Shown one piece after another: positions 1 through 64,000 of a stretch of 64,000 bases of DNA (position 1 is the first letter of the stretch; the number at the start of each line of letters is the position of its first letter). Below the pieces are notes generated by a model. That model searched no databases. It was given only the letters and a program-made list of their open reading frames with translations, and was not told the origin of the DNA. The stretch is from Candidatus Saccharimonadota bacterium. Lineage in GTDB: Bacteria > Patescibacteriota > Saccharimonadia > Saccharimonadales > Saccharimonadaceae. The position numbers and the translations under genes are program-made. The DNA lies in NCBI GenBank assembly GCA_017552385.1, contig JAFZQB010000013.1, positions 1-64,000 of the forward strand, read 5' to 3'.

Positions 1-110
1 CAATCCCCGGATCAAATCTCGTACTCAGATCCCCGAGGCTTATCGCAGAGTCCTACGGCCTTCATCGGTATTGATTGTCAAGGCATCCACTATTAGTGCC
101 CTTATTTACC
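1..110 (-). rRNA. rrl: 23S ribosomal RNA, 5' end only (runs off the window)
   Basis: The minus strand carries the conserved start of bacterial 23S rRNA: GGT..., then GTGGATGCCTTG, then CGATGAAGGCCGTAG and CTGCGATAAGCCTCGGGG, in the same order and spacing as domain I of the E. coli gene. The mature 5' end is placed near 110 by aligning the initial GGT; a few bases of error are possible. Only about 110 nt are present. No 16S 3' end (anti-Shine-Dalgarno region) or tRNA lies upstream, up to the divergent gene at 595, so this copy is not preceded by 16S. Confidence 0.93.
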
Positions 111-404
111 TTTTTATGCATTGACTTAATCTAGCAATCGAAGTTTGATAAATCAAACTAGAAATTTGGGCGTCGACTCGGAAATGAAAACAAGTTTTCA
201 CTTCGCTCGTCTCCTACAAGTTTCGAAGTTCGATTACTGATACCGTCAATTTAAAATCTATCGTTATTGTCTCAAATTGTTAACTGAAATCTGATTTTTG
301 AGGGCGCGAGAGAAAGTAGTTCTCGAGGTTTTAAGTCGAGGTTTCTCGCAATTCCGATTTCTTCACTTTTTTACAGAGGTCAGAATGACTGACGTGTTTA
401 ACTG
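111..404 (-). other. Precursor leader of the 23S rRNA transcript
   Basis: This stretch lies between the 23S promoter and the mature 23S 5' end and has no credible gene. It contains inverted repeats that could fold in the precursor: a 7-bp palindrome at 142-159 (agtttga/tcaaact) and possible pairing of aatcgaa near 137 with ttcgatt near 230. Similar leaders normally pair with the 3' trailer to form the RNase III processing stem; the trailer is outside the window, so this role is inferred. Confidence 0.5.
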
Positions 405-410
405 CAGACA

Positions 411-439
411 AGTATATCGCACTTGGCAGCAAAAGTCAA
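411..439 (-). promoter_or_regulatory. Sigma70-type promoter of the 23S rRNA gene
   Basis: On the minus strand TTGACT (434-439) is followed after exactly 17 bp by TATACT (411-416). Predicted start is near 404, giving a leader of about 290 nt before mature 23S. No other candidate upstream signal drives this rRNA. Confidence 0.7.
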
Positions 440-478
440 CACTTTTTTTGGACTTTTTTCATACATTTTTAGGTTATC

Positions 479-507
479 TTGACTTTTCGTCTTGCTTATG
501 GTATAAT
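479..507 (+). promoter_or_regulatory. Consensus promoter for the gene at 595
   Basis: TTGACT (479-484), 17 bp, TATAAT (502-507), with TTATGG before the -10. The predicted transcript starts near 514 and has an 80-nt leader with a short GGCA/TGCC hairpin. It belongs to the recurring cassette promoter family of this window. Confidence 0.8.
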
Positions 508-594
508 TATGGGTGTATAGGCAATTTTGCCCATACAATCATGAGGCCTGTCTATCAGGGACAGCCCAAGATCTTTAAGAGGAGGGGTTACATA

Positions 595-1020
595 ATGAAT
601 TCACTGAAGTCGCTGCTGGCATGGAAAATGGACCCGCTGAAGTTGCTGGTATGGCATTATCATGGTTTGATGAAATCTGCGCATACTGAGACGACCGACG
701 CAAAAGTCCGAAACCTGAGAGACGCTTTTGAAAGCATGGGCCTGGTTGGCCGCGGATATCTGACTTTCGGTCAGAAGGCTGCCATCCTGGTGGTGTTCTT
801 GGCCCTGGAGCTGGGGCTGGCTATCCTGTTTTCCTACGTAGCAACCTGGATTTGGCCGAACATCGATAGGACGGCAACGTTCGCGATTCTGGCCGTTGCT
901 ATCGCAATAGTAATGGATATCCTCTGCTATGACAGAGTCAGGGATGCTATCGGCAATGCGGTGGGTAAGAACCGCTATAAGCGGATAGACCAGTGGCTGG
1001 ATACAGGAATCTGGGCATGA
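595..1020 (+). CDS. Small predicted membrane protein, function unknown
   Basis: A 141-aa protein starting at ATG 595, chosen because AGGAGG lies at 580-585 and because longer reading would run upstream of the promoter at 479-507. About 75 soluble residues precede two hydrophobic stretches (about residues 61-88 and 95-115), followed by a basic, polar tail. There is no signal peptide cleavage site and no recognised domain. It is monocistronic, with its own promoter and a terminator at 1071. Divergent from the 23S gene. I do not recognise the family; a small integral membrane protein is all that can be supported. Confidence 0.7.
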   Translation: MNSLKSLLAWKMDPLKLLVWHYHGLMKSAHTETTDAKVRNLRDAFESMGLVGRGYLTFGQKAAILVVFLALELGLAILFSYVATWIWPNIDRTATFAILAVAIAIVMDILCYDRVRDAIGNAVGKNRYKRIDQWLDTGIWA

Positions 1021-1070
1021 CTTATGCCATAACATTGATTACCTGCGCCCTTATTCATTTACTCCTCGAC

Positions 1071-1098
1071 CCCCGTCGTTATATACGGCGGGGTTTTT
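1071..1098 (+). terminator. Rho-independent terminator
   Basis: CCCCGTCG, 7-nt loop, CGGCGGGG (one G-U pair), then TTTTTCTT. It ends the transcript of the membrane-protein gene at 595. Confidence 0.85.
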
Positions 1099-1116
1099 CT
1101 TGTTTAATTTCGGTAT

Positions 1117-1143
1117 GAAAATGCCCCACGTGTAAGCGTGGGG
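1117..1143 (-). terminator. Rho-independent terminator of the gene at 1153
   Basis: On the minus strand CCCCACG, 6-nt loop, CGTGGGG, then CATTTTC. It lies directly after the minus-strand stop codon. Confidence 0.75.
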
Positions 1144-1152
1144 CTTAGAATT

Positions 1153-1866
1153 TTACCAACTGCGAGAAAGGAAGAATATGTGTAGTCTATATTCCGCACC
1201 GTTCCAAAATTGCCTAAAGACGGTTTCTCCACGCCATCTGAGGCCATCGGGGTCTTCGATGGTGATAAAGCCGAGAGGGTCGACCATGAGGTTTTGAGCG
1301 AAAAAGGCGTCTGTCCATTGTTCTTCTGGAACTTCATTCATAAAAGCGTATGCTCCAGAATACTGGCCATCTTCTGAGCGGGTAGCTTGGTTTGCAAGGA
1401 AATTATTGAAATTAGTACGAAGATTGGAGTTTTTCTTGATGGCGGTTTGAAGCATGGACAGCCATCTTTGGCTTAGCTCAGGGTTTACCGGGGAGTCCAG
1501 AAAGCCGTTGTCTGAGAATGTGATTGCACCTAGATCGTAATTGTCTCCGTATGAATATTTGTAGAGATCGTCGTCCGTGAGCAATTCGTAGCGCGTAGCT
1601 TCGCCGATAGCCTCGTTGAGGTTTTGGAGTTTGGCTTGTAAATCTTGTATTTCTTCAAGACCACAGGTTTCGCTAAGTTCGTCGTATTTGTTCTGCAGCT
1701 CTCGCATTTGTTTAAGTATGTCGTTCTGAGTGGCTTTGATAGGATCGACAACAGCTTTGACAAAATCGGTAATGTCATAGGCAATGCGACTAGCAAGGAA
1801 AAACCCTGCGGCGAAGATGATTAGAATTAAAAGCACGTCGATAAAAATGGTAAAAGAACGTTTCAT
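1153..1866 (-). CDS. Membrane-anchored coiled-coil protein, unknown function
   Basis: A 237-aa protein. ATG 1866 is chosen because GGGGGAAAGG precedes it and the promoter at 1895-1923 excludes the longer upstream reading. Residues about 5-25 form one hydrophobic anchor right after MKRSF, so the protein is likely membrane-tethered with most of its mass outside or at the membrane surface. Residues about 45-80 look like a short amphipathic coiled coil rich in Gln, Glu and Leu. The C-terminal half is mixed alpha/beta with several Trp and no recognised motif. It is monocistronic between its own promoter and terminator. Function unknown. Confidence 0.7.
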   Translation of the reverse strand: MKRSFTIFIDVLLILIIFAAGFFLASRIAYDITDFVKAVVDPIKATQNDILKQMRELQNKYDELSETCGLEEIQDLQAKLQNLNEAIGEATRYELLTDDDLYKYSYGDNYDLGAITFSDNGFLDSPVNPELSQRWLSMLQTAIKKNSNLRTNFNNFLANQATRSEDGQYSGAYAFMNEVPEEQWTDAFFAQNLMVDPLGFITIEDPDGLRWRGETVFRQFWNGAEYRLHIFFLSRSW

Positions 1867-1894
1867 AGCCTTTCCCCCTACGAAAATTTGTACT

Positions 1895-1923
1895 ATTTTA
1901 ACATAAAACACTTCTTGTGTCAA
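1895..1923 (-). promoter_or_regulatory. Promoter of the gene at 1153-1866
   Basis: On the minus strand TTGACA (1918-1923), 17 bp, TAAAAT (1895-1900), with TTATG before the -10. Leader about 23 nt with a Shine-Dalgarno. Confidence 0.75.
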
Positions 1924-1975
1924 TCTAATAGAGTTACGTTGGAACTTGAGACCGCTACTCATAGGGGTGGATACA

Positions 1976-2004
1976 TTGACATGGCTAAGCAAAAGTGGTA
2001 TAAT
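1976..2004 (+). promoter_or_regulatory. Perfect-consensus promoter of the gene at 2103
   Basis: TTGACA (1976-1981), exactly 17 bp, TATAAT (1999-2004), with TGG forming an extended -10. The leader is about 90 nt. Confidence 0.85.
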
Positions 2005-2102
2005 AGAAGGATACTGCTTTGGCAGAATAAAACCGAAAGGTGGTACATTGAAAGTCACTTAAAGATAGTTGATATTGATTAATAATACGGGGGGTTGATG
2101 TG

Positions 2103-2519
2103 GTGTCTATAAGAAAAGGTTTTGGATTGGAACTTTTGGATTGGTACTTTGTTTACCGGGATGGTTTGACGACCGAAGAAATTGCGTTGATTGATAAAAC
2201 TATTCAGGACTTTATGGCTGACTATGAGCAAACTGATATGACACTTGGCGAAGTGTTTAAGGTTCACGCTCTTGCTACTAGGGGTATAAGGACCGTTATT
2301 GAAGACACGGAAACTTTGCCTATCTGTCGCGTGGAAGGAACAACCATTAGTGACTGTGACTATGACCGGCGTGCGTTGGTTTGTACAGCAAAAAATGGTT
2401 CCAAGTACATTCTGAGAATGAGCGAGCAGTTGGCCGTAAAACAGGCAGGTGGCATGCTAGATAGTAAGCCTTATAGGGAAGGCCATCGCGTGAACAATAC
2501 GATATTTAAATGGTCTTAA
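2103..2519 (+). CDS. Hypothetical soluble protein in a single-gene cassette
   Basis: A 138-aa protein. Two adjacent GTG codons (2100 and 2103) are possible starts; 2103 is preferred because it sits 8 nt after the GGGGGG Shine-Dalgarno (2089-2094). The product is soluble, mixed charge, with no signal peptide or membrane segment, and contains three Cys in the middle (ICRVEG, SDCDYD, LVCTAK). No recognised family. It has a perfect promoter and a strong terminator at 2540, so it is expressed alone and probably well. Confidence 0.65.
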   Translation: MSIRKGFGLELLDWYFVYRDGLTTEEIALIDKTIQDFMADYEQTDMTLGEVFKVHALATRGIRTVIEDTETLPICRVEGTTISDCDYDRRALVCTAKNGSKYILRMSEQLAVKQAGGMLDSKPYREGHRVNNTIFKWS

Positions 2520-2539
2520 TTTGTGACTTTGATAAAGAG

Positions 2540-2565
2540 CCTCGGCGAACGCCGAGGTCTTTTTG
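2540..2565. terminator. Bidirectional terminator between convergent genes
   Basis: CCTCGGCG, 2-nt AA, CGCCGAGG followed by TCTTTTT on the plus strand. On the minus strand it lies just past the pepN stop, although the T-run there is weaker. Confidence 0.8.
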
Positions 2566-2568
2566 TTG

Positions 2569-5052
2569 TTAAAGCCGGTTGATGGTTTTTAGAACAGAGG
2601 GCTTGTCGGACTCGATGAGTTTCAAGGTAGACTCGATGTCGTTTTTGGCAACCTTGAGCGTGCGAGCGAGAACGGGGTTTTCGGAGAGCGGCGTGAAGAA
2701 TTCGAAGAATTTGTTGGCGTCTTCCCTTCTGTCTATCGTGGAAGCAAAGTAACGTGGGTAATCTTCGATAGATTTCTCGCCATTTATCTTGTAGATGTAA
2801 TTCCAGTTATTAAACATCCAGTCGAGTGCGCGGTCGCGGGTGTAGCGCCAGCGGCGAAGGCGAAGTAAGAATCCGAGGTGGTCTTGGGGCTTCAGAAGCG
2901 GTGAGCCTTTGAGCAAAGAAAAGGCGAAGTCGATATTGCTCTTAAGGCGAGGTTTGGCAAGCGTAGAGCGGAGCTCGGCTTTAAGCTCTGGGTCGGCTGT
3001 GGACTTGTAAGCTTCGAGGACGACTGGATAGAATTCGGCTTCATCACGCCACATCTTGGCGGAGAGAATGAATGGGCGGATATCGGCGGGCATATGCTCG
3101 AGCTCTGGGACGTAGAGGTCGCAGAGTGAATCGATAAACTCTGGATTTTTGGAGTAGAGTGCGGCGCCGAGTAAGGTCTGACGCAATTCGACATCATTTA
3201 AAGGCTCGCTTTCTTTGGTGGTGAGGCCGAGCTTTGCGAGCGGAGCCTTAACGATATCATATATATAGGCTTTGTATTTAGCCTCTTCTGGCGTATCGTA
3301 ATCAATGAAGAGAGTAAGTTTACCGATGATGGTGTCGATGATTCCCCAGACTGGAGCCGAGGAATCGTTCTTGAACTTGGCGATAAGTGGGATGAGTGAA
3401 CTTGAAGCTACGATTGGGGTCTCAGCGAGGAGCATGCGGTCAATGAGGAGACGGAGGCGCTGTTCTGGGGAGAGACTAGAGAAGTCTTTGAGAGCCTGCT
3501 CGAATTCTGGGCCGGAGAGGTTGATAAGATAGTGGCCTGACATGTCGTCTTTGACTTCTGGGATTGGATATTTCGAATCGTCAGAAGAGCCGTCTAGTAG
3601 GAAACGCTGTTGAGCTTCGTCGGTGATGACCGGGTAGCCAGGCTGAGTGATCCAAGCGGTCATAAGATCGCGAACGGAGAAACCTTTGGCGAAGGGCTCG
3701 AGTGAAGACCAGAGATCAGAGGCTTCAGCGTTCTGATAGGCGTGCTTTTCAAAATATGATTTGATTCCCTTGTAGAAGGCTTCTTCGCCTATTTCGCGGA
3801 TGAGCATAAACATGAGGTGCGCGCCTTTAGCATAAACAATACACGGGTCGAACAGTGTGGCAATTTCGGCGGGGTCTTTGACGTCTTCTCTAACGGCTTG
3901 AACGCCTTCGATAGCGTCACGATAGAGAGCGGCTAGACAATCTTGAGTGAAGAAGTCGAACCAAACGCGGAACTTCGGGAAAATTTTGTCAGTAGCATAG
4001 TATTCCATGATGGTGGCGAACGATTCGTTGAGCCAGAGATCGTTCCACCATTTCATGGTAACGAGATTGCCGAACCATTGATGAGATAGCTCGTGAGTGA
4101 TGGTGAGCGCGGCGGCTTTCTTGGTGGCTATAGAGGATGCTTCATCACAGAGAAGTTGGGATTCGCGGTAGGTGACGAGGCCCCAGTTTTCCATGGCGCC
4201 GGCTTCGAAGTCGGGAATACCGACTTGATCGAGCTTCTTCAGCGGATATGGAGTATCGAACAGCTCGTCGTAATAATCCAGAGATTTGACCGCGATGTCA
4301 TTAGGGAGTTTCAAGAGCTTTTGGTCTTGGTTTAGAGGAGCGTAAGTGCGGACCAAGACGCCGGATTTGGTCTTCCCTTCCACGTAGTTGAACTTGCCGA
4401 TGGCAAAAGCGAGGAGATAGGTGGACATTTTGGGTGTTTTCTCGAAGCGCCAGCTTGTGGCTTGCGCCAAGGTCGCTTCTGTCGGACGCAAGTCGCCTCG
4501 GCCCGTCGTCACGGGCGAGGCGCTTGCCGGAACTCGGTCGTGACCTCCGTTACGCCGACAGGAAGCGACACTTGGCTTCGCCACTAAGGGCATATTCGAC
4601 AGGACGATGTCGTCTTTGTCAGGGACGGTGATGGTGAGATCGAAGGTGGCTTTGGCGGCGGGTTCGTCGATGCATGGGAAGCACTCCCTAGCGTAGTGTG
4701 ATTCGAATTGAGTAGAAACGATGCGCTCTTCCCTGCCTTCATGCTCGTAAGTCGAGAGGTAAGCACCCTGCATGTCTTCTTTGATAGAGCCGTGAAACTT
4801 TACTTTAACCACTAGGTCGCTTTTAGGGGTGGCGGGTGCGGTCAGGATGCCATTATTATGTGAGAAAGTGGTGGGCTTGTCGTCGATTTCGAGAGAGTCA
4901 ATGATAAGGTCAATAGCGTGGAGCTTAATAAATTCGGCGGCTTTGGTCTTGCCTTTGATTTTGACAGTGCCGCTCAATGCTTTTTTGTGTTTATCGATGA
5001 AGAAGTCGAGGAGATAGGATTTGGGTGTAAAAAAGTCTAGTAATCTTTCCAT
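2569..5052 (-). CDS. pepN: M1-family aminopeptidase (PepN-like)
   Basis: An 827-aa zinc metallopeptidase that would remove N-terminal residues from peptides, probably in the cytosol since no signal peptide is seen. The M1 hallmarks are present: the substrate-binding GAMEN motif (FEAGAMENWG) and the zinc site HELSH followed about 18 residues on by NESFA. An N-terminal beta domain precedes the catalytic domain, and a long helical C-terminal domain follows. ATG 5052 is chosen: TATACT lies 6 bp upstream, predicting a leaderless mRNA, and there is no Shine-Dalgarno. Oddity: about residues 159-196, between SNMP and FEKTPKM, are encoded by a GC-rich 111-bp palindromic insertion that keeps the frame. 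The gene is transcribed alone. Confidence 0.93.
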   Translation of the reverse strand: MERLLDFFTPKSYLLDFFIDKHKKALSGTVKIKGKTKAAEFIKLHAIDLIIDSLEIDDKPTTFSHNNGILTAPATPKSDLVVKVKFHGSIKEDMQGAYLSTYEHEGREERIVSTQFESHYARECFPCIDEPAAKATFDLTITVPDKDDIVLSNMPLVAKPSVASCRRNGGHDRVPASASPVTTGRGDLRPTEATLAQATSWRFEKTPKMSTYLLAFAIGKFNYVEGKTKSGVLVRTYAPLNQDQKLLKLPNDIAVKSLDYYDELFDTPYPLKKLDQVGIPDFEAGAMENWGLVTYRESQLLCDEASSIATKKAAALTITHELSHQWFGNLVTMKWWNDLWLNESFATIMEYYATDKIFPKFRVWFDFFTQDCLAALYRDAIEGVQAVREDVKDPAEIATLFDPCIVYAKGAHLMFMLIREIGEEAFYKGIKSYFEKHAYQNAEASDLWSSLEPFAKGFSVRDLMTAWITQPGYPVITDEAQQRFLLDGSSDDSKYPIPEVKDDMSGHYLINLSGPEFEQALKDFSSLSPEQRLRLLIDRMLLAETPIVASSSLIPLIAKFKNDSSAPVWGIIDTIIGKLTLFIDYDTPEEAKYKAYIYDIVKAPLAKLGLTTKESEPLNDVELRQTLLGAALYSKNPEFIDSLCDLYVPELEHMPADIRPFILSAKMWRDEAEFYPVVLEAYKSTADPELKAELRSTLAKPRLKSNIDFAFSLLKGSPLLKPQDHLGFLLRLRRWRYTRDRALDWMFNNWNYIYKINGEKSIEDYPRYFASTIDRREDANKFFEFFTPLSENPVLARTLKVAKNDIESTLKLIESDKPSVLKTINRL
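4466..4576. repeat. 111-bp nested palindromic element inserted in frame in pepN
   Basis: The outer arms pair over about 20 bp (4466-4485 with 4555-4576, two single-base bulges). They enclose two perfect hairpins. Hairpin A is 4488-4527: GCAAG/CTTGC, CGCCTCG/CGAGGCG, CCCGT/ACGGG, loop CGTC. Hairpin B is 4528-4549: CGGA/TCCG, GGTC/GACC. The whole forms a three-way junction. It is visibly more GC-rich than the flanking gene. Its length is 37 codons and it keeps the pepN frame. The encoded residues (Arg, Ala, Thr, Pro rich) have no counterpart in M1 peptidases. It resembles in concept the palindromic elements of Rickettsia that insert within genes. Confidence 0.8.
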
Positions 5053-5058
5053 AGGAAT

Positions 5059-5064
5059 AGTATA
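5059..5064 (-). promoter_or_regulatory. Extended -10 of pepN, predicted leaderless
   Basis: On the minus strand TGC-TATACT, then 6 nt, then the pepN ATG. No -35 hexamer is evident. The expected transcription start coincides with the A of ATG. Confidence 0.6.
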
Positions 5065-5092
5065 GCATAGGTTGACTAGGCTTTTCGGGTAT

Positions 5093-5117
5093 AAAAACAC
5101 CCCGCTTTTTAGCGGGG
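5093..5117 (-). terminator. Terminator of the gene at 5134
   Basis: On the minus strand CCCCGCT, AAAAA loop, AGCGGGG, then TGTTTTT. It lies between the stop of the upstream gene and the pepN promoter. Confidence 0.85.
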
Positions 5118-5133
5118 GTTTAAGGTTTAATGC

Positions 5134-6183
5134 TTAGCTTTCCGATTTTTCATCATCGGACTGTTCGAATTGGTTGAAATAGTCTGGGTCGTTGAGCTTG
5201 AGATATGTACGGATGTAGGTCGGAGTGTTGATACGAATCTGGGCGTCAACCTGATAAGCTTCATGAGCGACCCCAAAGGCCGGAGCCATGCGGAGAAGGT
5301 CGCGGAAGTGTTTGGCTGCATTTCCGTCCGGGGTGAAGGTAGTCTTATGTACGCCTTCGTCGTCTAGCGCCCACAGGATGTACTTGATAGCTGTTTTTGG
5401 TAGAGTGAGCAGTTGTGCCGGAGTGAGTTCAGCAAGGAAGTTGGTAATAAAGTGCGTGTAGAGTTCTTTGTCAAGAACAGGATCTGTGTCTCGGACATCG
5501 AAGCAGGTATCGCTTAGCCTTTTGAGGCCGGTAATGAAAGACAGAGCTTCGTTCAGCCGCTTTGAAGACTCGCGTTCGCTTGTGACAATAAGGATCAGTT
5601 CGGGCAGAATAGTGTCAAAGATTGCCCAATATTTTGCGCGTTTGTCCTGATCGCTTCTTGTATAAACTAGCTGTATCGCTTCGCTGATATCGTGAAAGAA
5701 GGCAGGCTCGACATCGGTGAGTGGTTCATTCCTCAGATAATACACGATGGTACGCGGGATTAGTTGAACCCTGTCATTTACTTGACGATAACCAGTGATG
5801 AATTCTTTGTAGCTGAACTGTTCTAACACGCCTGTAGGCAGATTATTTTCCCGATAATGGATATAGTTTAAGAGTGCTTTTAAGAGTAGGCTGTTGTCCC
5901 GATTCTCATTCAGGAAGATTTTGAGATCCATAGTATGTTCGCGATAGTAGAGGTCGCGTTCGGTAGCGAGCCGGTCGATGAGCTCAATCACGATATCGAC
6001 TCTTTCTCTGTCTACTAGGTAACCTAGGTAGGTATAGAATTCGCTAGGCACGATGCAACTGCTGGAGCCGATCGAAACGATTTGGCTCCCCAGATTGCTT
6101 CCTTTGTTAGAGATGAGTTCGATGGCCCTGGTCGACAGTGCCCTAGTGCTAGCACTAGAATCCAAATGTTCTTTGTTGTCCAT
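5134..6183 (-). CDS. Hypothetical helical protein of 349 aa
   Basis: ATG 6183 is preferred over an upstream ATG because GGGAGGG stands 6 nt before it. The product is soluble, without signal peptide or membrane helices. It appears almost entirely alpha-helical with regular Leu/Ile spacing, which suggests a helical-repeat or HEAT-like fold, but no repeat could be aligned with confidence. Ends in a short acidic-Ser tail. Monocistronic, with promoter at 6251 and terminator at 5093. I do not recognise the family. Confidence 0.65.
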   Translation of the reverse strand: MDNKEHLDSSASTRALSTRAIELISNKGSNLGSQIVSIGSSSCIVPSEFYTYLGYLVDRERVDIVIELIDRLATERDLYYREHTMDLKIFLNENRDNSLLLKALLNYIHYRENNLPTGVLEQFSYKEFITGYRQVNDRVQLIPRTIVYYLRNEPLTDVEPAFFHDISEAIQLVYTRSDQDKRAKYWAIFDTILPELILIVTSERESSKRLNEALSFITGLKRLSDTCFDVRDTDPVLDKELYTHFITNFLAELTPAQLLTLPKTAIKYILWALDDEGVHKTTFTPDGNAAKHFRDLLRMAPAFGVAHEAYQVDAQIRINTPTYIRTYLKLNDPDYFNQFEQSDDEKSES

Positions 6184-6250
6184 AAGATTCCCTCCCAATC
6201 TAAAATTTTTCGCATTAAACTATAAAAGAGCGTGGTATAGCCACCCTTTT

Positions 6251-6279
6251 ATTTTACCATAACTTCTTTAATTTGTCAA
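6251..6279 (-). promoter_or_regulatory. Promoter of the gene at 5134-6183
   Basis: On the minus strand TTGACA (6274-6279), 17 bp, TAAAAT (6251-6256) with TTATGG before the -10. Leader about 60 nt. Confidence 0.75.
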
Positions 6280-6324
6280 TAACGGTTCAACTAGGACTGC
6301 ATGAGTGCTATAGAATATATGCCA

Positions 6325-6353
6325 TTGACTATTCAAGCTTGTTATGTTATAAT
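6325..6353 (+). promoter_or_regulatory. Promoter that sets the start of the gene at 6415
   Basis: TTGACT (6325-6330), 17 bp, TATAAT (6348-6353) with TTATGT before the -10. It lies inside the open frame upstream of 6415 and so excludes starts at 6301 or 6319. Confidence 0.8.
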
Positions 6354-6414
6354 TTTATTATCTCTGGTTGTGCTTGTAGCGAACCGATGTACATTAAATA
6401 TTGGGGGTGTGGAA

Positions 6415-7020
6415 ATGCTTTTTACTGACTGTCTCTTACCCGGCAAGGAAACCAACTGGGCTACATATTACGATCGTAATCTCCATGTCTTTGAAGTTTC
6501 TGTCCGATTGCGGAAACGCGCAGAAGGAAAACTACTGATTCGCGTATCTACGGCCGTGTGGGATGATGAACATCCAAGGAATTGCCCGGAGCGTAACGAT
6601 CTTATGGTTGACGAGAATGGTGGTTTTTATGTTGCGAAAGAAACGGAACACTATCGACATGGCTGTGTTTTGGCGCATGTGAGCGCCTCTATTCCGACAA
6701 CAGCCGTTGATTATGTTGCCATTTGGCCGACACTTGATTCGGAATGGGTCGTAATCGACTTCTCTGGAGTACCTGGTGAAAAAATGATGGTAGAAGAGCT
6801 GAAGGATGCTTTCTTCATTGCGCTGCTTGATTGCGGTCGCGATGCGAACGTTCACAGTGAAGGATGGTCTTCTTTGTGGTATATCAAGGGTGGCAATGGT
6901 CCTCATAGTGTATATTCATATGCTGAACAGTATCCTGATTGCCCTGGCCTAATTAGGATTCCTTCGCCTATTCCTGAGGGTTGGAATCCTTGGACGCAGA
7001 TTAAAAGCTTAGTACATTAA
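6415..7020 (+). CDS. Hypothetical soluble protein of 201 aa
   Basis: Starts at ATG 6415 behind GGGGGTG; upstream in-frame ATGs lie before or within the promoter. The protein is soluble, rich in Trp and Cys for its size, with a basic patch near residue 30 and mixed alpha/beta appearance. No signal peptide, membrane helix or recognised motif. It has its own promoter and a strong terminator (7039). It sits next to another orphan cassette (7255) with the same organisation, which suggests that both were acquired or expanded as independent units. Function unknown. Confidence 0.65.
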   Translation: MLFTDCLLPGKETNWATYYDRNLHVFEVSVRLRKRAEGKLLIRVSTAVWDDEHPRNCPERNDLMVDENGGFYVAKETEHYRHGCVLAHVSASIPTTAVDYVAIWPTLDSEWVVIDFSGVPGEKMMVEELKDAFFIALLDCGRDANVHSEGWSSLWYIKGGNGPHSVYSYAEQYPDCPGLIRIPSPIPEGWNPWTQIKSLVH

Positions 7021-7038
7021 TAGAATCAAATTATAAAG

Positions 7039-7059
7039 CCCCGCTAACGCGGGGTTTTT
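7039..7059 (+). terminator. Rho-independent terminator
   Basis: CCCCGC, TAAC loop, GCGGGG, TTTTT. This hairpin core recurs after many cassettes in the window. Confidence 0.9.
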
Positions 7060-7155
7060 CATGTCTGGTTTAGTGATAAGGCGCTTTGTCGAAGCAACAG
7101 AGGTTTGCTATGTCATATAATGAGAGTGCCGAAAGTCAATGGTTAAGTATAAGTA

Positions 7156-7184
7156 TTGACATTTTATCACGTTTATGCTATAAT
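7156..7184 (+). promoter_or_regulatory. Cassette-family promoter of the gene at 7255
   Basis: TTGACATTTT at 7156, TTATGC before TATAAT (7179-7184), spacing 17. It is nearly identical to promoters at 9691, 28297, 41190 and 48400. Confidence 0.88.
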
Positions 7185-7254
7185 TGATTCAGTATCTGAG
7201 TTTGGGGAGGGGCTCAGAGACTAGAACATTAATAGTGTGGGAGGAGAAAAATAG

Positions 7255-7902
7255 ATGCATTATATGGAGAGGACTTTTAGTCCGCAGCTTACGGACACTC
7301 GTACTGTGTGCATTGACAGATGCCGTGTACTGCTTTTTATCGATGACCTGCCGAAAGTGGATAACGCATTATTGCAAAAGGCTATTCCTGTTGTTTCTAC
7401 ATCAGGAAGAACTTTTCTAATGATGCCGCCGGATGACGCCGATAGAGAAACCAAGAAGTACCAGGCAGGACGTTTCTGGCTGATTCCATCCGACTGGATG
7501 ATACTCAAGCATATCAATGGTGAATGCAAGATTCTGCCGACCGACTCTTCGGACTACGTCATCCTTGATACGAGAGAAGTAACTGACAAGTTCCTTGCCT
7601 TGAAAACTCATGAAGAAGGTGAGTGGGTCAGAGTCCTTAATATTGATCTTGAATGTGAAGTAGGCACGTTTAACCAGGAAGGGCTTGATCGGCTGACGAT
7701 GCGACTGATTACCTCTGCGACCACCGATGGTCAAAAGCTGAAAAAGGACGAAGAAGATTATATATTCGGAGTACCTGGATTGCCTCGCCTGGAGAGAACC
7801 GCAGATGGTGGATACCGCTGGAAGCCCGAGAAAGAAGGAGATGAAGTCTGGGTCGGCCTGGCCGTCAAAAAACCCGGCTCACCTCGTGGCCCGCGTGTCT
7901 AA
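7255..7902 (+). CDS. Hypothetical soluble protein of 215 aa
   Basis: ATG 7255 follows GGGAGGAG by 8 nt. The product is soluble, without membrane segments, with alternating charged and hydrophobic residues suggesting beta structure, and a Gly/Pro/Arg tail. No known motif could be assigned. Its promoter is one of the near-identical cassette promoters, and two consecutive hairpin terminators follow (7948 and 7983). No neighbours are co-transcribed. Function unknown. Confidence 0.65.
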   Translation: MHYMERTFSPQLTDTRTVCIDRCRVLLFIDDLPKVDNALLQKAIPVVSTSGRTFLMMPPDDADRETKKYQAGRFWLIPSDWMILKHINGECKILPTDSSDYVILDTREVTDKFLALKTHEEGEWVRVLNIDLECEVGTFNQEGLDRLTMRLITSATTDGQKLKKDEEDYIFGVPGLPRLERTADGGYRWKPEKEGDEVWVGLAVKKPGSPRGPRV

Positions 7903-7947
7903 TAATCCTTATTAATACCCCTCCCTCCCCACAATACCCCGATAAAC

Positions 7948-8008
7948 CCCCGCGGAACGTCCGCGGGGTGTTTCATTTGTTTAATACCGGTTGAGACCGG
8001 TATTTTTT
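7948..8008 (+). terminator. Tandem terminators after the gene at 7255
   Basis: First hairpin: CCCCGCGGA, ACG, TCCGCGGGG, then TGTTT (7948-7973). Second: AATACCGGT, TGAG, ACCGGTATT, then TTTT (7983-8008). Confidence 0.8.
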
Positions 8009-8011
8009 ATG

Positions 8012-8041
8012 GCAAGAAAAACCCCGCTTTTAAAAGCGGGG
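8012..8041 (-). terminator. Terminator of the SPFH gene
   Basis: On the minus strand CCCCGC, TTTTAAAA, GCGGGG, TTTTT, directly after the stop at 8056. Confidence 0.88.
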
Positions 8042-8055
8042 CTAGGAGAAAAAGG

Positions 8056-9033
8056 TTATTCGGGGGATTTCTCGACGGAGCCGAGATTAATCATGAACCC
8101 CGAGCTTTCTCCGAGTGTGGTGGTCGGGAGCTTACCATCCCACTGTTTGATCCAGTAGTAGGTATTGAGTTCGGACGAAAGCGACTGAGCGATTTCGCGG
8201 TTACCTTCAGCTTCTTTCTGACGAGCATAAAGAGTGGCGTCGGCCTGAACCTTTTGGACTTCGAGGTCGGCATTGGCGGCGATGACCGCTTTTTCCGCAT
8301 CGGCATTAGCGATAATAATGGCACGTTCGGACTTTGCCCGCTCTTCCATGGTCAGCTGAGCCTGTTCGGTTTCTGCTGTCAGTTTTTTCTGTGCGGCAAC
8401 CTGTTTGGCTTCGACGGCATCGGTGAAAGCGTCGGTAAAGTCAATGTCTTCAATAGAGATTGAGACAATGACGATTCCGTATTCGCTGAGGTCATCGGCT
8501 GTGTTCTGGACGATCTGAGAAGATAAAACATCTCTCTTGGCGACCAGATTTTCGGCGGTGTATTTAGAGAATGTAGCTTTGACATTCTCAAGGATACGCG
8601 GAAGCATGACGTTGTCATAGTAGTTTGTACCTACTCTGCGATACAGATCGCGGGCGGTTTGCTGATCGATGCAATAGTTTACAGAGATCTGCAAATCAAC
8701 CTGCTGAATATCGCTAGAGAAGGCGGAAGCATCCATGTGTGCTTTCTGAGTCCGGTTATCCATGGTAGTAACTGCTTGCCAGGGCGCGATAAAATTGGCG
8801 CCGGCTGCAAGCACACGATCTTCGACCTTGCCGAAGGTGGTAAGGATGCCGGTATATCCGGTCGGGACAACGGCTATGCAGGACAAGGCAAAGAAGATAA
8901 CAGCCAGAGCAGAGAGGGTAATAGCGGTAACACGCCGTAATGCTTTGTGGTCTTCTTCGGAGTAACGTTTGATGAGAATCGGGACAATGATAGCGGCGAT
9001 GATGAAGATGATTGCAAAAACGAACCAAACCAT
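8056..9033 (-). CDS. SPFH/prohibitin-family membrane protein
   Basis: A 325-aa protein with two N-terminal hydrophobic segments (about residues 2-21 and 35-57). An SPFH domain follows (PTGYTGILTTFGKV through VSISIEDIDFTDAF), then an Ala/Glu/Lys-rich helix (about residues 205-275) typical of prohibitin and stomatin coiled coils. This family forms large ring assemblies at membranes and organises membrane proteases or lipid domains. No FtsH or NfeD partner is adjacent. ATG 9033 is preceded by GAGGAGG. It has its own promoter at 9086 and is monocistronic. The family is confident; the specific role is unknown. Confidence 0.9.
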   Translation of the reverse strand: MVWFVFAIIFIIAAIIVPILIKRYSEEDHKALRRVTAITLSALAVIFFALSCIAVVPTGYTGILTTFGKVEDRVLAAGANFIAPWQAVTTMDNRTQKAHMDASAFSSDIQQVDLQISVNYCIDQQTARDLYRRVGTNYYDNVMLPRILENVKATFSKYTAENLVAKRDVLSSQIVQNTADDLSEYGIVIVSISIEDIDFTDAFTDAVEAKQVAAQKKLTAETEQAQLTMEERAKSERAIIIANADAEKAVIAANADLEVQKVQADATLYARQKEAEGNREIAQSLSSELNTYYWIKQWDGKLPTTTLGESSGFMINLGSVEKSPE

Positions 9034-9085
9034 ATTCTTTTCCTCCTCTTTTTAAAAGAGCAATTCTGCAAAAAGCAGTGTTCGG

Positions 9086-9114
9086 ATTATAACATATTTT
9101 TCGTATATAGTCAA
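9086..9114 (-). promoter_or_regulatory. Promoter of the SPFH gene
   Basis: On the minus strand TTGACT (9109-9114), 17 bp, TATAAT (9086-9091). The leader is about 45 nt with a CTGC...GCAG hairpin. Confidence 0.8.
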
Positions 9115-9117
9115 TGG

Positions 9118-9140
9118 AAAACCCCCGCGCGGGGCGGGGG
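9118..9140 (-). terminator. Terminator of the gene at 9157
   Basis: On the minus strand CCCCCGC, CCCGC, GCGGGGG, TTTT. It touches the -35 of the SPFH promoter. Confidence 0.8.
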
Positions 9141-9156
9141 CAGAGTTGGTTTAGGG

Positions 9157-9504
9157 CTAGTATTGAAGCTTTTCATTATAGAGGCTGGGTTTTCCGGTTT
9201 TGTCGATCATAACGGTAATGGAAACCCCGCCGGTTCCTTTGGTGACAAGGTATAGCACGCCGGTATGGAGATCTTCCAGGATTTCCCACGCGCCGTCGGC
9301 GTATTCAGACACTCTTTTGATTATCTGTTCTTGTTCGTCGAGTTTTTCGAGAGTACGTGGTTTTCCGTCTCGGTTGACCATTGGTATAGTGGCCATTCCG
9401 TTACAATTAGGCCTACAGTCTTCAACGACGAGATAAAACACGCCAGTGCAGTGGTCTTCCATGACTTTGTAGCCTTTTTGGCTATCGTCGATCCATTTGA
9501 ACAT
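9157..9504 (-). CDS. Small protein with two DUF6440-like repeats
   Basis: A 115-aa protein from ATG 9504, which follows AAGGAGGG by 7 nt; the longer frame lacks a ribosome site and overlaps a better small gene. Two copies of the same motif are visible: EDHCTGVFYLV...DGKP (about residues 16-50) and EDLHTGVLYLV...TGKP (about residues 77-108). The pattern TGVxYLV followed about 20 residues later by D(K/G)xGKP resembles the DUF6440 family known from Firmicutes, usually present once. Function of that family is not established. It is second in a two-gene unit, after the 41-aa protein at 9516. Confidence 0.6.
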   Translation of the reverse strand: MFKWIDDSQKGYKVMEDHCTGVFYLVVEDCRPNCNGMATIPMVNRDGKPRTLEKLDEQEQIIKRVSEYADGAWEILEDLHTGVLYLVTKGTGGVSITVMIDKTGKPSLYNEKLQY

Positions 9505-9515
9505 ACTTGCCCTCC

Positions 9516-9641
9516 TTAATCTAACGGCAGCACGATGTCCTTTATAAACCAGTAAACCGTTAAGACCGGGGAGAATACGATAACCAGGCATGTGCCTACG
9601 ATGTTCCAGATCCCCATTAAGATACGCTTCAGAATGTTCAT
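9516..9641 (-). CDS. 41-aa single-pass membrane peptide
   Basis: ATG 9641 lies 6 nt after GGGAGGGG and reads 41 codons to TAA at 9516. The product starts MNILKRILMGIWN, has a hydrophobic helix (about residues 10-33), and ends with KDIVLPLD. Its stop lies 12 nt before the ATG at 9504, and the downstream Shine-Dalgarno begins 1 nt after its stop codon, so the two are probably translationally linked. Transcription comes from the cassette promoter at 9691. Small size limits certainty, but the ribosome site and promoter placement support it. Confidence 0.6.
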   Translation of the reverse strand: MNILKRILMGIWNIVGTCLVIVFSPVLTVYWFIKDIVLPLD

Positions 9642-9690
9642 GATTTCCCCTCCCTATTGTTCAGTTACTTTGGTCTAAACCAATACTATT

Positions 9691-9719
9691 ATTATAGCAT
9701 AAACATCTTAAAAAGTCAA
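9691..9719 (-). promoter_or_regulatory. Cassette-family promoter for 9516-9641 and 9157-9504
   Basis: On the minus strand TTGACTTTTT (from 9719), TTATGC, TATAAT (9691-9696), spacing 17. It abuts the yebC terminator upstream. Confidence 0.88.
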
Positions 9720-9745
9720 TAAAAGCCCCTGGATTAACAGGGGCT
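9720..9745 (-). terminator. Terminator of yebC
   Basis: On the minus strand AGCCCCTG, 6-nt loop, CAGGGGCT, TTTT. Its T-run meets the TTGACT of the next promoter. Confidence 0.85.
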
Positions 9746-9762
9746 GTTCATACTTCTTTGGA

Positions 9763-10464
9763 CTATTCGGCGTTGGTATGGACTGCGGTGACATCGTCGA
9801 GGTCGTCGATGGCGTCAAGAAGTTTCTCGAGCTTCTCGGCATTCTCGCCGTCGACGGGTACAGTAGTAGCTGGAATATATTTGAGCTCGGCTGAGGTAAC
9901 GGTAAGGCCGGCGTCGATGAGGCTCTGGCGGACCTTCATGAGGTCTTTGTCTGAGGTGATAATTTCGATACCATCTTCGACTTCTTCGGCGTCTTCGGCA
10001 CCTGCGTCAAGAGCTTGCATGAGGGCGTCTTCGGACTTCTCAGAGATGACGATTTCGCCAGCACGGCGGAATTGGAACATAACAGAACCAGAGTCGGCGA
10101 AACGGCCGCCGTTTTTCTCAACAGTATGGCGGACTTCAGGAAGAGTGCGGTTTTTATTATCGGTGGCAACTTCGATAATGATACCGGTGCCGCCTGGGCC
10201 GTAAGCTTCGTAGACTTCCTCAATAAGAGCAGCAGCAGATTTATCAGCGACACGGGCAATGGCGCGTTCGATGTTGGCTTTCGGCATGTTAGCAAGGCGA
10301 GCTTTCTCGAGCACCATGGCGAGAGATGGGTTCATGGCTGGATCGGTACCAGCACGCGCAGCAATGGCGATTTGGTTACCGATTTTTGTAAACAGCGCAC
10401 CGCGCTTGGCGTCGACGACGGCTTTTTGGCGCTTGGTGGTGGCCCATTTAGAGTGTCCAGACAT
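9763..10464 (-). CDS. yebC: YebC/TACO1-family protein
   Basis: A 233-aa protein of normal family length. It begins MSGHSKWATTKRQK, the near-invariant YebC start (usually GHSKW..IK..K), and continues with IARAARAG-like and NMPK.NIERAI motifs typical of the family. YebC proteins are cytosolic; some act as transcriptional regulators, and recent work ties others to translation of difficult motifs such as polyproline. That is relevant here because many proteins in this window have long Pro-rich tracts, but the link is inference. ATG 10464 follows TTGAGGATAATTC. Its own promoter is at 10500 and terminator at 9720. Confidence 0.94.
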   Translation of the reverse strand: MSGHSKWATTKRQKAVVDAKRGALFTKIGNQIAIAARAGTDPAMNPSLAMVLEKARLANMPKANIERAIARVADKSAAALIEEVYEAYGPGGTGIIIEVATDNKNRTLPEVRHTVEKNGGRFADSGSVMFQFRRAGEIVISEKSEDALMQALDAGAEDAEEVEDGIEIITSDKDLMKVRQSLIDAGLTVTSAELKYIPATTVPVDGENAEKLEKLLDAIDDLDDVTAVHTNAE

Positions 10465-10499
10465 GAATTATCCTCAAATTAATATTTAAACTTGGGTAT

Positions 10500-10528
10500 A
10501 TTTTAACACAAAAGTGAGAAATTGTCTA
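10500..10528 (-). promoter_or_regulatory. Promoter of yebC
   Basis: On the minus strand TAGACA (10523-10528), 17 bp, TAAAAT (10500-10505). Confidence 0.6.
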
Positions 10529-10535
10529 AGGCAGT

Positions 10536-12596
10536 CTAAAACTGTTTGTAGTGAATTCGCTTGGCTTTAGTTACAAAGTAGGCAGTGATGATGGCGCTGG
10601 CCGCAAGAAGAGCAATTCCGGCTCCGCTGAGAGTGATGATGATGGCGTAATCGTCTTTGGCGTCTCTCTTAGTCGAGTTAGCACCGGTGTTTGGCACGTT
10701 TGCGGACTCACCTATCTTGACGGTAAGGCTGGTCTCGATGATTACTCCTTCTTGATAAGTAACGACTACGGTGTGTTCGCCTTCAGATAAGGAATTTAAG
10801 AATGGAGCTTTGAATTTGATGGTGGTGTCATCACCGGTGAGCTCAAAGGAACTGTTGGTGATGATTTCTCCGTCGACCTCGATGTAAAGAAGAGCATCTC
10901 GATTGAGTGTGATGTTAAGGATTAGGCCTTCTCCTTCGGCTATAGTATGCTCGTTGCCGTCAACCCATTCGAACTCCCCAGATCCAAATTCACCGACGTT
11001 TGCGAGACATCTCATTGAATAGCCACGGTCGCGATTGTAGCTACCGGCTGGATTAACGTCGACGCCATCGTAATTGATGTAGCGCATTCTGCTGCCATCG
11101 CGGTAGGTAGATGACCAGAAATAGCCGTCTCTATCGATATAGCCTTGTGACCCATCGTAATGACGTCCGGACAGCGGTAAGTGTAAAGTGTTTACATAAG
11201 CTAACGAGTCGTAGTCTAGTATTGCGAATAGATTACCGTATTCGCCGTTGATACCGCCAGTTGGCATGCGCCAGTTAGATGGGCAGATGTCATATTCGGC
11301 ATCTCTTTCATTCTCTCCTTGTGGGTCACAGACGGTGCCGGCGGAGGCGGCACAATAGTTGTAGTAATTACCGATTTGCCACTCTTCACTGCTGCTAGTT
11401 ATTTCGTGTTTATGTACGGCGTCGAGATAGGGGGCTTCATAGCTATTCTCCCAAGTGTTAGTCGTTGGGAGTGTGAAGGTAGTTCCCTCTTCGATGTTAG
11501 TATCTTCAGAAGTAAGCACGATCTCTTCGGCTTTCCCGATCATAAGATTATCGAGGAGCCAGACGTTACCGTCTTGGAGTTTGGCAACCCTGTATTGCTC
11601 GCTGTCACGCGAGTCGAATAATCTATATTCTCGGCCGGCTACCATACTGGCTTTAACGAGCGGGTTCATATCTTGTAGACAGACCGCTTCGTTGATATTC
11701 TTCGCATCTTGATTGCAGGTCATGATTGGACGCTCTGACTTCTTGGCGACGCAGCGGATTGAGTAGCCACGATCTCTTCTGTAGCTTTCATTTAATCTAA
11801 CATTTGATCCATTATAAGTAAGATAGCGTACTCTTTGGCCGTCGCGTAGAGTGGATGACCAAATATAAGCGTCCTCGTCAATATATCCGGAAGCGCCGTT
11901 ATAATACCGTCCTGATAATACTAGGCGAAGATCGGAGATCATTGAGCTTGAGCTATTGTCTAGACGGCTCATGAGGAAGTTTAAATCGCTGCTGGATTCG
12001 CCAACGGATGGCAATTGCCAGCCAACAGGGCAAATATCGTATTGAGCGTCCTGAGTGGCTTCACCACTTTCGTCGCAAACGGTGCCAGCGGAGGCGGCGC
12101 AGTAATTGTAATAATTCCCTACCTGCCATTCGTCGTTTGCACTAGTCGTATCATATTTGTTTGACGTGCCGATGTATGGTTCTTCGTAGCTATTGTCCCA
12201 GGTGTTGGATGAAGGGAGCGTAAAACTAGTACCTTCTTCGAGGTTGGTATCTTCTGAAGTAAGCACGATCTCTTCTTCGCCACCTAAACGAAGGTTATCG
12301 AGAAGCCAGACTCTTTCGTCTCGCAATCTCCCAACAGAGTACTCTTCACCGTCTCTTGGGTCGATGAGTTTGTAGACTCTTCCGAAAGCCATAGTGTGCT
12401 CAACCGACCAGTTAATATCCTGCAAACAGACTGCTTCCTCAATAAAGGTCGCGTTTGGATTGCAGGAGACAGACGCTGCGTAGGCTGAGTCGGTGTGTAC
12501 AAAATTAAAAATTGTTATAGCGATGGCTAAGCTAGCCAAAACTGTAGCGATTTTACGCAAACAGAAGTGATGTTTGGTGTTTGTTTGAAGAGTCAT
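10536..12596 (-). CDS. Secreted surface protein with two FISUMP domains and a VPNTG sorting signal
   Basis: A 686-aa protein. ATG 12596 is chosen behind GGAGAAAAGT. A signal peptide occupies about residues 1-40 (basic start, hydrophobic core, cleavage after SAYA). Two homologous FISUMP-type domains follow (about 45-285 and 295-535), with matching blocks such as VWLLDNL, EVGNYYNYCAA-like, W(Q/R)(L/M)P and RDRGYS(I/M)RC. Next comes an Ig-like or X2-like beta domain (about 540-635) with the ..SLSEGEHTVVVTY pattern. The C-terminus has VPNTGANS, a hydrophobic helix and a basic tail, matching a class-type LPXTG wall-anchoring signal for sortase. It is probably displayed on the cell surface. FISUMP domains have no firm biochemical role. 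Promoter at 12671; no clear terminator was found. Confidence 0.88.
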   Translation of the reverse strand: MTLQTNTKHHFCLRKIATVLASLAIAITIFNFVHTDSAYAASVSCNPNATFIEEAVCLQDINWSVEHTMAFGRVYKLIDPRDGEEYSVGRLRDERVWLLDNLRLGGEEEIVLTSEDTNLEEGTSFTLPSSNTWDNSYEEPYIGTSNKYDTTSANDEWQVGNYYNYCAASAGTVCDESGEATQDAQYDICPVGWQLPSVGESSSDLNFLMSRLDNSSSSMISDLRLVLSGRYYNGASGYIDEDAYIWSSTLRDGQRVRYLTYNGSNVRLNESYRRDRGYSIRCVAKKSERPIMTCNQDAKNINEAVCLQDMNPLVKASMVAGREYRLFDSRDSEQYRVAKLQDGNVWLLDNLMIGKAEEIVLTSEDTNIEEGTTFTLPTTNTWENSYEAPYLDAVHKHEITSSSEEWQIGNYYNYCAASAGTVCDPQGENERDAEYDICPSNWRMPTGGINGEYGNLFAILDYDSLAYVNTLHLPLSGRHYDGSQGYIDRDGYFWSSTYRDGSRMRYINYDGVDVNPAGSYNRDRGYSMRCLANVGEFGSGEFEWVDGNEHTIAEGEGLILNITLNRDALLYIEVDGEIITNSSFELTGDDTTIKFKAPFLNSLSEGEHTVVVTYQEGVIIETSLTVKIGESANVPNTGANSTKRDAKDDYAIIITLSGAGIALLAASAIITAYFVTKAKRIHYKQF

Positions 12597-12670
12597 ACTT
12601 TTCTCCATGGCAAAAAGTGCGCATGATTTTTATTTTTAGCTGTTTATTTATAACTCTTACTCTACTTATG

Positions 12671-12699
12671 ATTATATTTGGCAATTTTCTGGTTGTCAA
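12671..12699 (-). promoter_or_regulatory. Promoter of the FISUMP gene
   Basis: On the minus strand TTGACA (12694-12699), 17 bp, TATAAT (12671-12676). Leader about 68 nt. Confidence 0.8.
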
Positions 12700-12720
12700 G
12701 AGCTTTTTAGTTTTTAATAG

Positions 12721-12749
12721 TTGATTTTTGAAATAATATGTGATATATT
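12721..12749 (+). promoter_or_regulatory. Promoter of the gene at 12814
   Basis: TTGATT (12721-12726), 17 bp, TATATT (12744-12749). Divergent from the FISUMP promoter, with only 21 bp between the -35 boxes. Confidence 0.7.
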
Positions 12750-12813
12750 GTACCAACACAGCTAATCTAGAGTAGGATTAGCGTACTTTTATTTTAAGAA
12801 AGAGGTGAAGTGA

Positions 12814-13098
12814 ATGCTACATTACGTCGTATCACAGGTTTCCCTTCCTACGGAGAGAATTGACACGGAGAAACTGCGCGAGCAGGCTGTTCTTGCATCC
12901 AAGATATTTAAGGCGGATAGCCCGGAATATTTATATCGTCAGGCTATTGTCGCGGCGATGCAAGGATGCAGGGAAAGTGCACTGGGGATGTTGTTTGTTC
13001 TGCAGGACAACAAGGAGCAGGGCACTATCAAAAGGATTCTGGACAACGTGAGCTCGTTTGACCGGAATATTTTCAAAAAAGTACTCGCTGTAGCCTAA
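12814..13098 (+). CDS. Hypothetical 94-aa helical protein
   Basis: ATG 12814 follows AGAGGTGAAGTGA. The product is soluble and helical, resembling one or two TPR-like helix pairs (SPEYLYRQAIVAAMQGC...), but too short to classify. Two Met-rich turns and a single Cys are visible. No signal peptide. Own promoter at 12721 and shared terminator at 13128. Function unknown. Confidence 0.6.
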   Translation: MLHYVVSQVSLPTERIDTEKLREQAVLASKIFKADSPEYLYRQAIVAAMQGCRESALGMLFVLQDNKEQGTIKRILDNVSSFDRNIFKKVLAVA

Positions 13099-13127
13099 GA
13101 CTGGTCATTCTCATCTCTATTCTTAAA

Positions 13128-13156
13128 AATCTCGCCCCGGATGGCGGGATTTTTTA
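13128..13156. terminator. Bidirectional terminator between convergent genes
   Basis: AATCTCGCC, CCGGAT, GGCGGGATT, then TTTT on the plus strand and a matching AAAAAT run on the other side. It serves the gene at 12814 and rubrerythrin. Confidence 0.8.
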
Positions 13157-13161
13157 AATGA

Positions 13162-13707
13162 TTAGAAATTCGTAGCGCGGATTTCGAAGTAGCTTTGTGG
13201 GTGAGCACAGACTGGACAGACGTCAGGCGCTTTTTCGCCGACATAGATGTGGCCACAGTTGCGGCACTTCCAAACAGTGACTTTGTCGCTCTTGAATACG
13301 ATATCATTCTCGATGTTGTCGCGGAGTTTTAGATAACGAGCTTCGTGTTCTTTTTCGATGGCGCCGACTTGTTCGAACTTCTCGGCGATGTCGTCGTAGC
13401 CTTCTTCCCTGGCTTCTTCGGCAAATTTCTTATACATGTCGGTCCATTCGAAATTTTCGCCTTTTGCGGCGGCGGTGAGGTTGGTCTTAGTATCGGAGAC
13501 CTTGCCTCCGTTTAGGAGTTTATACCACATCTTGGCATGCTCTTTTTCGTTCCCTGCGGTTTCGGCAAAGATGTCAGCGATCTGCTCAAAGCCATCTTTT
13601 TTGGCCTGAGATGAGAAATATTGATATTTCATATGAGCCTGAGACTCACCAGCGAAAGCGGCCTCGAGGTTTTTCCAAGTCTTGCTATTCTTTTTTAGTT
13701 CAGTCAT
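13162..13707 (-). CDS. rbr: Rubrerythrin
   Basis: A 181-aa cytosolic peroxide-reducing diiron protein. The N-terminal four-helix domain shows the paired iron ligands (AFAGESQAHMKY, GNEKEHAKMW, the EEAREEGY helix and AIEKEHEARY). The C-terminal rubredoxin-like domain has CRNC and CPVC. ATG 13707 follows AAAGGAG; TATACT lies about 18 nt upstream. In an organism likely to live on oral or gut hosts under fluctuating oxygen, this would reduce hydrogen peroxide. No reductase partner is adjacent. Confidence 0.96.
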   Translation of the reverse strand: MTELKKNSKTWKNLEAAFAGESQAHMKYQYFSSQAKKDGFEQIADIFAETAGNEKEHAKMWYKLLNGGKVSDTKTNLTAAAKGENFEWTDMYKKFAEEAREEGYDDIAEKFEQVGAIEKEHEARYLKLRDNIENDIVFKSDKVTVWKCRNCGHIYVGEKAPDVCPVCAHPQSYFEIRATNF

Positions 13708-13752
13708 AAAACTCCTTTTTTCTAGTATAGCATGGATTAGAAAACCACGGAT

Positions 13753-13778
13753 AAAAAAGCCCCGCTTAAAAGTGGGGC
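13753..13778 (-). terminator. Terminator of the gene at 13796
   Basis: On the minus strand GCCCCAC, TTTTAA, GCGGGGC (one mismatch), TTTTTT. Confidence 0.85.
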
Positions 13779-13795
13779 GAGGTTGAGGGTTAGAC

Positions 13796-14221
13796 TTAGT
13801 CGATGGTGTCTGACGTTAAAGGGCCAAAGGCGATAGGTACTATTTTGATATATCCGCCTTCACCACACATATTGAAGCCTACTTCATAGCTTTTGTAGTG
13901 GTGGCTCTCGTCATCGTAGTCAAAAGCGGGGAGTAGCAAGACGGGGATACCGAGCGTGGGCGCTTCTTTGATTAATACTTCCAGAACGCGTTTGCCAGCT
14001 TCAATTCTGTCTACTGCCTTTTGAGGTAGCAGTTCGGCGGGCTTTTTTGCCCATTTTTCTGGGAAGAATGGGCTGTAGATGCCAGGCTGCTTATCCAACT
14101 TGCTCAGATAGCACTTTACCTGTTCGACCGAATTGACATTGCGGGCTTCTCTCAGTTGGTTTTCGATGAACCGGGAAATGTCATTCGTTCTTTGCTGATC
14201 GGAATTCCTCATGACTATCAT
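13796..14221 (-). CDS. Hypothetical 141-aa protein
   Basis: ATG 14221 is used, with GGAGGG 12 nt upstream; an ATG three codons later is also possible. The N-terminal half is helical and charged; the second half (about residues 85-141) is hydrophobic-beta in appearance (PVLLLPAFDYDD..., IKIVPIAFGPL) and may be a small alpha/beta domain. No membrane helix, signal peptide or known motif. It has its own promoter (14294) and terminator (13753). Function unknown. Confidence 0.6.
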   Translation of the reverse strand: MIVMRNSDQQRTNDISRFIENQLREARNVNSVEQVKCYLSKLDKQPGIYSPFFPEKWAKKPAELLPQKAVDRIEAGKRVLEVLIKEAPTLGIPVLLLPAFDYDDESHHYKSYEVGFNMCGEGGYIKIVPIAFGPLTSDTID

Positions 14222-14293
14222 TGTTAAAGATCACCCTCCTTTGATGGCTCGTAGGCCATTTTTGGTAGTAAGCAAATAGCTAACCTATCTGTA

Positions 14294-14322
14294 ATTATGC
14301 CATAAGTGGCACTTATTGTCAA
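14294..14322 (-). promoter_or_regulatory. Promoter of the gene at 13796
   Basis: On the minus strand TTGACA (14317-14322), 17 bp, CATAAT (14294-14299), with TTATGG before the -10. Confidence 0.75.
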
Positions 14323-14344
14323 TGTATCTAGTTTCAAAACAAAG

Positions 14345-14369
14345 AGAAAGCCCCGCTTTTAAGCGGGGC
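14345..14369 (-). terminator. Terminator of the gene at 14386
   Basis: On the minus strand GCCCCGCTT, TT, AAGCGGGGC, TTTC. Same hairpin core as other cassettes. Confidence 0.85.
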
Positions 14370-14385
14370 GTGAGAAAAGAGGTTA

Positions 14386-15516
14386 TTACCATTCGCAAGA
14401 TCGGGATGTGATGACGGCTCTGTCTGAACCATCACCGAAGATTCTCTTGTAATTAAGTTTTGGCTTCGGCAGTGTAAGGTCGCCGCCATATGAATAATAG
14501 GAGATGTTGGCGTCATAGATCTTTTTAAATGCCTGGAATCTTTCCTTATATGGGGAGAGAAAAGCCATGGTTTCAGCAAGCAGGATGGCCGCGTTTTCGG
14601 ATGGTGGGGTCGCTACGAACTTATCGGGGTCAAGTACTAAGGTATAGAATACGCTAGATTCTATAGCTTCGCCTGCAGGAAATAGTTCGTAATAGACGGC
14701 TCTTGCTGCAAAGTTCTCTAACTTTGGGGCAGCGCGAAGGCGGCAGTTGACGGAGAACTCATCGAGCAATGCTCTTAAAACCTTATCGTTCTTCTGGAGT
14801 TCCGTTATAGTATCCGCAATAGCGGCGTGAAGAGTATTTTTGGGTTCCTCGTGCCGCTCTTCTTCGGCGGGCTGTTCTGTCTTGGACTGCGAAGCCTGAT
14901 ATCGTGTTGGCGTGACTGAGTATCCGCAATGACTTTTTAATTTCTCGATAAAAAGATTTTCGAAGAAATCCATACTCGGCACAGTCTTGCCCTGGCAAGT
15001 AGCGATAATGTTTTGGAGCATTTCGAAGTTAGCAACGATATGAACGAAGTTGGTGTTCGGGTTGTAGTAATAGTAATAAGTGACAGGTGTCTCATCTGTC
15101 CATTTTGGCGGGACTGCTGTCTTGAACGAAATGTAGACATCCTTGGCAGATTTTGGCTCGTCCAAGAAGAAGATTCGACCAAGATTGGCATCTTTATAAT
15201 TGCCGAAGCAGATTTCGCCTTTGGGATAGTTTTCAAGCATGAAACGAGAGTCGAAAACGGCCGTTGTGATGTCGAACGGTGCACCGATTGCGGTGTCTGT
15301 GTACATGTTCTTGTCTAATGCGAAGACGAGATTGGAACCTTGATCGCTATAGTCGACGTGGTAAAGATGGGCTTCATCTTGGAACCAATCGCTCTTGACA
15401 TGATCAGCTACGTCGTAACCGAGGAAAAGATCCAGACTAAAATAGTGCTTTGATGGGAGAGGAAAGGCTCCTTCGCCATGACGGGATAACCTGATTCGGG
15501 AACGGCGCTTGGACAC
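14386..15516 (-). CDS. Hypothetical 376-aa protein
   Basis: GTG 15516 is preferred because GAGGTG stands 6 nt upstream; a GTG at 15525 would overlap that site. The protein begins with a basic patch (SKRRSRIRLSRHG), has no signal peptide or membrane helix, and is rich in aromatic residues in its first half (many Phe and Tyr), suggesting beta structure. A charged, Gln/Glu-rich hinge lies near residues 215-240, followed by a helical C-terminal half. No recognised domain. Own promoter and terminator. Function unknown. Confidence 0.62.
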   Translation of the reverse strand: MSKRRSRIRLSRHGEGAFPLPSKHYFSLDLFLGYDVADHVKSDWFQDEAHLYHVDYSDQGSNLVFALDKNMYTDTAIGAPFDITTAVFDSRFMLENYPKGEICFGNYKDANLGRIFFLDEPKSAKDVYISFKTAVPPKWTDETPVTYYYYYNPNTNFVHIVANFEMLQNIIATCQGKTVPSMDFFENLFIEKLKSHCGYSVTPTRYQASQSKTEQPAEEERHEEPKNTLHAAIADTITELQKNDKVLRALLDEFSVNCRLRAAPKLENFAARAVYYELFPAGEAIESSVFYTLVLDPDKFVATPPSENAAILLAETMAFLSPYKERFQAFKKIYDANISYYSYGGDLTLPKPKLNYKRIFGDGSDRAVITSRSCEW

Positions 15517-15560
15517 TATGTTCACCTCTTTCTTTTAATGTGCGCTAGTTAAGCTTGTAT

Positions 15561-15589
15561 ATTATATAACAAATTCTGATAAAATGCAA
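15561..15589 (-). promoter_or_regulatory. Promoter of the gene at 14386
   Basis: On the minus strand TTGCAT (15584-15589), 17 bp, TATAAT (15561-15566). It begins at the base of the rpoC terminator. Confidence 0.7.
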
Positions 15590-15620
15590 AAAGAAGCCCC
15601 CTGTAACGGGGGCTTCTTTT
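15588..15620. terminator. Terminator of rpoBC
   Basis: GAAGCCCCC, 6-nt loop, GGGGGCTTC with T-runs on both strands; the minus-strand use ends the rpoBC transcript. Confidence 0.88.
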
Positions 15621-15629
15621 GTGGAAATT

Positions 15630-18600
15630 TTACATTCCCTCGAGATCGGCTTCGGTTGGAGCTTGTTCGCTCTCCATATCGAGCGGCCTGACGCCAGTGC
15701 CTACTGGAATCTTGCGACCGATAATGACATTCTCCTTTAAGCCGTGGAGATGATCGACGCGGCCATTGATGGCGGCATTGATGAGGACACGGGTCGTATC
15801 CTGGAAGGATGCGGCAGAGAGGAACGAGTCGGACCAGATAGAAACCTTGGTAATACCGAGAAGTAGGTGCTCGCAGGTAGCTGGAGTCTTACCAAGTGCT
15901 TCGAGCTCTTTGTTCTCGTTTTCAAAGGCAGCGCGACCGATGATATCACCAGCGACAAAGGTTGAGTCGCCGGAATCGGTAATCATGACGCGGTTGAACA
16001 TCTGACGAATGATAACTTCGAAGTGTTTCGAAGAAATCTCGTGGCCCTGAGCGGCGTAGACGGACATAACGTCGTTCATGATGTAACGTTGGGTTGCTTC
16101 AGTTCCCTTATAGCGGAGAAGGTCTTGTAGGTTCAAAGAACCGGTAGTGAGACGATCACCTGCAGTGACGAGATCATCAGTTTTAACGATGAGTTCAGCG
16201 CTGTTTGGGATCTCGACGCGGACTGGCGCGCCAGCATCACCGACGAGGATGATAGCACCCTCAACGAGTTGAGCGTTGGCGTCAAACGGAGCGACGATTG
16301 GTTCAGCACCTTTAGCTTTAGAGGCGAGAACATCACCGGCTTTGACGGTAGCACCGTCTTTGACTTTGGCTTTTCTTCCCTCAAGCTCGATACGAGTAGT
16401 TTCGCCTTTTTCTGGAGTGATAGTCACGATGAAGTGATTACCGTCTTCGTGGGCTTCGACTACGCCATCGATAGGTGCAACCCAAGCTTGACCTTTAGGA
16501 GTGCGGGCTTCGAGAAGCTCTTCGACACGCGGAAGACCACGAGCGATAGCACCGGAACCGGCGACACCAGAGCCGTGCTTGGTATCGAGCGTAAGCTGCG
16601 TGCCTGGCTCACCTAGAGACTGAGCGGCGATAACGCCGACAGGCTGATTGGCTTCGACTAGCTCACGAGTGGCCATGTCGACACCATAGGCTTTGCGTGG
16701 GACACCGCTAACGGCGGTGGTGGTGAGGACGGACTGAATCTTGACAGACTCAATCTTGTCATCATCTTCGATCTGAGCAGCGATTTCTGGAGTGATGAGT
16801 TGATCAGCTTCAAGGTATCCTGGGATAGCTTCGGCGGTATAACGGCCGGAGATGCGGAACTTGAAGTCGATACCAGTTTGTTCAGTCTCGGACTTGTAAA
16901 CGGTGAATCCTGGATCGTAGGCTTCTTCGTCGGTAGTGAAGACGTCTTGGGCGACGTCGACCAAGCGGCGAGTGAGATAACCAGAGTCGGCAGTACGGAG
17001 AGCCGTAGAAACTTGACCCTGACGTGCGCCTCGGGTGGCGATGAAGGATTCTAGAGTGTTGAGACCTTCCTTGTAGGAACTCTTAACCGGGAGCTCGATT
17101 TCGTTGTTGTTGATATCGACCATGATACCAATTTCAGCAGAAGCGAGCTTAATGTTAGAGACAGAGCCACGAGCACCGGAGTTGACCATAACGGCGATAT
17201 CGGTGTCGAGGTCAGCGAGTTTCTCTTTGAGGAAGGCGGAGATACGATCATCGATGTTTCTCCAAGTTTTAACTGTGAGATTCTTGCGTTCTTCTTCGGT
17301 CAACATGCCTTGGTTGAACTGATCTTGAATCTGAGCGGTGGTAGCATCACCTTCAGCGATAAAGTCGGCAATTTCTGGATAGGTTGGGTAATCGTCCTTG
17401 GCAGTCGAAACGGACGCGACGGTCTCGTATTCGAAGGCAAGATTCTTGACGGCATCGGCAGTCTTGACGGTTACTTCTGAGCCATAGATATCGAAGATAT
17501 CAGCCATGACTTTCTTGAGCTGTTTCGAAGTCTGGACATTGTTATCGTATGGGTAATCTTTTGGAAGAACCTCATTGAAGATAACGCGGCCCAACGTGGT
17601 GTTACGAATCTCTTTCTTGGTGAAGACGCGAATTGGCGTTTGGAGGGCGATCAGGCCTTTGTCATAAGCCATCTCTGCTTCATAGATGGATGAGAAGGCG
17701 TGAACTTTCTCGGCTTCAGTGCCTGGCTTGTTGTAAGTGAGGTAGTAAATGCCTAATACAACGTCCTGGTAAATAGCGAGAACTGGTGCGCCATCGGCAG
17801 GCTTCAAGAGGTTCTTAGTGGCGGACATAAGTTCGCGAGCCTCAGTCTGAGCTGCTTCGGAGAGCGGTAGATGGACGGCCATTTGGTCACCATCGTAGTC
17901 GGCGTTGAAACCAGAAGCTACGAGTGGGTGGAGCTGGATAGCTTTACCATCGATGAGCTTTGGCTGGAAAGCTTGAACGGAGAGACGGTGAAGAGACGGA
18001 GCGCGGTTAAGAAGTACATAACGGCCTTGGATAACTTCGTCGAGGGCGTCCCAAACTACGGCTTCGCCAGCTTCGATCATACGAGCGGCTGAGCGGATAT
18101 TGTTGGCGTGATCATGGCCGATGAGCCAGCTGATGACGAACGGCTTGAAGAGCTCGAGTGCCATTTGCTTTGGAAGACCACATTCGTTAAGTTTAAGTTC
18201 TGGACCGACAACGATTACGGAGCGGCCAGAGTAGTCAACACGTTTACCGAGAAGGTTCTGGCGGAAGCGACCTTGCTTACCTTTGAGGAGGTCAGAGAGG
18301 GATTTAAGCTTGCGACGGCCATTTTGAGTAGCGGCAGTGCGGTTGCCATGAGCGGCGGAGTTATCAATGAGGGCATCGACGGCCTCTTGGAGCATGCGCA
18401 TCTCGTTGCGGCAGATGACTTCTGGAGCGTTGAGGTCTAGAAGTTTCTTCAAGCGGTTGTTACGGTTGATGACGCGGCGATAAAGATCGTTAAGATCAGA
18501 TGTTGCGAAGCGGCCGCCTGGGAGGCTGATCATTGGGCGTAGATCTGGAGGAATAACTGGGATAACGGTGAGAACGAGATCGTTCGGGCGAATACCAGCA

Positions 18601-19454
18601 GCTTGCATACCTTCCAAGGTCTTAAGGCGCTTAATGATGCGCTTAGCCTTTTGTCCCTTAGCGGTTTCGGATTCTTCTTTAAGAGTGTTGATGAGAAGAT
18701 CGAGATCGATTTCGTCGAGGAGCTTCTTGATAGCAGTTGCACCCATGCCGACTTCGATGAGATCTTCATATCCATCAGGAAGGTTGCGATAATCAATTTC
18801 GGTGATAACGCCGCCTTTGTGGAAGCTCTCAAGGATAGTTTTGCGTTTAATGAAGTCGGTTTCGAGATCTTCGAGTTCTTTGGTCTGAGCTTCAGCAAGA
18901 GCCTTAACGTCAGCACCTTCAACAGAGCTTTCTTTCTCGTAGCGAATCTTGATAGCTTGGCGAGCAGCCTCGGTCTGAGCCTCGAGGTCGGAGAGTACTT
19001 TTTCGATCTCTTCGTCTTTGGCGCTAGTGATGAGGTAGGTCGCAAAGTAGATAACTTTTTCGATGTTCTTGACGGTGAGATCAAGGAGAATCGAAAGAGC
19101 GGATGGTGTACCACGCATGAACCAGATATGAGTAACTGGTGCAGCGAGGGTGATATGACCCATGCGTTCGCGGCGTGTGATGCTCTTCGTGACGAGGTTG
19201 CCTTCTTTGTCGACGGCAGCTTCGCGAGAACGGACGCCTTTGAGCTTGGCATCATGTGGGTTGATATCTTTGACCGGACCGAAAATACGTTCACAGAACA
19301 GACCATCGCGTTCTGGCTTTTGGGTACGGTAGTTAATGGTTTCTGGTTTGGTGACTTCGCCGTAACTCCAGTTCAGGATGTCGGCGGCGGAGGCGACGCT
19401 CAAGCGAATCGAGTCGAAATCGCTGGCGCTAATATAATTATCTGCCCAAGCCAT
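15630..19454 (-). CDS. rpoC: DNA-directed RNA polymerase beta' subunit
   Basis: A 1,274-aa subunit forming the active centre. The catalytic metal-binding motif appears as NADYDGDQMAVH (commonly NADFDGD). The start MAWADNY at 19454 is preceded by GAGGAG and lies 1 nt after the rpoB stop, so the genes are coupled. Both zinc-binding clusters usual in bacterial beta' are missing. After FCERIFGPVKD the CxC...CxxC segment is replaced by a short Cys-free stretch (about residues 60-100). The second site reads SVLTTTAVSGVPRKAYG (about residue 905-925) where other bacteria have CxxxxxxCxxC. The rest of the subunit, including the GVIAAQSLGEPGTQLT segment, is conserved. Confidence 0.98.
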   Translation of the reverse strand: MAWADNYISASDFDSIRLSVASAADILNWSYGEVTKPETINYRTQKPERDGLFCERIFGPVKDINPHDAKLKGVRSREAAVDKEGNLVTKSITRRERMGHITLAAPVTHIWFMRGTPSALSILLDLTVKNIEKVIYFATYLITSAKDEEIEKVLSDLEAQTEAARQAIKIRYEKESSVEGADVKALAEAQTKELEDLETDFIKRKTILESFHKGGVITEIDYRNLPDGYEDLIEVGMGATAIKKLLDEIDLDLLINTLKEESETAKGQKAKRIIKRLKTLEGMQAAGIRPNDLVLTVIPVIPPDLRPMISLPGGRFATSDLNDLYRRVINRNNRLKKLLDLNAPEVICRNEMRMLQEAVDALIDNSAAHGNRTAATQNGRRKLKSLSDLLKGKQGRFRQNLLGKRVDYSGRSVIVVGPELKLNECGLPKQMALELFKPFVISWLIGHDHANNIRSAARMIEAGEAVVWDALDEVIQGRYVLLNRAPSLHRLSVQAFQPKLIDGKAIQLHPLVASGFNADYDGDQMAVHLPLSEAAQTEARELMSATKNLLKPADGAPVLAIYQDVVLGIYYLTYNKPGTEAEKVHAFSSIYEAEMAYDKGLIALQTPIRVFTKKEIRNTTLGRVIFNEVLPKDYPYDNNVQTSKQLKKVMADIFDIYGSEVTVKTADAVKNLAFEYETVASVSTAKDDYPTYPEIADFIAEGDATTAQIQDQFNQGMLTEEERKNLTVKTWRNIDDRISAFLKEKLADLDTDIAVMVNSGARGSVSNIKLASAEIGIMVDINNNEIELPVKSSYKEGLNTLESFIATRGARQGQVSTALRTADSGYLTRRLVDVAQDVFTTDEEAYDPGFTVYKSETEQTGIDFKFRISGRYTAEAIPGYLEADQLITPEIAAQIEDDDKIESVKIQSVLTTTAVSGVPRKAYGVDMATRELVEANQPVGVIAAQSLGEPGTQLTLDTKHGSGVAGSGAIARGLPRVEELLEARTPKGQAWVAPIDGVVEAHEDGNHFIVTITPEKGETTRIELEGRKAKVKDGATVKAGDVLASKAKGAEPIVAPFDANAQLVEGAIILVGDAGAPVRVEIPNSAELIVKTDDLVTAGDRLTTGSLNLQDLLRYKGTEATQRYIMNDVMSVYAAQGHEISSKHFEVIIRQMFNRVMITDSGDSTFVAGDIIGRAAFENENKELEALGKTPATCEHLLLGITKVSIWSDSFLSAASFQDTTRVLINAAINGRVDHLHGLKENVIIGRKIPVGTGVRPLDMESEQAPTEADLEGM

Positions 19455-19455
19455 A

Positions 19456-22400
19456 TTAGAACTCCTCTCCGAGGTCAACGGTTCCATCGTCGTCTCCCTC
19501 TGTTATTTGGATGCCCTCCTCATCTAGGATGTCCCTTTCCTCTTCGGAGTCGAGATCAGTAATAGATGGTTCGGTTTCCTCTTTGTGTTGAGCGTAAATT
19601 TGTTGATCGTCTTTTTCTTTCTCGATTTCACGAGATGTTTCTTCGATAACATCAGAAGCATCGGTCATTTCGCCGTGGTCGAGAAGGTCGACTTTGAGTC
19701 CGAGACCTTGAAGTTCTTTAACAAGAACATTGAAGCCTTCTGGAAGTTTTGGACCTTCGATTGGCTCATGCTTGATAATAGCTTCGTAAGCCTTGGCACG
19801 TCCGTAGACGTCATCGGACTTGATGGTGAGCATTTCCTGAAGGGTAGTAGCAGCACCGTAAGCTTCGAGTGCCCACACCTCCATTTCTCCGAAGCGCTGA
19901 CCACCGTTCTGAGCTTTACCACCGAGTGGCTGCTGGGTAACCATAGTGTATGGACCGGTGGAGCGAGCATGGATCTTGTCTTCGACCATGTGGTGAAGCT
20001 TGATCATGTGCATGACGCCCACTGAAGTGCGTTCGTTGAATGGTTCGCCAGTGAGACCATCATAGAGCTGGACACGGCCATCTTCGTCGAAGCCGGCTTT
20101 CTTGAGCTCTTTGCTGATAGTGTCGCCTGGAACGCCGTTGAAGGATGGGGTAGCGACTTTGTAACCAAGAGCGCGAGCGGCCATACCGAGGTGAGTTTCG
20201 AACAGCTGACCTAGGTTCATACGGCTTGGCACGCCCATTGGACTAAGTAGGATATCGATTGGAGTACCGTCTTCCATGAATGGCATATCCTCAACTGGGA
20301 GTACGCGGGAGACGACACCTTTGTTACCGTGACGACCAGCGAGCTTATCGCCGACGTCGATCTTGCGCATTTCAGCAACGTAGATCTTGATTTGCATGAG
20401 AACACCAGCTTTGAGGTCGTGACCTTGCTCGCGAGTGTAGATGCGAACGCCGATAACTTTACCAGTGCCGCCGTTCATACGGACGGAAGTATCGCGGACG
20501 TCTTTGGCTTTTTCGCCGAAGATGGCGCGGAGTAGGCGCTCTTCAGAAGAGAGCTCTTGTTCGCCCTTTGGCGTAATTTTACCGACGAGAATGTCGCCAG
20601 TAGAGACTTCGGAGCCAACGGTAACGATACCGTCTTCGCCGAGGTGGCGGAGAGAGTGCTCGGAGACGTTTGGAATATCACGAGTGATTTGCTCTGGGCC
20701 GAGCTTCGTTTCGCGAACTTCTACATCGTAGTCTTTGATGTTGATGGAGGTAAGTTCGTCATCCTCTACGAGGCGAGAGGAGATGACGATGGCATCATCC
20801 ATGTTGTAACCACGCCATGGCATGAAGGCAACGAGGAGATCTTTACCAAGAGCAAGCTCGCCGTTTTCGACGGAAGCGCCTTCCATGATAACATCACCTT
20901 TTTTGACCTTTTGGCCTCGGACAACCTTGACGCGCATGTTATAGCAGCGGTCGTCGTTGTTCTTCTCGAAGTGGGTGAGTTTGTATTCTTTTTCGGATTT
21001 GTCAGCGTATTTAATGATGACGGAAACGCCGTCGGCTTTTTTGACTGTACCGTCGCCTTCAGCGAAGACGATTTGTGAAAGATTTTTGGCTACCTCGCCT
21101 TCGATACCAGTGCCCACAACTGGGGAGTTGGTGCGGAGTAGAGGAACAGCCTGTTTCTGCATGGCGCAGGCCATAAGGGAGCGGTCAACACGGTTCTTTT
21201 CCACGAAAGGAATGAGGGAGGCGGAGACGCCTAGAATTTCTTTGTGGGCGGCATCGACGTGGGTAACGCGAGAGGATTCAACCTGAGCTGGAGTGCCGTG
21301 AACGCGAGCAGACACGTAGGTGTCGACAAATTTACCGTTTTTATCTAGTTTGACGGAGGCGTCAGCGATGACCATGTCATCTTCGGCGCTAGCGTCGACA
21401 TAAACAACTTTGTTAGTGACTTTACCGTCTTTGACGACTCGATATGGAGCTTCGATGAAGCCATATTCATTGATGCGGGCGTAAGTCGCGAGGTTTAATA
21501 CGAGACCTACGTTGCCACCTTCCGGAGTCTCGACAGTACAGATGCGGCCGTAGTGAGTTGGGTGGGCGTCACGGACGTCGAAGCCGGCGCGTTCACGAGT
21601 AAGGCCACCAGGACCCATGGAGCTCAAGCGGCGCTTGTGCGAGAGCTCGGCGAATGGGTTGGTTTCGTCCATCAACTGAGAGAGCTGAGAAGAAGCGAAG
21701 AATTCTTTGACAGCGGCGACAACTGGGCGAGAGTTGAGGAGCTGAGAAGGTGTGACTTCTTCTGGGTTAGCCATAGACATGCGGTCAAGAATGTTTCTCT
21801 GCAAGCGGAGCATGCCGAGGCGGAATTGGCGTTGAACGAGTTCACCGACGAGCTTGATGCGACGGTTAGCGAGAGAATCGATATCATCTGCAGGCTCTTG
21901 AGTGATGTTCAAGCGAATGATTTCAGAAATGATCGCGATGAGATCTTGCATCTGAAGAGTGCGATGCTTGGAATCATTTGGCGTGTCAAAGCCAAGACGT
22001 TGGTTAATTTTGAAACGACCAACGCGGGAGTAATCGTAGCGTTTGTAATCGAAGAACGTGCGCTCGATCATGTCTTTAGCGTTCTCGACTGTGGCGAGAT
22101 CGCCTGGGCGGAGACGGCGGTAGACCTCGATGAGGGCTTCTGACTGACCGTGAGAGGTGTCTTTCTCGAGCGTGGCGTCGATATAAGCTAGACCTTCTTC
22201 GCCAAGATGTTCGAACTTGGCTTTGATGTCGCTATTCTTGGAGACTCCAAGAGCGCGAAGGAAGGTGGTGACTGGTATTTTACGACGGCGGTCGATTTTG
22301 ACATAGACAGCACCAGTGGAGCTGGTTTCAAACTCAAGCCAAGCACCGCGGCCTGGGATGACCTTGGCACCGTAGTAGTTCTTCTCGCCAATGCGGTCGG

Positions 22401-22830
22401 CAGTAAAGAAGACGCCTGCGGAGCGGATGAGTTGGGAGACGATAACACGCTCGGTACCATTGATAATGAAGGTTGCGCGATCGGTCATCCACGGATAGTC
22501 GCCAAAGAAGATGTCTTGTTCTTTCTTCTCACCAGTGACTTTGTTTTCGAGCTCAACGATGACATGGAGAGGTGCGTCGTAGGTGGTCAAATTGTATTTG
22601 GCCTCAGCGACGGTCTCGGATGGCTCTTTAAAGTAATAATCTTTAAACCGGAGAGCGAGTTTTTGACGAGTGTAGTCCTCGATAGGATTAAGCTCAGTAA
22701 AAACTTCGCGAAGACCGGATTTGACGAAGTCTTCCCACGAATCCTTTTGATGCGCAATCAAATCAGGAATAGGAAGAGCTTGGTCGCCTTCAGTAAAGAA
22801 GACACGACCAGAATCGGTTTTCGTTTTCAC
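19456..22830 (-). CDS. rpoB: DNA-directed RNA polymerase beta subunit
   Basis: A 1,124-aa subunit paired with RpoC. The rifampicin-pocket region is clear (SSQLSQLMDETNP, then HKRRLSSMGPGGLTRERAGF), as are ETPEGGNVGL and the C-terminal GGKAQNGGQRFGEMEVWALE clamp region. The Ser at the position of E. coli S531, His of H526 and Asp of D516 are present, while F514 is Leu. The start is GTG 22830 behind AAGGAA. The acidic C-terminus ends one base before rpoC. No rplJ-rplL genes precede it; transcription starts from its own promoter and a structured leader. Confidence 0.98.
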   Translation of the reverse strand: MKTKTDSGRVFFTEGDQALPIPDLIAHQKDSWEDFVKSGLREVFTELNPIEDYTRQKLALRFKDYYFKEPSETVAEAKYNLTTYDAPLHVIVELENKVTGEKKEQDIFFGDYPWMTDRATFIINGTERVIVSQLIRSAGVFFTADRIGEKNYYGAKVIPGRGAWLEFETSSTGAVYVKIDRRRKIPVTTFLRALGVSKNSDIKAKFEHLGEEGLAYIDATLEKDTSHGQSEALIEVYRRLRPGDLATVENAKDMIERTFFDYKRYDYSRVGRFKINQRLGFDTPNDSKHRTLQMQDLIAIISEIIRLNITQEPADDIDSLANRRIKLVGELVQRQFRLGMLRLQRNILDRMSMANPEEVTPSQLLNSRPVVAAVKEFFASSQLSQLMDETNPFAELSHKRRLSSMGPGGLTRERAGFDVRDAHPTHYGRICTVETPEGGNVGLVLNLATYARINEYGFIEAPYRVVKDGKVTNKVVYVDASAEDDMVIADASVKLDKNGKFVDTYVSARVHGTPAQVESSRVTHVDAAHKEILGVSASLIPFVEKNRVDRSLMACAMQKQAVPLLRTNSPVVGTGIEGEVAKNLSQIVFAEGDGTVKKADGVSVIIKYADKSEKEYKLTHFEKNNDDRCYNMRVKVVRGQKVKKGDVIMEGASVENGELALGKDLLVAFMPWRGYNMDDAIVISSRLVEDDELTSINIKDYDVEVRETKLGPEQITRDIPNVSEHSLRHLGEDGIVTVGSEVSTGDILVGKITPKGEQELSSEERLLRAIFGEKAKDVRDTSVRMNGGTGKVIGVRIYTREQGHDLKAGVLMQIKIYVAEMRKIDVGDKLAGRHGNKGVVSRVLPVEDMPFMEDGTPIDILLSPMGVPSRMNLGQLFETHLGMAARALGYKVATPSFNGVPGDTISKELKKAGFDEDGRVQLYDGLTGEPFNERTSVGVMHMIKLHHMVEDKIHARSTGPYTMVTQQPLGGKAQNGGQRFGEMEVWALEAYGAATTLQEMLTIKSDDVYGRAKAYEAIIKHEPIEGPKLPEGFNVLVKELQGLGLKVDLLDHGEMTDASDVIEETSREIEKEKDDQQIYAQHKEETEPSITDLDSEEERDILDEEGIQITEGDDDGTVDLGEEF

Positions 22831-22859
22831 AAAATTCCTTTTCTCTACATTAAGTTGAT

Positions 22860-22936
22860 AGTAATCTAGCGCCGAAGATTACTGCCAAATTTTTAGCATT
22901 AGGTCGCCAGCCCTCTGCTATTACAAAAAATTGGCA
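22860..22936 (-). promoter_or_regulatory. Two adjacent hairpins in the rpoBC leader
   Basis: In the predicted 118-nt leader, hairpin I spans 22936-22883. Its outer arms are AAAAAATTGGCA and TGCCAAATTTTT on the plus strand (12 bp, one mismatch), and inner TAGCA/TGCTA pairs surround a loop with GGTCGCCAGCC. Hairpin II spans 22883-22860: AGTAATCT, 8-nt loop, AGATTACT. They abut with no spacer, then about 20 nt lead to the Shine-Dalgarno. No T-run follows, so attenuation by simple termination is not indicated; control of translation or RNA stability is possible. Confidence 0.6.
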
Positions 22937-22954
22937 CACTGCTTCTTAATAACG

Positions 22955-22983
22955 ATTCTAACAAAAATCGGCCTGTTTTGCAA
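22955..22983 (-). promoter_or_regulatory. Promoter of rpoBC
   Basis: On the minus strand TTGCAA (22978-22983), 17 bp, TAGAAT (22955-22960). Predicted start near 22948. Confidence 0.65.
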
Positions 22984-23005
22984 GACCGATTTTTAGTGAT
23001 TTTAC

Positions 23006-23398
23006 TTAAATATCAAGGTCATCGAGATCTTCGAGCTCTTGGCGGGTTTTTTCAGCCAAATCGGACTTTTCCTCTACCTCTGTGTCATCAGAGGAGTCGT
23101 CGGAAGTTGGCTCCGCGCTTGCTTCATGGTGCTCTGGAGAGCCTTCTGGGGCATCAGTGTTGACAATCTTTAAGTTATAACGGGCATCGTTCTTAGTGCC
23201 GAGGGCGCGAAGAAGGGTGCGAATGCTCTGAGCGGTGGCACCGCGTTTACCGATGACGCGACCAACGTCTTCTGGATCTACAGAGAGGGATAGTAGGACG
23301 CCTTTTTCGTCGATTTTGCGTTCGACTTCGACTTTTTCGGGACTATTTACGAGGGTTTTGACGATGTATTCGACAAATTGTTGGTCAATGGTAGCCAT
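23006..23398 (-). CDS. khpA: KH-domain RNA-binding protein (KhpA-like)
   Basis: A 130-aa protein. Residues about 1-80 form a KH domain with the GRVIGKRGATAQSIRTLL motif (GxxGxxG RNA-binding loop), as in KhpA proteins, which are usually only about 75-80 aa. Here an acidic, Ser/Glu/Asp-rich tail of about 50 residues is added. KhpA partners with KhpB/Jag in RNA binding linked to cell elongation in Gram-positives. In many bacteria khpA sits next to rpsP; here rpsP is 2.7 kb upstream. ATG 23398 follows GGAGAAAACA. A TATAAT lies about 40 nt upstream. Confidence 0.85.
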   Translation of the reverse strand: MATIDQQFVEYIVKTLVNSPEKVEVERKIDEKGVLLSLSVDPEDVGRVIGKRGATAQSIRTLLRALGTKNDARYNLKIVNTDAPEGSPEHHEASAEPTSDDSSDDTEVEEKSDLAEKTRQELEDLDDLDI

Positions 23399-23472
23399 TG
23401 TTTTCTCCATTTATTAAGGTTATGCGTTTATTATAACACATAAAAAATTTTTTTAATAATTATGCTTTAATG

Positions 23473-23495
23473 AAAAACTCCGCTTTGAAGCGGGG
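23473..23495 (-). terminator. Terminator of the gene at 23508
   Basis: On the minus strand CCCCGCTT, CA, AAGCGGAG (one mismatch), TTTTT. Confidence 0.75.
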
Positions 23496-23507
23496 GCAAT
23501 AATAGGG

Positions 23508-23993
23508 TTATTCGTTTTCGTTGGTCAATGTGAGCTCGTCGAGCAATTCTCCGTAGAGTTCTTTGATCCGCGACTGGCGGTTGTAGAAATCTTCTTCTTC
23601 AGCTGTCAGGTTGGCGCGGTCGCTATCGATGATAGCTAATTGGCGTTGTACGTCTTCCTGGGCCTCTTTGACGGCCTTTTCGCGAGCAGCAACAGCAGAT
23701 TCCCTTTTGTCTAATTCTTCTTCGCGCTCAGCTTGTTTCTTGGCCAATTTTGTAAACTCGGCGAGTTTGTTGTTGCACTCTTCTTTGAGGGCCTCTACTT
23801 CTGCCTTCTCTTTGGCTAATCCCTCTTCGCGGAGGTTGCTGAAGCCGCCTGCTAGAAAAATGGCAGCAAGGACAACAAGAACGACAAGGACGAAGGCTAC
23901 GAAGGCTTCGTGGGAGTTGAATTTGGTTTTTCTCTTCGGAGAAAGGTCGGGTTGAACAGACGGTTTGTTGCTTACTGAAGAACCTTTTGACAT
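23508..23993 (-). CDS. Single-pass membrane protein with long coiled coil
   Basis: A 161-aa protein. A basic, Ser/Pro-rich cytosolic segment (about residues 1-30) is followed by one hydrophobic helix (about 31-50) and an uninterrupted coiled coil (about 53-140) rich in Glu, Lys and Ala, ending with an acidic tail. The topology resembles small tethered coiled-coil proteins such as DivIC-like or spacer proteins, but no family motif is present. ATG 23993 follows GGGGG. That ribosome site lies inside one arm of a 12-bp inverted repeat (23998-24040). Own promoter and terminator. Function unknown. Confidence 0.65.
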   Translation of the reverse strand: MSKGSSVSNKPSVQPDLSPKRKTKFNSHEAFVAFVLVVLVVLAAIFLAGGFSNLREEGLAKEKAEVEALKEECNNKLAEFTKLAKKQAEREEELDKRESAVAAREKAVKEAQEDVQRQLAIIDSDRANLTAEEEDFYNRQSRIKELYGELLDELTLTNENE

Positions 23994-23997
23994 TGTT

Positions 23998-24040
23998 AAT
24001 CCCCCTTATTGCTAGATTTGAATAACCTATAAGGGGGATT
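23998..24040. repeat. Perfect 12-bp inverted repeat over -10 and ribosome site
   Basis: AATCCCCCTTAT (23998-24009) and ATAAGGGGGATT (24029-24040), spaced by 19 bp. On the minus strand the distal arm overlaps the end of the -10 and the start site, while the proximal arm includes the GGGGG Shine-Dalgarno of the gene at 23508. The arms would pair in RNA only if transcription began upstream of the predicted start, so a DNA operator is the likelier reading. Confidence 0.7.
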
Positions 24041-24066
24041 ATATAATATTTTACTTACTTTCGCAA
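24038..24066 (-). promoter_or_regulatory. Promoter of the gene at 23508
   Basis: On the minus strand TTGCGA (24061-24066), 17 bp, TATAAT (24038-24043). The -35 lies at the very end of the serpin gene. Confidence 0.55.
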
Positions 24067-24067
24067 G

Positions 24068-26041
24068 TTACTCGGCAACTTTGCCTTCGTAGACGGTACC
24101 TACGAACCAGACTTCGCCAGTGTTTTTATCGCGAATGAGGAAGAGGAATGGCTTGTTGAAGGTGAGGTCGATTTCTTCGACTGGGACTTCCCATTTATAG
24201 TCAAAGAATCCACCGCCGGCACCTTTACCGCCAAATGCGGTGACGGCTCCAGCTTTAATGCCGTCGTTAGAAAAATCGATATCGGCTTTATGGATAGCAA
24301 CGCTAATATATGGTTTGTTTGCGGCGGTTTTATCGAATTCGATCATATTGGAGAGATCGGCTGTTTGAGTGTTGAACACGTCCGTAATACCAAGCTCTTC
24401 AAGGTCGGTCATGAAATCGCTCATAGTGAAGTCGAATTTGAAGAAAGGAACATAGCCGTTGATTCTTGTAATTACACCTTCTTTATAGTTATCGTAGTCA
24501 GAAGCATCCTTGAGGTTGGATATGATTGCGGTAGCTTTTTCTGCGGTGAAGCTGTTGAGATAAGAATTTAATGAGTCAGACTTTGGCATAATGCCGACAT
24601 ACTGGAGGGTTGTACCGTCATATTCCTGAAGGTCTTTGGCGAAGGCTTTTTCTGTATCTCCGTCTAGATAATAAAAGTCTGTAGAATTGGAAATTTTACC
24701 GTAGTTTTCTGAGAGGCTAGAAATGTAGCTGTCCATATCTTCATATGTTTCGCTGTAGATTGGCATTTCTTCTGCCTGCGCAGTACCATCGTTAACATGT
24801 TCTTGATACATATCTATTTGTTCTTCAGTCCATTTCTCCCATTCAGCCTGGACGGTCTCACGGATTTTTTCTTCTCCGAGTTCTTTGATTATATCGTATC
24901 TGTTAACACTAGTACCAATTTTGGCGACTTGGACATTATCGGTATTATTGAATTCTGCGGTCTCATAATTACCCATTACACAGGCGACATAATCTTTGTA
25001 GTCTTCATGAGCGTATCTGACATCGTAGTCCATGTTCTTTACTGTGTCGGTTTCCCAGGTTTCTGAAGTAGCACATTGGATCCGATAGTTCCATTGCATA
25101 TCGATAGCTAAAGCGTTAATGAGAACATAATCGGTCTCTGTATTGACGTCGCCTGGGGTGAAAGTATTTTTGATGATCCCAAGAGTTTTATCTTCAACCC
25201 ACTGGTTGGCATTATCTGGAGAAGTGAATGGGTCGAGAATGAGCGATGCGTTATATTTTGTTTCGAGTGCAGTTTTGTAGTCGGCTTTGACTTGGTCGGA
25301 GAAATCGGTGCGGATAAACATGGCGTTGGCAAGTGAGCGGTTCTCGCTATTAAGATAGGCTTTGGGCTGATAGCCGCCAATAACAGAAGTGATTTGTTCT
25401 TTAGATTGTCCATCGGCGCCATCAGCAAGCATGGCAAGGGCGTATTTGATGGAAAGTGGGCTATAGACTATGTTTTCGGCTTTATTTTCCATGTATAGGA
25501 ATGAAAGATCGAAGTCGCTGAGCTCGTTGCCTCTAAGCGCGAGTTTGTTGGCAGGGATTGGTTCTAGGTCGGGAATTGGTTCGATGTCGTTCTGAATCGA
25601 AGAAGTGGGCTCAGTTCCCTTATCCTGGAGAAGAAAATACCATATTCCAGTACCGCTAAGCGCGAGAACAAAGAGGGCGATCAAAGTGATAATTAGGGGT
25701 TTGTTGGTCTTTGGTTTAGGATTGGGCTCGTTCGGGAAGACTGGAGCATTTTCTGCTGGGGTTTCAGATTCTGCAGCTGCGATTATATCTGGCTCGGTGG
25801 TCTCAGCAGGAGCTTCGGCAGCACCTTCTTCTGTTGGCGTGTCTTGAGGTTCTGGCGCGGGTTCTTCCGTGAAAGGCTCTTCTTCTGCTGGTTCGTCACC
25901 GGTGGGCGCTTCTTCTGAATTATCTGCGTACGTACCGGTTACAGGGTCTTCCGCAGAGGGTTCCTCCATAGGTGGTTCTTCAGCTATAGGCTCATCGATT
26001 GGAGCGGAGTTTATTTCTTTATTGTTTGGAATTTCGTCCAT
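24068..26041 (-). CDS. Membrane-anchored serpin (serine protease inhibitor)
   Basis: A 657-aa protein. Residues about 1-115 are acidic and Pro/Glu/Thr-rich, then KPLIITLIALFVLAL starts one membrane helix (about 116-138), then a serpin domain fills the rest. Serpin hallmarks are IVYSPLSIKYALAMLADGA, the VLINALAI strand and the C-terminal FNKPFLFLIRDKNTGEVWF signature. The hinge before the reactive loop reads DGIKAGAVTAFGG, close to the canonical EGTEAAAATA. Small Ala/Gly residues at the hinge favour an inhibitory serpin, though Gly-rich residues follow. Type II topology would place the inhibitor outside the cell, where it could block host or neighbour proteases. ATG 26041; weak AAGG upstream; -10 at 26073. 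Confidence 0.9.
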   Translation of the reverse strand: MDEIPNNKEINSAPIDEPIAEEPPMEEPSAEDPVTGTYADNSEEAPTGDEPAEEEPFTEEPAPEPQDTPTEEGAAEAPAETTEPDIIAAAESETPAENAPVFPNEPNPKPKTNKPLIITLIALFVLALSGTGIWYFLLQDKGTEPTSSIQNDIEPIPDLEPIPANKLALRGNELSDFDLSFLYMENKAENIVYSPLSIKYALAMLADGADGQSKEQITSVIGGYQPKAYLNSENRSLANAMFIRTDFSDQVKADYKTALETKYNASLILDPFTSPDNANQWVEDKTLGIIKNTFTPGDVNTETDYVLINALAIDMQWNYRIQCATSETWETDTVKNMDYDVRYAHEDYKDYVACVMGNYETAEFNNTDNVQVAKIGTSVNRYDIIKELGEEKIRETVQAEWEKWTEEQIDMYQEHVNDGTAQAEEMPIYSETYEDMDSYISSLSENYGKISNSTDFYYLDGDTEKAFAKDLQEYDGTTLQYVGIMPKSDSLNSYLNSFTAEKATAIISNLKDASDYDNYKEGVITRINGYVPFFKFDFTMSDFMTDLEELGITDVFNTQTADLSNMIEFDKTAANKPYISVAIHKADIDFSNDGIKAGAVTAFGGKGAGGGFFDYKWEVPVEEIDLTFNKPFLFLIRDKNTGEVWFVGTVYEGKVAE

Positions 26042-26072
26042 AAATAATGACCTTGTTAAATGCTTAAGCTTA

Positions 26073-26078
26073 ATTATA
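26073..26078 (-). promoter_or_regulatory. Extended -10 of the serpin gene
   Basis: On the minus strand TATGG-TATAAT. The leader is about 25 nt. No good -35 is seen; the signal overlaps the end of the rpsP terminator region. Confidence 0.55.
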
Positions 26079-26081
26079 CCA

Positions 26082-26110
26082 TAAAAAAATAAGCCCCAGA
26101 AGGGCTTATT
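26082..26110 (-). terminator. Terminator of rpsP
   Basis: On the minus strand AATAAGCCC, 5-nt loop, GGGCTTATT, TTTTT. Confidence 0.85.
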
Positions 26111-26118
26111 TTTTATAA

Positions 26119-26493
26119 TTATTCTGCTGGAGTTTCGGCAGGAGCTTCTTCAGCTGGAGCCTCTTCGGCAGGAGCTTCTTTGGGTTGGTTCTTGCGAAGT
26201 TTGTCAGCGTGTTTAGCCTTGGCAGATTTGGCTGGAGCTTTCTTGAACCACTTTGGAAGTTTGATGCCGTTCTTCTCTAGGATGAAGGCGACACGACCAG
26301 ATGGCTGGGCGCCGTTCTTGAGGTAGAACTCAACTTTCTCTTTGTCGAGAACGAGCTTTTTAGTTTCTGGGTTATAGTTGCCGACCTCAGCCACAACGCG
26401 CCCAGATAGAGGGTGACGCTGGGATTCTTGGACGACTATCCGGTACACAGGAAGGTGTGCACGGCCATTACGTTGCATGCGAATCGCGAGCAT
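26119..26493 (-). CDS. rpsP: 30S ribosomal protein bS16
   Basis: A 124-aa protein. The N-terminal 80 residues match bS16 (MLAIRMQRNGRAHLPVYRIV, then SGRVVAEVGNYNP and GAQPS). The usual length is about 80-90 aa. The extra C-terminus is basic, then ends in tandem EEAPA repeats. bS16 assembles early in the 30S subunit. ATG 26493 follows AAGGAGAATATCC. Not followed by rimM-trmD, the usual neighbours. Confidence 0.96.
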   Translation of the reverse strand: MLAIRMQRNGRAHLPVYRIVVQESQRHPLSGRVVAEVGNYNPETKKLVLDKEKVEFYLKNGAQPSGRVAFILEKNGIKLPKWFKKAPAKSAKAKHADKLRKNQPKEAPAEEAPAEEAPAETPAE

Positions 26494-26564
26494 TGGATAT
26501 TCTCCTTAAATTTTTAATAAGGGTATTTTACACTATTTCTGGTATTTTGGCAAGACTCAGCAAG

Positions 26565-27683
26565 TTAGAGTTTTTCGACAGAATCGAAGAAGTAATTGCC
26601 ATCATCATTCTTCTGGAAGATGAAGCGATATTGTTCGAAGAAAGTGTAGTTTTCAGGAGTGATGTACATACCATACTCGGACACGCCTAGGCTTTCCTCG
26701 TGAAGGAGAGATGGATCTTGTGCGATGATTTCATGCGTGTCACTGTCCCATATATCGGCGTTCTCGAGGTAGGCTCTGTAAACAGATGTGGTGCCGCTAG
26801 GATCATAATCTTCATAGATAGTATCGAGGCTGGCGTAAATATAAGCGAGATCTCCTTTTGTGGTATATTTCGAAACATAGAGTTGGTGGTTTATTGGGTC
26901 AACACCACCACAGCCTCCGACCGTATCGTGGAAGATGTGATATTCGCTATCGTATGCTGCGCCACCGCAAATAGGTGTAGGATTCTCGAAAGTTGGAGTT
27001 GTGCCGAAGAAGGATTGATATGTTTCGGCGACTTTTTCTTCTGAAACAGCGTAGCCTTGGTTGTTAGTACATATTTGATCCATGTTGTTGGCGTTATCAC
27101 AATAAGTGGGGAATTTAGTCGCGAAATAGTTTGAGGGGACGTCGAAGTTTGAGATTAGCTCAAAATCATCGTGGTCTTTGAGATAGCTGGTGACAATATA
27201 TAGTTTGTCTTGGTTGGTTAGCTCGGAGGCATCAGGGTAGATATGCTCATTGGTTGTGTATCCCCCGCGGAATTCAAAAGTTTGTCCTTCTTTGTAGTTT
27301 TGTGCATAATTGAGATAGCTTTTCGACTTAGGGATATGTAGGGCGAGAAGTTTGGTAAAAAGTGCCGTCGTAACGGTCTGGTCCTCGATGACCACTTCTT
27401 CAACTGGCTCTTCGACTGGAGTCTCTGGGGTGTCTGGCGTGGTCGGGTTTGTTGGAGACTGGTCTGGACTTTGCTGGTTAAAGAACAATAAGTAGGCGAT
27501 AACACCTAGTGCGAGAACGAGGACGACGACGAGGGCGATGATAAGAGGCTTCTGGGATTTTTTCTGTGGTGTCGGCTCAGCAGGCGGCATAGGTGTGCTT
27601 TCGGTTGGAGCCTCGACTTCGGTTTCGGTTTCTGTTGGTGTTAGTGTTTCTTCTGGAGTGATAATTGGTTTTTCTTCGTCCAT
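26565..27683 (-). CDS. Membrane-anchored extracellular protein, unknown function
   Basis: A 372-aa protein with the same plan as the serpin: acidic Thr/Pro/Glu-rich N-terminus (about 1-45), a membrane helix starting KPLIIALVVVLVLAL (about 46-68), a Thr/Pro/Glu linker, and an extracellular domain of about 270 residues. The domain has four or more Cys (FPTYCDNANN, ICTNN, ICGGAAY, GGCGGV), which could form disulfides outside the cell, and many Tyr. No known fold recognised. ATG 27683 follows AAGGA. TACAAT lies about 30 nt upstream. Confidence 0.7.
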   Translation of the reverse strand: MDEEKPIITPEETLTPTETETEVEAPTESTPMPPAEPTPQKKSQKPLIIALVVVLVLALGVIAYLLFFNQQSPDQSPTNPTTPDTPETPVEEPVEEVVIEDQTVTTALFTKLLALHIPKSKSYLNYAQNYKEGQTFEFRGGYTTNEHIYPDASELTNQDKLYIVTSYLKDHDDFELISNFDVPSNYFATKFPTYCDNANNMDQICTNNQGYAVSEEKVAETYQSFFGTTPTFENPTPICGGAAYDSEYHIFHDTVGGCGGVDPINHQLYVSKYTTKGDLAYIYASLDTIYEDYDPSGTTSVYRAYLENADIWDSDTHEIIAQDPSLLHEESLGVSEYGMYITPENYTFFEQYRFIFQKNDDGNYFFDSVEKL

Positions 27684-27737
27684 GAAAAATCCTTGTCTAA
27701 ATTGCTTTAGCTTAATTGTACCATATTGATTTAGAAA

Positions 27738-27761
27738 TAAAAACCTCGCCCGTAGGCGAGG
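27738..27761 (-). terminator. Terminator of the gene at 27777
   Basis: On the minus strand CCTCGCC, TACG, GGCGAGG, TTTTT. Confidence 0.88.
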
Positions 27762-27776
27762 ATATGCAGAAATGAG

Positions 27777-28262
27777 TTAAGAGATATCCAAGGCTGGTAT
27801 TTCGTTGTTTTTCCTGGCTTTTGCCAGCTGCTTTCTAATCTTATCTCTCCCTGTCTTAGTTATTGCTGCTTTGACGATTGCATCCTGGTCAAGCGGGATT
27901 CCGAGTTCGGCGTAGCAGTCTGTCAATTCTTGGGCGATTCTACTAAGCTTTTCACTATGCTCTTTCGCATATTTCTCGACTTGTTCCCTATTGCCATGAT
28001 ACTTCCGGAGAGTTTTCTGGACACGATCAGCATCTTCTTCGATAGCGTCCTCGATGCCTTTGACGATTCCTTCCGTCTGGGCGACTTTGCCGGCCTCAGA
28101 GATAAGTGTTCCGATTAAGCCATAGACCTTCCAGCGTTTGTCGTGGTCGTCTTGATCGACTTTTTCTGAACTTTTTTCTTTCTGGCTGAAGGCTTTAACG
28201 AGCTCTTCCGGGTAGCGACCAGTCTCTTGTTTTACTATATCTGCATCTGAGAAGAACGACAT
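27777..28262 (-). CDS. Hypothetical 161-aa helical protein
   Basis: ATG 28262 is chosen because GGGGG precedes it and the promoter lies at 28297-28325, ruling out the longer upstream frame. The product is soluble and strongly helical and charged (KxxEKxxQ patterns), without membrane segments. The region about residues 45-75 (VYGLIGTLISEAGKVAQTEGI) is less charged and may be a core helix. No known family. Own cassette-type promoter and terminator. Confidence 0.62.
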   Translation of the reverse strand: MSFFSDADIVKQETGRYPEELVKAFSQKEKSSEKVDQDDHDKRWKVYGLIGTLISEAGKVAQTEGIVKGIEDAIEEDADRVQKTLRKYHGNREQVEKYAKEHSEKLSRIAQELTDCYAELGIPLDQDAIVKAAITKTGRDKIRKQLAKARKNNEIPALDIS

Positions 28263-28296
28263 TTTTCGAACCCCCTTTCTCAAAATATACACCTTA

Positions 28297-28325
28297 ATTA
28301 TAGCATAAAAGGAATAAAAAGTCAA
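28297..28325 (-). promoter_or_regulatory. Cassette-family promoter of the gene at 27777
   Basis: On the minus strand TTGACTTTTT, TTATGC, TATAAT (28297-28302), spacing 17. Confidence 0.88.
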
Positions 28326-28345
28326 CATACGATAGGGATAGAACC

Positions 28346-28440
28346 AAAAAACCACCCCTATAGGCGTGGATTTTTGAACATATAAGCTCTCAACTTTTAT
28401 GTGTAAGTTGGCTCGCAGTTAGCCTTTGTTCAAAAGAACT
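28346..28440 (-). ncRNA. Candidate 95-nt structured small RNA
   Basis: A complete transcription unit without a plausible gene. Promoter TTGACA-N17-TATACT (28447-28475), start near 28440, and terminator CCACGCC, UAUA, GGGGUGG (one mismatch) with UUUUUU at 28346-28351. Between them a 9-bp closing stem pairs UUUUGAACA (28427-28435) with UGUUCAAAA (28372-28380). It encloses two hairpins: GGCU/AGCC (28410-28424) and AACUU/AAGUU (28391-28410). A 5' GUUC/GAAC hairpin competes with the closing stem. It does not carry the conserved cores of SRP RNA, tmRNA or RNase P RNA and is too short for typical 6S RNA. It lies immediately after rnc. Confidence 0.6.
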
Positions 28441-28446
28441 GTTATA

Positions 28447-28475
28447 AGTATAAGCTAAATGCAGGGTGCTGTCAA
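28447..28475 (-). promoter_or_regulatory. Promoter of the candidate small RNA
   Basis: On the minus strand TTGACA (28470-28475), 17 bp, TATACT (28447-28452). The -35 begins 2 nt after the rnc stop codon. Confidence 0.7.
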
Positions 28476-28477
28476 GA

Positions 28478-29203
28478 TTATTTTTTGGTTTTTTTAGAAA
28501 GACTTGGGTGCTCGGATTTAATTTTCTTGATGCCTTCGCGGGCAGCGGCGGTTTGAGCGTCTTGTTTGGAGTGACCTACGCCAACACCGTAAATCTTTTT
28601 CCCGACATAGACAGCGACGGTGAAGGTCTTGTCGTGGTCTGGACCTTCATCTTTAATGGTGCGATAGGTCGGTGTTTGGGAGGCGCCTTTTTGGACTAAC
28701 TCTTGGAAGTATGATTTAGCGTCGCGCCAAGAGTCGCTTTCGATGATCTCATCGATTTTGACTAAGATGTGTTTTTCGATGAAGGCTTTGGCAGTATCGT
28801 AGCCTTGGTCTAGATAGATGGCGCCAATGACGGCTTCGAAGCAGTCGGCCATAATAACGGCGTGGGCGCGCTCGAGCCCCATTTTTTCTCCATGAGATAG
28901 GCGAACAAGCGGAGCGTAGCCAAGCTTGATACCGGCATCGCCGATGGATTCGGTACGAACGAGCGCTGAACGCCAGGCGGTCATTACGCCTTCTGGCTCG
29001 TTGAAATTGCGGTAGAGGTAGTCGGATGTAACTAACTCGAGAACGGCGTCGCCGAGATACTCTAGGCGCTCATTATGATCGCTACTAGTGCGATGCTCGT
29101 TGACATAGCTACGATGTGTTAAAGCGACCACGAGTAGATTGATGTCATGAAATTCAAAGCCAAGTTTTTCTTTGGCAAATTGTTGATATTTTGAAGTGTC
29201 CAA
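28478..29203 (-). CDS. rnc: Ribonuclease III
   Basis: A 241-aa double-strand-specific endoribonuclease that would process rRNA precursors and structured mRNAs. The signature HNERLEYLGDAVLEL and second catalytic helix ADCFEAVIGAIYLDQG are intact, followed by a double-stranded RNA-binding domain (about residues 160-228). The start is a TTG at 29203 with AGGAG 8 nt upstream; no in-frame ATG is nearby. It is the last gene of the rpmF-nusB-NUDIX-rnc unit and starts 1 nt after the NUDIX stop. Confidence 0.95.
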   Translation of the reverse strand: MDTSKYQQFAKEKLGFEFHDINLLVVALTHRSYVNEHRTSSDHNERLEYLGDAVLELVTSDYLYRNFNEPEGVMTAWRSALVRTESIGDAGIKLGYAPLVRLSHGEKMGLERAHAVIMADCFEAVIGAIYLDQGYDTAKAFIEKHILVKIDEIIESDSWRDAKSYFQELVQKGASQTPTYRTIKDEGPDHDKTFTVAVYVGKKIYGVGVGHSKQDAQTAAAREGIKKIKSEHPSLSKKTKK

Positions 29204-29204
29204 T

Positions 29205-29825
29205 TTAGTATTCTCCTGAACGGATTTTTTTCTTTGCTATTAACATTAATTTTTCAATGTCTTCATATTCGATGGCGTCGAGCGCATCTGCAAATTTGAA
29301 CCAGCGTATGCCATTCATCCACTTTTCCTTTGTGGGGGTTTCGCGAGGGTCAAGAGAGTGAACGAGATAGATTTGGGTAGTCATGAGGACGAGTTTGTCG
29401 AGGCGGCGATATTTGAAGTGGATTTTTCCAAGCCAGCACAAAGTGTTGATATGGAAAAGCCCCGCTTCCTCTCCGATTTCGCGAATAGCAGTTTGTTTGG
29501 CGGTTTCGCCTGGCTCAATATGACCTTTAGGAATAGTCCAACGGTTCTTAGAATCTTGGATCAGAAGGATCTCGATATCCTTACGGTCCTGAGAGAGGCG
29601 AAAAACGATACCACCGGCGGTTGGCTCGCGAACGATCTCCTGAATAACCGGCTTTTTGCGGAAGACGGTTTCCTTGAACTTGTCAATGGCGGAAGGCTTG
29701 TACTGCTTAGGCAGTGCCTCTGGAACTTTGAGGTTACTTCCCTTCCGCGTGACCGTCTGCTTCTTCGTCGGTTGGGTTTTCGGACGCTGGGGCGCGGTCT
29801 TTTGTTGGTTTCTTGGTGTTTCCAT
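29205..29825 (-). CDS. NUDIX hydrolase
   Basis: A 206-aa protein. The NUDIX box is complete ([20 protein letters not shown] plus AG, about residues 109-131), matching GX5EX7REUXEEXGU. It hydrolyses nucleoside-diphosphate-linked substrates; the specific substrate cannot be read. The first 60 residues are basic, Gln/Thr/Lys/Pro-rich and probably disordered. The ATG at 29825 has no strong ribosome site and lies 92 bp inside nusB. No later Met, Val or Leu start is convincing before the domain, so the overlap may be real, with coupled translation. Confidence 0.85.
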
Positions 29826-30282
29826 GGTTATTATCCGATGAGTCGTCGGAACTTAGACCTAGCTGTTTGAAAGCAGTGCCGAGGACTCCGTTGATGAACT
29901 TTGATGAGTTTTCTGAGCCGAATGCTTTTGCAAGCTCGACGGCTTCATTGATGGCGACCTTTGGCGGTACGCTATCATTGCAGAACTTTAGCTCGTATAA
30001 ACCAATACGGAGTACGTTGCGGTCAATTGCAGCAATACTGGAAATAGGCCATTCTGGCGCTAATGGGGTAAGGTCGTTATCGAGGTTATCAGTTTCTTTT
30101 ACTACTCCTCTAGACAAAGCGTAAACGAACTCGGTGTCGCCGAGGGCTTTTTCGTAGGGGATGATGTTTTTTGCGACGATATGGTCGATGTCGGCTGTGG
30201 CGTCGCCCGCCTTACTCCTGAACTCGTATTCATACAAGCTCTGGAGCGATATGATTCTGCCTAAATGCCGATTAGAAGCCAT
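29734..30282 (-). CDS. nusB: Transcription antitermination factor NusB
   Basis: A 182-aa protein. Helical NusB domain spans about residues 4-145, with a typical start ([16 protein letters not shown]), [15 protein letters not shown] and [17 protein letters not shown]...KFINGVLG. NusB with S10 binds boxA in rRNA leaders. The C-terminal 38 residues are an Asp/Ser/Lys/Glu-rich tail not usual for NusB and encoded in the overlap with the NUDIX gene. It starts 1 nt after the rpmF stop. Confidence 0.93.
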
Positions 30283-30283
30283 A

Positions 30284-30523
30284 TTATTTCTTTGCCTTAG
30301 CTTTCTTGGCTAGTTTAGCTTTAGTGGCAGCTTTTTTGGTGGCCTTAACGGAAGTGGTCTTGGCTGGTTTGACGGTCTTAACTTTGACGCGTGGGGTTTG
30401 TTTCTTGGTCTCAAAAGCTTTGACAGGGGAAACTTTATTGACAGCCCTTGCGAGGTCGAGACGGATGTGGCTCCTTCTCAAACCGGTTTTACGCGGGCTG
30501 CTCTGTTTTTTAGGTTCAGGCAT
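30284..30523 (-). CDS. rpmF: Probable 50S ribosomal protein bL32 without zinc Cys
   Basis: A 79-aa basic protein. The first 25 residues ([21 protein letters not shown]) follow the bL32 pattern P.PK...S..R...RR.H. The usual C-terminal zinc ribbon CxxC...C is absent and replaced by a Lys/Ala/Thr/Val tail. Its place at the head of a nusB-rnc operon fits, since rpmF is often near rnc. ATG 30523 follows AAAGGAGC. Because only the N-terminus carries the signal, a small basic protein of another kind is possible. Confidence 0.65.
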
Positions 30524-30554
30524 GATGCTCCTTTAATAATAGATACTTTGGTTT

Positions 30555-30583
30555 ATAATAGCACGTTTTTTCAGGAATAGCAA
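30555..30583 (-). promoter_or_regulatory. Promoter of rpmF-nusB-NUDIX-rnc
   Basis: On the minus strand TTGCTA (30578-30583), 17 bp, TATTAT (30555-30560), with TGC before the -10. Confidence 0.7.
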
Positions 30584-30629
30584 GCGAAAGAACACGTTAT
30601 TTGGTGATTTGACTTTGATGACTTGTTTG

Positions 30630-32885
30630 CTATGCGACGATATTGAGCAGTCGGGCTTTTTGAACGTAGATGATTTTCTTTGGTTTGCCTGGGACGAACT
30701 TTTGAACGTTTGTGTCGGCGAGAGCGAGTTTTTCAATCTTCTCTTGTTCTTCTAGATCTTCAACTGGGACTTCGACTTTGGCACGCAGCTTGCCGTTGAC
30801 TTGGACGACTATTTCTACCATGTCGGCGACGAGGTATTTCTCATCGTAGGTTGGCCAGGCATTATCAGCCTCAAGCTGTTCAAGCATTTCTGATGCGAGG
30901 TGAGGGGCAAACGGATTGAGGAGTTTGGCTAACGTGACAAGGTCTTCTTTAGAAGCACCGACTTTGTAGAGTTCGTTAACATATTCCATCAAGGTAGAAA
31001 TGGCAGTGTTGAAAGCTGCGCGTTCGATATCTTCGGTAACTTTTTTAATAGTTTTATTAAGCAGATTTAGATTTTTGGATTTTTCGTCGTATTTCTTCTC
31101 GAAGACGAGCGTCCAACAACGATTGAGGAAGCGATAAACGCCGCCGACACTGCGTGGATTCCAAGCAGCATCTTGATCGTATGGACCGATAAACATTTCG
31201 TAGGTACGAAGCGTGTCGGCACCATAGCCATCATTGATCACATCAAGTGGATCGATGACGTTGCCTTTGCTTTTGCTCATCTTTTTGCCGTCAGGGGCGT
31301 TGATATAGCCATTATAGAGGAGCTTGACAATGGGCTCGCGGAATGGGAGTTTGCCCATGTCGGCGAAGAACTTACACCAGAAGCGGATATAAAGTAGGTG
31401 TGCTACGGCGTGATCGCCACCGACATAAACATCGAGCGGAGACCAATAACCAATTTTGTCTGGATTCCAAGCATTGGCTGCGTCGTGCGGAGAAGCATAG
31501 CGCCAGAGATACCATGATGAGCAGGCGTACCCGTCTAGAGTGTCAGTTTCGCGAGTCATTTCTTCCCCGTCGATAGTAACCTTTAGCCAGTCAGTAGCTT
31601 TAGCGAGAGCGGAGTGGCCGGAGTTATCTGGACGGAAATCAGCGACTTCAGGAATCATGACTGGAAGTTGATCTTCTGGAATAGGATGCGGGTTGCCATC
31701 TTTGTCGTAGGCAATAGGAATTGGACAACCCCAATAGCGTTGGCGAGAGATGAGCCAGTCGCGCATGCGATAAGTTGTCTTAGGCGTGCCAAAAGGCTTT
31801 TCCGGAACCTTGGTGATTTCTACGATAGGCAAGTCGAATTTTTCGGCGAATTCACGGTCGCGCTCATCGCCAGCGGGGACAGCCATGATAGCGCCTGTGC
31901 CGTAGCCGATAAGCACGTAGTCTGCGACCCAGATAGGGATTTTCTCCTTAGTGGCTGGGTTGGTGGCGTAGGAGCCAGTGAAGACACCGGTTTTTTCTTT
32001 GTTCTCTTGGCGTTCAATCTCGGATTTTTTAAGAGCGGCTTTGCGATACTCTTCTACGGCTAGCTTAGTGTCGTCAGTGACCAGTTTAGAAACGAGTGGA
32101 TGCTCTGGGGCTAGGACTAGGAAGGTGGCGCCATAGATTGTGTCTGGGCGAGTAGTGAATACAGTGATCTTTGAAGTGTCGGTCTCGAAATCGATTTCTG
32201 CTCCGGTGCTTTTGCCGATCCAGTTTTTCTGCATGATTTTGATTTTGTCTGGCCAGTCGAGTCCGTTGATATCGTCAAGAAGTTCATCGGCGTAGTCGGT
32301 AATTTTGAAGAACCATTGTTTAAGCTTCTTTTTCTCCACTTCGGAGCCACAGCGCCAGCAATGACCATTTTCAACCTGTTCGTTAGCCAGCACGGTTTGG
32401 TCAACTGGGCACCACCATTGGTAAGATTCCTTTTGGTAGGCGAGGCCTTTCTTATAAAGCTGGAGAAAACACCACTGGGTCCATTTGTAGTACTCTGGAG
32501 AAGAAGTGTTAATTTCTCGAGACCAGTCAATGGCGTAGCCAAGCTTCTTTAATTGATTGCGAAAATTGGCGACGTTGGTTGTGGTAGCAGATTGTGGCGA
32601 TACGCCGGTCTTGATAGCATAGTTTTCGGCAGGAAGACCGAAGGTATCGTAGCCGAATGGGCGAAGGACGTTATAACCCTTTTGTGCGTAGTACCTAGCG
32701 AGTACGTCTACGATAGTGAAATTACGAACATGGCCAACATGAAGGCCGGCGCCGGATGGATATGGGAACATTTCGGCAAGGAATTTTTTGGGTTTATCGG
32801 AGGAATCGTCAGCTTTGAAAGCTTCGGAGTCTTCCCAAATTTTTTGCCATTTGGCTTCGATTGCTAAGGGGTTATAACGATTCAT
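30630..32885 (-). CDS. leuS: Leucyl-tRNA synthetase
   Basis: A 751-aa class I synthetase charging tRNA-Leu; most bacterial LeuRS have 800-870 residues. The HIGH region is FPYPSGAGLHVGHVRNFT and KMSKS is KKMSKSKGNVIDP. The editing domain has TTRPDTIYGATF. A zinc-type Cys cluster remains (WWCPVDQ, CWRCG). The C-terminus ends with the VNGKLRAKV module. ATG 32885 lies 6 nt after TGG-TATAAT with no ribosome site, predicting a leaderless mRNA. Confidence 0.97.
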   Translation of the reverse strand: MNRYNPLAIEAKWQKIWEDSEAFKADDSSDKPKKFLAEMFPYPSGAGLHVGHVRNFTIVDVLARYYAQKGYNVLRPFGYDTFGLPAENYAIKTGVSPQSATTTNVANFRNQLKKLGYAIDWSREINTSSPEYYKWTQWCFLQLYKKGLAYQKESYQWWCPVDQTVLANEQVENGHCWRCGSEVEKKKLKQWFFKITDYADELLDDINGLDWPDKIKIMQKNWIGKSTGAEIDFETDTSKITVFTTRPDTIYGATFLVLAPEHPLVSKLVTDDTKLAVEEYRKAALKKSEIERQENKEKTGVFTGSYATNPATKEKIPIWVADYVLIGYGTGAIMAVPAGDERDREFAEKFDLPIVEITKVPEKPFGTPKTTYRMRDWLISRQRYWGCPIPIAYDKDGNPHPIPEDQLPVMIPEVADFRPDNSGHSALAKATDWLKVTIDGEEMTRETDTLDGYACSSWYLWRYASPHDAANAWNPDKIGYWSPLDVYVGGDHAVAHLLYIRFWCKFFADMGKLPFREPIVKLLYNGYINAPDGKKMSKSKGNVIDPLDVINDGYGADTLRTYEMFIGPYDQDAAWNPRSVGGVYRFLNRCWTLVFEKKYDEKSKNLNLLNKTIKKVTEDIERAAFNTAISTLMEYVNELYKVGASKEDLVTLAKLLNPFAPHLASEMLEQLEADNAWPTYDEKYLVADMVEIVVQVNGKLRAKVEVPVEDLEEQEKIEKLALADTNVQKFVPGKPKKIIYVQKARLLNIVA

Positions 32886-32891
32886 AAAAAG

Positions 32892-32897
32892 ATTATA
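32892..32897 (-). promoter_or_regulatory. Extended -10 of leuS, predicted leaderless
   Basis: On the minus strand TGG-TATAAT, 6 nt, ATG. No convincing -35. Confidence 0.65.
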
Positions 32898-32953
32898 CCA
32901 TAAAATCGAGAGTGTGGCGAACGTTGGACGGACAAAAAAGAGTATGTTGGCGG

Positions 32954-33535
32954 CTAGACTTCTAGGTCGCCCTGGCGGACAACAACTGGCTTCTTGCCGG
33001 TGAGATCGAGAACAGTGGACGGGAGCTTTCCTTCCCTTGTTCTGCCCTCAACGATAAGGTCGACTTTTGGCAATGTCTTGGCAATTTCATCAGAAGAGAT
33101 GGCCGGTTGGCCACCACGGGGATTGGCGGAAGTGAGGAGAAGCGGCCCAGTTTCGGGAAGGATTTGAGAAAAAAGCGGAGAGGCGGGAATGCGGATACCG
33201 ATAGTAGTAAAGTGATCGAAGTAAGCGTGGGAAAAATCGGGGTTCTTATGGAGAATTAGCGTGAGCTCGCCTGGGACGTATTTGGCGATGTATTCGCGAG
33301 CAGTTTTATTTAGAACGGCGTAGTTTGAGATAGCGTCTTTGGACTCTGGGACGAGAGTAAAGACTTTGCCGGAGTTTAGATCGCGGCGTTTAAGATAGAT
33401 GAGCTTTTCTAAAGCTTGGACAGAATTGAGTGAGATAGCGAGTCCGTACACTGTTTCGGTAGGAAGAGCAACTACGTAACCCTTTTTGATGCTTTTGATG
33501 ATTTCCGAGACGTGTTCTGGTGATGTTTGAATCAT
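32954..33535 (-). CDS. tsaC: Threonylcarbamoyl-AMP synthase (Sua5/YrdC family)
   Basis: A 193-aa enzyme that makes threonylcarbamoyl-AMP from Thr, bicarbonate and ATP for the t6A modification of tRNAs. Family blocks include the ALPTETVYGLA motif, LIYLKRRDLNSGK, PGELTLIL and TSANPRGGQP. It has only the YrdC domain, no Sua5 C-terminal domain. ATG 33535 lies 10 nt after TACAAT. It is divergent from the methyltransferase at 33562; the start regions overlap. Confidence 0.93.
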   Translation of the reverse strand: MIQTSPEHVSEIIKSIKKGYVVALPTETVYGLAISLNSVQALEKLIYLKRRDLNSGKVFTLVPESKDAISNYAVLNKTAREYIAKYVPGELTLILHKNPDFSHAYFDHFTTIGIRIPASPLFSQILPETGPLLLTSANPRGGQPAISSDEIAKTLPKVDLIVEGRTREGKLPSTVLDLTGKKPVVVRQGDLEV

Positions 33536-33555
33536 ATTCCAGACTATTGTATCAT
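33527..33555 (+). promoter_or_regulatory. Promoter of the SpoU methyltransferase, predicted leaderless
   Basis: TTGAAT (33527-33532), 17 bp, TATCAT (33550-33555), then 6 nt to ATG 33562. The minus-strand -10 of tsaC (TACAAT, 33546-33551) overlaps it. Confidence 0.65.
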
Positions 33556-33561
33556 AATTTC

Positions 33562-34080
33562 ATGGATTTGATTTTAGTTTTGGATAACATACGATCGACA
33601 CACAATGTCGGATCAATCCTTCGGACAGCTGATGGATTGGGCGTGACAAAAGTGGTCTTCTCTGGATACACTCCACGAGTTGACGATATCCGTGAGCTAC
33701 CGCACCTTCGCGAGAAGCTGAACAAACAGATCGCAAAGACTGCTTTGGGCGCGGAAAGATACGTAGACAATTATGCAGTGGATGATATAAAAGCGGAGCT
33801 AAGTAGGCTAAAAGATGCTGGATATGTGGTTGCTGGATTAGAAAATAATCTTGACACGAATAAGACGATTTTACAGATGATACCGAAGAATTTTTCACTA
33901 ATTCGCTCCGTGCTTCAATCAAAGATAGTTTTGGTATTGGGTGAGGAAGTTGAGGGGATAGAAAAGTCGCTTTATGATATGATTGATGTATTTTTAGAAA
34001 TCCCCATGGCTGGACGGAAGGAATCATTTAATGTTTCCGTAGCTACGGGGATAGCTTGTTATGTGTTGAGTAATTTATAG
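33562..34080 (+). CDS. SpoU/TrmH-family RNA 2'-O-methyltransferase
   Basis: A 172-aa SPOUT enzyme. Motif 1 NIRSTHNVGSILRTAD, motif 2 VLVLGEEVEGI and motif 3 IPMAGRKESFNVSVATGI are all present, forming the knotted SAM site. Length is minimal; there is no N-terminal substrate-binding domain, so tRNA (TrmH/TrmL) or rRNA (RlmB) specificity cannot be decided. ATG 33562 is at the expected transcription start. Its last codons overlap by 6 bp the stop of the convergent gene at 34075. Confidence 0.9.
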   Translation: MDLILVLDNIRSTHNVGSILRTADGLGVTKVVFSGYTPRVDDIRELPHLREKLNKQIAKTALGAERYVDNYAVDDIKAELSRLKDAGYVVAGLENNLDTNKTILQMIPKNFSLIRSVLQSKIVLVLGEEVEGIEKSLYDMIDVFLEIPMAGRKESFNVSVATGIACYVLSNL

Positions 34081-35082
34081 TGCGGCGACGGCATCGGTGG
34101 TAGCTCTGTAGTATTCTACGAGGCTGTGTTGGATGTTTTGTATTTCTTCTGACTGGTCAGTAATAATGGCGCCTTTCGAGATCAAAGTCTCAACGGGATC
34201 GAGAGCTAGAATATATGTCGCACCGTCTACGTTGAAGGACGCGAATGTGGTGTCCGGAGCTGCTCCAGCAGTCTCGGGCAGTTTGCTAAACCCGAAGCCT
34301 ATATCTTGGCCGTCTGCGACCAACTGGAATGTATAACTATTCACATTGTTTGCGGTAAGAGTGCCGAGACTAGAAGGATATTTTAACGAGACTCTCCATT
34401 CGTCAAATATTAGAATCGAATCGGTTTCCTCTGGTTCTTCTGGCTCTTCTGACTCTTCTGGTTGTCCTTCTGACTCTTCTGACTGTTCCTCTGGCTCTTC
34501 TGGCTCTTCTGGTTGAGTTGGAGTGGTTTGTCCTCCTGGAGTAACGGCAGAAGCGGCTGGTTTGTTGAAGAAGACAAAATATGCAACGACGCCGAGAATG
34601 ACGATGGCAACAAGTGCGATAGCGAGGACGAGAGTTAGTTTACTTTGTTGCTTCTCTGGTTTAGTTTCAGCAAATGCACTCTTAGGCATTTGGACGGCTG
34701 GTTCTGTGGCGGCAACAGCGAGAATGTCTGGCTTATCTTCTGGTATACCGGCAGCGATTGGATTGACTATTTGCGTGTCGGTAGTTGCGAAATTTGCTGT
34801 TGGTGTATCAGAGACAGCTGGCTCTGGCGTAGGTGCGGGCGCTGGCTCTGGGGCTGGCGTTGGCTCTACAGTTGGTACTGGTTCTACAACGGGTGCTGGT
34901 TCTGGTTGAGGTGTCGCAACTTCAGCCTCGGGGACCGGGGCCGGAGTCGGTTCAGGTGCTGGCGCTGGCTCTGGAGTTGGTGTTGGGGTTGGTGTTGGAG
35001 TTGGTGTTGGAGTTGGTGTTGGTGCCGGCTCTGGAGTTGGGGCTGGTGTAGGAGCCGGAGAAGTTGGTTGGTTTGGATCCAT
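34075..35082 (-). CDS. Membrane protein with long Pro/Thr/Ala/Glu N-terminus
   Basis: A 335-aa protein. About residues 1-125 are Pro-rich with PT, PA and PE dipeptide repeats, followed by a basic stretch and one membrane helix (about 147-170), an acidic EEPEE-like stalk, and a C-terminal domain of about 110 residues starting near DEWRVSLKYP. The C-terminal segment resembles in layout that of the gene at 35098 (EWGVKV..P, ending AVLAL versus AVAAL) and so may be a paralogous domain. Unrelated to enzymes I know. ATG 35082 follows AGGAAAAT. The repetitive coding DNA is a minisatellite-like tract. Confidence 0.65.
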   Translation of the reverse strand: MDPNQPTSPAPTPAPTPEPAPTPTPTPTPTPTPTPTPEPAPAPEPTPAPVPEAEVATPQPEPAPVVEPVPTVEPTPAPEPAPAPTPEPAVSDTPTANFATTDTQIVNPIAAGIPEDKPDILAVAATEPAVQMPKSAFAETKPEKQQSKLTLVLAIALVAIVILGVVAYFVFFNKPAASAVTPGGQTTPTQPEEPEEPEEQSEESEGQPEESEEPEEPEETDSILIFDEWRVSLKYPSSLGTLTANNVNSYTFQLVADGQDIGFGFSKLPETAGAAPDTTFASFNVDGATYILALDPVETLISKGAIITDQSEEIQNIQHSLVEYYRATTDAVAAL

Positions 35083-35097
35083 ATTTTCCTTTCCTAA

Positions 35098-36219
35098 TTA
35101 AAGCGCTAGCACGGCTTCATTATTTTCTAGAAGTTCGTCTTGGAAGATTTGAACTATCTCATCTTCAATGTCGCCAGCCGTGATGACGATGTAGTAGTAG
35201 TGACCGCTAATGCTGGTGGTTGGTAAGAAGGTGTAGCCTTCTGCGTATTCCAATGTGTCTTCTTCTGATCGAATAAGCTTAGCGACGACTTTGCCTTTTT
35301 GGTCGCTTGAATCTTCGTCATATGTATCGTCGGTGCCGTAAATGAAGATTTCGTCAGGCTTTTCCTCGTCGAGCTCGTACCAGAATCCTCTAAGCCCGTC
35401 TGGTCTGGCAACTTTCACGCCCCATTCGCTGACTTCTAGATACTTTCGAGTATCTGCTGAAATGGTCGGCTCGGGCTCTGGTTCGACTATAGAGGTATCT
35501 TCCTTTTTGAACAAATTCGGGAAAGGATTGTCGATGATCTTTCGTTCGACGAGCACGCATAAGACTACAGCGGCGAGAGCAAGGACGAAAAGAATAAATA
35601 AGAAAATGCGTCCAGCGTGATGCTCTTTACGTTCGTGTGGTTCGGTAGATAGAGGCTCGGAAAGATCCGCGACGGCTTCATCTGAATTTAAACGGCTTAA
35701 AGCTGCTTCAACTTCTGGGGAGTATTTCTGAGTTCTGGTAGGAGATTCTTGTGGCTCGTCGTCGCCTTCTTCGTTCATGGTGAGGATAGCGGCCTTATCT
35801 GGGTTGTAGCCAGATTCTTTGGTCTCTTCTGGCTTTTCGGGTTCAGACTCTTCATTCTCTGGATCTTCTGTTATTTCTGACTCGTCTTCGTGATACTCTT
35901 CTGGCTCTCCTGTATCTCCGTGAGTGTCTTCCTCGTGGTTAGAATCTTCTTCTTTCGGCTCTTCAAAATCTTCCGAATGATCTTCTCCAGATTCTTCGTG
36001 TGATTCTTCGGCATCCGCTGAATCATCGAAGTTTTCTTGGTCATCTGAACCATCAGAGATCTTTATGTCGATGCGATCATTCTCTTCGCTATCGAAAGAT
36101 TCCTCGTGAGCATTATCGTCAAATGGCCGACCTTCGTCTTGCCCACTAGACTTGTCGGCCTCGCGGGGGCCGGTATTATTCGCGATATTTTGAGATAAAT
36201 TACGTAATTTTTCTTCCAT
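35098..36219 (-). CDS. Membrane protein with long acidic N-terminus
   Basis: A 373-aa protein. About residues 1-195 are extremely acidic (Glu, Asp, Ser, His) and probably disordered; a membrane helix follows (about 205-225: IFLFILFVLALAAVVLCVL), then a C-terminal domain with EWGVKVARP and ending in AVLAL. Layout and ending match the gene at 34075, 15 nt downstream, with which it is likely co-transcribed. ATG 36219 lies 10 nt after TGC-TAAAAT, with no strong ribosome site. Divergent from dnaE. No function can be assigned. Confidence 0.65.
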   Translation of the reverse strand: MEEKLRNLSQNIANNTGPREADKSSGQDEGRPFDDNAHEESFDSEENDRIDIKISDGSDDQENFDDSADAEESHEESGEDHSEDFEEPKEEDSNHEEDTHGDTGEPEEYHEDESEITEDPENEESEPEKPEETKESGYNPDKAAILTMNEEGDDEPQESPTRTQKYSPEVEAALSRLNSDEAVADLSEPLSTEPHERKEHHAGRIFLFILFVLALAAVVLCVLVERKIIDNPFPNLFKKEDTSIVEPEPEPTISADTRKYLEVSEWGVKVARPDGLRGFWYELDEEKPDEIFIYGTDDTYDEDSSDQKGKVVAKLIRSEEDTLEYAEGYTFLPTTSISGHYYYIVITAGDIEDEIVQIFQDELLENNEAVLAL

Positions 36220-36256
36220 GGTTACTTCAATTTTAGCATAAAAACTTTGGAAGTGG

Positions 36257-36262
36257 TATAAT
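36257..36262 (+). promoter_or_regulatory. Extended -10 of dnaE, predicted leaderless
   Basis: TGG-TATAAT, 7 nt, then ATG 36270. An ATG at 36261 overlaps the -10 and is rejected as a start. Confidence 0.6.
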
Positions 36263-36269
36263 GTTTTTT

Positions 36270-39200
36270 ATGAAAAGTGCGGAGGACAGAGATACTGTTT
36301 TGAAGGTTAGTGATTTTGTGCACCTTCATAATCACACGCACTATAGCTTGCTTGATGGGCTGACGAAAATACCGGAGCTTGTGGATTTTGTAAAGGAGCA
36401 CGGTATGGAAGCCGTTGCTGTGACAGATCACGGTACAATGTCAGGATTAGTAGAGCTTTATAAGATATGCAAAGATAATGGTATTAAACCGATTTTAGGA
36501 CTGGAGGCTTACGTAGCAGCACGGAATCTTGAGGATCGCGATCCGGCACACGACAAGCAACGTTTCCACATCACTTTGTTGGCCATGAACGATAAGGGTT
36601 TTGAGAATCTTTGTAGGTTGATGAGTAATGCCGAAATAAATGGTAAATATTATCGTCCGCGTACCGACCATAAAGATATGGAGAAGTATAGCGATGGCGT
36701 AATTTGTTTGTCCGGGTGTGCAGGTTCGGAAATATCTGAGGCGCTTCGGGCGGGGGACGAGAAGAAAGCGATCGAGTTGATAAAATGGCATAAGAATGTC
36801 TATGGGGATAGGTTCTATCTTGAAATGCAGGATCATGGACATCCAGACTCGCCGACGCACTGGAAAGATCAGGAGAAAATAAATAATTGGCATATGGCGC
36901 ATGCGAGAGAACTTGGTGTGCCGTTAGTCGTAACGTGCGATGCGCATTATTTGAAGCATGAAGATCAGGATGCGCACGAGGTGCTACTATGTGTAGGGAC
37001 TGGTTCGAATTTGTCTGACACGAACAGGATGAGTTTGAAGGAATTCGAGCTGCATGTAATTCCGCCGGAAGACATTATTGAAAGATGGGGTAAGACTTGC
37101 CCTGAGGCGGTCTTAAATACGAAACGGATTGCAGATCGTTGCAATGTAGAGCTGCAGCTTGGCAGAATTTTAATTCCGAAATTCCCCGTTCCTGAAGGAG
37201 AGACAGAAAAGAGCTACCTTGATAAGCTGGTTTTTTCTGGTCTAGTGTTTCGATACGGTGGTAAGACAGAGGAAGAAGCGCATAAGTTAAGCGTGAAGGA
37301 ATGCCGAAAGATTCTGGAGAAAGTTGATGAAGAACGGGATGATTTGCATAAATTGCTTCCTCGTATCGACTATGAGTTATCCGTAGTCGATAAGATGAAC
37401 TATAATGGCTATTTCTTGATTGTTTGGGATTTTATTAACTGGGGTAAGAAGCGTGGGATTGTTTATGGTCCTGGGCGTGGTTCTGCAGCTGGTGCGCTTC
37501 TGGCCTATGCATTGAGGATTACTGAGCTCGATCCAATGAAGTACGATCTTCTTTTCGAGAGGTTTTTGAATCCAGATCGTATTTCGATGCCGGATATCGA
37601 TACGGATATTCAGGATACTCGACGTGATGAAGTAATTGAATATTGTACTGAAAAATATGGCAAAGGGCGGGTGTCAAACATTGTAACGTTCGGCAAAATG
37701 ATGGCGAAGAACGCAGTGCGCGATGTGGCTAGAGTGTTGGAAGTACCATATGCAGAGGCAGATCGTTTAGCGAAACTGGTGCCGGATCCGGTGATGGGGC
37801 ATCATGTGCATCTGCCGGACGCAATTCGTGATGTGCCCGACCTTAAAAACGAATATGAGACTAACCCGACTTCGAAAGAAGTACTGGACTTTGCAAGTCG
37901 CCTAGAAGGGACTATCCGTGGACATGGCGTACATGCTTGTGGCGTAGTGATTGCGCCTGATGATTTGGTAAAATTTGTGCCGCTTGAAGTTTCGGCTAAA
38001 GGTCCAATCGCGGCCCAGTTCCCTATGGGCACGATTGAAGAGCTTGGGCTTCTTAAAATGGACTTTTTGGGGCTTTCTAACCTTTCCGTAATTAATAACG
38101 CGCTTCGCATGATTCGCAAAGTTTATGGCGATGATTTCGATATGTATTCGGTGCCGTTGGACGATAAGCTTACGTACGACTTATTCCAAAGGGCAGATAC
38201 AACTGGCGTATTCCAGCTTGAATCGGCGGGCATGAAGCGTTATTTGAAGGACCTTAAAGCGGATAAGTTTGAAGATATTATCGCTATGGTGGCGTTGTAC
38301 CGTCCTGGCCCAATGCAATTTATTGACTCGTTTATTCGCCGGAAACATGGTAAGGAGCCGATTACATATCTCCATCCTGGGCTCGAAAATGCGCTCAAAA
38401 ATACTTACGGGATTCTGATTTATCAGGAACAGTTCATGCAGATTAGCCGCGAATGGTGTGGTTTTACAGGCGGCCAAGCTGATACGCTTAGGAAGGCGGT
38501 GGGTAAGAAAAAAGTAGATCTTATGAATAAGGTCAAGCCACAATTTATTGAGGGTGCGATAAAAGTTGGTGGGGCGACAGAAGAAATTGCTGAAGAGTTT
38601 TGGCGTGAGCTTCTAGACTTTGCGAACTATTGCTTCAACAAGAGCCACGCTGCGTGTTATGCTTTGGTAGCTTATTGGACGGCATATCTTAAGGCACACT
38701 ATCCCGATGCGTACATGGCGGCATTGATGACGGCGGATATGCGCTGGACGGATAGATTAGCGATTGAAATTGCAGAGTGTAAAAAGATGGGGCTTAAAGT
38801 CCTAGGCCCAGACATTAACGAGAGCTTTGGCGATTTTGGTATCGTGAAGGGTGAGAATACGATCCGCTTCGGATTGTCTGGTATCAAGGGCGTAGGCAAG
38901 GCGCTTGTAGAAGAAAAAGTGATCCCGGAGCGTAAACTAAATGGCCCGTTTAAGAGTGTGTGTGATTTTGCAAAAAGAGTTGACTCAACGAAGTTCAATA
39001 AGAAGGCGTGGGAGTCGACAATCAAGACGGGTGGGTTTGATAGATTTGCGACGCGAAGCGATTTACTATTTAACCTAGAGAATATTCAGGCCTATGGTGC
39101 GAAGATGCAGAAAGATGCAGCTTCTGGGCAAACCGACCTCTTTGGTGCTTTCGGTTCGGCAGCAGAGATTCCAGAAGTCGAAATTAAACCAGCGCCAACA

Positions 39201-40007
39201 CAAGTGAGTGAGAAAGAACAGTTGCTTTGGGAACGTGATTTGATGGGTCTGTATATTTCTGCACATCCACTAGACAAATATGATAAGTATTTTGACGAGC
39301 AGACACACCCGTATTCTCTTGTGAACCAAGAGAATGACGGTAAAAGTGTTATAGTGGGCGGGATTATTACTAATGTGCGGACTATTCTGACCAAGAGTAA
39401 CACTAAGATGGCATTTATTAAGATTGAAAATAAGACAAGCGAACAGGAAGTAATTGTGTTCCCTAGCGTATTCGAAGAATATGGTGGTAAGTTGGTGCAG
39501 GACAATGTAGTGAAGATTAGCGGGCGCGTGAATGCGAAGGACAAGAACGGCAATATTGTACCAGATGTGAAGGTGTTGATGGACTCTTGTGAGGTTATTT
39601 CTGATGATGTGCTGGCAAACTATCAGGAAACCGGAACGGTCTTGCCGCCACCAGCGGAAGCGTCGGGTATGAATAGGCGTCAGAGTAGAACAACCGCTGA
39701 GCGTGTGTCTAAAGGAAAATTTAGGGAAAGCGCGCAAAAAGCAGAAGTGCATCGTGTCACTGAAGCGCCGAAGGACGTTAGAAAAGAGAGGGTATATGTC
39801 CTAGTGAAAGAGCCAAATAATGTGGATCTGCTATCCGATATTAAACGCGTGTGTGATAGAAATCTCGGCATGCAAGAAATTATTCTTGTTCTGCAAGAGG
39901 ACAAAGAAAAGAAGGCACTTAAAATGCCGTTTAGGGTGGATGCTAATGAAGATTTTGTGAATGACATGAAAAAGACAGTTGGTGATGACTGTGTTAAGAT
40001 AAAATAA
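36270..40007 (+). CDS. dnaE: DNA polymerase III alpha subunit
   Basis: A 1,245-aa replicative polymerase, within the usual DnaE range. The N-terminal PHP domain is clear (FVHLHNHTHYSLLDG, AVTDHGTMSG). The polymerase active site shows MPDIDTDIQDTRRDEVIEY with the paired Asp, then a helix-hairpin-helix and an OB-fold region near residues 1,010-1,100. ATG 36270 starts at the predicted transcript start and no ribosome site exists. A strong hairpin at 40011 follows immediately. The gene is transcribed alone. Confidence 0.97.
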   Translation: MKSAEDRDTVLKVSDFVHLHNHTHYSLLDGLTKIPELVDFVKEHGMEAVAVTDHGTMSGLVELYKICKDNGIKPILGLEAYVAARNLEDRDPAHDKQRFHITLLAMNDKGFENLCRLMSNAEINGKYYRPRTDHKDMEKYSDGVICLSGCAGSEISEALRAGDEKKAIELIKWHKNVYGDRFYLEMQDHGHPDSPTHWKDQEKINNWHMAHARELGVPLVVTCDAHYLKHEDQDAHEVLLCVGTGSNLSDTNRMSLKEFELHVIPPEDIIERWGKTCPEAVLNTKRIADRCNVELQLGRILIPKFPVPEGETEKSYLDKLVFSGLVFRYGGKTEEEAHKLSVKECRKILEKVDEERDDLHKLLPRIDYELSVVDKMNYNGYFLIVWDFINWGKKRGIVYGPGRGSAAGALLAYALRITELDPMKYDLLFERFLNPDRISMPDIDTDIQDTRRDEVIEYCTEKYGKGRVSNIVTFGKMMAKNAVRDVARVLEVPYAEADRLAKLVPDPVMGHHVHLPDAIRDVPDLKNEYETNPTSKEVLDFASRLEGTIRGHGVHACGVVIAPDDLVKFVPLEVSAKGPIAAQFPMGTIEELGLLKMDFLGLSNLSVINNALRMIRKVYGDDFDMYSVPLDDKLTYDLFQRADTTGVFQLESAGMKRYLKDLKADKFEDIIAMVALYRPGPMQFIDSFIRRKHGKEPITYLHPGLENALKNTYGILIYQEQFMQISREWCGFTGGQADTLRKAVGKKKVDLMNKVKPQFIEGAIKVGGATEEIAEEFWRELLDFANYCFNKSHAACYALVAYWTAYLKAHYPDAYMAALMTADMRWTDRLAIEIAECKKMGLKVLGPDINESFGDFGIVKGENTIRFGLSGIKGVGKALVEEKVIPERKLNGPFKSVCDFAKRVDSTKFNKKAWESTIKTGGFDRFATRSDLLFNLENIQAYGAKMQKDAASGQTDLFGAFGSAAEIPEVEIKPAPTQVSEKEQLLWERDLMGLYISAHPLDKYDKYFDEQTHPYSLVNQENDGKSVIVGGIITNVRTILTKSNTKMAFIKIENKTSEQEVIVFPSVFEEYGGKLVQDNVVKISGRVNAKDKNGNIVPDVKVLMDSCEVISDDVLANYQETGTVLPPPAEASGMNRRQSRTTAERVSKGKFRESAQKAEVHRVTEAPKDVRKERVYVLVKEPNNVDLLSDIKRVCDRNLGMQEIILVLQEDKEKKALKMPFRVDANEDFVNDMKKTVGDDCVKIK

Positions 40008-40030
40008 AAACACCTCCCGTGAGGGAGGTG
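40006..40030 (-). terminator. Terminator of the LDT-like gene
   Basis: CACCTCCC, 4-nt loop, GGGAGGTG, then TTTTTATTTT on the minus strand. The T-run overlaps the dnaE stop codon; it may also slow dnaE transcription, but there is no plus-strand T-run. Confidence 0.85.
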
Positions 40031-40054
40031 AAGGTCGTTAAGGAATAAGTGGCG

Positions 40055-41107
40055 TTAGCCCTGGGCTTCTTCGTCGTAGTATTCATACCCGTCGTTTTCT
40101 TCCCAGTCGGCGTACTCAGAGTATTCGCCATCTTCTTCGATGAGGTGCTCCCAGCCGGGGGCATTGTAGGGTGAGTAGGCCCGATCATCGATGACGACAA
40201 GAACGCCGTTAGGTTCATTTTTGTAGATCCACTCGGCGAGCTGCTTGGGGATCCGGATGGATCCGTCGCTGATATGAGCTCCGAGGACCTGGTGGTCTCT
40301 GGATTCATCAAAGTACTCGAGAGTGCTTTGAATGAATATCTTCTCGTTGATATGAACCAGGTAGTAATACTTGGACCATTTTCCCGTATCCTCTTCGTGA
40401 CGACCTTTGATTGATCTTGTACCGAGAGGCGTGAAGTAACCTTTTGATTCGTTGCCCGTGATACAGCTACAGTCAGCAATCAACTTGCCATCGCGATAGA
40501 TGAAGAGATGAGATCCGGTCGCTTCAGGGTTATCTTTGTTGTAGCCGCGGCCACCAAGACAGATATAAATCATGTCTTCGAAGTTGCTTTTACGATCGTA
40601 GATAGCCTGAAGGTTAGCCATATAGTACAGTGTCCAACCCTGGTTATAGGGCCAGTCCGCTGCGCTAAGGCCAAGCTTGGTTGCGGTTTCGTCATTGACG
40701 ACGCCGCTGGGGTAGATACCGTTTTTCAGCTGGAAATCCTTGACGGCTTTGGCTGTTTTGGGGCCAAAGTGACCATCGATTTCTTTTTCGGGGAGAAGCT
40801 CGTGAAGTACGAGACTTTCCTGTACTTTGGTAACCAGACCGGAGTCATGGTCCCAGTAGCTGGGGAAACCGATAGCGTCGGTGCCTTCGGCGTGGGCGGT
40901 CGAGGTAATTATCACGATGATCGCGATAATTGCGAGCGCGATGCCGGCGAGCTGAAGCAGTGTCTTCAGGAGCTTCATGCCATCCTTTTTTCTGGGGTCA
41001 TCATTCCAATGACCGTATGGCCGCCCCTGTTTACCGAAGATCTCGCACGGTATGCGAAACTCCGGCACCTGATACCCTTCATTGAGAATCTGGATCTTCT
41101 TTTCCAT
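40055..41107 (-). CDS. L,D-transpeptidase-like protein with peptidoglycan-binding domain
   Basis: A 350-aa protein. Residues about 1-45 are cytosolic; a hydrophobic segment with an AHA cleavage-like end follows (about 46-72). Then comes a peptidoglycan-binding PGB1-like domain (about 85-150: IDGHFGPKTAKAVKDFQ) and a YkuD-type catalytic domain (about 175-320). YkuD enzymes use SHGCIRL. Here the matching segment is HISDGSIRIP, so the His is Asp and the catalytic Cys is Ser. It may be a binding protein or have altered chemistry. ATG 41107 follows GGGAGGG. Cassette promoter at 41190. Confidence 0.85.
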   Translation of the reverse strand: MEKKIQILNEGYQVPEFRIPCEIFGKQGRPYGHWNDDPRKKDGMKLLKTLLQLAGIALAIIAIIVIITSTAHAEGTDAIGFPSYWDHDSGLVTKVQESLVLHELLPEKEIDGHFGPKTAKAVKDFQLKNGIYPSGVVNDETATKLGLSAADWPYNQGWTLYYMANLQAIYDRKSNFEDMIYICLGGRGYNKDNPEATGSHLFIYRDGKLIADCSCITGNESKGYFTPLGTRSIKGRHEEDTGKWSKYYYLVHINEKIFIQSTLEYFDESRDHQVLGAHISDGSIRIPKQLAEWIYKNEPNGVLVVIDDRAYSPYNAPGWEHLIEEDGEYSEYADWEENDGYEYYDEEAQG

Positions 41108-41189
41108 TTGCAAACCCTCCCTATGCAAATTATTTATTCCTTGACGTATTAAAGGTCGTATCTTGACAGATTTGCCAATATACGGCTTA

Positions 41190-41218
41190 ATTATAGCATA
41201 AACTCTTTAAAAAGTCAA
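41190..41218 (-). promoter_or_regulatory. Cassette-family promoter of the LDT-like gene
   Basis: On the minus strand TTGACTTTTT, TTATGC, TATAAT (41190-41195), spacing 17. Leader about 75 nt. Confidence 0.88.
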
Positions 41219-41230
41219 TACGTATCCCTG

Positions 41231-41296
41231 TTATCTCGGGGCACGGAAGACACCGGCAAAGAAGCCGCAGATAGCTCCAAAGAGATGGCCGAACTT
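41231..41296 (-). pseudogene. Possible remnant of a rhomboid-like C-terminus
   Basis: Immediately after, and shifted one base from, the stop of the gene at 41295, the minus strand reads 21 codons to TAA: KFGHLFGAICGFFAGVFRAP then R. The GHLxGAxxGFxxG pattern resembles the last transmembrane helix of rhomboid proteases. No upstream part of such a gene is present. It could be a degraded remnant or chance. Confidence 0.3.
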
Positions 41297-41627
41297 ACTT
41301 TTTAGATGTAGATTTTTCATCGTTAAGCCCGAATTTCTTGGCGACTACGGAGACGACGGCATCTTTGACTGCGCCGGTTGTGGTTGTGGCGTCTTTTTTC
41401 ATGGTTTTGGCAGCGCTGGTGGCGGTCTTAGAAATGTCGTCGACGGCGTCAGAGGCTTTGTTGACTATAGTATTCCCTTTTTTGGTCATGCGCTCGACTT
41501 GTTTCATGATGTGTTTGGCGTCACGTGAGAGGTCAAGTAGCTTAGTGAGGAGTAAAATCCCGAGAATTAAAAACACAAAAAGTGTTAAGGCGAGGATTGA
41601 AACGATAATCCATTCCGCTGTGTCCAT
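41295..41627 (-). CDS. Small membrane protein, DUF948-like layout
   Basis: A 110-aa protein: one N-terminal hydrophobic helix (about residues 5-28), then a helical segment (LTKLLDLSRDAKHIMKQVERM) and an Ala/Thr/Lys-rich amphipathic tail. This layout is like YtxG/DUF948 or late-embryogenesis-like proteins of Gram-positives, which are stress related, but similarity is only in composition. ATG 41627 follows AAGGAGG by 8 nt and lies 25 nt after galU, so the two are probably an operon. Confidence 0.55.
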   Translation of the reverse strand: MDTAEWIIVSILALTLFVFLILGILLLTKLLDLSRDAKHIMKQVERMTKKGNTIVNKASDAVDDISKTATSAAKTMKKDATTTTGAVKDAVVSVVAKKFGLNDEKSTSKK

Positions 41628-41652
41628 ATTGATTTTACCTCCTTAAGGCTGG

Positions 41653-42528
41653 TTAGTTATTTTTAATGAATTCACGCACGTCCGCTGCGTAAGGCTCATT
41701 ATCCAAGATATATTTAAGCTGAGCAAGGGAGTAATTTTGTGGGTCGCCAGTAGTCATCCAAAGGCCAGAAGTTTGCTTGGCATAGACGCGTTCGGATGGG
41801 ATGAGTTTAGCGATAGCTTCGGCAAGCCAGAGTTCGTTGTCTTTGCCGGTGTTCTCTGGGATGAGATGGGCAAAGATTTCTGGGGTAAGGAGATAGCGGC
41901 CGTAAGAGGCGAGATCTGATGCAGCGTCTTCGGGCGCTGGTTTTTCGACAAGGCCGTGGAGAACCTGGGTTTCTTCATCGTAATCGACGGCAGCATATTT
42001 CTTGATTTCTTCATGTGGAACTAACTGACAACCAATGATAGCGAGCGCATCTTCGTGTTCGTCGAAGGATTCGATAAGATCCTGGACGGCAGAAGGTCCG
42101 AAGACGACATCGTCGGAGTAGATAGCAATAAAGGCTTCGTCTTGGTCGATGAGGCCACGTGCGCTAGCGATTGGAGAACCGTTGCCGTATGGCAGGGTTG
42201 GGTCCTGGGTGATAATAGTAATTTTCGGGAAGGAGAGAACCTTCTCGACGCTTTCGAAGCGGTCTTGTTTGCCCTGTGAATAGAGTTGCTCTTTAGCTTT
42301 TGTAGCTGGGTTATTAAAGTAATCTTCGTAGATGGCTTTTCCTTCTGGGGTGACGACGAGGATGATTTCTTCAATGCCTGCAGTCAAGCACTCTTCAATA
42401 ACAAGTTGGATGACTGGGCGGTTGCCTATAGGAAGCATGCCCTTAGGAATAGTTTTGGTGATTGGCAGGAAGCGGCTGGCGAAGCCGGCGTCGGTGATAA
42501 TAGCCTTGGTGGGGCGTTTGTGTTTCAT
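41653..42528 (-). CDS. galU: UTP-glucose-1-phosphate uridylyltransferase
   Basis: A 291-aa enzyme making UDP-glucose from UTP and glucose-1-phosphate for envelope glycans. It has the nucleotidyltransferase signature near the N-terminus (FASRFLPITKTIPKGMLPI), then VIEECLTAGI, IYSDDVVFG and VEKPAPEDA. In the first loop AGFAS replaces the usual AGLGT; the Arg and downstream Lys remain. ATG 42528 follows AAGGAG. It is followed by the small membrane protein. Confidence 0.93.
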   Translation of the reverse strand: MKHKRPTKAIITDAGFASRFLPITKTIPKGMLPIGNRPVIQLVIEECLTAGIEEIILVVTPEGKAIYEDYFNNPATKAKEQLYSQGKQDRFESVEKVLSFPKITIITQDPTLPYGNGSPIASARGLIDQDEAFIAIYSDDVVFGPSAVQDLIESFDEHEDALAIIGCQLVPHEEIKKYAAVDYDEETQVLHGLVEKPAPEDAASDLASYGRYLLTPEIFAHLIPENTGKDNELWLAEAIAKLIPSERVYAKQTSGLWMTTGDPQNYSLAQLKYILDNEPYAADVREFIKNN

Positions 42529-42558
42529 ATAATAACTCCTTGAGCCTCTATTTTAACA

Positions 42559-43185
42559 TTACTTAGAACGCTTGACAACTTTTTTGCCCTGGCGACGCTT
42601 GCGAGTTTTGGCAGCGAGTGCTGCTGATTCGCGGCGCGCGATGCGGTCTTCGATTTTCTGGGCGCGGTTGTGGACGCCGTAGAAGAGGCTACAGGTGCCG
42701 ACGATCATTAGATAGACACCAAAGAAGCGAACAAAGTATTCGCTAGAATTAAAGACGACAATGCCTATGATTGCGCCGATCATACCACTGAAGACCCATG
42801 TGAAACGGTCTGTTGGGTCAACTGTAGAGCGGAAGCCAGCAATGATTTCAAAGAAACCGCGTAGGAAGGTGTAAGCGGCAATAATATAAAGATGCCAAGT
42901 GGTATTTTGCGTGATAGTGAATAGCAGGGCAAGGGCTACAACTGCGTCGATGATAGCGAGGGAGACGGAGATGGCCCAGCCGGTTTTTTGACGAGCGCGG
43001 TAGAGTGCGTTGATAAACTCGATGATAGAGAAAGAGAGTAGGAAGATGCCGACGAGCGTAATCATATAGGGGAAATCTTGACGCATGTTGAATAATGCAA
43101 TCGCACCAAAGACTAGGGCGACTAGACCTCTTGTGATGAAGAGCAGCCAGTGGCTATCGATAAACTTACGGTTGATATGTGCCAT
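42559..43185 (-). CDS. HdeD/DUF308-family membrane protein
   Basis: A 208-aa protein with about six hydrophobic helices in three similar pairs, the hallmark of the HdeD/DUF308 family (ITRGLVALVFGAIALF, FLLSFSIIEFINALY, FLRGFFEIIAGF). HdeD in E. coli is linked to acid resistance; most homologues are uncharacterised. The C-terminal 35 residues are strongly basic and cytosolic. ATG 43185 follows AAGGAGG. It lies between the PsbP-like gene and galU on the same strand. Confidence 0.8.
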   Translation of the reverse strand: MAHINRKFIDSHWLLFITRGLVALVFGAIALFNMRQDFPYMITLVGIFLLSFSIIEFINALYRARQKTGWAISVSLAIIDAVVALALLFTITQNTTWHLYIIAAYTFLRGFFEIIAGFRSTVDPTDRFTWVFSGMIGAIIGIVVFNSSEYFVRFFGVYLMIVGTCSLFYGVHNRAQKIEDRIARRESAALAAKTRKRRQGKKVVKRSK

Positions 43186-43202
43186 TTAATCCTCCTTATT
43201 GA

Positions 43203-43952
43203 TTATTCGTTGAATGTTACGGATTCTAGAATATGTGAAAAATCTTCGCGATAGATTTCGGCGTCGGTTTCTAGGGTTATGGTTTTATCGCGAATTTTGA
43301 AGATGACGATTGATCCAATAAGGTTGTTTGGCAAGGTGCCATCATAGCGATTAGCTGTGGTAGTATGAAGGGTGATAACAGACGAGGTTAGCTTGCCTGA
43401 AGTCACAAGGCCTTTATAGCGGTTATCGGCTGCTTCGAAGGACTCCGATTTGATATTGACGCGGAGAGAAAAGACGGTGTCGTTAGCAATCGGTGGAACT
43501 TCCATTGGGTAGAAATAAGCCTCGAAGTCCCCGCCTCTTACCGCGTCTTTGGCTACGTAAACACTCCAGGTTTTAGGATATTTGAAGCTGACTGCTCCGT
43601 AGTCGTCTGGGCCCGTGAAGTTTGAGTAAGGCTCTTTTTCTCGCTCGGTAAACTTTGCTTCGAGTTCGTCGGTGATTTCCTTCTCGCGGGCGATTAGGGC
43701 GCTGGCGACTTGAGAGTCGACATCTGCTTGGGCGATTTCGTATTCGTTATAAAAGTAGACGGCGAGCAATAATGCGCCGACTAGCAGTAGGGACAACAAA
43801 ATAATGGCGATAGTTTTGACGAGCGAACTACGCACGCTTTTCTCTAATTTGGCGACGCCAGAAGGTGCGACAGTGGGGCGGGCGGGCATGCCTGGGACGG
43901 TAGGCTGTGGGGAAGAAATTGGAGGCATAGAAGAAGTAGGTTGGTTAAACAT
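43203..43952 (-). CDS. Membrane-anchored PsbP-like protein
   Basis: A 249-aa protein. Pro-rich start (about 1-30), a membrane helix (about 42-68), a short coiled coil, and a C-terminal domain of about 140 residues opening with VSFKYPKTWSVYV and closing with ILESVTF, the pattern of PsbP-like or PsbP-related extracytoplasmic domains. Such domains are common in Gram-positives, with unknown ligands. ATG 43952 lies 6 nt after TGC-TAATAT, so it is predicted leaderless. The next gene downstream is the HdeD-like one, 17 nt away. Confidence 0.72.
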   Translation of the reverse strand: MFNQPTSSMPPISSPQPTVPGMPARPTVAPSGVAKLEKSVRSSLVKTIAIILLSLLLVGALLLAVYFYNEYEIAQADVDSQVASALIAREKEITDELEAKFTEREKEPYSNFTGPDDYGAVSFKYPKTWSVYVAKDAVRGGDFEAYFYPMEVPPIANDTVFSLRVNIKSESFEAADNRYKGLVTSGKLTSSVITLHTTTANRYDGTLPNNLIGSIVIFKIRDKTITLETDAEIYREDFSHILESVTFNE

Positions 43953-43975
43953 ACTTCAATATTAGCATAATTATT

Positions 43976-44161
43976 TTATTTTGTGAAATCTTTATTTATA
44001 ATTTCGATATGATTTTTTAGTTCGTCTAAGTCTTTTTCGATTTCTTTGGCGAGATTAAAAGCTTCTTTGTATTTCGTTTCTGCTTCGTCGAGATTAAAGT
44101 CGTCCGAATAGAACCATTGAGTGGCGGTGTTTAGTTTGGTGATTTTATCGTTTATGGACAT
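43976..44161 (-). CDS. xseB: Exodeoxyribonuclease VII small subunit
   Basis: A 61-aa protein of near-normal length for XseB. It shows the two-helix pattern ITKLNTATQWFYSDDFNLDEAETKYKE-like split as a short helix, a turn around DDFNLDEA, and a second helix with KEIEKDLDE. It partners with XseA to degrade single-stranded DNA. The ATG at 44161 overlaps the end of xseA by 17 nt; AAAGGTAGAAA precedes it. Confidence 0.88.
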   Translation of the reverse strand: MSINDKITKLNTATQWFYSDDFNLDEAETKYKEAFNLAKEIEKDLDELKNHIEIINKDFTK

Positions 44162-45236
44162 TTTCTACCTTTGCTTCGATTAATTTATCATGGGTGGTGA
44201 TTGTGATCTTGCTTCCCGGGGAGAGGTTACCGGACAATATAGCATAACCTTGTTTCAAGACGTGCTCTGGGTTAAGCGAAAGGAGCAATTTTTGCTGATT
44301 TCTGAGCTCGTTTTTCGCATTTTCGATACGCGCTTCAATAATGCCACTAATAGAGGTGATGGCAGAAATGTTGGTGGATTTTAAAGTATCGGTATAATGA
44401 ACAATAAATTGGGCTACGTGCGATAAATTGTCATGGATGTTAGCAATTTCGGCGACCTTGTCGCGAGTGAGCATTTCGGCGGCATTGGTGGGTGTACTAG
44501 CGCGAATGTCGGCGGCTAAATCGGCGAGTGATTCGTCGATCTCATGACCGATGCCGGTAATGATAGGAATGCGAGAGCTGGCGATTTTGCGGGCGAGTGA
44601 TTCGTCATTGAAAACAGCGAGGTCATCTTTAGAACCGCCACCGCGGACGATGGCAATGATATCAACGGCTCCTTCTTCGTTAAAATAGTCGAGGGCTTTG
44701 CAAATTTCGTCGGAAGCAGAGAGGCCCTGCACGCCGCAGTTAGCTACTTTGAGTGTAAGCCCGCCCCAGCGATTATTGAGGATCCTGCAAAAGTCAGCAT
44801 ATCCAGCGGCGGTGGTGGAAGAGATAATACCGATTGTTTGGAGATTGTCTGGGATGGGGCGTTTCTTGGCTGGATTGAACAAGCCTTCTTTACTTAGCTT
44901 TTCTTTTAGCATTTCAAAGGCTTTTTTGATGCTTCCCTCTCCTACGGGCATGATTTTTTGAATAGTGATGGAAAAACGTCCGGCTTTGGTGAGGTGCGGT
45001 GTACCACGAACCACGATTTTCATACCTTCTTCTGGAGGGGTGCGTAATTGGAAAACCGTAGTGAAGCAATTAACGGTGCTCTCTTCGTCTTTAAGGTCGA
45101 AGAATACCCACTTGTTTTTGCTAGTTTTAATGCTAGACACTTCGCCCTCGATTTCGACAGTTGGGAAGGCATAATTCAAGGTCTGATTGACGACTTCTAA
45201 GAATTCAGAAACAGAGAAACGGGGGGTGAGATCCAT
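44145..45236 (-). CDS. xseA: Exodeoxyribonuclease VII large subunit
   Basis: A 363-aa subunit, short compared with about 400-460 in many bacteria. The N-terminal OB-fold contains VEIEGEVSSIK...WVFFDLKDE. The catalytic core includes VRGGGSKDDLAVFNDE, ITGIGHEIDESLADLAAD and RASTPTNAAEML. The C-terminal coiled coil is shortened and the end is followed by xseB. ATG 45236 lies 6 nt after TGT-TATTAT, with no ribosome site, predicting leaderless mRNA. Longer upstream frames would cross the divergent promoter. Confidence 0.93.
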   Translation of the reverse strand: MDLTPRFSVSEFLEVVNQTLNYAFPTVEIEGEVSSIKTSKNKWVFFDLKDEESTVNCFTTVFQLRTPPEEGMKIVVRGTPHLTKAGRFSITIQKIMPVGEGSIKKAFEMLKEKLSKEGLFNPAKKRPIPDNLQTIGIISSTTAAGYADFCRILNNRWGGLTLKVANCGVQGLSASDEICKALDYFNEEGAVDIIAIVRGGGSKDDLAVFNDESLARKIASSRIPIITGIGHEIDESLADLAADIRASTPTNAAEMLTRDKVAEIANIHDNLSHVAQFIVHYTDTLKSTNISAITSISGIIEARIENAKNELRNQQKLLLSLNPEHVLKQGYAILSGNLSPGSKITITTHDKLIEAKVENVHKR

Positions 45237-45242
45237 GTAAAT

Positions 45243-45264
45243 ATAATAACATATGTGGTATAAT
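45243..45264. promoter_or_regulatory. Overlapping divergent leaderless promoters
   Basis: Minus strand: TATTAT (45243-45248), 6 nt to xseA ATG. Plus strand: TGG-TATAAT (45259-45264), 6 nt to ATG 45271. The two start codons are only 34 bp apart, leaving no room for conventional leaders on either side. Confidence 0.65.
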
Positions 45265-45270
45265 TTGGTT

Positions 45271-46374
45271 ATGAAATACTTGGCAGTGCTAGGGCGACTT
45301 CCGAAGTTGTCGCTAGCTGAACTTGAGAGTTTGTATGACAATGTTGAGCCGCATGGGCATGAGCTTGCTACTTTTGAATGTGCTAATGAGCCAGAGTTAA
45401 AAAGGCTTGGCGGATCTTTGAAACTCGCAGAAGAGCTGCCAGAAGGCTTTAATTATTTGATTGATTCGCTTGCGGAGTTGCCTGACGGCAAGATCACGCT
45501 TGGCGTTTCCGATTTTCGTCGTGGAGCATCGCCACACAAAGCGCAAGGCGAGGCTTTGAAATTAAAAAAGATTTTGCAGAGGAGAGGGCGTTCTGTTCGG
45601 GTCCTAGAAAATAAAACTGCCGTATTGTCAACGGCTACGTCGCACCATAATCAACTTGCAGAAAAGAAAAATCATGTTGAAATTATAATGACAGATTTTG
45701 GTAATTACAACTTGATTGGCGTGCAGAATATTTCCGAATATGCAAAACGAGATCAGGCTAGACCTGCTAGAGACGCTAAAGTAGGAATGTTGCCTCCAAA
45801 ATTGGCGCAGATTCTGATTAATCTCTGTGGGCCGTTAGATGACGGTTCGCGCGTGCTTGACCCGTTTTGCGGTACCGGCGTGGTGCTTCAAGAAGCTTTC
45901 TTAATGGGGTATTTGCCATACGGAACCGATTTGTCGGAGCGGATGGTAGATTATACAAAACGAAATCTGGACTGGATTGGTTGCAAAGACTATAAGGCGG
46001 AATGCGGCGACGCGATGAACTATAGTTGGGGTGAGGAAATTAACGCAGTAGCAGCTGAGGCGTTCTTAGGACAACCGATGAGCCAACCGCCGGCAGATAC
46101 CAAGCTGAAGCAAGAGAAGATGCGCTGTAAAGACATTCTTATAGGCTTTTTAAAAAATCTATATAGTCAAATTGATAGCGGAACGCCAGTGGTAGTGGCT
46201 GTTCCGGCTTGGTTAAGGCCTTCTGGTGAATATTCTAGATTAAATCTCCTTGACGAGGCGGAGAATCTGGGGTATAATGTGAAAAAGTTTATTAACTTGG
46301 GTCAGAAAGACCTTCTTTATTTCAGAGAAGGACAAGTCGTGGCTCGAGAGATAATAGTATTAAGGAAGAAATAA
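45271..46374 (+). CDS. Trm11/TRMG10-like RNA methyltransferase
   Basis: A 367-aa protein. An N-terminal region (about 1-150) may include a THUMP-like RNA-binding part. The methyltransferase domain has VLDPFCGTGVVLQEAFLMGY (SAM-binding), a GTDLSERMVDY strand and a GDAMNYSW segment. Where Trm11 and related enzymes have (N/D)PPY, this has AEAFLGQPMSQPP, so the catalytic motif IV is divergent. ATG 45271 lies 6 nt after TATAAT. rpmA follows after 1 nt, suggesting co-transcription. Likely a tRNA base methyltransferase or a related enzyme with altered activity. Confidence 0.75.
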   Translation: MKYLAVLGRLPKLSLAELESLYDNVEPHGHELATFECANEPELKRLGGSLKLAEELPEGFNYLIDSLAELPDGKITLGVSDFRRGASPHKAQGEALKLKKILQRRGRSVRVLENKTAVLSTATSHHNQLAEKKNHVEIIMTDFGNYNLIGVQNISEYAKRDQARPARDAKVGMLPPKLAQILINLCGPLDDGSRVLDPFCGTGVVLQEAFLMGYLPYGTDLSERMVDYTKRNLDWIGCKDYKAECGDAMNYSWGEEINAVAAEAFLGQPMSQPPADTKLKQEKMRCKDILIGFLKNLYSQIDSGTPVVVAVPAWLRPSGEYSRLNLLDEAENLGYNVKKFINLGQKDLLYFREGQVVAREIIVLRKK

Positions 46375-46375
46375 A

Positions 46376-46648
46376 ATGTCACATGTCAAAGCGGGTGGAA
46401 CCGCTAAGAACGTCCACAACAATGCCGGCCAACGTCTTGGTGTCAAGCGCTTTGGCGGTCAAAAAGTAAAGGCTGGTGAAGTACTCGTGCGCCAAACTGG
46501 TTCAACTAAGCTTGCTGGTGAGGGTACTTATATGTCCCGTAATTATACGATTCATGCTGCAAAAGATGGCGTGGTTACCTTCGTTAAGACGAAGAAGAGC
46601 CACTTCTCTGGCAAGTCCGTCCCTCGCGTAAGAGTTGAGGTAAGATAA
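46376..46648 (+). CDS. rpmA: 50S ribosomal protein bL27
   Basis: A 90-aa protein. It matches bL27 (SHVKAGGTAKNVHNNAGQRL, then GVKRFGGQKVKAGEVLVRQ and the VRVEV end). bL27's N-terminus reaches the peptidyl transferase centre. No cleavable N-terminal extension, as seen in Firmicutes, is present. It begins 1 nt after the methyltransferase stop. Its usual neighbours rplU and obgE are absent. Confidence 0.97.
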   Translation: MSHVKAGGTAKNVHNNAGQRLGVKRFGGQKVKAGEVLVRQTGSTKLAGEGTYMSRNYTIHAAKDGVVTFVKTKKSHFSGKSVPRVRVEVR

Positions 46649-46652
46649 TTCA

Positions 46653-46676
46653 AAGCTCCTCTAGAGGAGCTTTTTT
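46653..46676 (+). terminator. Terminator of the methyltransferase-rpmA unit
   Basis: AAGCTCCT, CTAG, AGGAGCTT, then TTTT. Confidence 0.9.
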
Positions 46677-46683
46677 GTGCATG

Positions 46684-46708
46684 AAAATACCCCGCTAGAA
46701 AAGCGGGG
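46684..46708 (-). terminator. Terminator of the gene at 46719
   Basis: On the minus strand CCCCGCT, TTTCT, AGCGGGG, TATTTT. Confidence 0.8.
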
Positions 46709-46718
46709 CGGTGATAGA

Positions 46719-47030
46719 TTAGGAGTTGTCGGTATTGTTTAGGATACCATGGCGTCTGGCAGCGTAATTGTTTCGGATGGTGAGAAGCTGTTGTTCGCGT
46801 ATTCTGCGTGCTTGGTCGATTTCTTTCCCGAAACGATCCATTTGTTCTTTACCTGTAGTGATTTCCTTCGAGAGATCAGATGGCATGTATTGTTCGAATA
46901 AGCGGTCTATGGTGTCGTTGTATTGCTTGCGAATCCGTTCTGTCTCCTCATAATATTCTTTGTCGTTTTTAAATAAGAGATATTTTCTTTTGAAATAGAG
47001 AATGACTTTTCGCAGCAGTTTGGGGATCAT
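46719..47030 (-). CDS. Small basic coiled-coil protein (paralogue of 47180)
   Basis: A 103-aa protein, highly charged and helical throughout. It begins with a basic amphipathic stretch (MIPKLLRKVILYFKRKYL), then a heptad-like region with many Glu, Arg and Tyr, ending polar. The gene at 47180 has a similar plan and size, and the two adjacent cassettes look like diverged copies. No family known. ATG 47030 follows AGGAGG. Own promoter and terminator. Confidence 0.58.
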   Translation of the reverse strand: MIPKLLRKVILYFKRKYLLFKNDKEYYEETERIRKQYNDTIDRLFEQYMPSDLSKEITTGKEQMDRFGKEIDQARRIREQQLLTIRNNYAARRHGILNNTDNS

Positions 47031-47083
47031 TACTGTTGAACCTCCTAACTTGTAAAGTACATCAGCGGGGACTAGATATATTA

Positions 47084-47111
47084 ATTATAACATATATTCA
47101 TAAAAACACAA
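47084..47111 (-). promoter_or_regulatory. Promoter of the gene at 46719
   Basis: On the minus strand TTGTGT (47106-47111), 16 bp, TATAAT (47084-47089), TATGT before the -10. Confidence 0.65.
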
Positions 47112-47127
47112 CTGGCGGGCTACATAA

Positions 47128-47152
47128 GAATACCCCGCTTTTGGGGCGGGGC
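47128..47152 (-). terminator. Terminator of the gene at 47180
   Basis: On the minus strand CCCCGC, CCCAAAA, GCGGGG, then TATTC. The T-run is weak. Confidence 0.65.
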
Positions 47153-47179
47153 GAAAAATGTTTGATGGTTAGATAGCTT

Positions 47180-47518
47180 TCAGGAGCCGCCGTATGCCTG
47201 TTTGATACGTTCTGCTCTTCGTCCGTAGTTTTCCCTGACTTCTTTGATTTTTTGATCTGTAAGTGCTAGCGCGCGTCGAGAATCGCGTTCGGATTCGTTT
47301 GTCGCGGCGTCGGCTTCTGGCCCAACGACGGTGCCGATTTCCTTGAGTTTTTCGTTGTAGGCCTTCAGTATGCTTTCGCACTCTTTTTCATAGTCATCTT
47401 TGATTCCTTTTACGAGCCTTTCGCATTCTTCATAGTTGCGCTTTAATTCTTCTCTAAGCTGTTTTCTTCGTCGTATAGTTTGGATTATAGAGCGAAATAA
47501 ACGACGTAAACAAGTCAT
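47180..47518 (-). CDS. Small basic coiled-coil protein (paralogue of 46719)
   Basis: A 112-aa protein starting with a basic stretch (MTCLRRLFRSIIQTIRRRKQ), then a helical Glu/Lys/Arg-rich region with a short Gly/Pro break near residue 65, ending RRAERIKQAYGGS. Composition and layout mirror the neighbour at 46719; weak identity suggests an old duplication. ATG 47518 follows GAAGG. Own promoter. Function unknown; a membrane-surface or nucleic-acid-binding helix bundle are both possible. Confidence 0.58.
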   Translation of the reverse strand: MTCLRRLFRSIIQTIRRRKQLREELKRNYEECERLVKGIKDDYEKECESILKAYNEKLKEIGTVVGPEADAATNESERDSRRALALTDQKIKEVRENYGRRAERIKQAYGGS

Positions 47519-47564
47519 ATTCTAACCTTCTTTCTAAAGTGCTTTACCGATGGTAGATGGTTAT

Positions 47565-47593
47565 ATTATAACATTTTTCCTGCTGATAGGCAA
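47565..47593 (-). promoter_or_regulatory. Promoter of the gene at 47180
   Basis: On the minus strand TTGCCT (47588-47593), 17 bp, TATAAT (47565-47570). Confidence 0.7.
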
Positions 47594-47626
47594 TAAAACA
47601 CCCCGCAAAGCGAAAGCTTCGCGGGG
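47594..47626 (-). terminator. Terminator of the gene at 47645
   Basis: On the minus strand CCCCGCGAAGC, TTTC, GCTTTGCGGGG (one mismatch), TGTTTT. Confidence 0.88.
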
Positions 47627-47644
47627 TTGGGGTGAAGGGAGAGG

Positions 47645-48286
47645 TTAGGGGGCGATTGTCATGACGAAGGTTAATTCGTCATATTCTTCCATGTCGGGGG
47701 ACAGCTGAATGAGTCTAAATTCTCCGTCGATATCCAGGTTGTAGACGGGGAGCGGGGCTGAGAGTATTCTGTAGATTACTACGTACTCTCCTGCCGGAGC
47801 GTTTTCAGGCGGTAAAAGTTCGAATTCTACCGTTTGTTCATCTTTGTTATTAACAACAAAGGTTTCGCCTTCCTGCACGTTCCAGATTGCAACCCAGTCA
47901 TTTGTAATTTCGGCGATTTCTTCCTCATCAACTGTGACTATCTCGATTTCCTTTTCGATCATGTAAGCTGTTTCGTTTGCGCCGAGATTGCCTTTAAAAA
48001 TCAGATTGAATGATTTTGCTTCTCCGCCATACATGGATACGGTGATCGTTCTGTTCACTCCTACCGTGTAGTAGTTTCCATCTGCAAAGGGCTCGTCGGT
48101 CGGGATTGGCTCGTTGAGCTCTTCGGCGGTTGGCTGGCATTCCATGGGCGAGGCGATCGGGCGCGGAGCAGCTTCGGCAGCAGAGATGCTGGGAAGTATT
48201 GCTACCGTGAAAACCATAGCCATGAATATAATCATGGCAATCATTGCCGAAAGGGTGAAGCCATCGATTTTCTTGTGCTTTCTCAT
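47645..48286 (-). CDS. Secreted or pilin-like protein of 213 aa
   Basis: The first 40 residues are basic, then hydrophobic: KKIDGFTLSAMIAMIIFMAM, and ISAAEAAP follows. GFTL resembles a prepilin peptidase site, but position +5 is Ala rather than Glu, and ISAAEA could also be cleaved by signal peptidase I, so the export route is open. The mature part is acidic and beta-rich with one Cys (MECQP). No known domain. ATG 48286 follows GAGGAGG. Cassette promoter at 48400, terminator at 47594; the leader of about 110 nt can form a hairpin between GUAUAG.. and ..CUAUAC. Confidence 0.68.
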   Translation of the reverse strand: MRKHKKIDGFTLSAMIAMIIFMAMVFTVAILPSISAAEAAPRPIASPMECQPTAEELNEPIPTDEPFADGNYYTVGVNRTITVSMYGGEAKSFNLIFKGNLGANETAYMIEKEIEIVTVDEEEIAEITNDWVAIWNVQEGETFVVNNKDEQTVEFELLPPENAPAGEYVVIYRILSAPLPVYNLDIDGEFRLIQLSPDMEEYDELTFVMTIAP

Positions 48287-48399
48287 TGTGATTTCCTCCT
48301 CTATATTGTACTCTGCTCATATCTTAGTTTAAGTTGCATTAACCTCTCCAATTTGTATAGGTGCTTTGCTAGGCTCCCCCAAACCTATCTATACCTTAT

Positions 48400-48428
48400 A
48401 TTATAGCATAAGCTTGATAAAAAGTCAA
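48400..48428 (-). promoter_or_regulatory. Cassette-family promoter of the gene at 47645
   Basis: On the minus strand TTGACTTTTT, TTATGC, TATAAT (48400-48405), spacing 17. Confidence 0.88.
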
Positions 48429-48557
48429 TAGGTAGGGATACAGATAGATCCTCCCGATGATCGACTGGGGTCTTTGGGGATACTAAAACTGATGATATCT
48501 TTATACCCCAGGTCGCCTATTTTGATGGGTCATGGATCTGGCTGCCAGATAGCATGC
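48429..48557. other. Intergenic stretch with two inverted repeats, no gene
   Basis: Between divergent promoters. It contains gactggggt (near 48463) opposing accccaggtc (near 48505), and ATCTGGC/GCCAGAT around 48536-48550 with a 1-nt centre. No tRNA or reading frame is apparent. It could hold operators for the flanking promoters or an untranslated RNA, but no promoter was found inside. Confidence 0.35.
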
Positions 48558-48586
48558 TTGATTTTCTCTGGATTTTGTGTTATTAT
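48558..48586 (+). promoter_or_regulatory. Promoter of the gene at 48637
   Basis: TTGATT (48558-48563), 17 bp, TATTAT (48581-48586). Confidence 0.7.
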
Positions 48587-48636
48587 TTAATTAGAGTATA
48601 GGCAAATATTGTCTTGGACATTAAAAGGAGGAAAGT

Positions 48637-49140
48637 ATGAAGGCTGCTCTGATAGTACTGGGTACGATTGCTGTTGCGGTTATTGCTTGGTTTTCTGCAA
48701 AATGGTTTCTCTACAACGGATGGTATAAGCGTAAAAGTGGGGTGTACGCGAAAAGAAATCTAATTATCGGTTGCATTGCGGCTGTGGTTGCTCTAATTGC
48801 TGTTGCTGAACTAGTGGTTGAACTTGCGAGTTGCAAGAGGGCAACTTTTGTTACAGACCGAGCTATTCAATTGGACACGATCAAAATCGATACGCAAACA
48901 GAGACGATATGCTGGTTAGAGACTACTGGTGAAGAGAAAAGCGCTTCGATTTATTCGGTAGGGATATCTTTCGGCGCCGAGGAGCCTTGGTTGCATGAGG
49001 AGATAACGGAGGATCGCTCGAAGTTTGCATATTATTTGTTTGGTCTAAAAGAAGTCCGTAGCGACCCAACTTTGAATACTAAATATACGTTTCACCTTCC
49101 AGAATCATTGAAGGGCTTAGTGAGTAACAGTTTCGAATAA
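48637..49140 (+). CDS. Small membrane protein with extracytoplasmic tail
   Basis: A 167-aa protein with two hydrophobic helices (about residues 3-22 and 43-63) joined by a basic loop, then a soluble C-terminal part of about 100 residues with beta character. No signal peptidase site or domain identified. ATG 48637 follows AAAGGAGG. Own promoter and terminator. Function unknown. Confidence 0.65.
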   Translation: MKAALIVLGTIAVAVIAWFSAKWFLYNGWYKRKSGVYAKRNLIIGCIAAVVALIAVAELVVELASCKRATFVTDRAIQLDTIKIDTQTETICWLETTGEEKSASIYSVGISFGAEEPWLHEEITEDRSKFAYYLFGLKEVRSDPTLNTKYTFHLPESLKGLVSNSFE

Positions 49141-49162
49141 GTTCCAATCTCCTTAGATTTAT

Positions 49163-49186
49163 CCCCGCGAATTTAGCGGGGTTTTT
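49163..49186 (+). terminator. Terminator of the gene at 48637
   Basis: CCCCGC, GAATTTA, GCGGGG, TTTTT. Confidence 0.88.
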
Positions 49187-49229
49187 CATGCGGAAAAGGC
49201 TTTGCGACAGAGTGAGACGAGATGGTGTG

Positions 49230-49258
49230 AAAAAAGAAAGCCCCTACTGGGGGCTTTC
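49230..49258 (-). terminator. Terminator of rplY
   Basis: On the minus strand GAAAGCCCC, 5-nt loop, GGGGCTTTC, TTTTTT. Confidence 0.9.
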
Positions 49259-49274
49259 TGAAGTGTTTTGAAGG

Positions 49275-49967
49275 TTATTCAGCCTTGGTTTCTTCGCCTT
49301 CGGCGGCTTCTTCAGGCTTGGCGCCATTATCAGATGGAACATCAGCGGCATCGATTTGGGCTTCAGCAGCGGCCTTTTCGGCTTCTTCACGTGCGGCGGC
49401 TTCAGCGGCAGCATCGTAAACATTGGCAATAACTGTTTCTGGGCTTAGTTCCTTATCGGCGAATTCTACGCCAGCTGGCAAAACGACATCTTTGATGAAG
49501 ATCTTATCCTCGGTAGTGGCAAGCTTACTTGCGTCAATAGTAAGCTCTTTTGGAAGATCGGCTGGTTTGGCTTTGACATCAATCTCTTCGAGAACTTGGT
49601 CAAGTGTAAGATGGGCTTTGTTAGCATCGGATGCTTCGAAATTGACGAGAATGATTGGTGCGGTAGCTTCGACAAGCTTATTGGCAGAAACAGCTTGGAA
49701 AGAAACGTTGATAATGCGGCGAGATACTGGGTCGAGTTGAACGCTCTTAACGATTGCCATGGTCTTCTTGTCGTCGACAGTAAGGTCGATTGGGCTGTGA
49801 TAGCCGGCAAGTTTCAAAACTTTTTCGGTTTCATTATATGGAGATTTAGCGAGAATCTCGGACTTTCCGCCATAAATAACAGAGGGGACAAGGCCTTCTT
49901 CGCGAAGGGCGAGGGCTTTCTTGCCGGTCTCGGTGCGGACGCTCAAACTTAAATTATAATCGGACAT
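49275..49967 (-). CDS. rplY: 50S ribosomal protein bL25 (Ctc form)
   Basis: A 230-aa protein. The N-terminal part is the 5S rRNA-binding L25 domain (residues about 3-95: RTETGKKALALREEGLVPSVIYGG). The C-terminal Ctc/TL5 domain follows (about 100-185), with LPKELTIDAS and a DVVLPAGVEF segment. The last 45 residues are an Ala/Glu-rich tail. ATG 49967 follows AAGGAG. Monocistronic. Confidence 0.94.
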   Translation of the reverse strand: MSDYNLSLSVRTETGKKALALREEGLVPSVIYGGKSEILAKSPYNETEKVLKLAGYHSPIDLTVDDKKTMAIVKSVQLDPVSRRIINVSFQAVSANKLVEATAPIILVNFEASDANKAHLTLDQVLEEIDVKAKPADLPKELTIDASKLATTEDKIFIKDVVLPAGVEFADKELSPETVIANVYDAAAEAAAREEAEKAAAEAQIDAADVPSDNGAKPEEAAEGEETKAE

Positions 49968-50029
49968 TTTTGCTCCTTAAAATTTGATAACTATTATAGA
50001 CTATTTTAGAGATAATATCAAGAGACGAG

Positions 50030-51841
50030 TTAAGCTGATTTTTTTAGAGCAGCGGCATTCGCTTTTAGCCTTTCCAAGAATGCTTGCTTGGCCTCAGGAT
50101 AATTTTCGTTGTCGCCTTTCCAGGCTTCTAGGGCTGGGCCTTGAAGAGCGCGTGCATATGAGAAGGTGACTGGCCAAGGATAAGGTCCAAGGTTGGTGAT
50201 TTCTTGAAGGTTTTCTGTGGCCTGTTCTGGAGTTTGCCCACCAGAGAGGAAAACGACGCCGGCGAGTTCTTCTGGTACGTAACGGCGGAGAGTTTTGGAG
50301 GTCCATTCGGCAACTTCTTTAGGCGTGGACATAGCTTCGTATTGTTTGCCAGCGATAACCATGTTTACTTTCAAAATCGTAGCTGGCAGATCGACGCCTT
50401 TTTGCTTTAGAGTGTCAAAGAGTTCCTTTAGAATGGTTCCTGTAGTGTTAGCGCAACTCTCAATCGAAAAGTTACCATCGAATACGACTTCTGGTTCTAC
50501 GATAGGCACAATGCGAGCTTCTTGGCACTTGAGTGCGTAATCAGCAAGTATTTCGGCGTTTTTCGTAATGGTATTTTTAGTTGGTGTGTTTTCGGTGATT
50601 TCGAAGGCGGCGCGCCATTTAGCAAAGCGGAGCCCCATATCGTAATATTCCTCAAGACGCTCGTCGAGGCCGGTAAGGCCAAGGGTGTATTTTTCGGTGC
50701 TGCCAGGCATATTAGCGAGTCCTTTATCGACTTTGATACCTGGGATAATGCCTTTGCTAGTCAAGTAGGTGGCAAAATCTCGGCCGTCGTCAGAGAGCTG
50801 TCTGGCAGTTTCGTCGAACAAGATAACGCCATTCACGTATTTCTCAAGTCCTTCAGTGGTGAAGAATAAATTACGGTAATCGCGGCGGTGCTCGAAATCG
50901 TCGGGGATATTCATGCTTTCGAATTTTTTATGGATAGAGCCCCCAGATTCATCGGCTGCAAGGATACCTTTGCCATTGCTGACTAGCTGTTTGGCCATTT
51001 GACGGAGGTTGACCTGGCTATCTTTTTCTTCACCGGCAAGCTCTTCTAGCTCTTCGACTGGCAGGGATTGGTCGAGCTTTGTATTTTCTATGTTCATTTT
51101 GGCCATCAGCAATTGGTCCTCCTTTGATTTATTTTTGATTTTGCTACCTAAAATAGTTGCAGCAATAATGGAATAAGTAGTCAAGTGGGTAAAGAGAGCG
51201 GTTTTCTTAAGCTTGCGGAATTTGACGGATTTGTCACCAATTTTGATACCAGTCTCGGATAATTCATAAACTTCTGCTTTGATGTTTGTGTGTTCAAATG
51301 GGTGGTCGGTAAATATCAAATTAGCTTTTTCTAGCAATAGCTCCACATACTTGTTGACACGTTTAGGTGTGTAGAAAGCCAGTTTGAGCTGGCTTTGTTT
51401 TTCTAAAATATGTAGCAGGTTCGCCACAAGCTCCCTAGAGATAATGGCGGAGCGATCAACAAAGACCCACTCGTAGTCGTCATCTATTTCCATAGCGGTG
51501 AACTTGGTGGGGTTCTTTCTGCTAGGGGCGAGATAAGAGATTTGATCGCCTGCGCAAAGAATGTATCGGTAATTTACTGCCTTAGTAGGGTCTTCTGGGT
51601 CTTCTTCTGACTGAGGTTCTCGGTGTATTTGGGCGTCGATGCCGAATTTCTCTAAGACCTCGAGCGTAACTACGGCTCCAGATAGCAAGCTAGTTCGACG
51701 GAAAAACTCATGTGAACTGTCATCAAAGCCCCAGTTGAGCCATTTGATGTCATCCGCATCTTCCTCAAATTTCTCACGATGCTCGTCTAGGCGAAGATAG
51801 GTATCTTTGAGGATATTACCAATAATGAGTATCTTGCTCAT
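50030..51841 (-). CDS. Fusion: degenerate PfkB-like domain and class I fructose-bisphosphate aldolase
   Basis: A 603-aa protein. The C-terminal part (about 275-603) is a class I FBP aldolase, cleaving fructose-1,6-bisphosphate to triose phosphates. It has the Schiff-base Lys in TILKVNMVIAG, with GIKVDKG, KWRAAF, PIVEPEVVFDG and LSGGQ. The N-terminal part (about 1-240) looks like a PfkB/ribokinase sugar-kinase fold (KILIIGNILKDTYLRLD, then LLSGAVVTLEVLEKFGI). However, the GAGD catalytic motif is replaced by LFTHLTTYSIIAATIL, so the Asp base is missing. A short acidic linker joins them. ATG 51841 lies 6 nt after TGC-TATAAT and is predicted leaderless. Confidence 0.85.
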   Translation of the reverse strand: MSKILIIGNILKDTYLRLDEHREKFEEDADDIKWLNWGFDDSSHEFFRRTSLLSGAVVTLEVLEKFGIDAQIHREPQSEEDPEDPTKAVNYRYILCAGDQISYLAPSRKNPTKFTAMEIDDDYEWVFVDRSAIISRELVANLLHILEKQSQLKLAFYTPKRVNKYVELLLEKANLIFTDHPFEHTNIKAEVYELSETGIKIGDKSVKFRKLKKTALFTHLTTYSIIAATILGSKIKNKSKEDQLLMAKMNIENTKLDQSLPVEELEELAGEEKDSQVNLRQMAKQLVSNGKGILAADESGGSIHKKFESMNIPDDFEHRRDYRNLFFTTEGLEKYVNGVILFDETARQLSDDGRDFATYLTSKGIIPGIKVDKGLANMPGSTEKYTLGLTGLDERLEEYYDMGLRFAKWRAAFEITENTPTKNTITKNAEILADYALKCQEARIVPIVEPEVVFDGNFSIESCANTTGTILKELFDTLKQKGVDLPATILKVNMVIAGKQYEAMSTPKEVAEWTSKTLRRYVPEELAGVVFLSGGQTPEQATENLQEITNLGPYPWPVTFSYARALQGPALEAWKGDNENYPEAKQAFLERLKANAAALKKSA

Positions 51842-51847
51842 GGTTAC

Positions 51848-51853
51848 ATTATA
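51848..51853 (-). promoter_or_regulatory. Extended -10 of the aldolase fusion, predicted leaderless
   Basis: On the minus strand TGC-TATAAT, then 6 nt, ATG. The uvrA end lies about 60 bp downstream of the promoter on the other side. Confidence 0.65.
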
Positions 51854-51909
51854 GCACGGTTATTGAAGCGCGTGCGGAAATTGCGACAGGTATTGGGGTA
51901 GCTAATCTG

Positions 51910-54783
51910 TTAGAGATATTTAGCTAAATATTTGCCAGTAGGCGTAGTTTTGGACTTTGCTAAATCTTCTGGAGTGCCTTCGGCAATGACGGTGCCGCCG
52001 CCTTGTCCGCCTTCTGGACCCATATCAATGACCCAATCGGCTGATTTAATAACGTGAAGATTGTGCTCGATGATAATCATGGAATTGCCGCCGGAAACGA
52101 GTTTGTCCAGAATAGTAAGAAGACGTTTGACGTCGTCGGTATGGAGACCGGTAGTAGGTTCGTCTAGTATATAAAGAGTCTTGCCGGTGCTGCGGCGAGA
52201 TAGCTCGGTGGCAAGTTTGATACGTTGAGCTTCACCACCAGAGAAGGTCGTGGCAGGTTGTCCTAGGCGAATATAGCCTAAGCCGACTTCTTGTAGGGTT
52301 TTTAGTTTACTATGGATAGCGGGGATATTCTTAAAGAACTCCACCGCTTCGTCGATGGTCATTTCTAGAACATCAGAAATGTCTTTACCCTTGTATTTTA
52401 TCTCCAGTGCTTCACGATTATAACGACGGCCATGACATGCTGGGCAGGTGACGTAGACGTCTGGTAAGAAATGCATTTCGATTTTGTTGACGCCGTCACC
52501 TTGACAGGCTTCACAGCGCCCGCCTTTGACGTTGAAGGAGAAGCGGCCAGACTTGTACCCGCGTACTTCAGCTTCTGGCTGAGCAGCGAATAGGTCACGG
52601 ATAGCCGTAAAAACACCAGTGTAGGTGGCCGGATTGCTGCGTGGAGTACGGCCAATTGGGCTCTGATCAACAATAACAACTTTGTCTAAGTTTTCGATGC
52701 CGTCAATTCTTTCATGAAGACCAGGGATAGTCTGAGCGTGGTTTAGGCGAGCCTGGAGTTCTTTAGCAAGGATTTCATTAACAAGAGTGGATTTGCCGGA
52801 GCCGGATACTCCGGATACAACAGTCATAACACCGAGCGGGAATTTAACTGTGATGTTTTTGAGGTTGTTTTCGCGTGCGCCTACGACGGTTAGGTACTTA
52901 TCTTTTTTTGGTTTACGACGAGTCTTTGGCGTCTCGATTGTCATTTCCCCGGACAGATATTTGCCAGTGATAGAGTTTTTGTTGCTCTTAATTTCTTGTG
53001 GCGTACCAGCAGCGACAAGGCGTCCGCCTTTTGCTCCGGCGCCTGGGCCAATGTCGATGATGTAATCACTTTGTAGCATGGTGTCTTCATCATGTTCAAC
53101 GACAAGCACTGTATTTTTGAGGTCGCGGAGATGCTTAAGAGTCGCAATAAGTTTATCATTGTCGCATTGATGGAGCCCGATAGAAGGTTCGTCTAGCACA
53201 TAAAGCACGCCCTGGAGGCCGGAGCCGATTTGAGTGGCAAGGCGAATACGCTGAGCTTCACCGCCTGATAGCGTGTTAGCAGCGCGGCCGAGTTCTAGGT
53301 AACCTAAGCCAACGTCTTGCATGAACTTGATGCGCTCTCGAATTTCCTTTAGGATTGGGTCGGCAATGAGATGTTCAGCCTCGGTGAATTTGAGGTCTTG
53401 GCTAAGAACCTTTAATGCGGAGTCTACGTCGAGGCTGCATATATCGACAATGTTGAGATCGTTGATAGTAACAGCTAGGACTGCGGGTTTGAGTCTAGCG
53501 CCATGGCAGGTTTGGCATTCGCGAACTCGCATAAAGCGCTCGATATCGTGTTTGATAAACTCTGAGACGTCTGGGTTATTATATCGACGTTCAAGATTTG
53601 GGATAACGCCTTCATAAGTTGTCTCATAAATGGTGCCAGCAGCGAATTTGCCTTTACCGCTGACAGTGACTTTATATTTATCCGATCCAGTTCCGTATAA
53701 TATTTTTTCGATGGCGTCAGGCGAAAGATTGCGGATAGGTACATGGACAGAAAAGCCATGACGCTCGCCTACAGTAGTAAGGCGTTTGAGCCAGTATGAA
53801 TCGTAGTTGACTCGATTAAAGGGGCGGATGCCTCCTTCGGCGATGGTCAGATTGGGGTTTAAGACTAACTTGGGATCAATTTCCATACGGATACCGAGAC
53901 CCGTACAGGTTGGACAGGCTCCTTCGGGCGCATTGAAGGAGAATAAACGTGGTTCTAGTTCTGGGATTAACTCATCAGGATGATTTGGACAAGCGTAGCG
54001 TTGAGAAAAAGTGATGACTTCGCTGTCTTTAGCGCCGCGATCCTCGATGGAGCTGGAGTTATCATTGATTTTGAGAAGTTTGATAATTCCCTGCCCAAGT
54101 TCGAGCGCCTGCTCGATAGAACCGGCGATGCGGGTTTCTATGTCTGGAGATAGGATGAAGCGGTCTACGATTAGCTCGATATCGTGTCGTTCCTGTTTTT
54201 CTAGAGCCGGGAATTCGTCGAGAGCATAAACTATGCCATCAACGCGGACGCGTGAGAAACCCTTGGCGCTATATTGGTCAGGTATGTGGGCAAACTCGCC
54301 TTTCTTGCTTTGAACGATGGGCGCTAGGAGCATTAATTTGGAGCCTAGCGGTAACTTCATGACTTCCGTGATAATGTCTTCTACGCTGCGTCGCGATACT
54401 TCACGATGGCAGATAGGACAGTGAGGAACACCTACGCGCGCGAAAAGAAGGCGGAGATAATCATAAACTTCCGTAACGGTAGCAACAGTAGAACGAGGGT
54501 TACGGGAAGTAGATTTTTGGTCTATAGAAATAGCAGGTGAAAGGCCAGTGATGGAATCAACGTCTGGTTTGTCCATGACACCAAGGAACATTCGAGCATA
54601 GGAAGAAAGAGATTCTACGTAACGGCGTTGCCCTTCGGCGTAGATTGTATCAAAAGCAAGACTCGATTTTCCAGAGCCTGAAAGGCCAGTGATTACTACA
54701 AGCTTGTCGCGCGGAATGTCGACGTCAATATCTTTTAGATTGTGCTGTCTTGCGCCACGTATTTTAATATAGTTCTCTTCCAT
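51910..54783 (-). CDS. uvrA: Excinuclease ABC subunit A
   Basis: A 957-aa damage-recognition ATPase of nucleotide excision repair, of full family length. Both ABC modules are intact ([14 protein letters not shown] and [13 protein letters not shown] Walker [13 protein letters not shown] and [12 protein letters not shown] signatures; [10 protein letters not shown] and [10 protein letters not shown]). The zinc Cys pairs remain (CPIC, CPTC, CEAC and CPAC). ATG 54783; leader about 18 nt with weak GGATC. uvrB and uvrC are not here. Confidence 0.98.
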
Positions 54784-54807
54784 AGAATGATCCGTTTAAA
54801 CTTGTAT

Positions 54808-54836
54808 ATTATACCGTTTTTTCTTAAAAAAGTCCA
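54808..54836 (-). promoter_or_regulatory. Promoter of uvrA
   Basis: On the minus strand TGGACT (54831-54836), 17 bp, TATAAT (54808-54813). No LexA-like box was recognised. Confidence 0.6.
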
Positions 54837-54870
54837 GAGCCTTGGTTGATAAATATGTAATATATGGTAT

Positions 54871-54893
54871 AAAATGCCCCTCGTTCGAGGGGC
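54871..54893 (-). terminator. Terminator of the pheS-pheT-FKBP-sbcB operon
   Basis: On the minus strand GCCCCTCG, AA, CGAGGGGC, ATTTTA. It is a perfect palindrome, with a T-run on the plus strand as well. Confidence 0.8.
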
Positions 54894-54896
54894 TTT

Positions 54897-56303
54897 TTAA
54901 TAGTCTGAATCCTGCAATGATTCGTACCAAAGTTTGAGCTCTTCAAGGATGAAATCGTCGGCTCCTTGCTGTTCGAACTTCTGGAGTTCGGCGAGGAAAA
55001 TAGGAGCTTGACGGTTGAGTCTTGCGGCACGGTAAACTTGCCATCTTTCAGCTTCGTCTTCAGCTAACGATTCGGGAAAATTTTTTGCTTTATAATGCAG
55101 AAGTAGATCTGGCAGACGCTCGTCGGTGAAGTTTGGATGGAAGTCCGCAAGAGCGTTAGCGTCCATGTCTCGGATTGCGGCGAGACGTACTCGGTCGTTG
55201 TCTGGGACAAAGCTATCATAAAGGGCAGTTTCAGAATCAACAGCAGGCTTGTCGTATTTATCGGTAAGCTGCTCGGATTTAATGCGCTCAATTATTTCTG
55301 GATGTTTTTGAAGCGAAGCATAGTTTTTTTCGATTACTTCTTGGTTAAGTTCGATTTTATCCCAGCCGTTCTGGCTATCAAGCACGCCAATAGGCGCAAC
55401 TGCTGGGCAGCGATTGTAGGCAAGCTCTTTGAACTTTGGGAATAAATAATCTCTCAATTTGACATCCGGATTTGCGATATAGTCCGGAGCTTGCTTTTTG
55501 AGGCTGTCTAATAGCTCGTCTAAATTGTAGCGGAGATCATAGACCAAAATATTACCATTCTTGCTAGGCGATACCGGGACGCATACTGTGGTAAAGTTGT
55601 GTTCTGATCCATAACGTCCAGACGCATACGCGAACGGTTGAGGGTTCTCAAGATTTACGAGGGCTTTTACTTCCCTTTTGTCACGTAGCTTAAATAGATA
55701 GCTGAATAGCTTGGGTTGACGTTCACGAATAAGCCGCGTGACATCAATTAATGCGTTAACATCGGAGAGCGCGTCGTGTGCTGATTCGTGAGAAATGCCG
55801 TTTACTTTAGTTATGAGCTCTAGCCGGTTGGTTGGCTTTCCGTCTTCTGTCGTTGGCCAGTTGATGCCTTCTGGACGTAAAGAGCGAGTAAGCCGAACAA
55901 CGTCGAGCATATCCCAACGCGAACGTCCATCTTTCCATTGCCACTCATAAGCATCGTAGAAATTACGCCAGAATAAATGCTGGATAAACTTGTCGTCGAA
56001 GCGGATTGAGTTGAAGCCGAGGATAATAGTATCAGGAGTGAAAATATCTTCAATTAATGTCTTCGCGAGCTCACGTTCAGTAATTCCTTCTTCTTGAGTC
56101 TTTTGGGGTGTGATTTTTGTGGTGAGAATAGCAGCGGGTGATGGGAGAGTATCGTCGTTTAATTTGACGAGAATATTAACAGGCTCGCCAATTGGCTCGA
56201 GGTTTAGATTCGTGCGACGACCGGCGAACTGCATAATGCGGTCATCGCTGCCGGACAACCCTGATGTCTCAAGGTCGTAGAAGAAGAATGATGGTGTGCC
56301 CAC
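54897..56303 (-). CDS. sbcB: Exodeoxyribonuclease I
   Basis: A 468-aa 3'-5' single-strand DNA exonuclease, close to E. coli ExoI (475 aa) and alike along its length. Matching blocks include FFFYDLETSG (ExoI: DYETFG), ILGFNSIRFDDKFI, FWRNFYDAYEWQWKDGRSRW, LRPEGINWP and HESAHDALSDV. The DEDD catalytic residues are present. SbcB is mainly known from Gammaproteobacteria, so transfer is plausible. GTG 56303 follows GGAG by 9 nt; the gene starts 4 nt after the FKBP stop and is last in the operon. Confidence 0.93.
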   Translation of the reverse strand: MGTPSFFFYDLETSGLSGSDDRIMQFAGRRTNLNLEPIGEPVNILVKLNDDTLPSPAAILTTKITPQKTQEEGITERELAKTLIEDIFTPDTIILGFNSIRFDDKFIQHLFWRNFYDAYEWQWKDGRSRWDMLDVVRLTRSLRPEGINWPTTEDGKPTNRLELITKVNGISHESAHDALSDVNALIDVTRLIRERQPKLFSYLFKLRDKREVKALVNLENPQPFAYASGRYGSEHNFTTVCVPVSPSKNGNILVYDLRYNLDELLDSLKKQAPDYIANPDVKLRDYLFPKFKELAYNRCPAVAPIGVLDSQNGWDKIELNQEVIEKNYASLQKHPEIIERIKSEQLTDKYDKPAVDSETALYDSFVPDNDRVRLAAIRDMDANALADFHPNFTDERLPDLLLHYKAKNFPESLAEDEAERWQVYRAARLNRQAPIFLAELQKFEQQGADDFILEELKLWYESLQDSDY

Positions 56304-56307
56304 GTGA

Positions 56308-57039
56308 TTATTCTCCGGAGGTTGTTTCCTCGTCGGAGTAATCGTAGTCTGAATAAGCTTGAGTGTATGCGTTAGATAGTGCGGCGTAAATTTCGTTTAG
56401 ATCATCGTTGAGTTTTTCTAGGCGCTCATTGGTTTCGATAGCCATGACGATGAATTTAAGTGGAGAGTTGGTTGCACCACAGATTTCTTGAGAATCGCCA
56501 TAGGCAAGTGATCCTGGGATGGTAATTTCGCGGACGCCACCGATTTTCATGCCTTCAGTGCCGATATACCATCCTTCGATGAGAGAGCTTTCGGCTACCG
56601 TGATAGGCACCCTGAGCGCAGTCGGTTCGTCATAGTTATCAAAAGATGAATCAAAGATTGATTCGTCAGAGCACCAACCGATGTAGTAGGCCGAATAACC
56701 TGAATCGCCGATGGTTTCTCCGTCACCTTCTTTAAGGTCTTTGGCTTGGACGCCGTTGCCGTTGGCTGTGGCTGAGTTATAAGCTTTAACTTTGGATTTG
56801 TATTGCTTGAACTCGTCAAAGTATTTGCCGGATAGCTCGGCGGCTTCTTGGTCTAGCTCGTCGATTTTTTCATTATAGGCGTTCTCGAGCTGCTCAAGGT
56901 TCATTTTGGCATAATTGACATTTCCGTTGCCCATGATAATCATGACGTAGGCCGCTATGGATGAGCCGAGCAGAAGTGCCGCAACTAAGGCGAAAATCAG
57001 GCGCTGTTTAGTAGATGGTTTTAGATCTTTTTCTTGCAT
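56308..57039 (-). CDS. Membrane-anchored FKBP-type peptidyl-prolyl isomerase
   Basis: A 243-aa protein. One membrane helix (about residues 13-35) is followed by a helical region and an FKBP domain (about 100-205) with KEGDGETIGDSGY, VPITVAESSLIEGWYIGTEG and IPGSLAYGD. It would isomerise prolyl bonds outside the membrane, fitting an organism rich in Pro-rich surface proteins. The C-terminus is acidic. ATG 57039 follows AAGGAGG. Between pheT and sbcB in the operon. Confidence 0.85.
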   Translation of the reverse strand: MQEKDLKPSTKQRLIFALVAALLLGSSIAAYVMIIMGNGNVNYAKMNLEQLENAYNEKIDELDQEAAELSGKYFDEFKQYKSKVKAYNSATANGNGVQAKDLKEGDGETIGDSGYSAYYIGWCSDESIFDSSFDNYDEPTALRVPITVAESSLIEGWYIGTEGMKIGGVREITIPGSLAYGDSQEICGATNSPLKFIVMAIETNERLEKLNDDLNEIYAALSNAYTQAYSDYDYSDEETTSGE

Positions 57040-57060
57040 TTGGTACCTCCTTGGGTGTTT

Positions 57061-59568
57061 CTAGACAACTTCCGCACCGAGCGTCTTGAGACTACTAATA
57101 ATTGTTTCTATTATATCAGATATTTCTTTCGATTCGAGCGTTTTTGTTTTACTAGCGATTTCTAGATGGAAGGAAAGATTCTTTTGGTCTCCGTTCGGCT
57201 TGCGGAAGATGGAGACTGGTTCAAGTATATATATAATGTCTGAAATCTGGCTTAAAACAGTCTTAATACCTGTTTCGATACTAATAAATTCGGTATCTTT
57301 TTTGACGCTGAAAGTAAGATCGCGTGAGACAAATGGGAATTTAGAAAGTTTTATAGATGTCTTGTGCTGCTTTTCTGCGGATAGACATGGGTCGAGAGTG
57401 AGAGAGATTGCGGAGATAGATGGTGTTAATTTGAATTTCTTTAGGACATAGGGCTTTATTTCGCCGAGTTCGCCTACTTGAATTTGGTCTAAGTAGATGG
57501 CAGCCGAATGGAGCGGCTCGAACATGGCAGAGTTACTTATCGGGCGAAGTTCAAAGTCGAGCTCTAGTGTGCGGCTGAGTTCTGCGAGAATGTGTTTGGC
57601 GTGGTAGAAATCGCCGAACGTAGTGAGACCTAGTTGGGTCTTCATGGCAGGGACGTTTTCGTCGTTTAGGCCCCAAGATTTCTTAGAGACCTGGTTGATT
57701 TCGTAAAGTGTGAAGTCCTTGTAACCAGCTTTCTCGTTCTCGCGTGTTTTATCGAGAAGTGACGGGATAATACTTTGACGGAAGCACTCTAACTCCGGTG
57801 AGATAGAATTGATGATTTGATAAGAATCTAGGGGATCTTCGCCAACTTTTTCTTGGAGAGATTTCGAAACGAATGAGTAAGTCAGTAATTCGTTCGCGCC
57901 AAGACGATCGGAAAGAATAGTGCGTAGTTTTGTCTTGAACTCTAGCATCGGGTCGATTTCTGGGCATACAAAAGGACGCAATGGGAAACTGGTCGGCAAA
58001 TTATCGAAACCAAGTAGGCGCCCGACTTCTTCTATAATATCTTCTTTGATGTGGATATCAGTGCGCCAGTTTGGAACAGATATTTTCAATTGCTCGTCAC
58101 CAAGATCTTCGACTTTAAAGTTGGTATTTTCAAGGGTTTTTATTATGAGCTCTTTTGAGTAGCTAGAACCTAATAGCTTGTTGATATCGTCGGTCGATAA
58201 TTCAACGTATGTCTTACCGGAATTGTTATTGTCGAATAATGACGGGTCGGTATCAACGACTCGCATTAACTCGGTCCCGCCAAGTTTATTAAACGCGTCG
58301 ATAGCCGAAGCGACGGCTGGCTCGAGATCGAGTGCTGGTCTCCCTTTCGTGAAACGAGTAATTGCTTCGGAGAAGATGCCGTGTGCCATTTGGGTCTTAC
58401 GCAGATTATATAGCGAGAAGCTGGCTACTTCTATGACGATACGTTTGGTTTGTTCGTCGATTTTCGTGGAGTCCCCTCCCATTGCGCCTGCAAGGGCGAC
58501 TGGCGTATCTGAGCTAGTGATGACAATATCGTTTTCTGTTAAAGTGATTTCTTGCCCATCTAATAGCAATAGTTTCTCGTCCTTGCGCGCAAGACGAACG
58601 CCAATTGACGGCGAATTGGTCTTGCCGACGGTGACGAATTTATCATAGTCAAATGCATGAAGTGGTTGGCCTGTCTTCAGCATAATGAGATTGGTCGCGT
58701 CTACAATTGGCGAGATTGGTTTCATGCCCGCCTTAATTAGAAAAATGTCGTCGCTGTTTAAGTAGGGTTCACGAGTTGGCAAAGACTTGAAATCAAATAC
58801 CATTCCCCAGTATCTTGGGCAGATGCCGTAATCTTTTATACTGACAGTAAACGAATCTGGCAAGTTGTGTTCACTTTTATGTTCATGGGCTTGGTTGACG
58901 CGCTGATTAGAAGCCTCGATGATCTTGTCTGCTTCTTCTATATAGTTGTTGAAAAAAGGTTGACCGAGGATGCCGGCCACCTCGCGCGCAAAACCAATTA
59001 GACCAAAGCAATCTGGGCGATGGGTGAGCGACTTATTTTCGACTTCTATGATTTTATCGTTCAGGTCAAGTACTTCAGCAATTGGGTCGCCTGGCTTTGC
59101 GGTTTTGGGATCTAGTTCGATAATACCTTCATGATCTGTGCCCAAAGCAAGTTCGTCGGCTGCCGCAAGCATACCAAATGATGCATAGCCACGAAGCTTG
59201 CGCGCTGATATTTCGAATGGCTCCTGAGTCCCATAAGTTGAAGGGACGATTGCTCCCGGTGCGATCCAGGCTGCAATCATATTTTTCTTCACATTCGGTG
59301 CTCCACAAACTACTTGAATAAAGTCGGTATGTTCAGGATCTACTTCGGCGTTCATTTTCTCGCCGGCATCTATTATACAAAGATGGAGATGGGTGTCTGG
59401 GATATCTTCACAGTCTAAGACTTTTACTGCGTATATTTTTTTGTATTTTGGCGCAAGATCTTCTACGTTTTCAATCTCGACCAACCGAGAACCGATGAGG
59501 TTGAATAATTCATTATCGGAGATATTTATATCTACGAGTTTTTTGAGTTCGTTTAAAGAGATTAGCAT
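57061..59568 (-). CDS. pheT: Phenylalanyl-tRNA synthetase beta subunit
   Basis: An 835-aa subunit. It has an N-terminal tRNA-binding EMAP-like part (about 40-150: VVCGAPNV, GTDHEGIIEL), B3/B4 editing modules, B5, and a C-terminal FDX-ACB domain ending near SDIIETIISSLKTLGAEV. ATG 59568 lies 3 nt after the pheS stop, with GGAG upstream within pheS. Works with PheS as an alpha2-beta2 enzyme. Confidence 0.97.
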   Translation of the reverse strand: MLISLNELKKLVDINISDNELFNLIGSRLVEIENVEDLAPKYKKIYAVKVLDCEDIPDTHLHLCIIDAGEKMNAEVDPEHTDFIQVVCGAPNVKKNMIAAWIAPGAIVPSTYGTQEPFEISARKLRGYASFGMLAAADELALGTDHEGIIELDPKTAKPGDPIAEVLDLNDKIIEVENKSLTHRPDCFGLIGFAREVAGILGQPFFNNYIEEADKIIEASNQRVNQAHEHKSEHNLPDSFTVSIKDYGICPRYWGMVFDFKSLPTREPYLNSDDIFLIKAGMKPISPIVDATNLIMLKTGQPLHAFDYDKFVTVGKTNSPSIGVRLARKDEKLLLLDGQEITLTENDIVITSSDTPVALAGAMGGDSTKIDEQTKRIVIEVASFSLYNLRKTQMAHGIFSEAITRFTKGRPALDLEPAVASAIDAFNKLGGTELMRVVDTDPSLFDNNNSGKTYVELSTDDINKLLGSSYSKELIIKTLENTNFKVEDLGDEQLKISVPNWRTDIHIKEDIIEEVGRLLGFDNLPTSFPLRPFVCPEIDPMLEFKTKLRTILSDRLGANELLTYSFVSKSLQEKVGEDPLDSYQIINSISPELECFRQSIIPSLLDKTRENEKAGYKDFTLYEINQVSKKSWGLNDENVPAMKTQLGLTTFGDFYHAKHILAELSRTLELDFELRPISNSAMFEPLHSAAIYLDQIQVGELGEIKPYVLKKFKLTPSISAISLTLDPCLSAEKQHKTSIKLSKFPFVSRDLTFSVKKDTEFISIETGIKTVLSQISDIIYILEPVSIFRKPNGDQKNLSFHLEIASKTKTLESKEISDIIETIISSLKTLGAEVV

Positions 59569-59571
59569 AGT

Positions 59572-60519
59572 TTAAAACTCCTCCAAGAATTCAAGTTTGC
59601 CTGATTCGAAGTAGCGAACATCATTGATGCCGTATTTTAACATAACAAGCCGATCGATGCCGCCGCCCCAAGCGAAGCCTTTATAAGCCTCTGGGTCAAT
59701 ACCGGCAGTTTTAAGAACGTTAGGATGAATCATACCACAACCACCCATTTCCAGCCAACCATCACCTTTACCGCCGAGAGATTTTGGCTTTTCGATTTGG
59801 AATTCTAAGCTTGGTTCAGTAAATGGGAAGAAACCTGGCTGAGTTTTGATATTCAATTTTTGACCGTAGTAAGTCTCGAAGAACTTTTGCCAGGTAGCGA
59901 GTAATTGTCCGAGTGTTGCGTCTTTCGATACGAATACGCCTTCGCATTGATAGAACGTATGCTCGTGAGTTGCGTCGACGTCTTCGTTTCTGAAGACGCG
60001 CCCTGGGATTACTACGGCAATTTGGCCATATTTGTCTAGGTGGTCTCGGAAGCGGGTCAATGCGCGATATTGCATAGTGGAAGTATGAGCGGGCGGAATA
60101 AAGCCTTCGCTAGTGCGGAATGTGTCGTAGCCGTCACGAGCTGGGTGCCCAGCTGGGAAGTTGAGAGAGTCAAACATATGGAATTCATCGTCGAGCTGAC
60201 GATCTTCTATGACGCTGAAGCCCATTTGTCGGTAGATTTCTGCAACATGGTCAAGTTCAATCGAAAGAGGGTGCTTAGTCCCGCGTGTGAGCTTAAATGG
60301 ACTAGTGTTTTCGCCAAAAGGGGCGGTTAGATCGATAGGTTCAATGTTAATTGACTCGGCCGCTTCTTCTTGCTCGCGAATAGCGTTGAGAATTGAACTC
60401 TTTTTGGCATTTAGTTTCTCGCCAAATGCTTTACGTTCGCTTTCTGGTAAAGTTTTGATTTTGGCGTATTCTTGCCCGAGATTTTTGAGCTCGAGCTTCA
60501 GTTCTTCTAGACTTGACAT
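59572..60519 (-). CDS. pheS: Phenylalanyl-tRNA synthetase alpha subunit
   Basis: A 315-aa catalytic subunit (usual about 330-350), with a short N-terminal coiled coil. Class II motif blocks include FRNEDVDATHEHTFYQ (motif 2), PGFFPFTEPSLEF and GWLEMGGCGMIHP (motif 3 is GFAWGGGIDRLVML). ATG 60519 lies 7 nt after TGA-TATAAT, again predicted leaderless. First gene of the pheS-pheT-FKBP-sbcB operon. Confidence 0.97.
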   Translation of the reverse strand: MSSLEELKLELKNLGQEYAKIKTLPESERKAFGEKLNAKKSSILNAIREQEEAAESINIEPIDLTAPFGENTSPFKLTRGTKHPLSIELDHVAEIYRQMGFSVIEDRQLDDEFHMFDSLNFPAGHPARDGYDTFRTSEGFIPPAHTSTMQYRALTRFRDHLDKYGQIAVVIPGRVFRNEDVDATHEHTFYQCEGVFVSKDATLGQLLATWQKFFETYYGQKLNIKTQPGFFPFTEPSLEFQIEKPKSLGGKGDGWLEMGGCGMIHPNVLKTAGIDPEAYKGFAWGGGIDRLVMLKYGINDVRYFESGKLEFLEEF

Positions 60520-60526
60520 ATAATAT

Positions 60527-60532
60527 ATTATA
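60527..60532 (-). promoter_or_regulatory. Extended -10 of pheS, predicted leaderless
   Basis: On the minus strand TGA-TATAAT, 7 nt, ATG. No clear -35. Confidence 0.55.
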
Positions 60533-60547
60533 TCACCAGGAAACAGA

Positions 60548-60781
60548 TTAGAGAAGGATGATAAATACTAATGAAGCGATTGCTAGAGCGACAAGCACGA
60601 ACCATACCCAGCCGAAACGACCAGTTTTTTCATACTGTTCAAAGTATTCTGAGTTTGCGATAAAATCTGGGTCTTCCCCGTCTGCTAATTGTGTGCGCTC
60701 AACTTTTTCTTTAAGATCTGCATTAATTCTGCGTGATAGGGTGCGATTATCGTCTTCGTCTTTTGTGACCATTACGCCCAT
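60548..60781 (-). CDS. Small tail-anchored membrane protein
   Basis: A 77-aa protein: about 52 polar, charged residues and a C-terminal hydrophobic helix (WVWFVLVALAIASLVFIILL). A tail anchor with the soluble part in the cytosol is likely. No known family. ATG 60781 follows AGGAGG; TATAAT lies about 45 nt upstream. Followed by pheS after 28 bp, but the pheS promoter lies between. Confidence 0.6.
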   Translation of the reverse strand: MGVMVTKDEDDNRTLSRRINADLKEKVERTQLADGEDPDFIANSEYFEQYEKTGRFGWVWFVLVALAIASLVFIILL

Positions 60782-60854
60782 TCGGACTCCTCCTTTTTCT
60801 TCTTCAGTTTTCTATTTTAATTAATCTATTATACCATATTCGGAAAAAGTATGT

Positions 60855-60860
60855 TATAAT
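60855..60860 (+). promoter_or_regulatory. Extended -10 of the aquaporin-like gene
   Basis: TGT-TATAAT; leader of about 22 nt with AAGGAGG. Confidence 0.55.
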
Positions 60861-60887
60861 GCGTACAAATATCAATTAAGGAGGTTT

Positions 60888-61841
60888 ATGGCTAAATCCA
60901 AAAAGTCTGGTAAGAAAACCAAGACGACACAGTCTGTGAAAGAAGAAAAACTTCTTGAGAAAGACAAAAAGGTGGCGAAAACAACAGAAAAGAAAGTTAC
61001 TAAAACTGTGAAAGCCGAAAAAGCGAAGGCCGAAAAGGTTGAGACTAAGGCTGAAGCGGTAAAGCCTGCTAAAACTACAGGTTTCTGGAAGAAGTTCTTC
61101 GCAAAGAAGTATGACGAGAACGAAAATATTCTGACGATCTTTAAAGATAAGAAGGCATACGGTGCTCTTCTTGGTGAGATTTTCGGCACGATGTTTATCA
61201 CGATGCTGATTTTGACACTTGGTCTTTATCAATTGCTGTATCTATTCTTGATCTTTACGGTGATCATTGTTGCAGTTCATAAACTATCCGGTGCGAATCT
61301 TAACCCAATTGCGACGGTTGGTATGATGGCGACAAGAAGGATGTCTGTAATACGTGGCGTTCTTTACTTGCTCGCTCAGGTTGTCGGCGCATGGATTGGT
61401 TTGACAATCGTGAATGTGTTCTTGAACACAAGCGGCGCTGAGGTGGAACTCCCTGGCATGACTGCTACTCCAGACGGAATGTTCTGGGTGGTCTCTATGA
61501 TTGAATTCTTCGGTGCTGCTATCATTGGATTCTTCTTCTGTCGCGCACAACAGTATCGTCACAGCTCACTTACATTCGGTGCAGTCGTTGCTGGCGGTAC
61601 AGTACTTGCATTGATTCTCGCTTATATCATTTCCGCAAATTACTTCTCGCTTGAAGGGAATTTCATTCTCAACCCAGCTGTTGCATTGATGTACCAGATT
61701 CTTCCACAGAGCGCAAATGGTGTCGGTGAGTTGCTTGGTGGAATCGGCCTTGCATTAGCAACATATGCTGTCTTCCCAATGGTTGGTGGTGTTGTTGGCT
61801 TCTACTTGTCAGATGCCGCTGAAACATTAGTCGAGGAATAG
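60888..61841 (+). CDS. MIP-family channel (aquaporin/glycerol facilitator-like)
   Basis: A 317-aa membrane protein. Residues about 1-65 are Lys/Thr/Glu-rich and cytosolic. Six hydrophobic segments follow, with half-helix motifs NPI (GANLNPIATVG) and NPA (FILNPAVALM). The first NPA is thus altered. The selectivity-filter residues cannot be assigned with certainty. It would pass water or small solutes. ATG 60888 follows AAGGAGG. A strong hairpin terminator follows. Confidence 0.85.
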   Translation: MAKSKKSGKKTKTTQSVKEEKLLEKDKKVAKTTEKKVTKTVKAEKAKAEKVETKAEAVKPAKTTGFWKKFFAKKYDENENILTIFKDKKAYGALLGEIFGTMFITMLILTLGLYQLLYLFLIFTVIIVAVHKLSGANLNPIATVGMMATRRMSVIRGVLYLLAQVVGAWIGLTIVNVFLNTSGAEVELPGMTATPDGMFWVVSMIEFFGAAIIGFFFCRAQQYRHSSLTFGAVVAGGTVLALILAYIISANYFSLEGNFILNPAVALMYQILPQSANGVGELLGGIGLALATYAVFPMVGGVVGFYLSDAAETLVEE

Positions 61842-61850
61842 ACGACTTAC

Positions 61851-61880
61851 AAAAAAGACGTACGCAAGTACGTCTTTTTT
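61851..61880. terminator. Bidirectional terminator (aquaporin-like gene and metG)
   Basis: AAAAAAGACGTAC, GCAA, GTACGTCTTTTTT: a perfect hairpin with T-runs on both strands. Confidence 0.92.
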
Positions 61881-61892
61881 GATAAAGAGCTT

Positions 61893-63323
61893 TTATTGTT
61901 TGGGGAAGAGTGGTTCTGGGACTTTTATTTCTTCGCTAAAGACGTTGATTATTTTGTTGGTAGTCGTTGGGAGGAATGGTTTGAGCAAGTATGTAGCAGC
62001 CATAAGCTTTCTCGTGAGTTCATGCAAAATATCCTTAGCTGCTTCTATGTCGGTTTTTGATACGGTCCATGGTTGCTTTTCGTTAATTTCTTTGTTCAAA
62101 TCTTGGATTTTAGCCCATGCGTAGTCGAAGCCCTTAGAGAATTCGAAGCCATGCATTAGTTTCGAGTATTCGGTGTCTTCGTGCGCGATTCGTTTTGCTT
62201 CTTGTCGGTCTGCGACACTTAGAGCAACGCCGTTCTTATTATCTAGGACAGCAAGACGTTGGACTAAATTGCCTAAATCGTTGGCAAGTTCGCCGGAATA
62301 TGCTGCATCAAATTTTTCCCAAGTAAAATCGGAGTCTGCGAAGGTATCGATATGACGGAGGAAGAAGTAGCGGAAGGGGTCTAAACCGTATTTGTCGATG
62401 ATATCAATAGGATCGATGACATTGCCAAGGCTTTTGCTCATTTTTTGTCCGTTAGCGAGAACATGTCCGTGAGAGAGAATAAGCTTAGGTAACGGTAGCC
62501 CTAGAGCAAGAAGAATAGACGGCCAAATAATGGCATGAAATCTTAGGATATCTTTACCTACAAATTGTACTTCGGCTGGCCAAAAGTCAGAAATGTCTTC
62601 TTCTGGATAGCCTAGAATGGTAATATAATTCGCAAGAGCATCAACCCATACGTACATAATCTGATCGTCGTCGTCCGGTACTGGGATGCCCCAGGACAGA
62701 TTCTTTTTGGGCCTCGATATAGATACGTCTGGCGAGGTTTCTAGGAGCTTAAGAACTTCACGTTTACGAAAATCTGGTAAGATTTGCATTTCGCCGGACT
62801 CGATAGCTGACGCGATACGCTCTCTAAAGTCAGAAATGCGTAGATAATAGTTTTTTTCTGATAGACGCTCATATGGCGCCTGATGATCTGGGCAAATGCC
62901 GTGGTTTTCTTCGTATTCTTTGTCCGTAATGAAGCTTTCACAGCCGGAACAATACCACCCCTCATATGAAGATGGATAGATATGATCTTTGATTTTATCC
63001 CAGATTAGTTGGACGCGACGTTCATGATCAGGATTGGTAGTTCTGATAAAGTCAGTTGGCTCTACGCCTAGTTTTGCGATGAAGTCACGAAATTTTTGCG
63101 TGTTTTGCTCGACATATTGCTCGACTGGAATGCCTAGGCTGCTAGCCTTATTGAAAATCTTGTTCCCGTGTTCGTCTGTACCGGCTTGGAAACGTACTTT
63201 GATTCCCTGTTCCTTATAAAAGCGAAAATAAACGTCGGCAAGTAAGTAGTCGAGCGCATGTCCTACGTGCGGGGTTCCGTTGACGTAGGGTATAGCTGTA
63301 GTGATATATGGATTTTTGGACAT
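61893..63323 (-). CDS. metG: Methionyl-tRNA synthetase
   Basis: A 476-aa class I synthetase. HIGH-type motif TPHVGHALDYL, KMSKSLGNVIDPID, and a zinc knuckle region CSGC...CPDH (the last Cys replaced by His). It is a short form, without the C-terminal EMAP-like tRNA-binding domain. ATG 63323 begins 5 nt after the stop of the upstream gene at 63329, with no good ribosome site, so translational coupling is likely. Confidence 0.95.
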   Translation of the reverse strand: MSKNPYITTAIPYVNGTPHVGHALDYLLADVYFRFYKEQGIKVRFQAGTDEHGNKIFNKASSLGIPVEQYVEQNTQKFRDFIAKLGVEPTDFIRTTNPDHERRVQLIWDKIKDHIYPSSYEGWYCSGCESFITDKEYEENHGICPDHQAPYERLSEKNYYLRISDFRERIASAIESGEMQILPDFRKREVLKLLETSPDVSISRPKKNLSWGIPVPDDDDQIMYVWVDALANYITILGYPEEDISDFWPAEVQFVGKDILRFHAIIWPSILLALGLPLPKLILSHGHVLANGQKMSKSLGNVIDPIDIIDKYGLDPFRYFFLRHIDTFADSDFTWEKFDAAYSGELANDLGNLVQRLAVLDNKNGVALSVADRQEAKRIAHEDTEYSKLMHGFEFSKGFDYAWAKIQDLNKEINEKQPWTVSKTDIEAAKDILHELTRKLMAATYLLKPFLPTTTNKIINVFSEEIKVPEPLFPKQ

Positions 63324-63328
63324 TTTTA

Positions 63329-63913
63329 CTAAATTGCGAAAGCTAGGATAAGAATGAGGGCAACGATGACGATTGTGCCTATGCCGAAAATGGCTAGCAT
63401 TGGACGGCTCTTTATTTTTTCAACGACTCCTGAAAGATCAACTTTTTTCCCTCCTTTACCGGCATCTGGTTGTTGAGCGGGGTCGTTAAATGCTACAGAT
63501 GGCGTGGTCTTCTGAGCTTCACTGTCGTTAGCTGGTGTGGCGTTAGGGTCGGCAGGTGTAGCAGGTGTTTCTTCGGGAGCCGAGAAATTTGCGGCTGGAG
63601 CTGCGCCAGAAAATGGAGAGGTTTCAGGACTAGCCGCAGGGGCCATTGGGTCGGTCGCTGCGATATTGTCGAGAGAGACTGCTGATGGCACGTTTGGCGT
63701 AGTGGCGGCAGCTTCTTCTGGGACGTCAGCTATGGCTTCTTGAAGAAGCGATGCATCAATAGTTGGGACTTCTGGTATTGCAGAGGGAGCGGGAGCAGCA
63801 TCAAGTGTTGGCGTGGCTGCCGCGGCTGGATTAGACATAGTGCCACCTAAATCAGTTGGCATCTGCGGTGTAGCTGGATTTGACGCAATTGGATTATTTG
63901 GATCTTGATTCAT
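63329..63913 (-). CDS. Ala/Pro-rich protein with C-terminal membrane anchor
   Basis: A 194-aa protein: about 155 residues rich in Ala, Pro, Thr, Asp and Asn with low complexity, a basic patch (KGGKKVDLSGVVEKIKSRP), and a C-terminal helix (AIFGIGTIVIVALILILAF). Tail-anchored topology suggests a cytosolic disordered domain. It shares the disordered-plus-anchor style of other proteins here. ATG 63913 follows GGGAGAG. It precedes metG in a likely operon. Function unknown. Confidence 0.65.
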   Translation of the reverse strand: MNQDPNNPIASNPATPQMPTDLGGTMSNPAAAATPTLDAAPAPSAIPEVPTIDASLLQEAIADVPEEAAATTPNVPSAVSLDNIAATDPMAPAASPETSPFSGAAPAANFSAPEETPATPADPNATPANDSEAQKTTPSVAFNDPAQQPDAGKGGKKVDLSGVVEKIKSRPMLAIFGIGTIVIVALILILAFAI

Positions 63914-63950
63914 TTTTCTCTCCCTTATGTTTTATAAAAAACTTACTTTA

Positions 63951-63979
63951 ATTGTATTATTATTTTATGGTTTTAGCAA
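63951..63979 (-). promoter_or_regulatory. Promoter of the gene at 63329 and metG
   Basis: On the minus strand TTGCTA (63974-63979), 17 bp, TACAAT (63951-63956). Confidence 0.65.
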
Positions 63980-64000
63980 GCATTATGTAATCCTGTAGGC

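What the first reader, a model, noticed from the sequence alone, without database searches (positions are those of the whole stretch)
4466..4576. Nested palindromic element inserted in frame in pepN
111 bp folds into a three-way junction: outer 20-bp arms (4466-4485 with 4555-4576) and two perfect inner hairpins (4488-4527 and 4528-4549). It is more GC-rich than the gene, is a multiple of three, and lies where M1 peptidases have only a short loop between SNMP and FEKTPKM. This is what an in-gene palindromic mobile element (conceptually like Rickettsia RPE) would look like; I know of none described in Saccharibacteria. The translated residues would form a surface loop.
Basis: partly seen in the sequence, partly recalled or inferred. 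Interest (0 to 1): 0.85.

Follow-up and report, generated by a model that had tools for sequence, protein, structure and literature searches.

The report
Palindromic mobile DNA inside Saccharibacteria genes
The 111-base palindrome inside pepN is one copy of a previously unreported family of roughly 120-base hairpin elements that has spread through one family of tiny gut Saccharibacteria, usually landing in frame inside essential genes, so that the element is translated as an extra loop of the host protein.

Summary
The palindrome in pepN (best bounds 4457-4584) folds far better than chance (z -7.5; 0 of 200 shuffles). A covariance model of its core finds the family in 59 of 60 genomes of the same genus, with up to at least 33 copies each. 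It also finds it, sparsely, in two sister genera of the same family. It gives no convincing hit elsewhere in the class, and every record returned by a scan of 84,980 species genomes is a Saccharibacteria assembly. At least 84 of 134 distinct copies sit in frame, without stops, inside conserved genes (GatB, Der, LepA, DnaX, UvrB, IleRS, MnmA, ObgE, TruB and others), in both orientations equally. Empty-site comparisons show that the whole unit, arms included, is inserted; two genomes carry near-identical copies at unrelated sites. Stems show strong compensatory change, also between orthologous insertions. The inserted PepN residues are predicted to be a disordered loop. It works like Rickettsia and Wolbachia protein-coding palindromes but has hypervariable, always complementary ~20-bp arms around a conserved double-hairpin core, which is flipped at some shared sites. 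The mobilising enzyme is unknown; Y1 transposases and reverse transcriptases are absent from high-copy genomes.

The parts
2569..5055 (-). pepN, M1 aminopeptidase host gene (ATG at 5055, 828 aa)
   Evidence: ORF; Pfam Peptidase_M1, Peptidase_M1_N, ERAP1_C; homologues in 94 of 100 relatives
4457..4584 (+). the palindromic element, in the orientation of the family model (antisense to pepN); encodes about PepN residues 158-200
   Evidence: fold z -7.5; CM match 4478-4565, 67.5 bits, E 7e-22; ends shared with copies in sister species
4457..4461 (+). terminal short stem, left half (pairs with 4580-4584)
   Evidence: fold; corresponding ends in L200, L275, L237
4466..4485 (+). left arm of the outer stem (copy-specific sequence)
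   Evidence: fold; arms of about 20-21 bp pair in 130 copies
4488..4527 (+). inner hairpin 1, with the most conserved motif GCCCGTCGTCACGGGC at 4501-4516
   Evidence: alignment of 32 copies; compensatory changes in 7 of 11 pairs of its main helix
4528..4549 (+). inner hairpin 2, conserved motif CTCGGTCGTRACCTCCG (4533-4549)
   Evidence: motif used for the collection scan
4555..4576 (+). right arm of the outer stem
   Evidence: fold
4580..4584 (+). terminal short stem, right half
   Evidence: fold

Best explanation
The palindrome is one copy of a dispersed, non-autonomous mobile DNA element about 120 bp long, of a kind so far described in Rickettsia and Wolbachia: a protein-coding palindrome. 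The whole folded unit (about 20-bp variable arms, a closing helix, and two GC-rich hairpins) inserts into a new site. It survives inside genes when it lands, in a reading frame free of stops, at a position where the protein tolerates a loop; there it is simply translated. After insertion the two arms stay complementary as the gene diverges. Shown here: dispersed family, insertion of the whole unit at sites empty in relatives, recent movement, in-frame coding, strong structural conservation. Inferred: that an enzyme acting in trans recognises the folded strand (hairpin or cruciform) rather than a fixed end sequence, and that the element is selfish and at best neutral to the host protein.
For: Family: CM R1 matches 59 of 60 same-genus genomes, up to 33 scored copies each, none of 40 genomes of other families in the order. 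In a class-wide sample it is also in two further genera of the same family (g48, g58), with only one marginal hit outside (E 8e-4). Insertion of the unit: 67-70 filled/empty pairs; similarity to the empty site starts symmetrically about 20-30 nt outside the core on both sides, and neither arm is in the empty site. ObgE: one beta-hairpin loop is occupied in 11 species and bare (GTVVKRDGEVIADL) in about 19. Movement: L229/L259 in G083 and L200/L275 in JAFRJG have arms 88% and cores 96-97% identical at unrelated sites. Coding: 84 of 134 copies in frame in conserved genes, 41 sense and 43 antisense, no stops. Structure: 92% of cells paired against 37-59% when slid, 92 double changes against 10-19; between orthologous insertions 62 of 70 double changes in the arms keep a Watson-Crick pair; arm pairing falls sharply at 20-21 nt in 130 copies. 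Loop: residues 165-196 pLDDT < 50.
Against: No mobilising enzyme was identified: Y1 transposases are absent from 46 of 48 genus genomes searched, and RVT_1 from G017, G024 and G035, which have 17-28 copies. No general target-site duplication was found. Most insertions compared are old (flanks 70-85% identical), so exact junctions are uncertain. Maintenance of pairing long after insertion is not expected of a dead selfish insert. Arms differ between copies with nearly identical cores (within-genome pairs with core >= 95% identical have arms only 60% identical), which simple copy-and-paste does not explain.
Confidence: 0.85

Rival explanations
1. A functional RNA (regulatory or processing element) that happens to lie in mRNAs, kept by host selection on its RNA fold.
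For: Strong covariation and pairing kept between orthologous insertions.
Against: Sense and antisense copies are equally common inside genes (41 and 43); no Rfam match at the element in ten loci; no shared gene class or position beyond tolerance of a loop; stop-free in-frame status in 84 of 84 genic copies means it is translated rather than removed.
Confidence: 0.08
2. The arms are copies of the target made at insertion (fold-back template switching), and only the core is mobile.
For: Arms are site-specific while cores are near-identical within a genome; at some shared sites the core is inverted while the outer arms are conserved; L291 against L305 shows arm-like sequence on both sides of the empty site.
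Against: In 70 filled/empty pairs neither arm is more similar to the empty site than its reverse complement is; similarity begins symmetrically outside the arms; recently moved pairs carry their arms with them.
Confidence: 0.08
3. The palindrome is kept, and the core flipped and homogenised, by recombination or replication template switching between arms and between copies (a mutational process), with little or no transposition now.
For: Core flips at orthologous sites (35 of 93 pairs inverted); cores more alike within than between genomes (0.85 against 0.78); 89% of double changes in arms compensatory.
Against: Does not explain how copies reached unrelated sites (L200/L275, L229/L259); inverted pairs may also be independent insertions at tolerated sites.
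Confidence: 0.3
4. Assembly or annotation artefact, or an ordinary variable loop that happens to be palindromic.
For: The public records hit are metagenome assemblies; the PepN loop varies in length among relatives.
Against: Same family in dozens of independent assemblies from different hosts, in frame and orthologous between species; fold z -7.5.
Confidence: 0.01

Closest known systems
Rickettsia palindromic elements (RPE) and Wolbachia palindromic elements (WPE)
   Same: About 100-150 bp, long stem-loop, many copies, genus-wide, found in frame inside conserved protein genes without destroying the frame, encoded residues solvent-exposed, orthologous sites re-occupied or shared (PMC2229807; PMC3767692)
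   Different: Unrelated phylum; conserved core is a GC-rich double hairpin enclosed by hypervariable but complementary arms; most sampled copies are genic; equal use of both orientations; core inverted at some orthologous sites. Sequence relation to RPEs was not tested
Bacterial MITEs (ERIC/RU-1, Correia/NEMIS, RUP)
   Same: Small non-autonomous, inverted-repeat, dispersed, sometimes fused in frame to ORFs (PMC2229807)
   Different: No conserved terminal inverted repeat sequence, no general target-site duplication detected, no parent insertion sequence found
REP/BIME with RAYT (Y1, HUH) transposase
   Same: Structure-recognised palindromes, high copy number (own knowledge; REP size from PMC3733652)
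   Different: Y1 family absent from 46 of 48 genus genomes searched; about 120 bp rather than 20-40 bp; mostly genic rather than extragenic

Membership tests
Protein-coding palindromic elements (RPE/WPE kind) | Palindromic repeat of about 100-150 bp in many copies in a genome or genus | tested here: met
   2 copies in this genome, up to 33 scored in relatives
Protein-coding palindromic elements (RPE/WPE kind) | Inserted in frame in conserved protein genes, absent from orthologues | tested here: met
   84 of 134 copies in frame, no stops; empty orthologues
Protein-coding palindromic elements (RPE/WPE kind) | Encoded residues lie in an exposed or flexible part of the protein | tested here: met
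   PepN residues 165-196 predicted disordered; predicted only, one protein
Rickettsia RPE sequence families | Sequence homology to the RPE families | not tested
MITE | Conserved terminal inverted repeats shared with a parent transposon | tested here: not met
   Arms pair within a copy (0.67 at 17-21 nt) but not between copies (0.30); no parent found
MITE | Target-site duplication | tested here: inconclusive
   No excess over 103 copies; a possible TTAA/GTTAA repeat in L271 against L242; insertions are old
REP/RAYT | Genome encodes a Y1 (TnpA_REP) transposase | tested here: not met
   PF01797 in 2 of 48 genus genomes
Retron or other reverse-transcribed element | Reverse transcriptase present in high-copy genomes | tested here: not met
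   RVT_1 absent from G017, G024 and G035, which have 17-28 copies; no element copy by the simple pattern within the four RT loci read
Known structured RNA (Rfam) | Match to a family model | tested here: not met
   No match at the element in ten loci at E up to 5

The most novel reading that the evidence does not exclude
A mobile element whose ends have no fixed sequence: an unknown enzyme of this family of Saccharibacteria recognises only the fold (paired arms plus the double-hairpin core), arms are renewed or freely drift while pairing is enforced, and the element has used this to settle in dozens of essential genes. That would be a structure-only class of bacterial transposition.
Probability: 0.25. 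Interest if true: 0.9.

Novelty: new variant of a known kind. Interest (0 to 1): 0.75.

Why it matters
Protein-coding palindromes were described as a peculiarity of Rickettsia and then Wolbachia. Here is a third, phylogenetically remote case, in bacteria with roughly 0.5-1.2 Mb genomes, dense enough (at least 30 genes hit in about 59 sampled genomes) to study how selfish DNA creates new protein loops in essential enzymes. With about 60 species, empty and filled sites, flips and compensatory changes, it makes the open questions about RPEs (how they move, why the palindrome lasts) directly testable by comparative genomics.

Tried and rejected
Fold-back or target-derived arms: my first model, from site-specific arms with identical cores; rejected by empty sites and by recently moved pairs. 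RNA regulatory element: rejected on orientation and coding frame. RAYT/Y1 and reverse transcriptase as mobiliser: rejected. Tyrosine recombinase: every genome tested has at least one, so uninformative. Target-site duplication: none in general. A conserved single-nucleotide bulge in the right arm: only a bias (28 copies with one extra base on the right, 10 on the left, of 120), not universal. Viral vector: no match in viral contigs. A 9-kb autonomous version in G188 (three direct copies): at least two of the copies simply lie inside long open frames; no repeated 9-kb unit. Literature: no paper found on palindromic coding elements in Saccharibacteria or Patescibacteria; the library is partial.

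Full report
Observation. The reported palindrome is real. Window 4456-4586 folds at -78.5 kcal/mol, against -51.2 +/- 3.6 for shuffles (z -7.54, 0 of 200). A further short stem closes the unit at 4457-4461 with 4580-4584. Copies in sister species share these ends, so I take the element as 4457-4584. The host gene is an M1 aminopeptidase on the minus strand, and the element lies antisense to it.

It is a family. BLASTN of the element finds its core in many genomes of the same genus and nothing significant outside it. I aligned 32 copies and built a covariance model. It finds the family in 59 of 60 genomes of the genus, with up to 33 scored copies, and in none of 40 genomes of other families of the order. 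In a class-wide sample the family also occurs, sparsely, in genera g48 and g58 of the same family; the only hit outside the family is marginal (E 8e-4). There was none in viral contigs and no Rfam match at the element. This genome has two copies: the one in pepN and a decayed one in tsaD (contig C12, 17101-17207).

Structure. The most constant parts are GCCCGTCGTCACGGGC (loop of hairpin 1) and CTCGGTCGTRACCTCCG (hairpin 2). Over 32 copies 92% of cells of the consensus structure are paired, against 37-59% when partners are slid. There are 92 cells with both sides changed, against 10-19 when slid. In 130 copies the outer arms pair within a copy up to about 20-21 nt outside the core and then drop to background, while the left arm of one copy does not pair with the right arm of another. 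The arms are therefore of fixed length but of copy-specific sequence.

Where the copies sit. Of 134 distinct copies, at least 84 are spanned, in frame and without stops, by a single homology segment to a protein of this genome. They fall in 30 genes, 41 in sense and 43 in antisense orientation. The hosts include GatB, Der, LepA, DnaX, UvrB, IleRS, an RlmD-like methyltransferase, MnmA, ObgE, TruB, TsaD and PepN (TrmD by my own recognition of the sequence). Four of six frames account for nearly all genic copies, and the two unused frames are those most often closed by stops. In PepN the inserted residues 165-196 have predicted confidence below 50, between two strands of the N-terminal domain, in an otherwise confident model.

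Insertion. In ObgE one beta-hairpin loop is occupied in 11 species and bare in about 19. In pepN, G083, JAFRJG, G008, G001, G017 and G077 also carry a copy, some in the other orientation, while G030 and many others do not. Across 67-70 filled/empty pairs, similarity to the empty site begins symmetrically 20-30 nt outside the core on both sides, and neither arm is in the empty site. So the whole unit is gained. Two genomes have near-identical copies, arms included, at unrelated sites (L200/L275 in JAFRJG; L229/L259 in G083), which is direct evidence of movement. No target-site duplication is evident in general.

After insertion. Between orthologous insertions 70 arm pairs changed on both sides, and 62 of these remain Watson-Crick pairs. 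Cores are more alike within a genome (0.85) than between genomes (0.78), while arms are not far above chance (0.53 within genomes, 0.49 between; shuffled 0.45). At 35 of 93 orthologous-site pairs the core is in opposite orientation. In the best cases (L299 against L286; L113 against L243) the outer arms are conserved while the core is flipped. Either selection on the fold or recombination and template switching between arms must keep the palindrome. I cannot separate these.

Mechanism. Best reading: a non-autonomous selfish DNA element that moves as a folded unit with help in trans, tolerated in genes because it has open frames and lands in loops. Y1 transposases are missing from 46 of 48 genus genomes searched. 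Reverse transcriptases are missing from G017, G024 and G035, which have 17-28 copies. So the enzyme is unknown.

Comparison. Functionally this is what RPE and WPE are: palindromes of 100-150 bp in frame in conserved genes (PMC2229807, PMC3767692). It is not shown to be related to them by sequence. The variable but complementary arms, the conserved double-hairpin core, and the core flips are differences. I found no report of such elements in Saccharibacteria in the held literature.

Noticed in passing
L321-L325 (genomes G153, G150, G175, genus g48): In genus g48 the element occurs in intergenic regions as inverted pairs about 55-280 bp apart, for example between two genes that look like groES and groEL (L322, L325; names from my reading); genome G007 of the window's genus has a copy at the corresponding intergenic place (L132).
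   Followed up: partly
L096 926-1009 and 1701-1786: ObgE of genome G024 carries two copies of the element in one gene, both in frame.
   Followed up: partly
L123 1441-1586: The copy in G074 is followed by a partial tandem repeat of its own 3' half and right arm.
   Followed up: no
L315-L318 and places listed: Several genomes of the genus carry one to five reverse transcriptase genes (RVT_1, frames mostly about 365-530 aa; possibly diversity-generating retroelements), absent from the window's genome.
   Followed up: no
L024 (pepN of G021): The same PepN loop in G021 holds a different strong palindrome (fold -80.7 kcal/mol) that the core model does not recognise: possibly a second family using the same site.
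   Followed up: no
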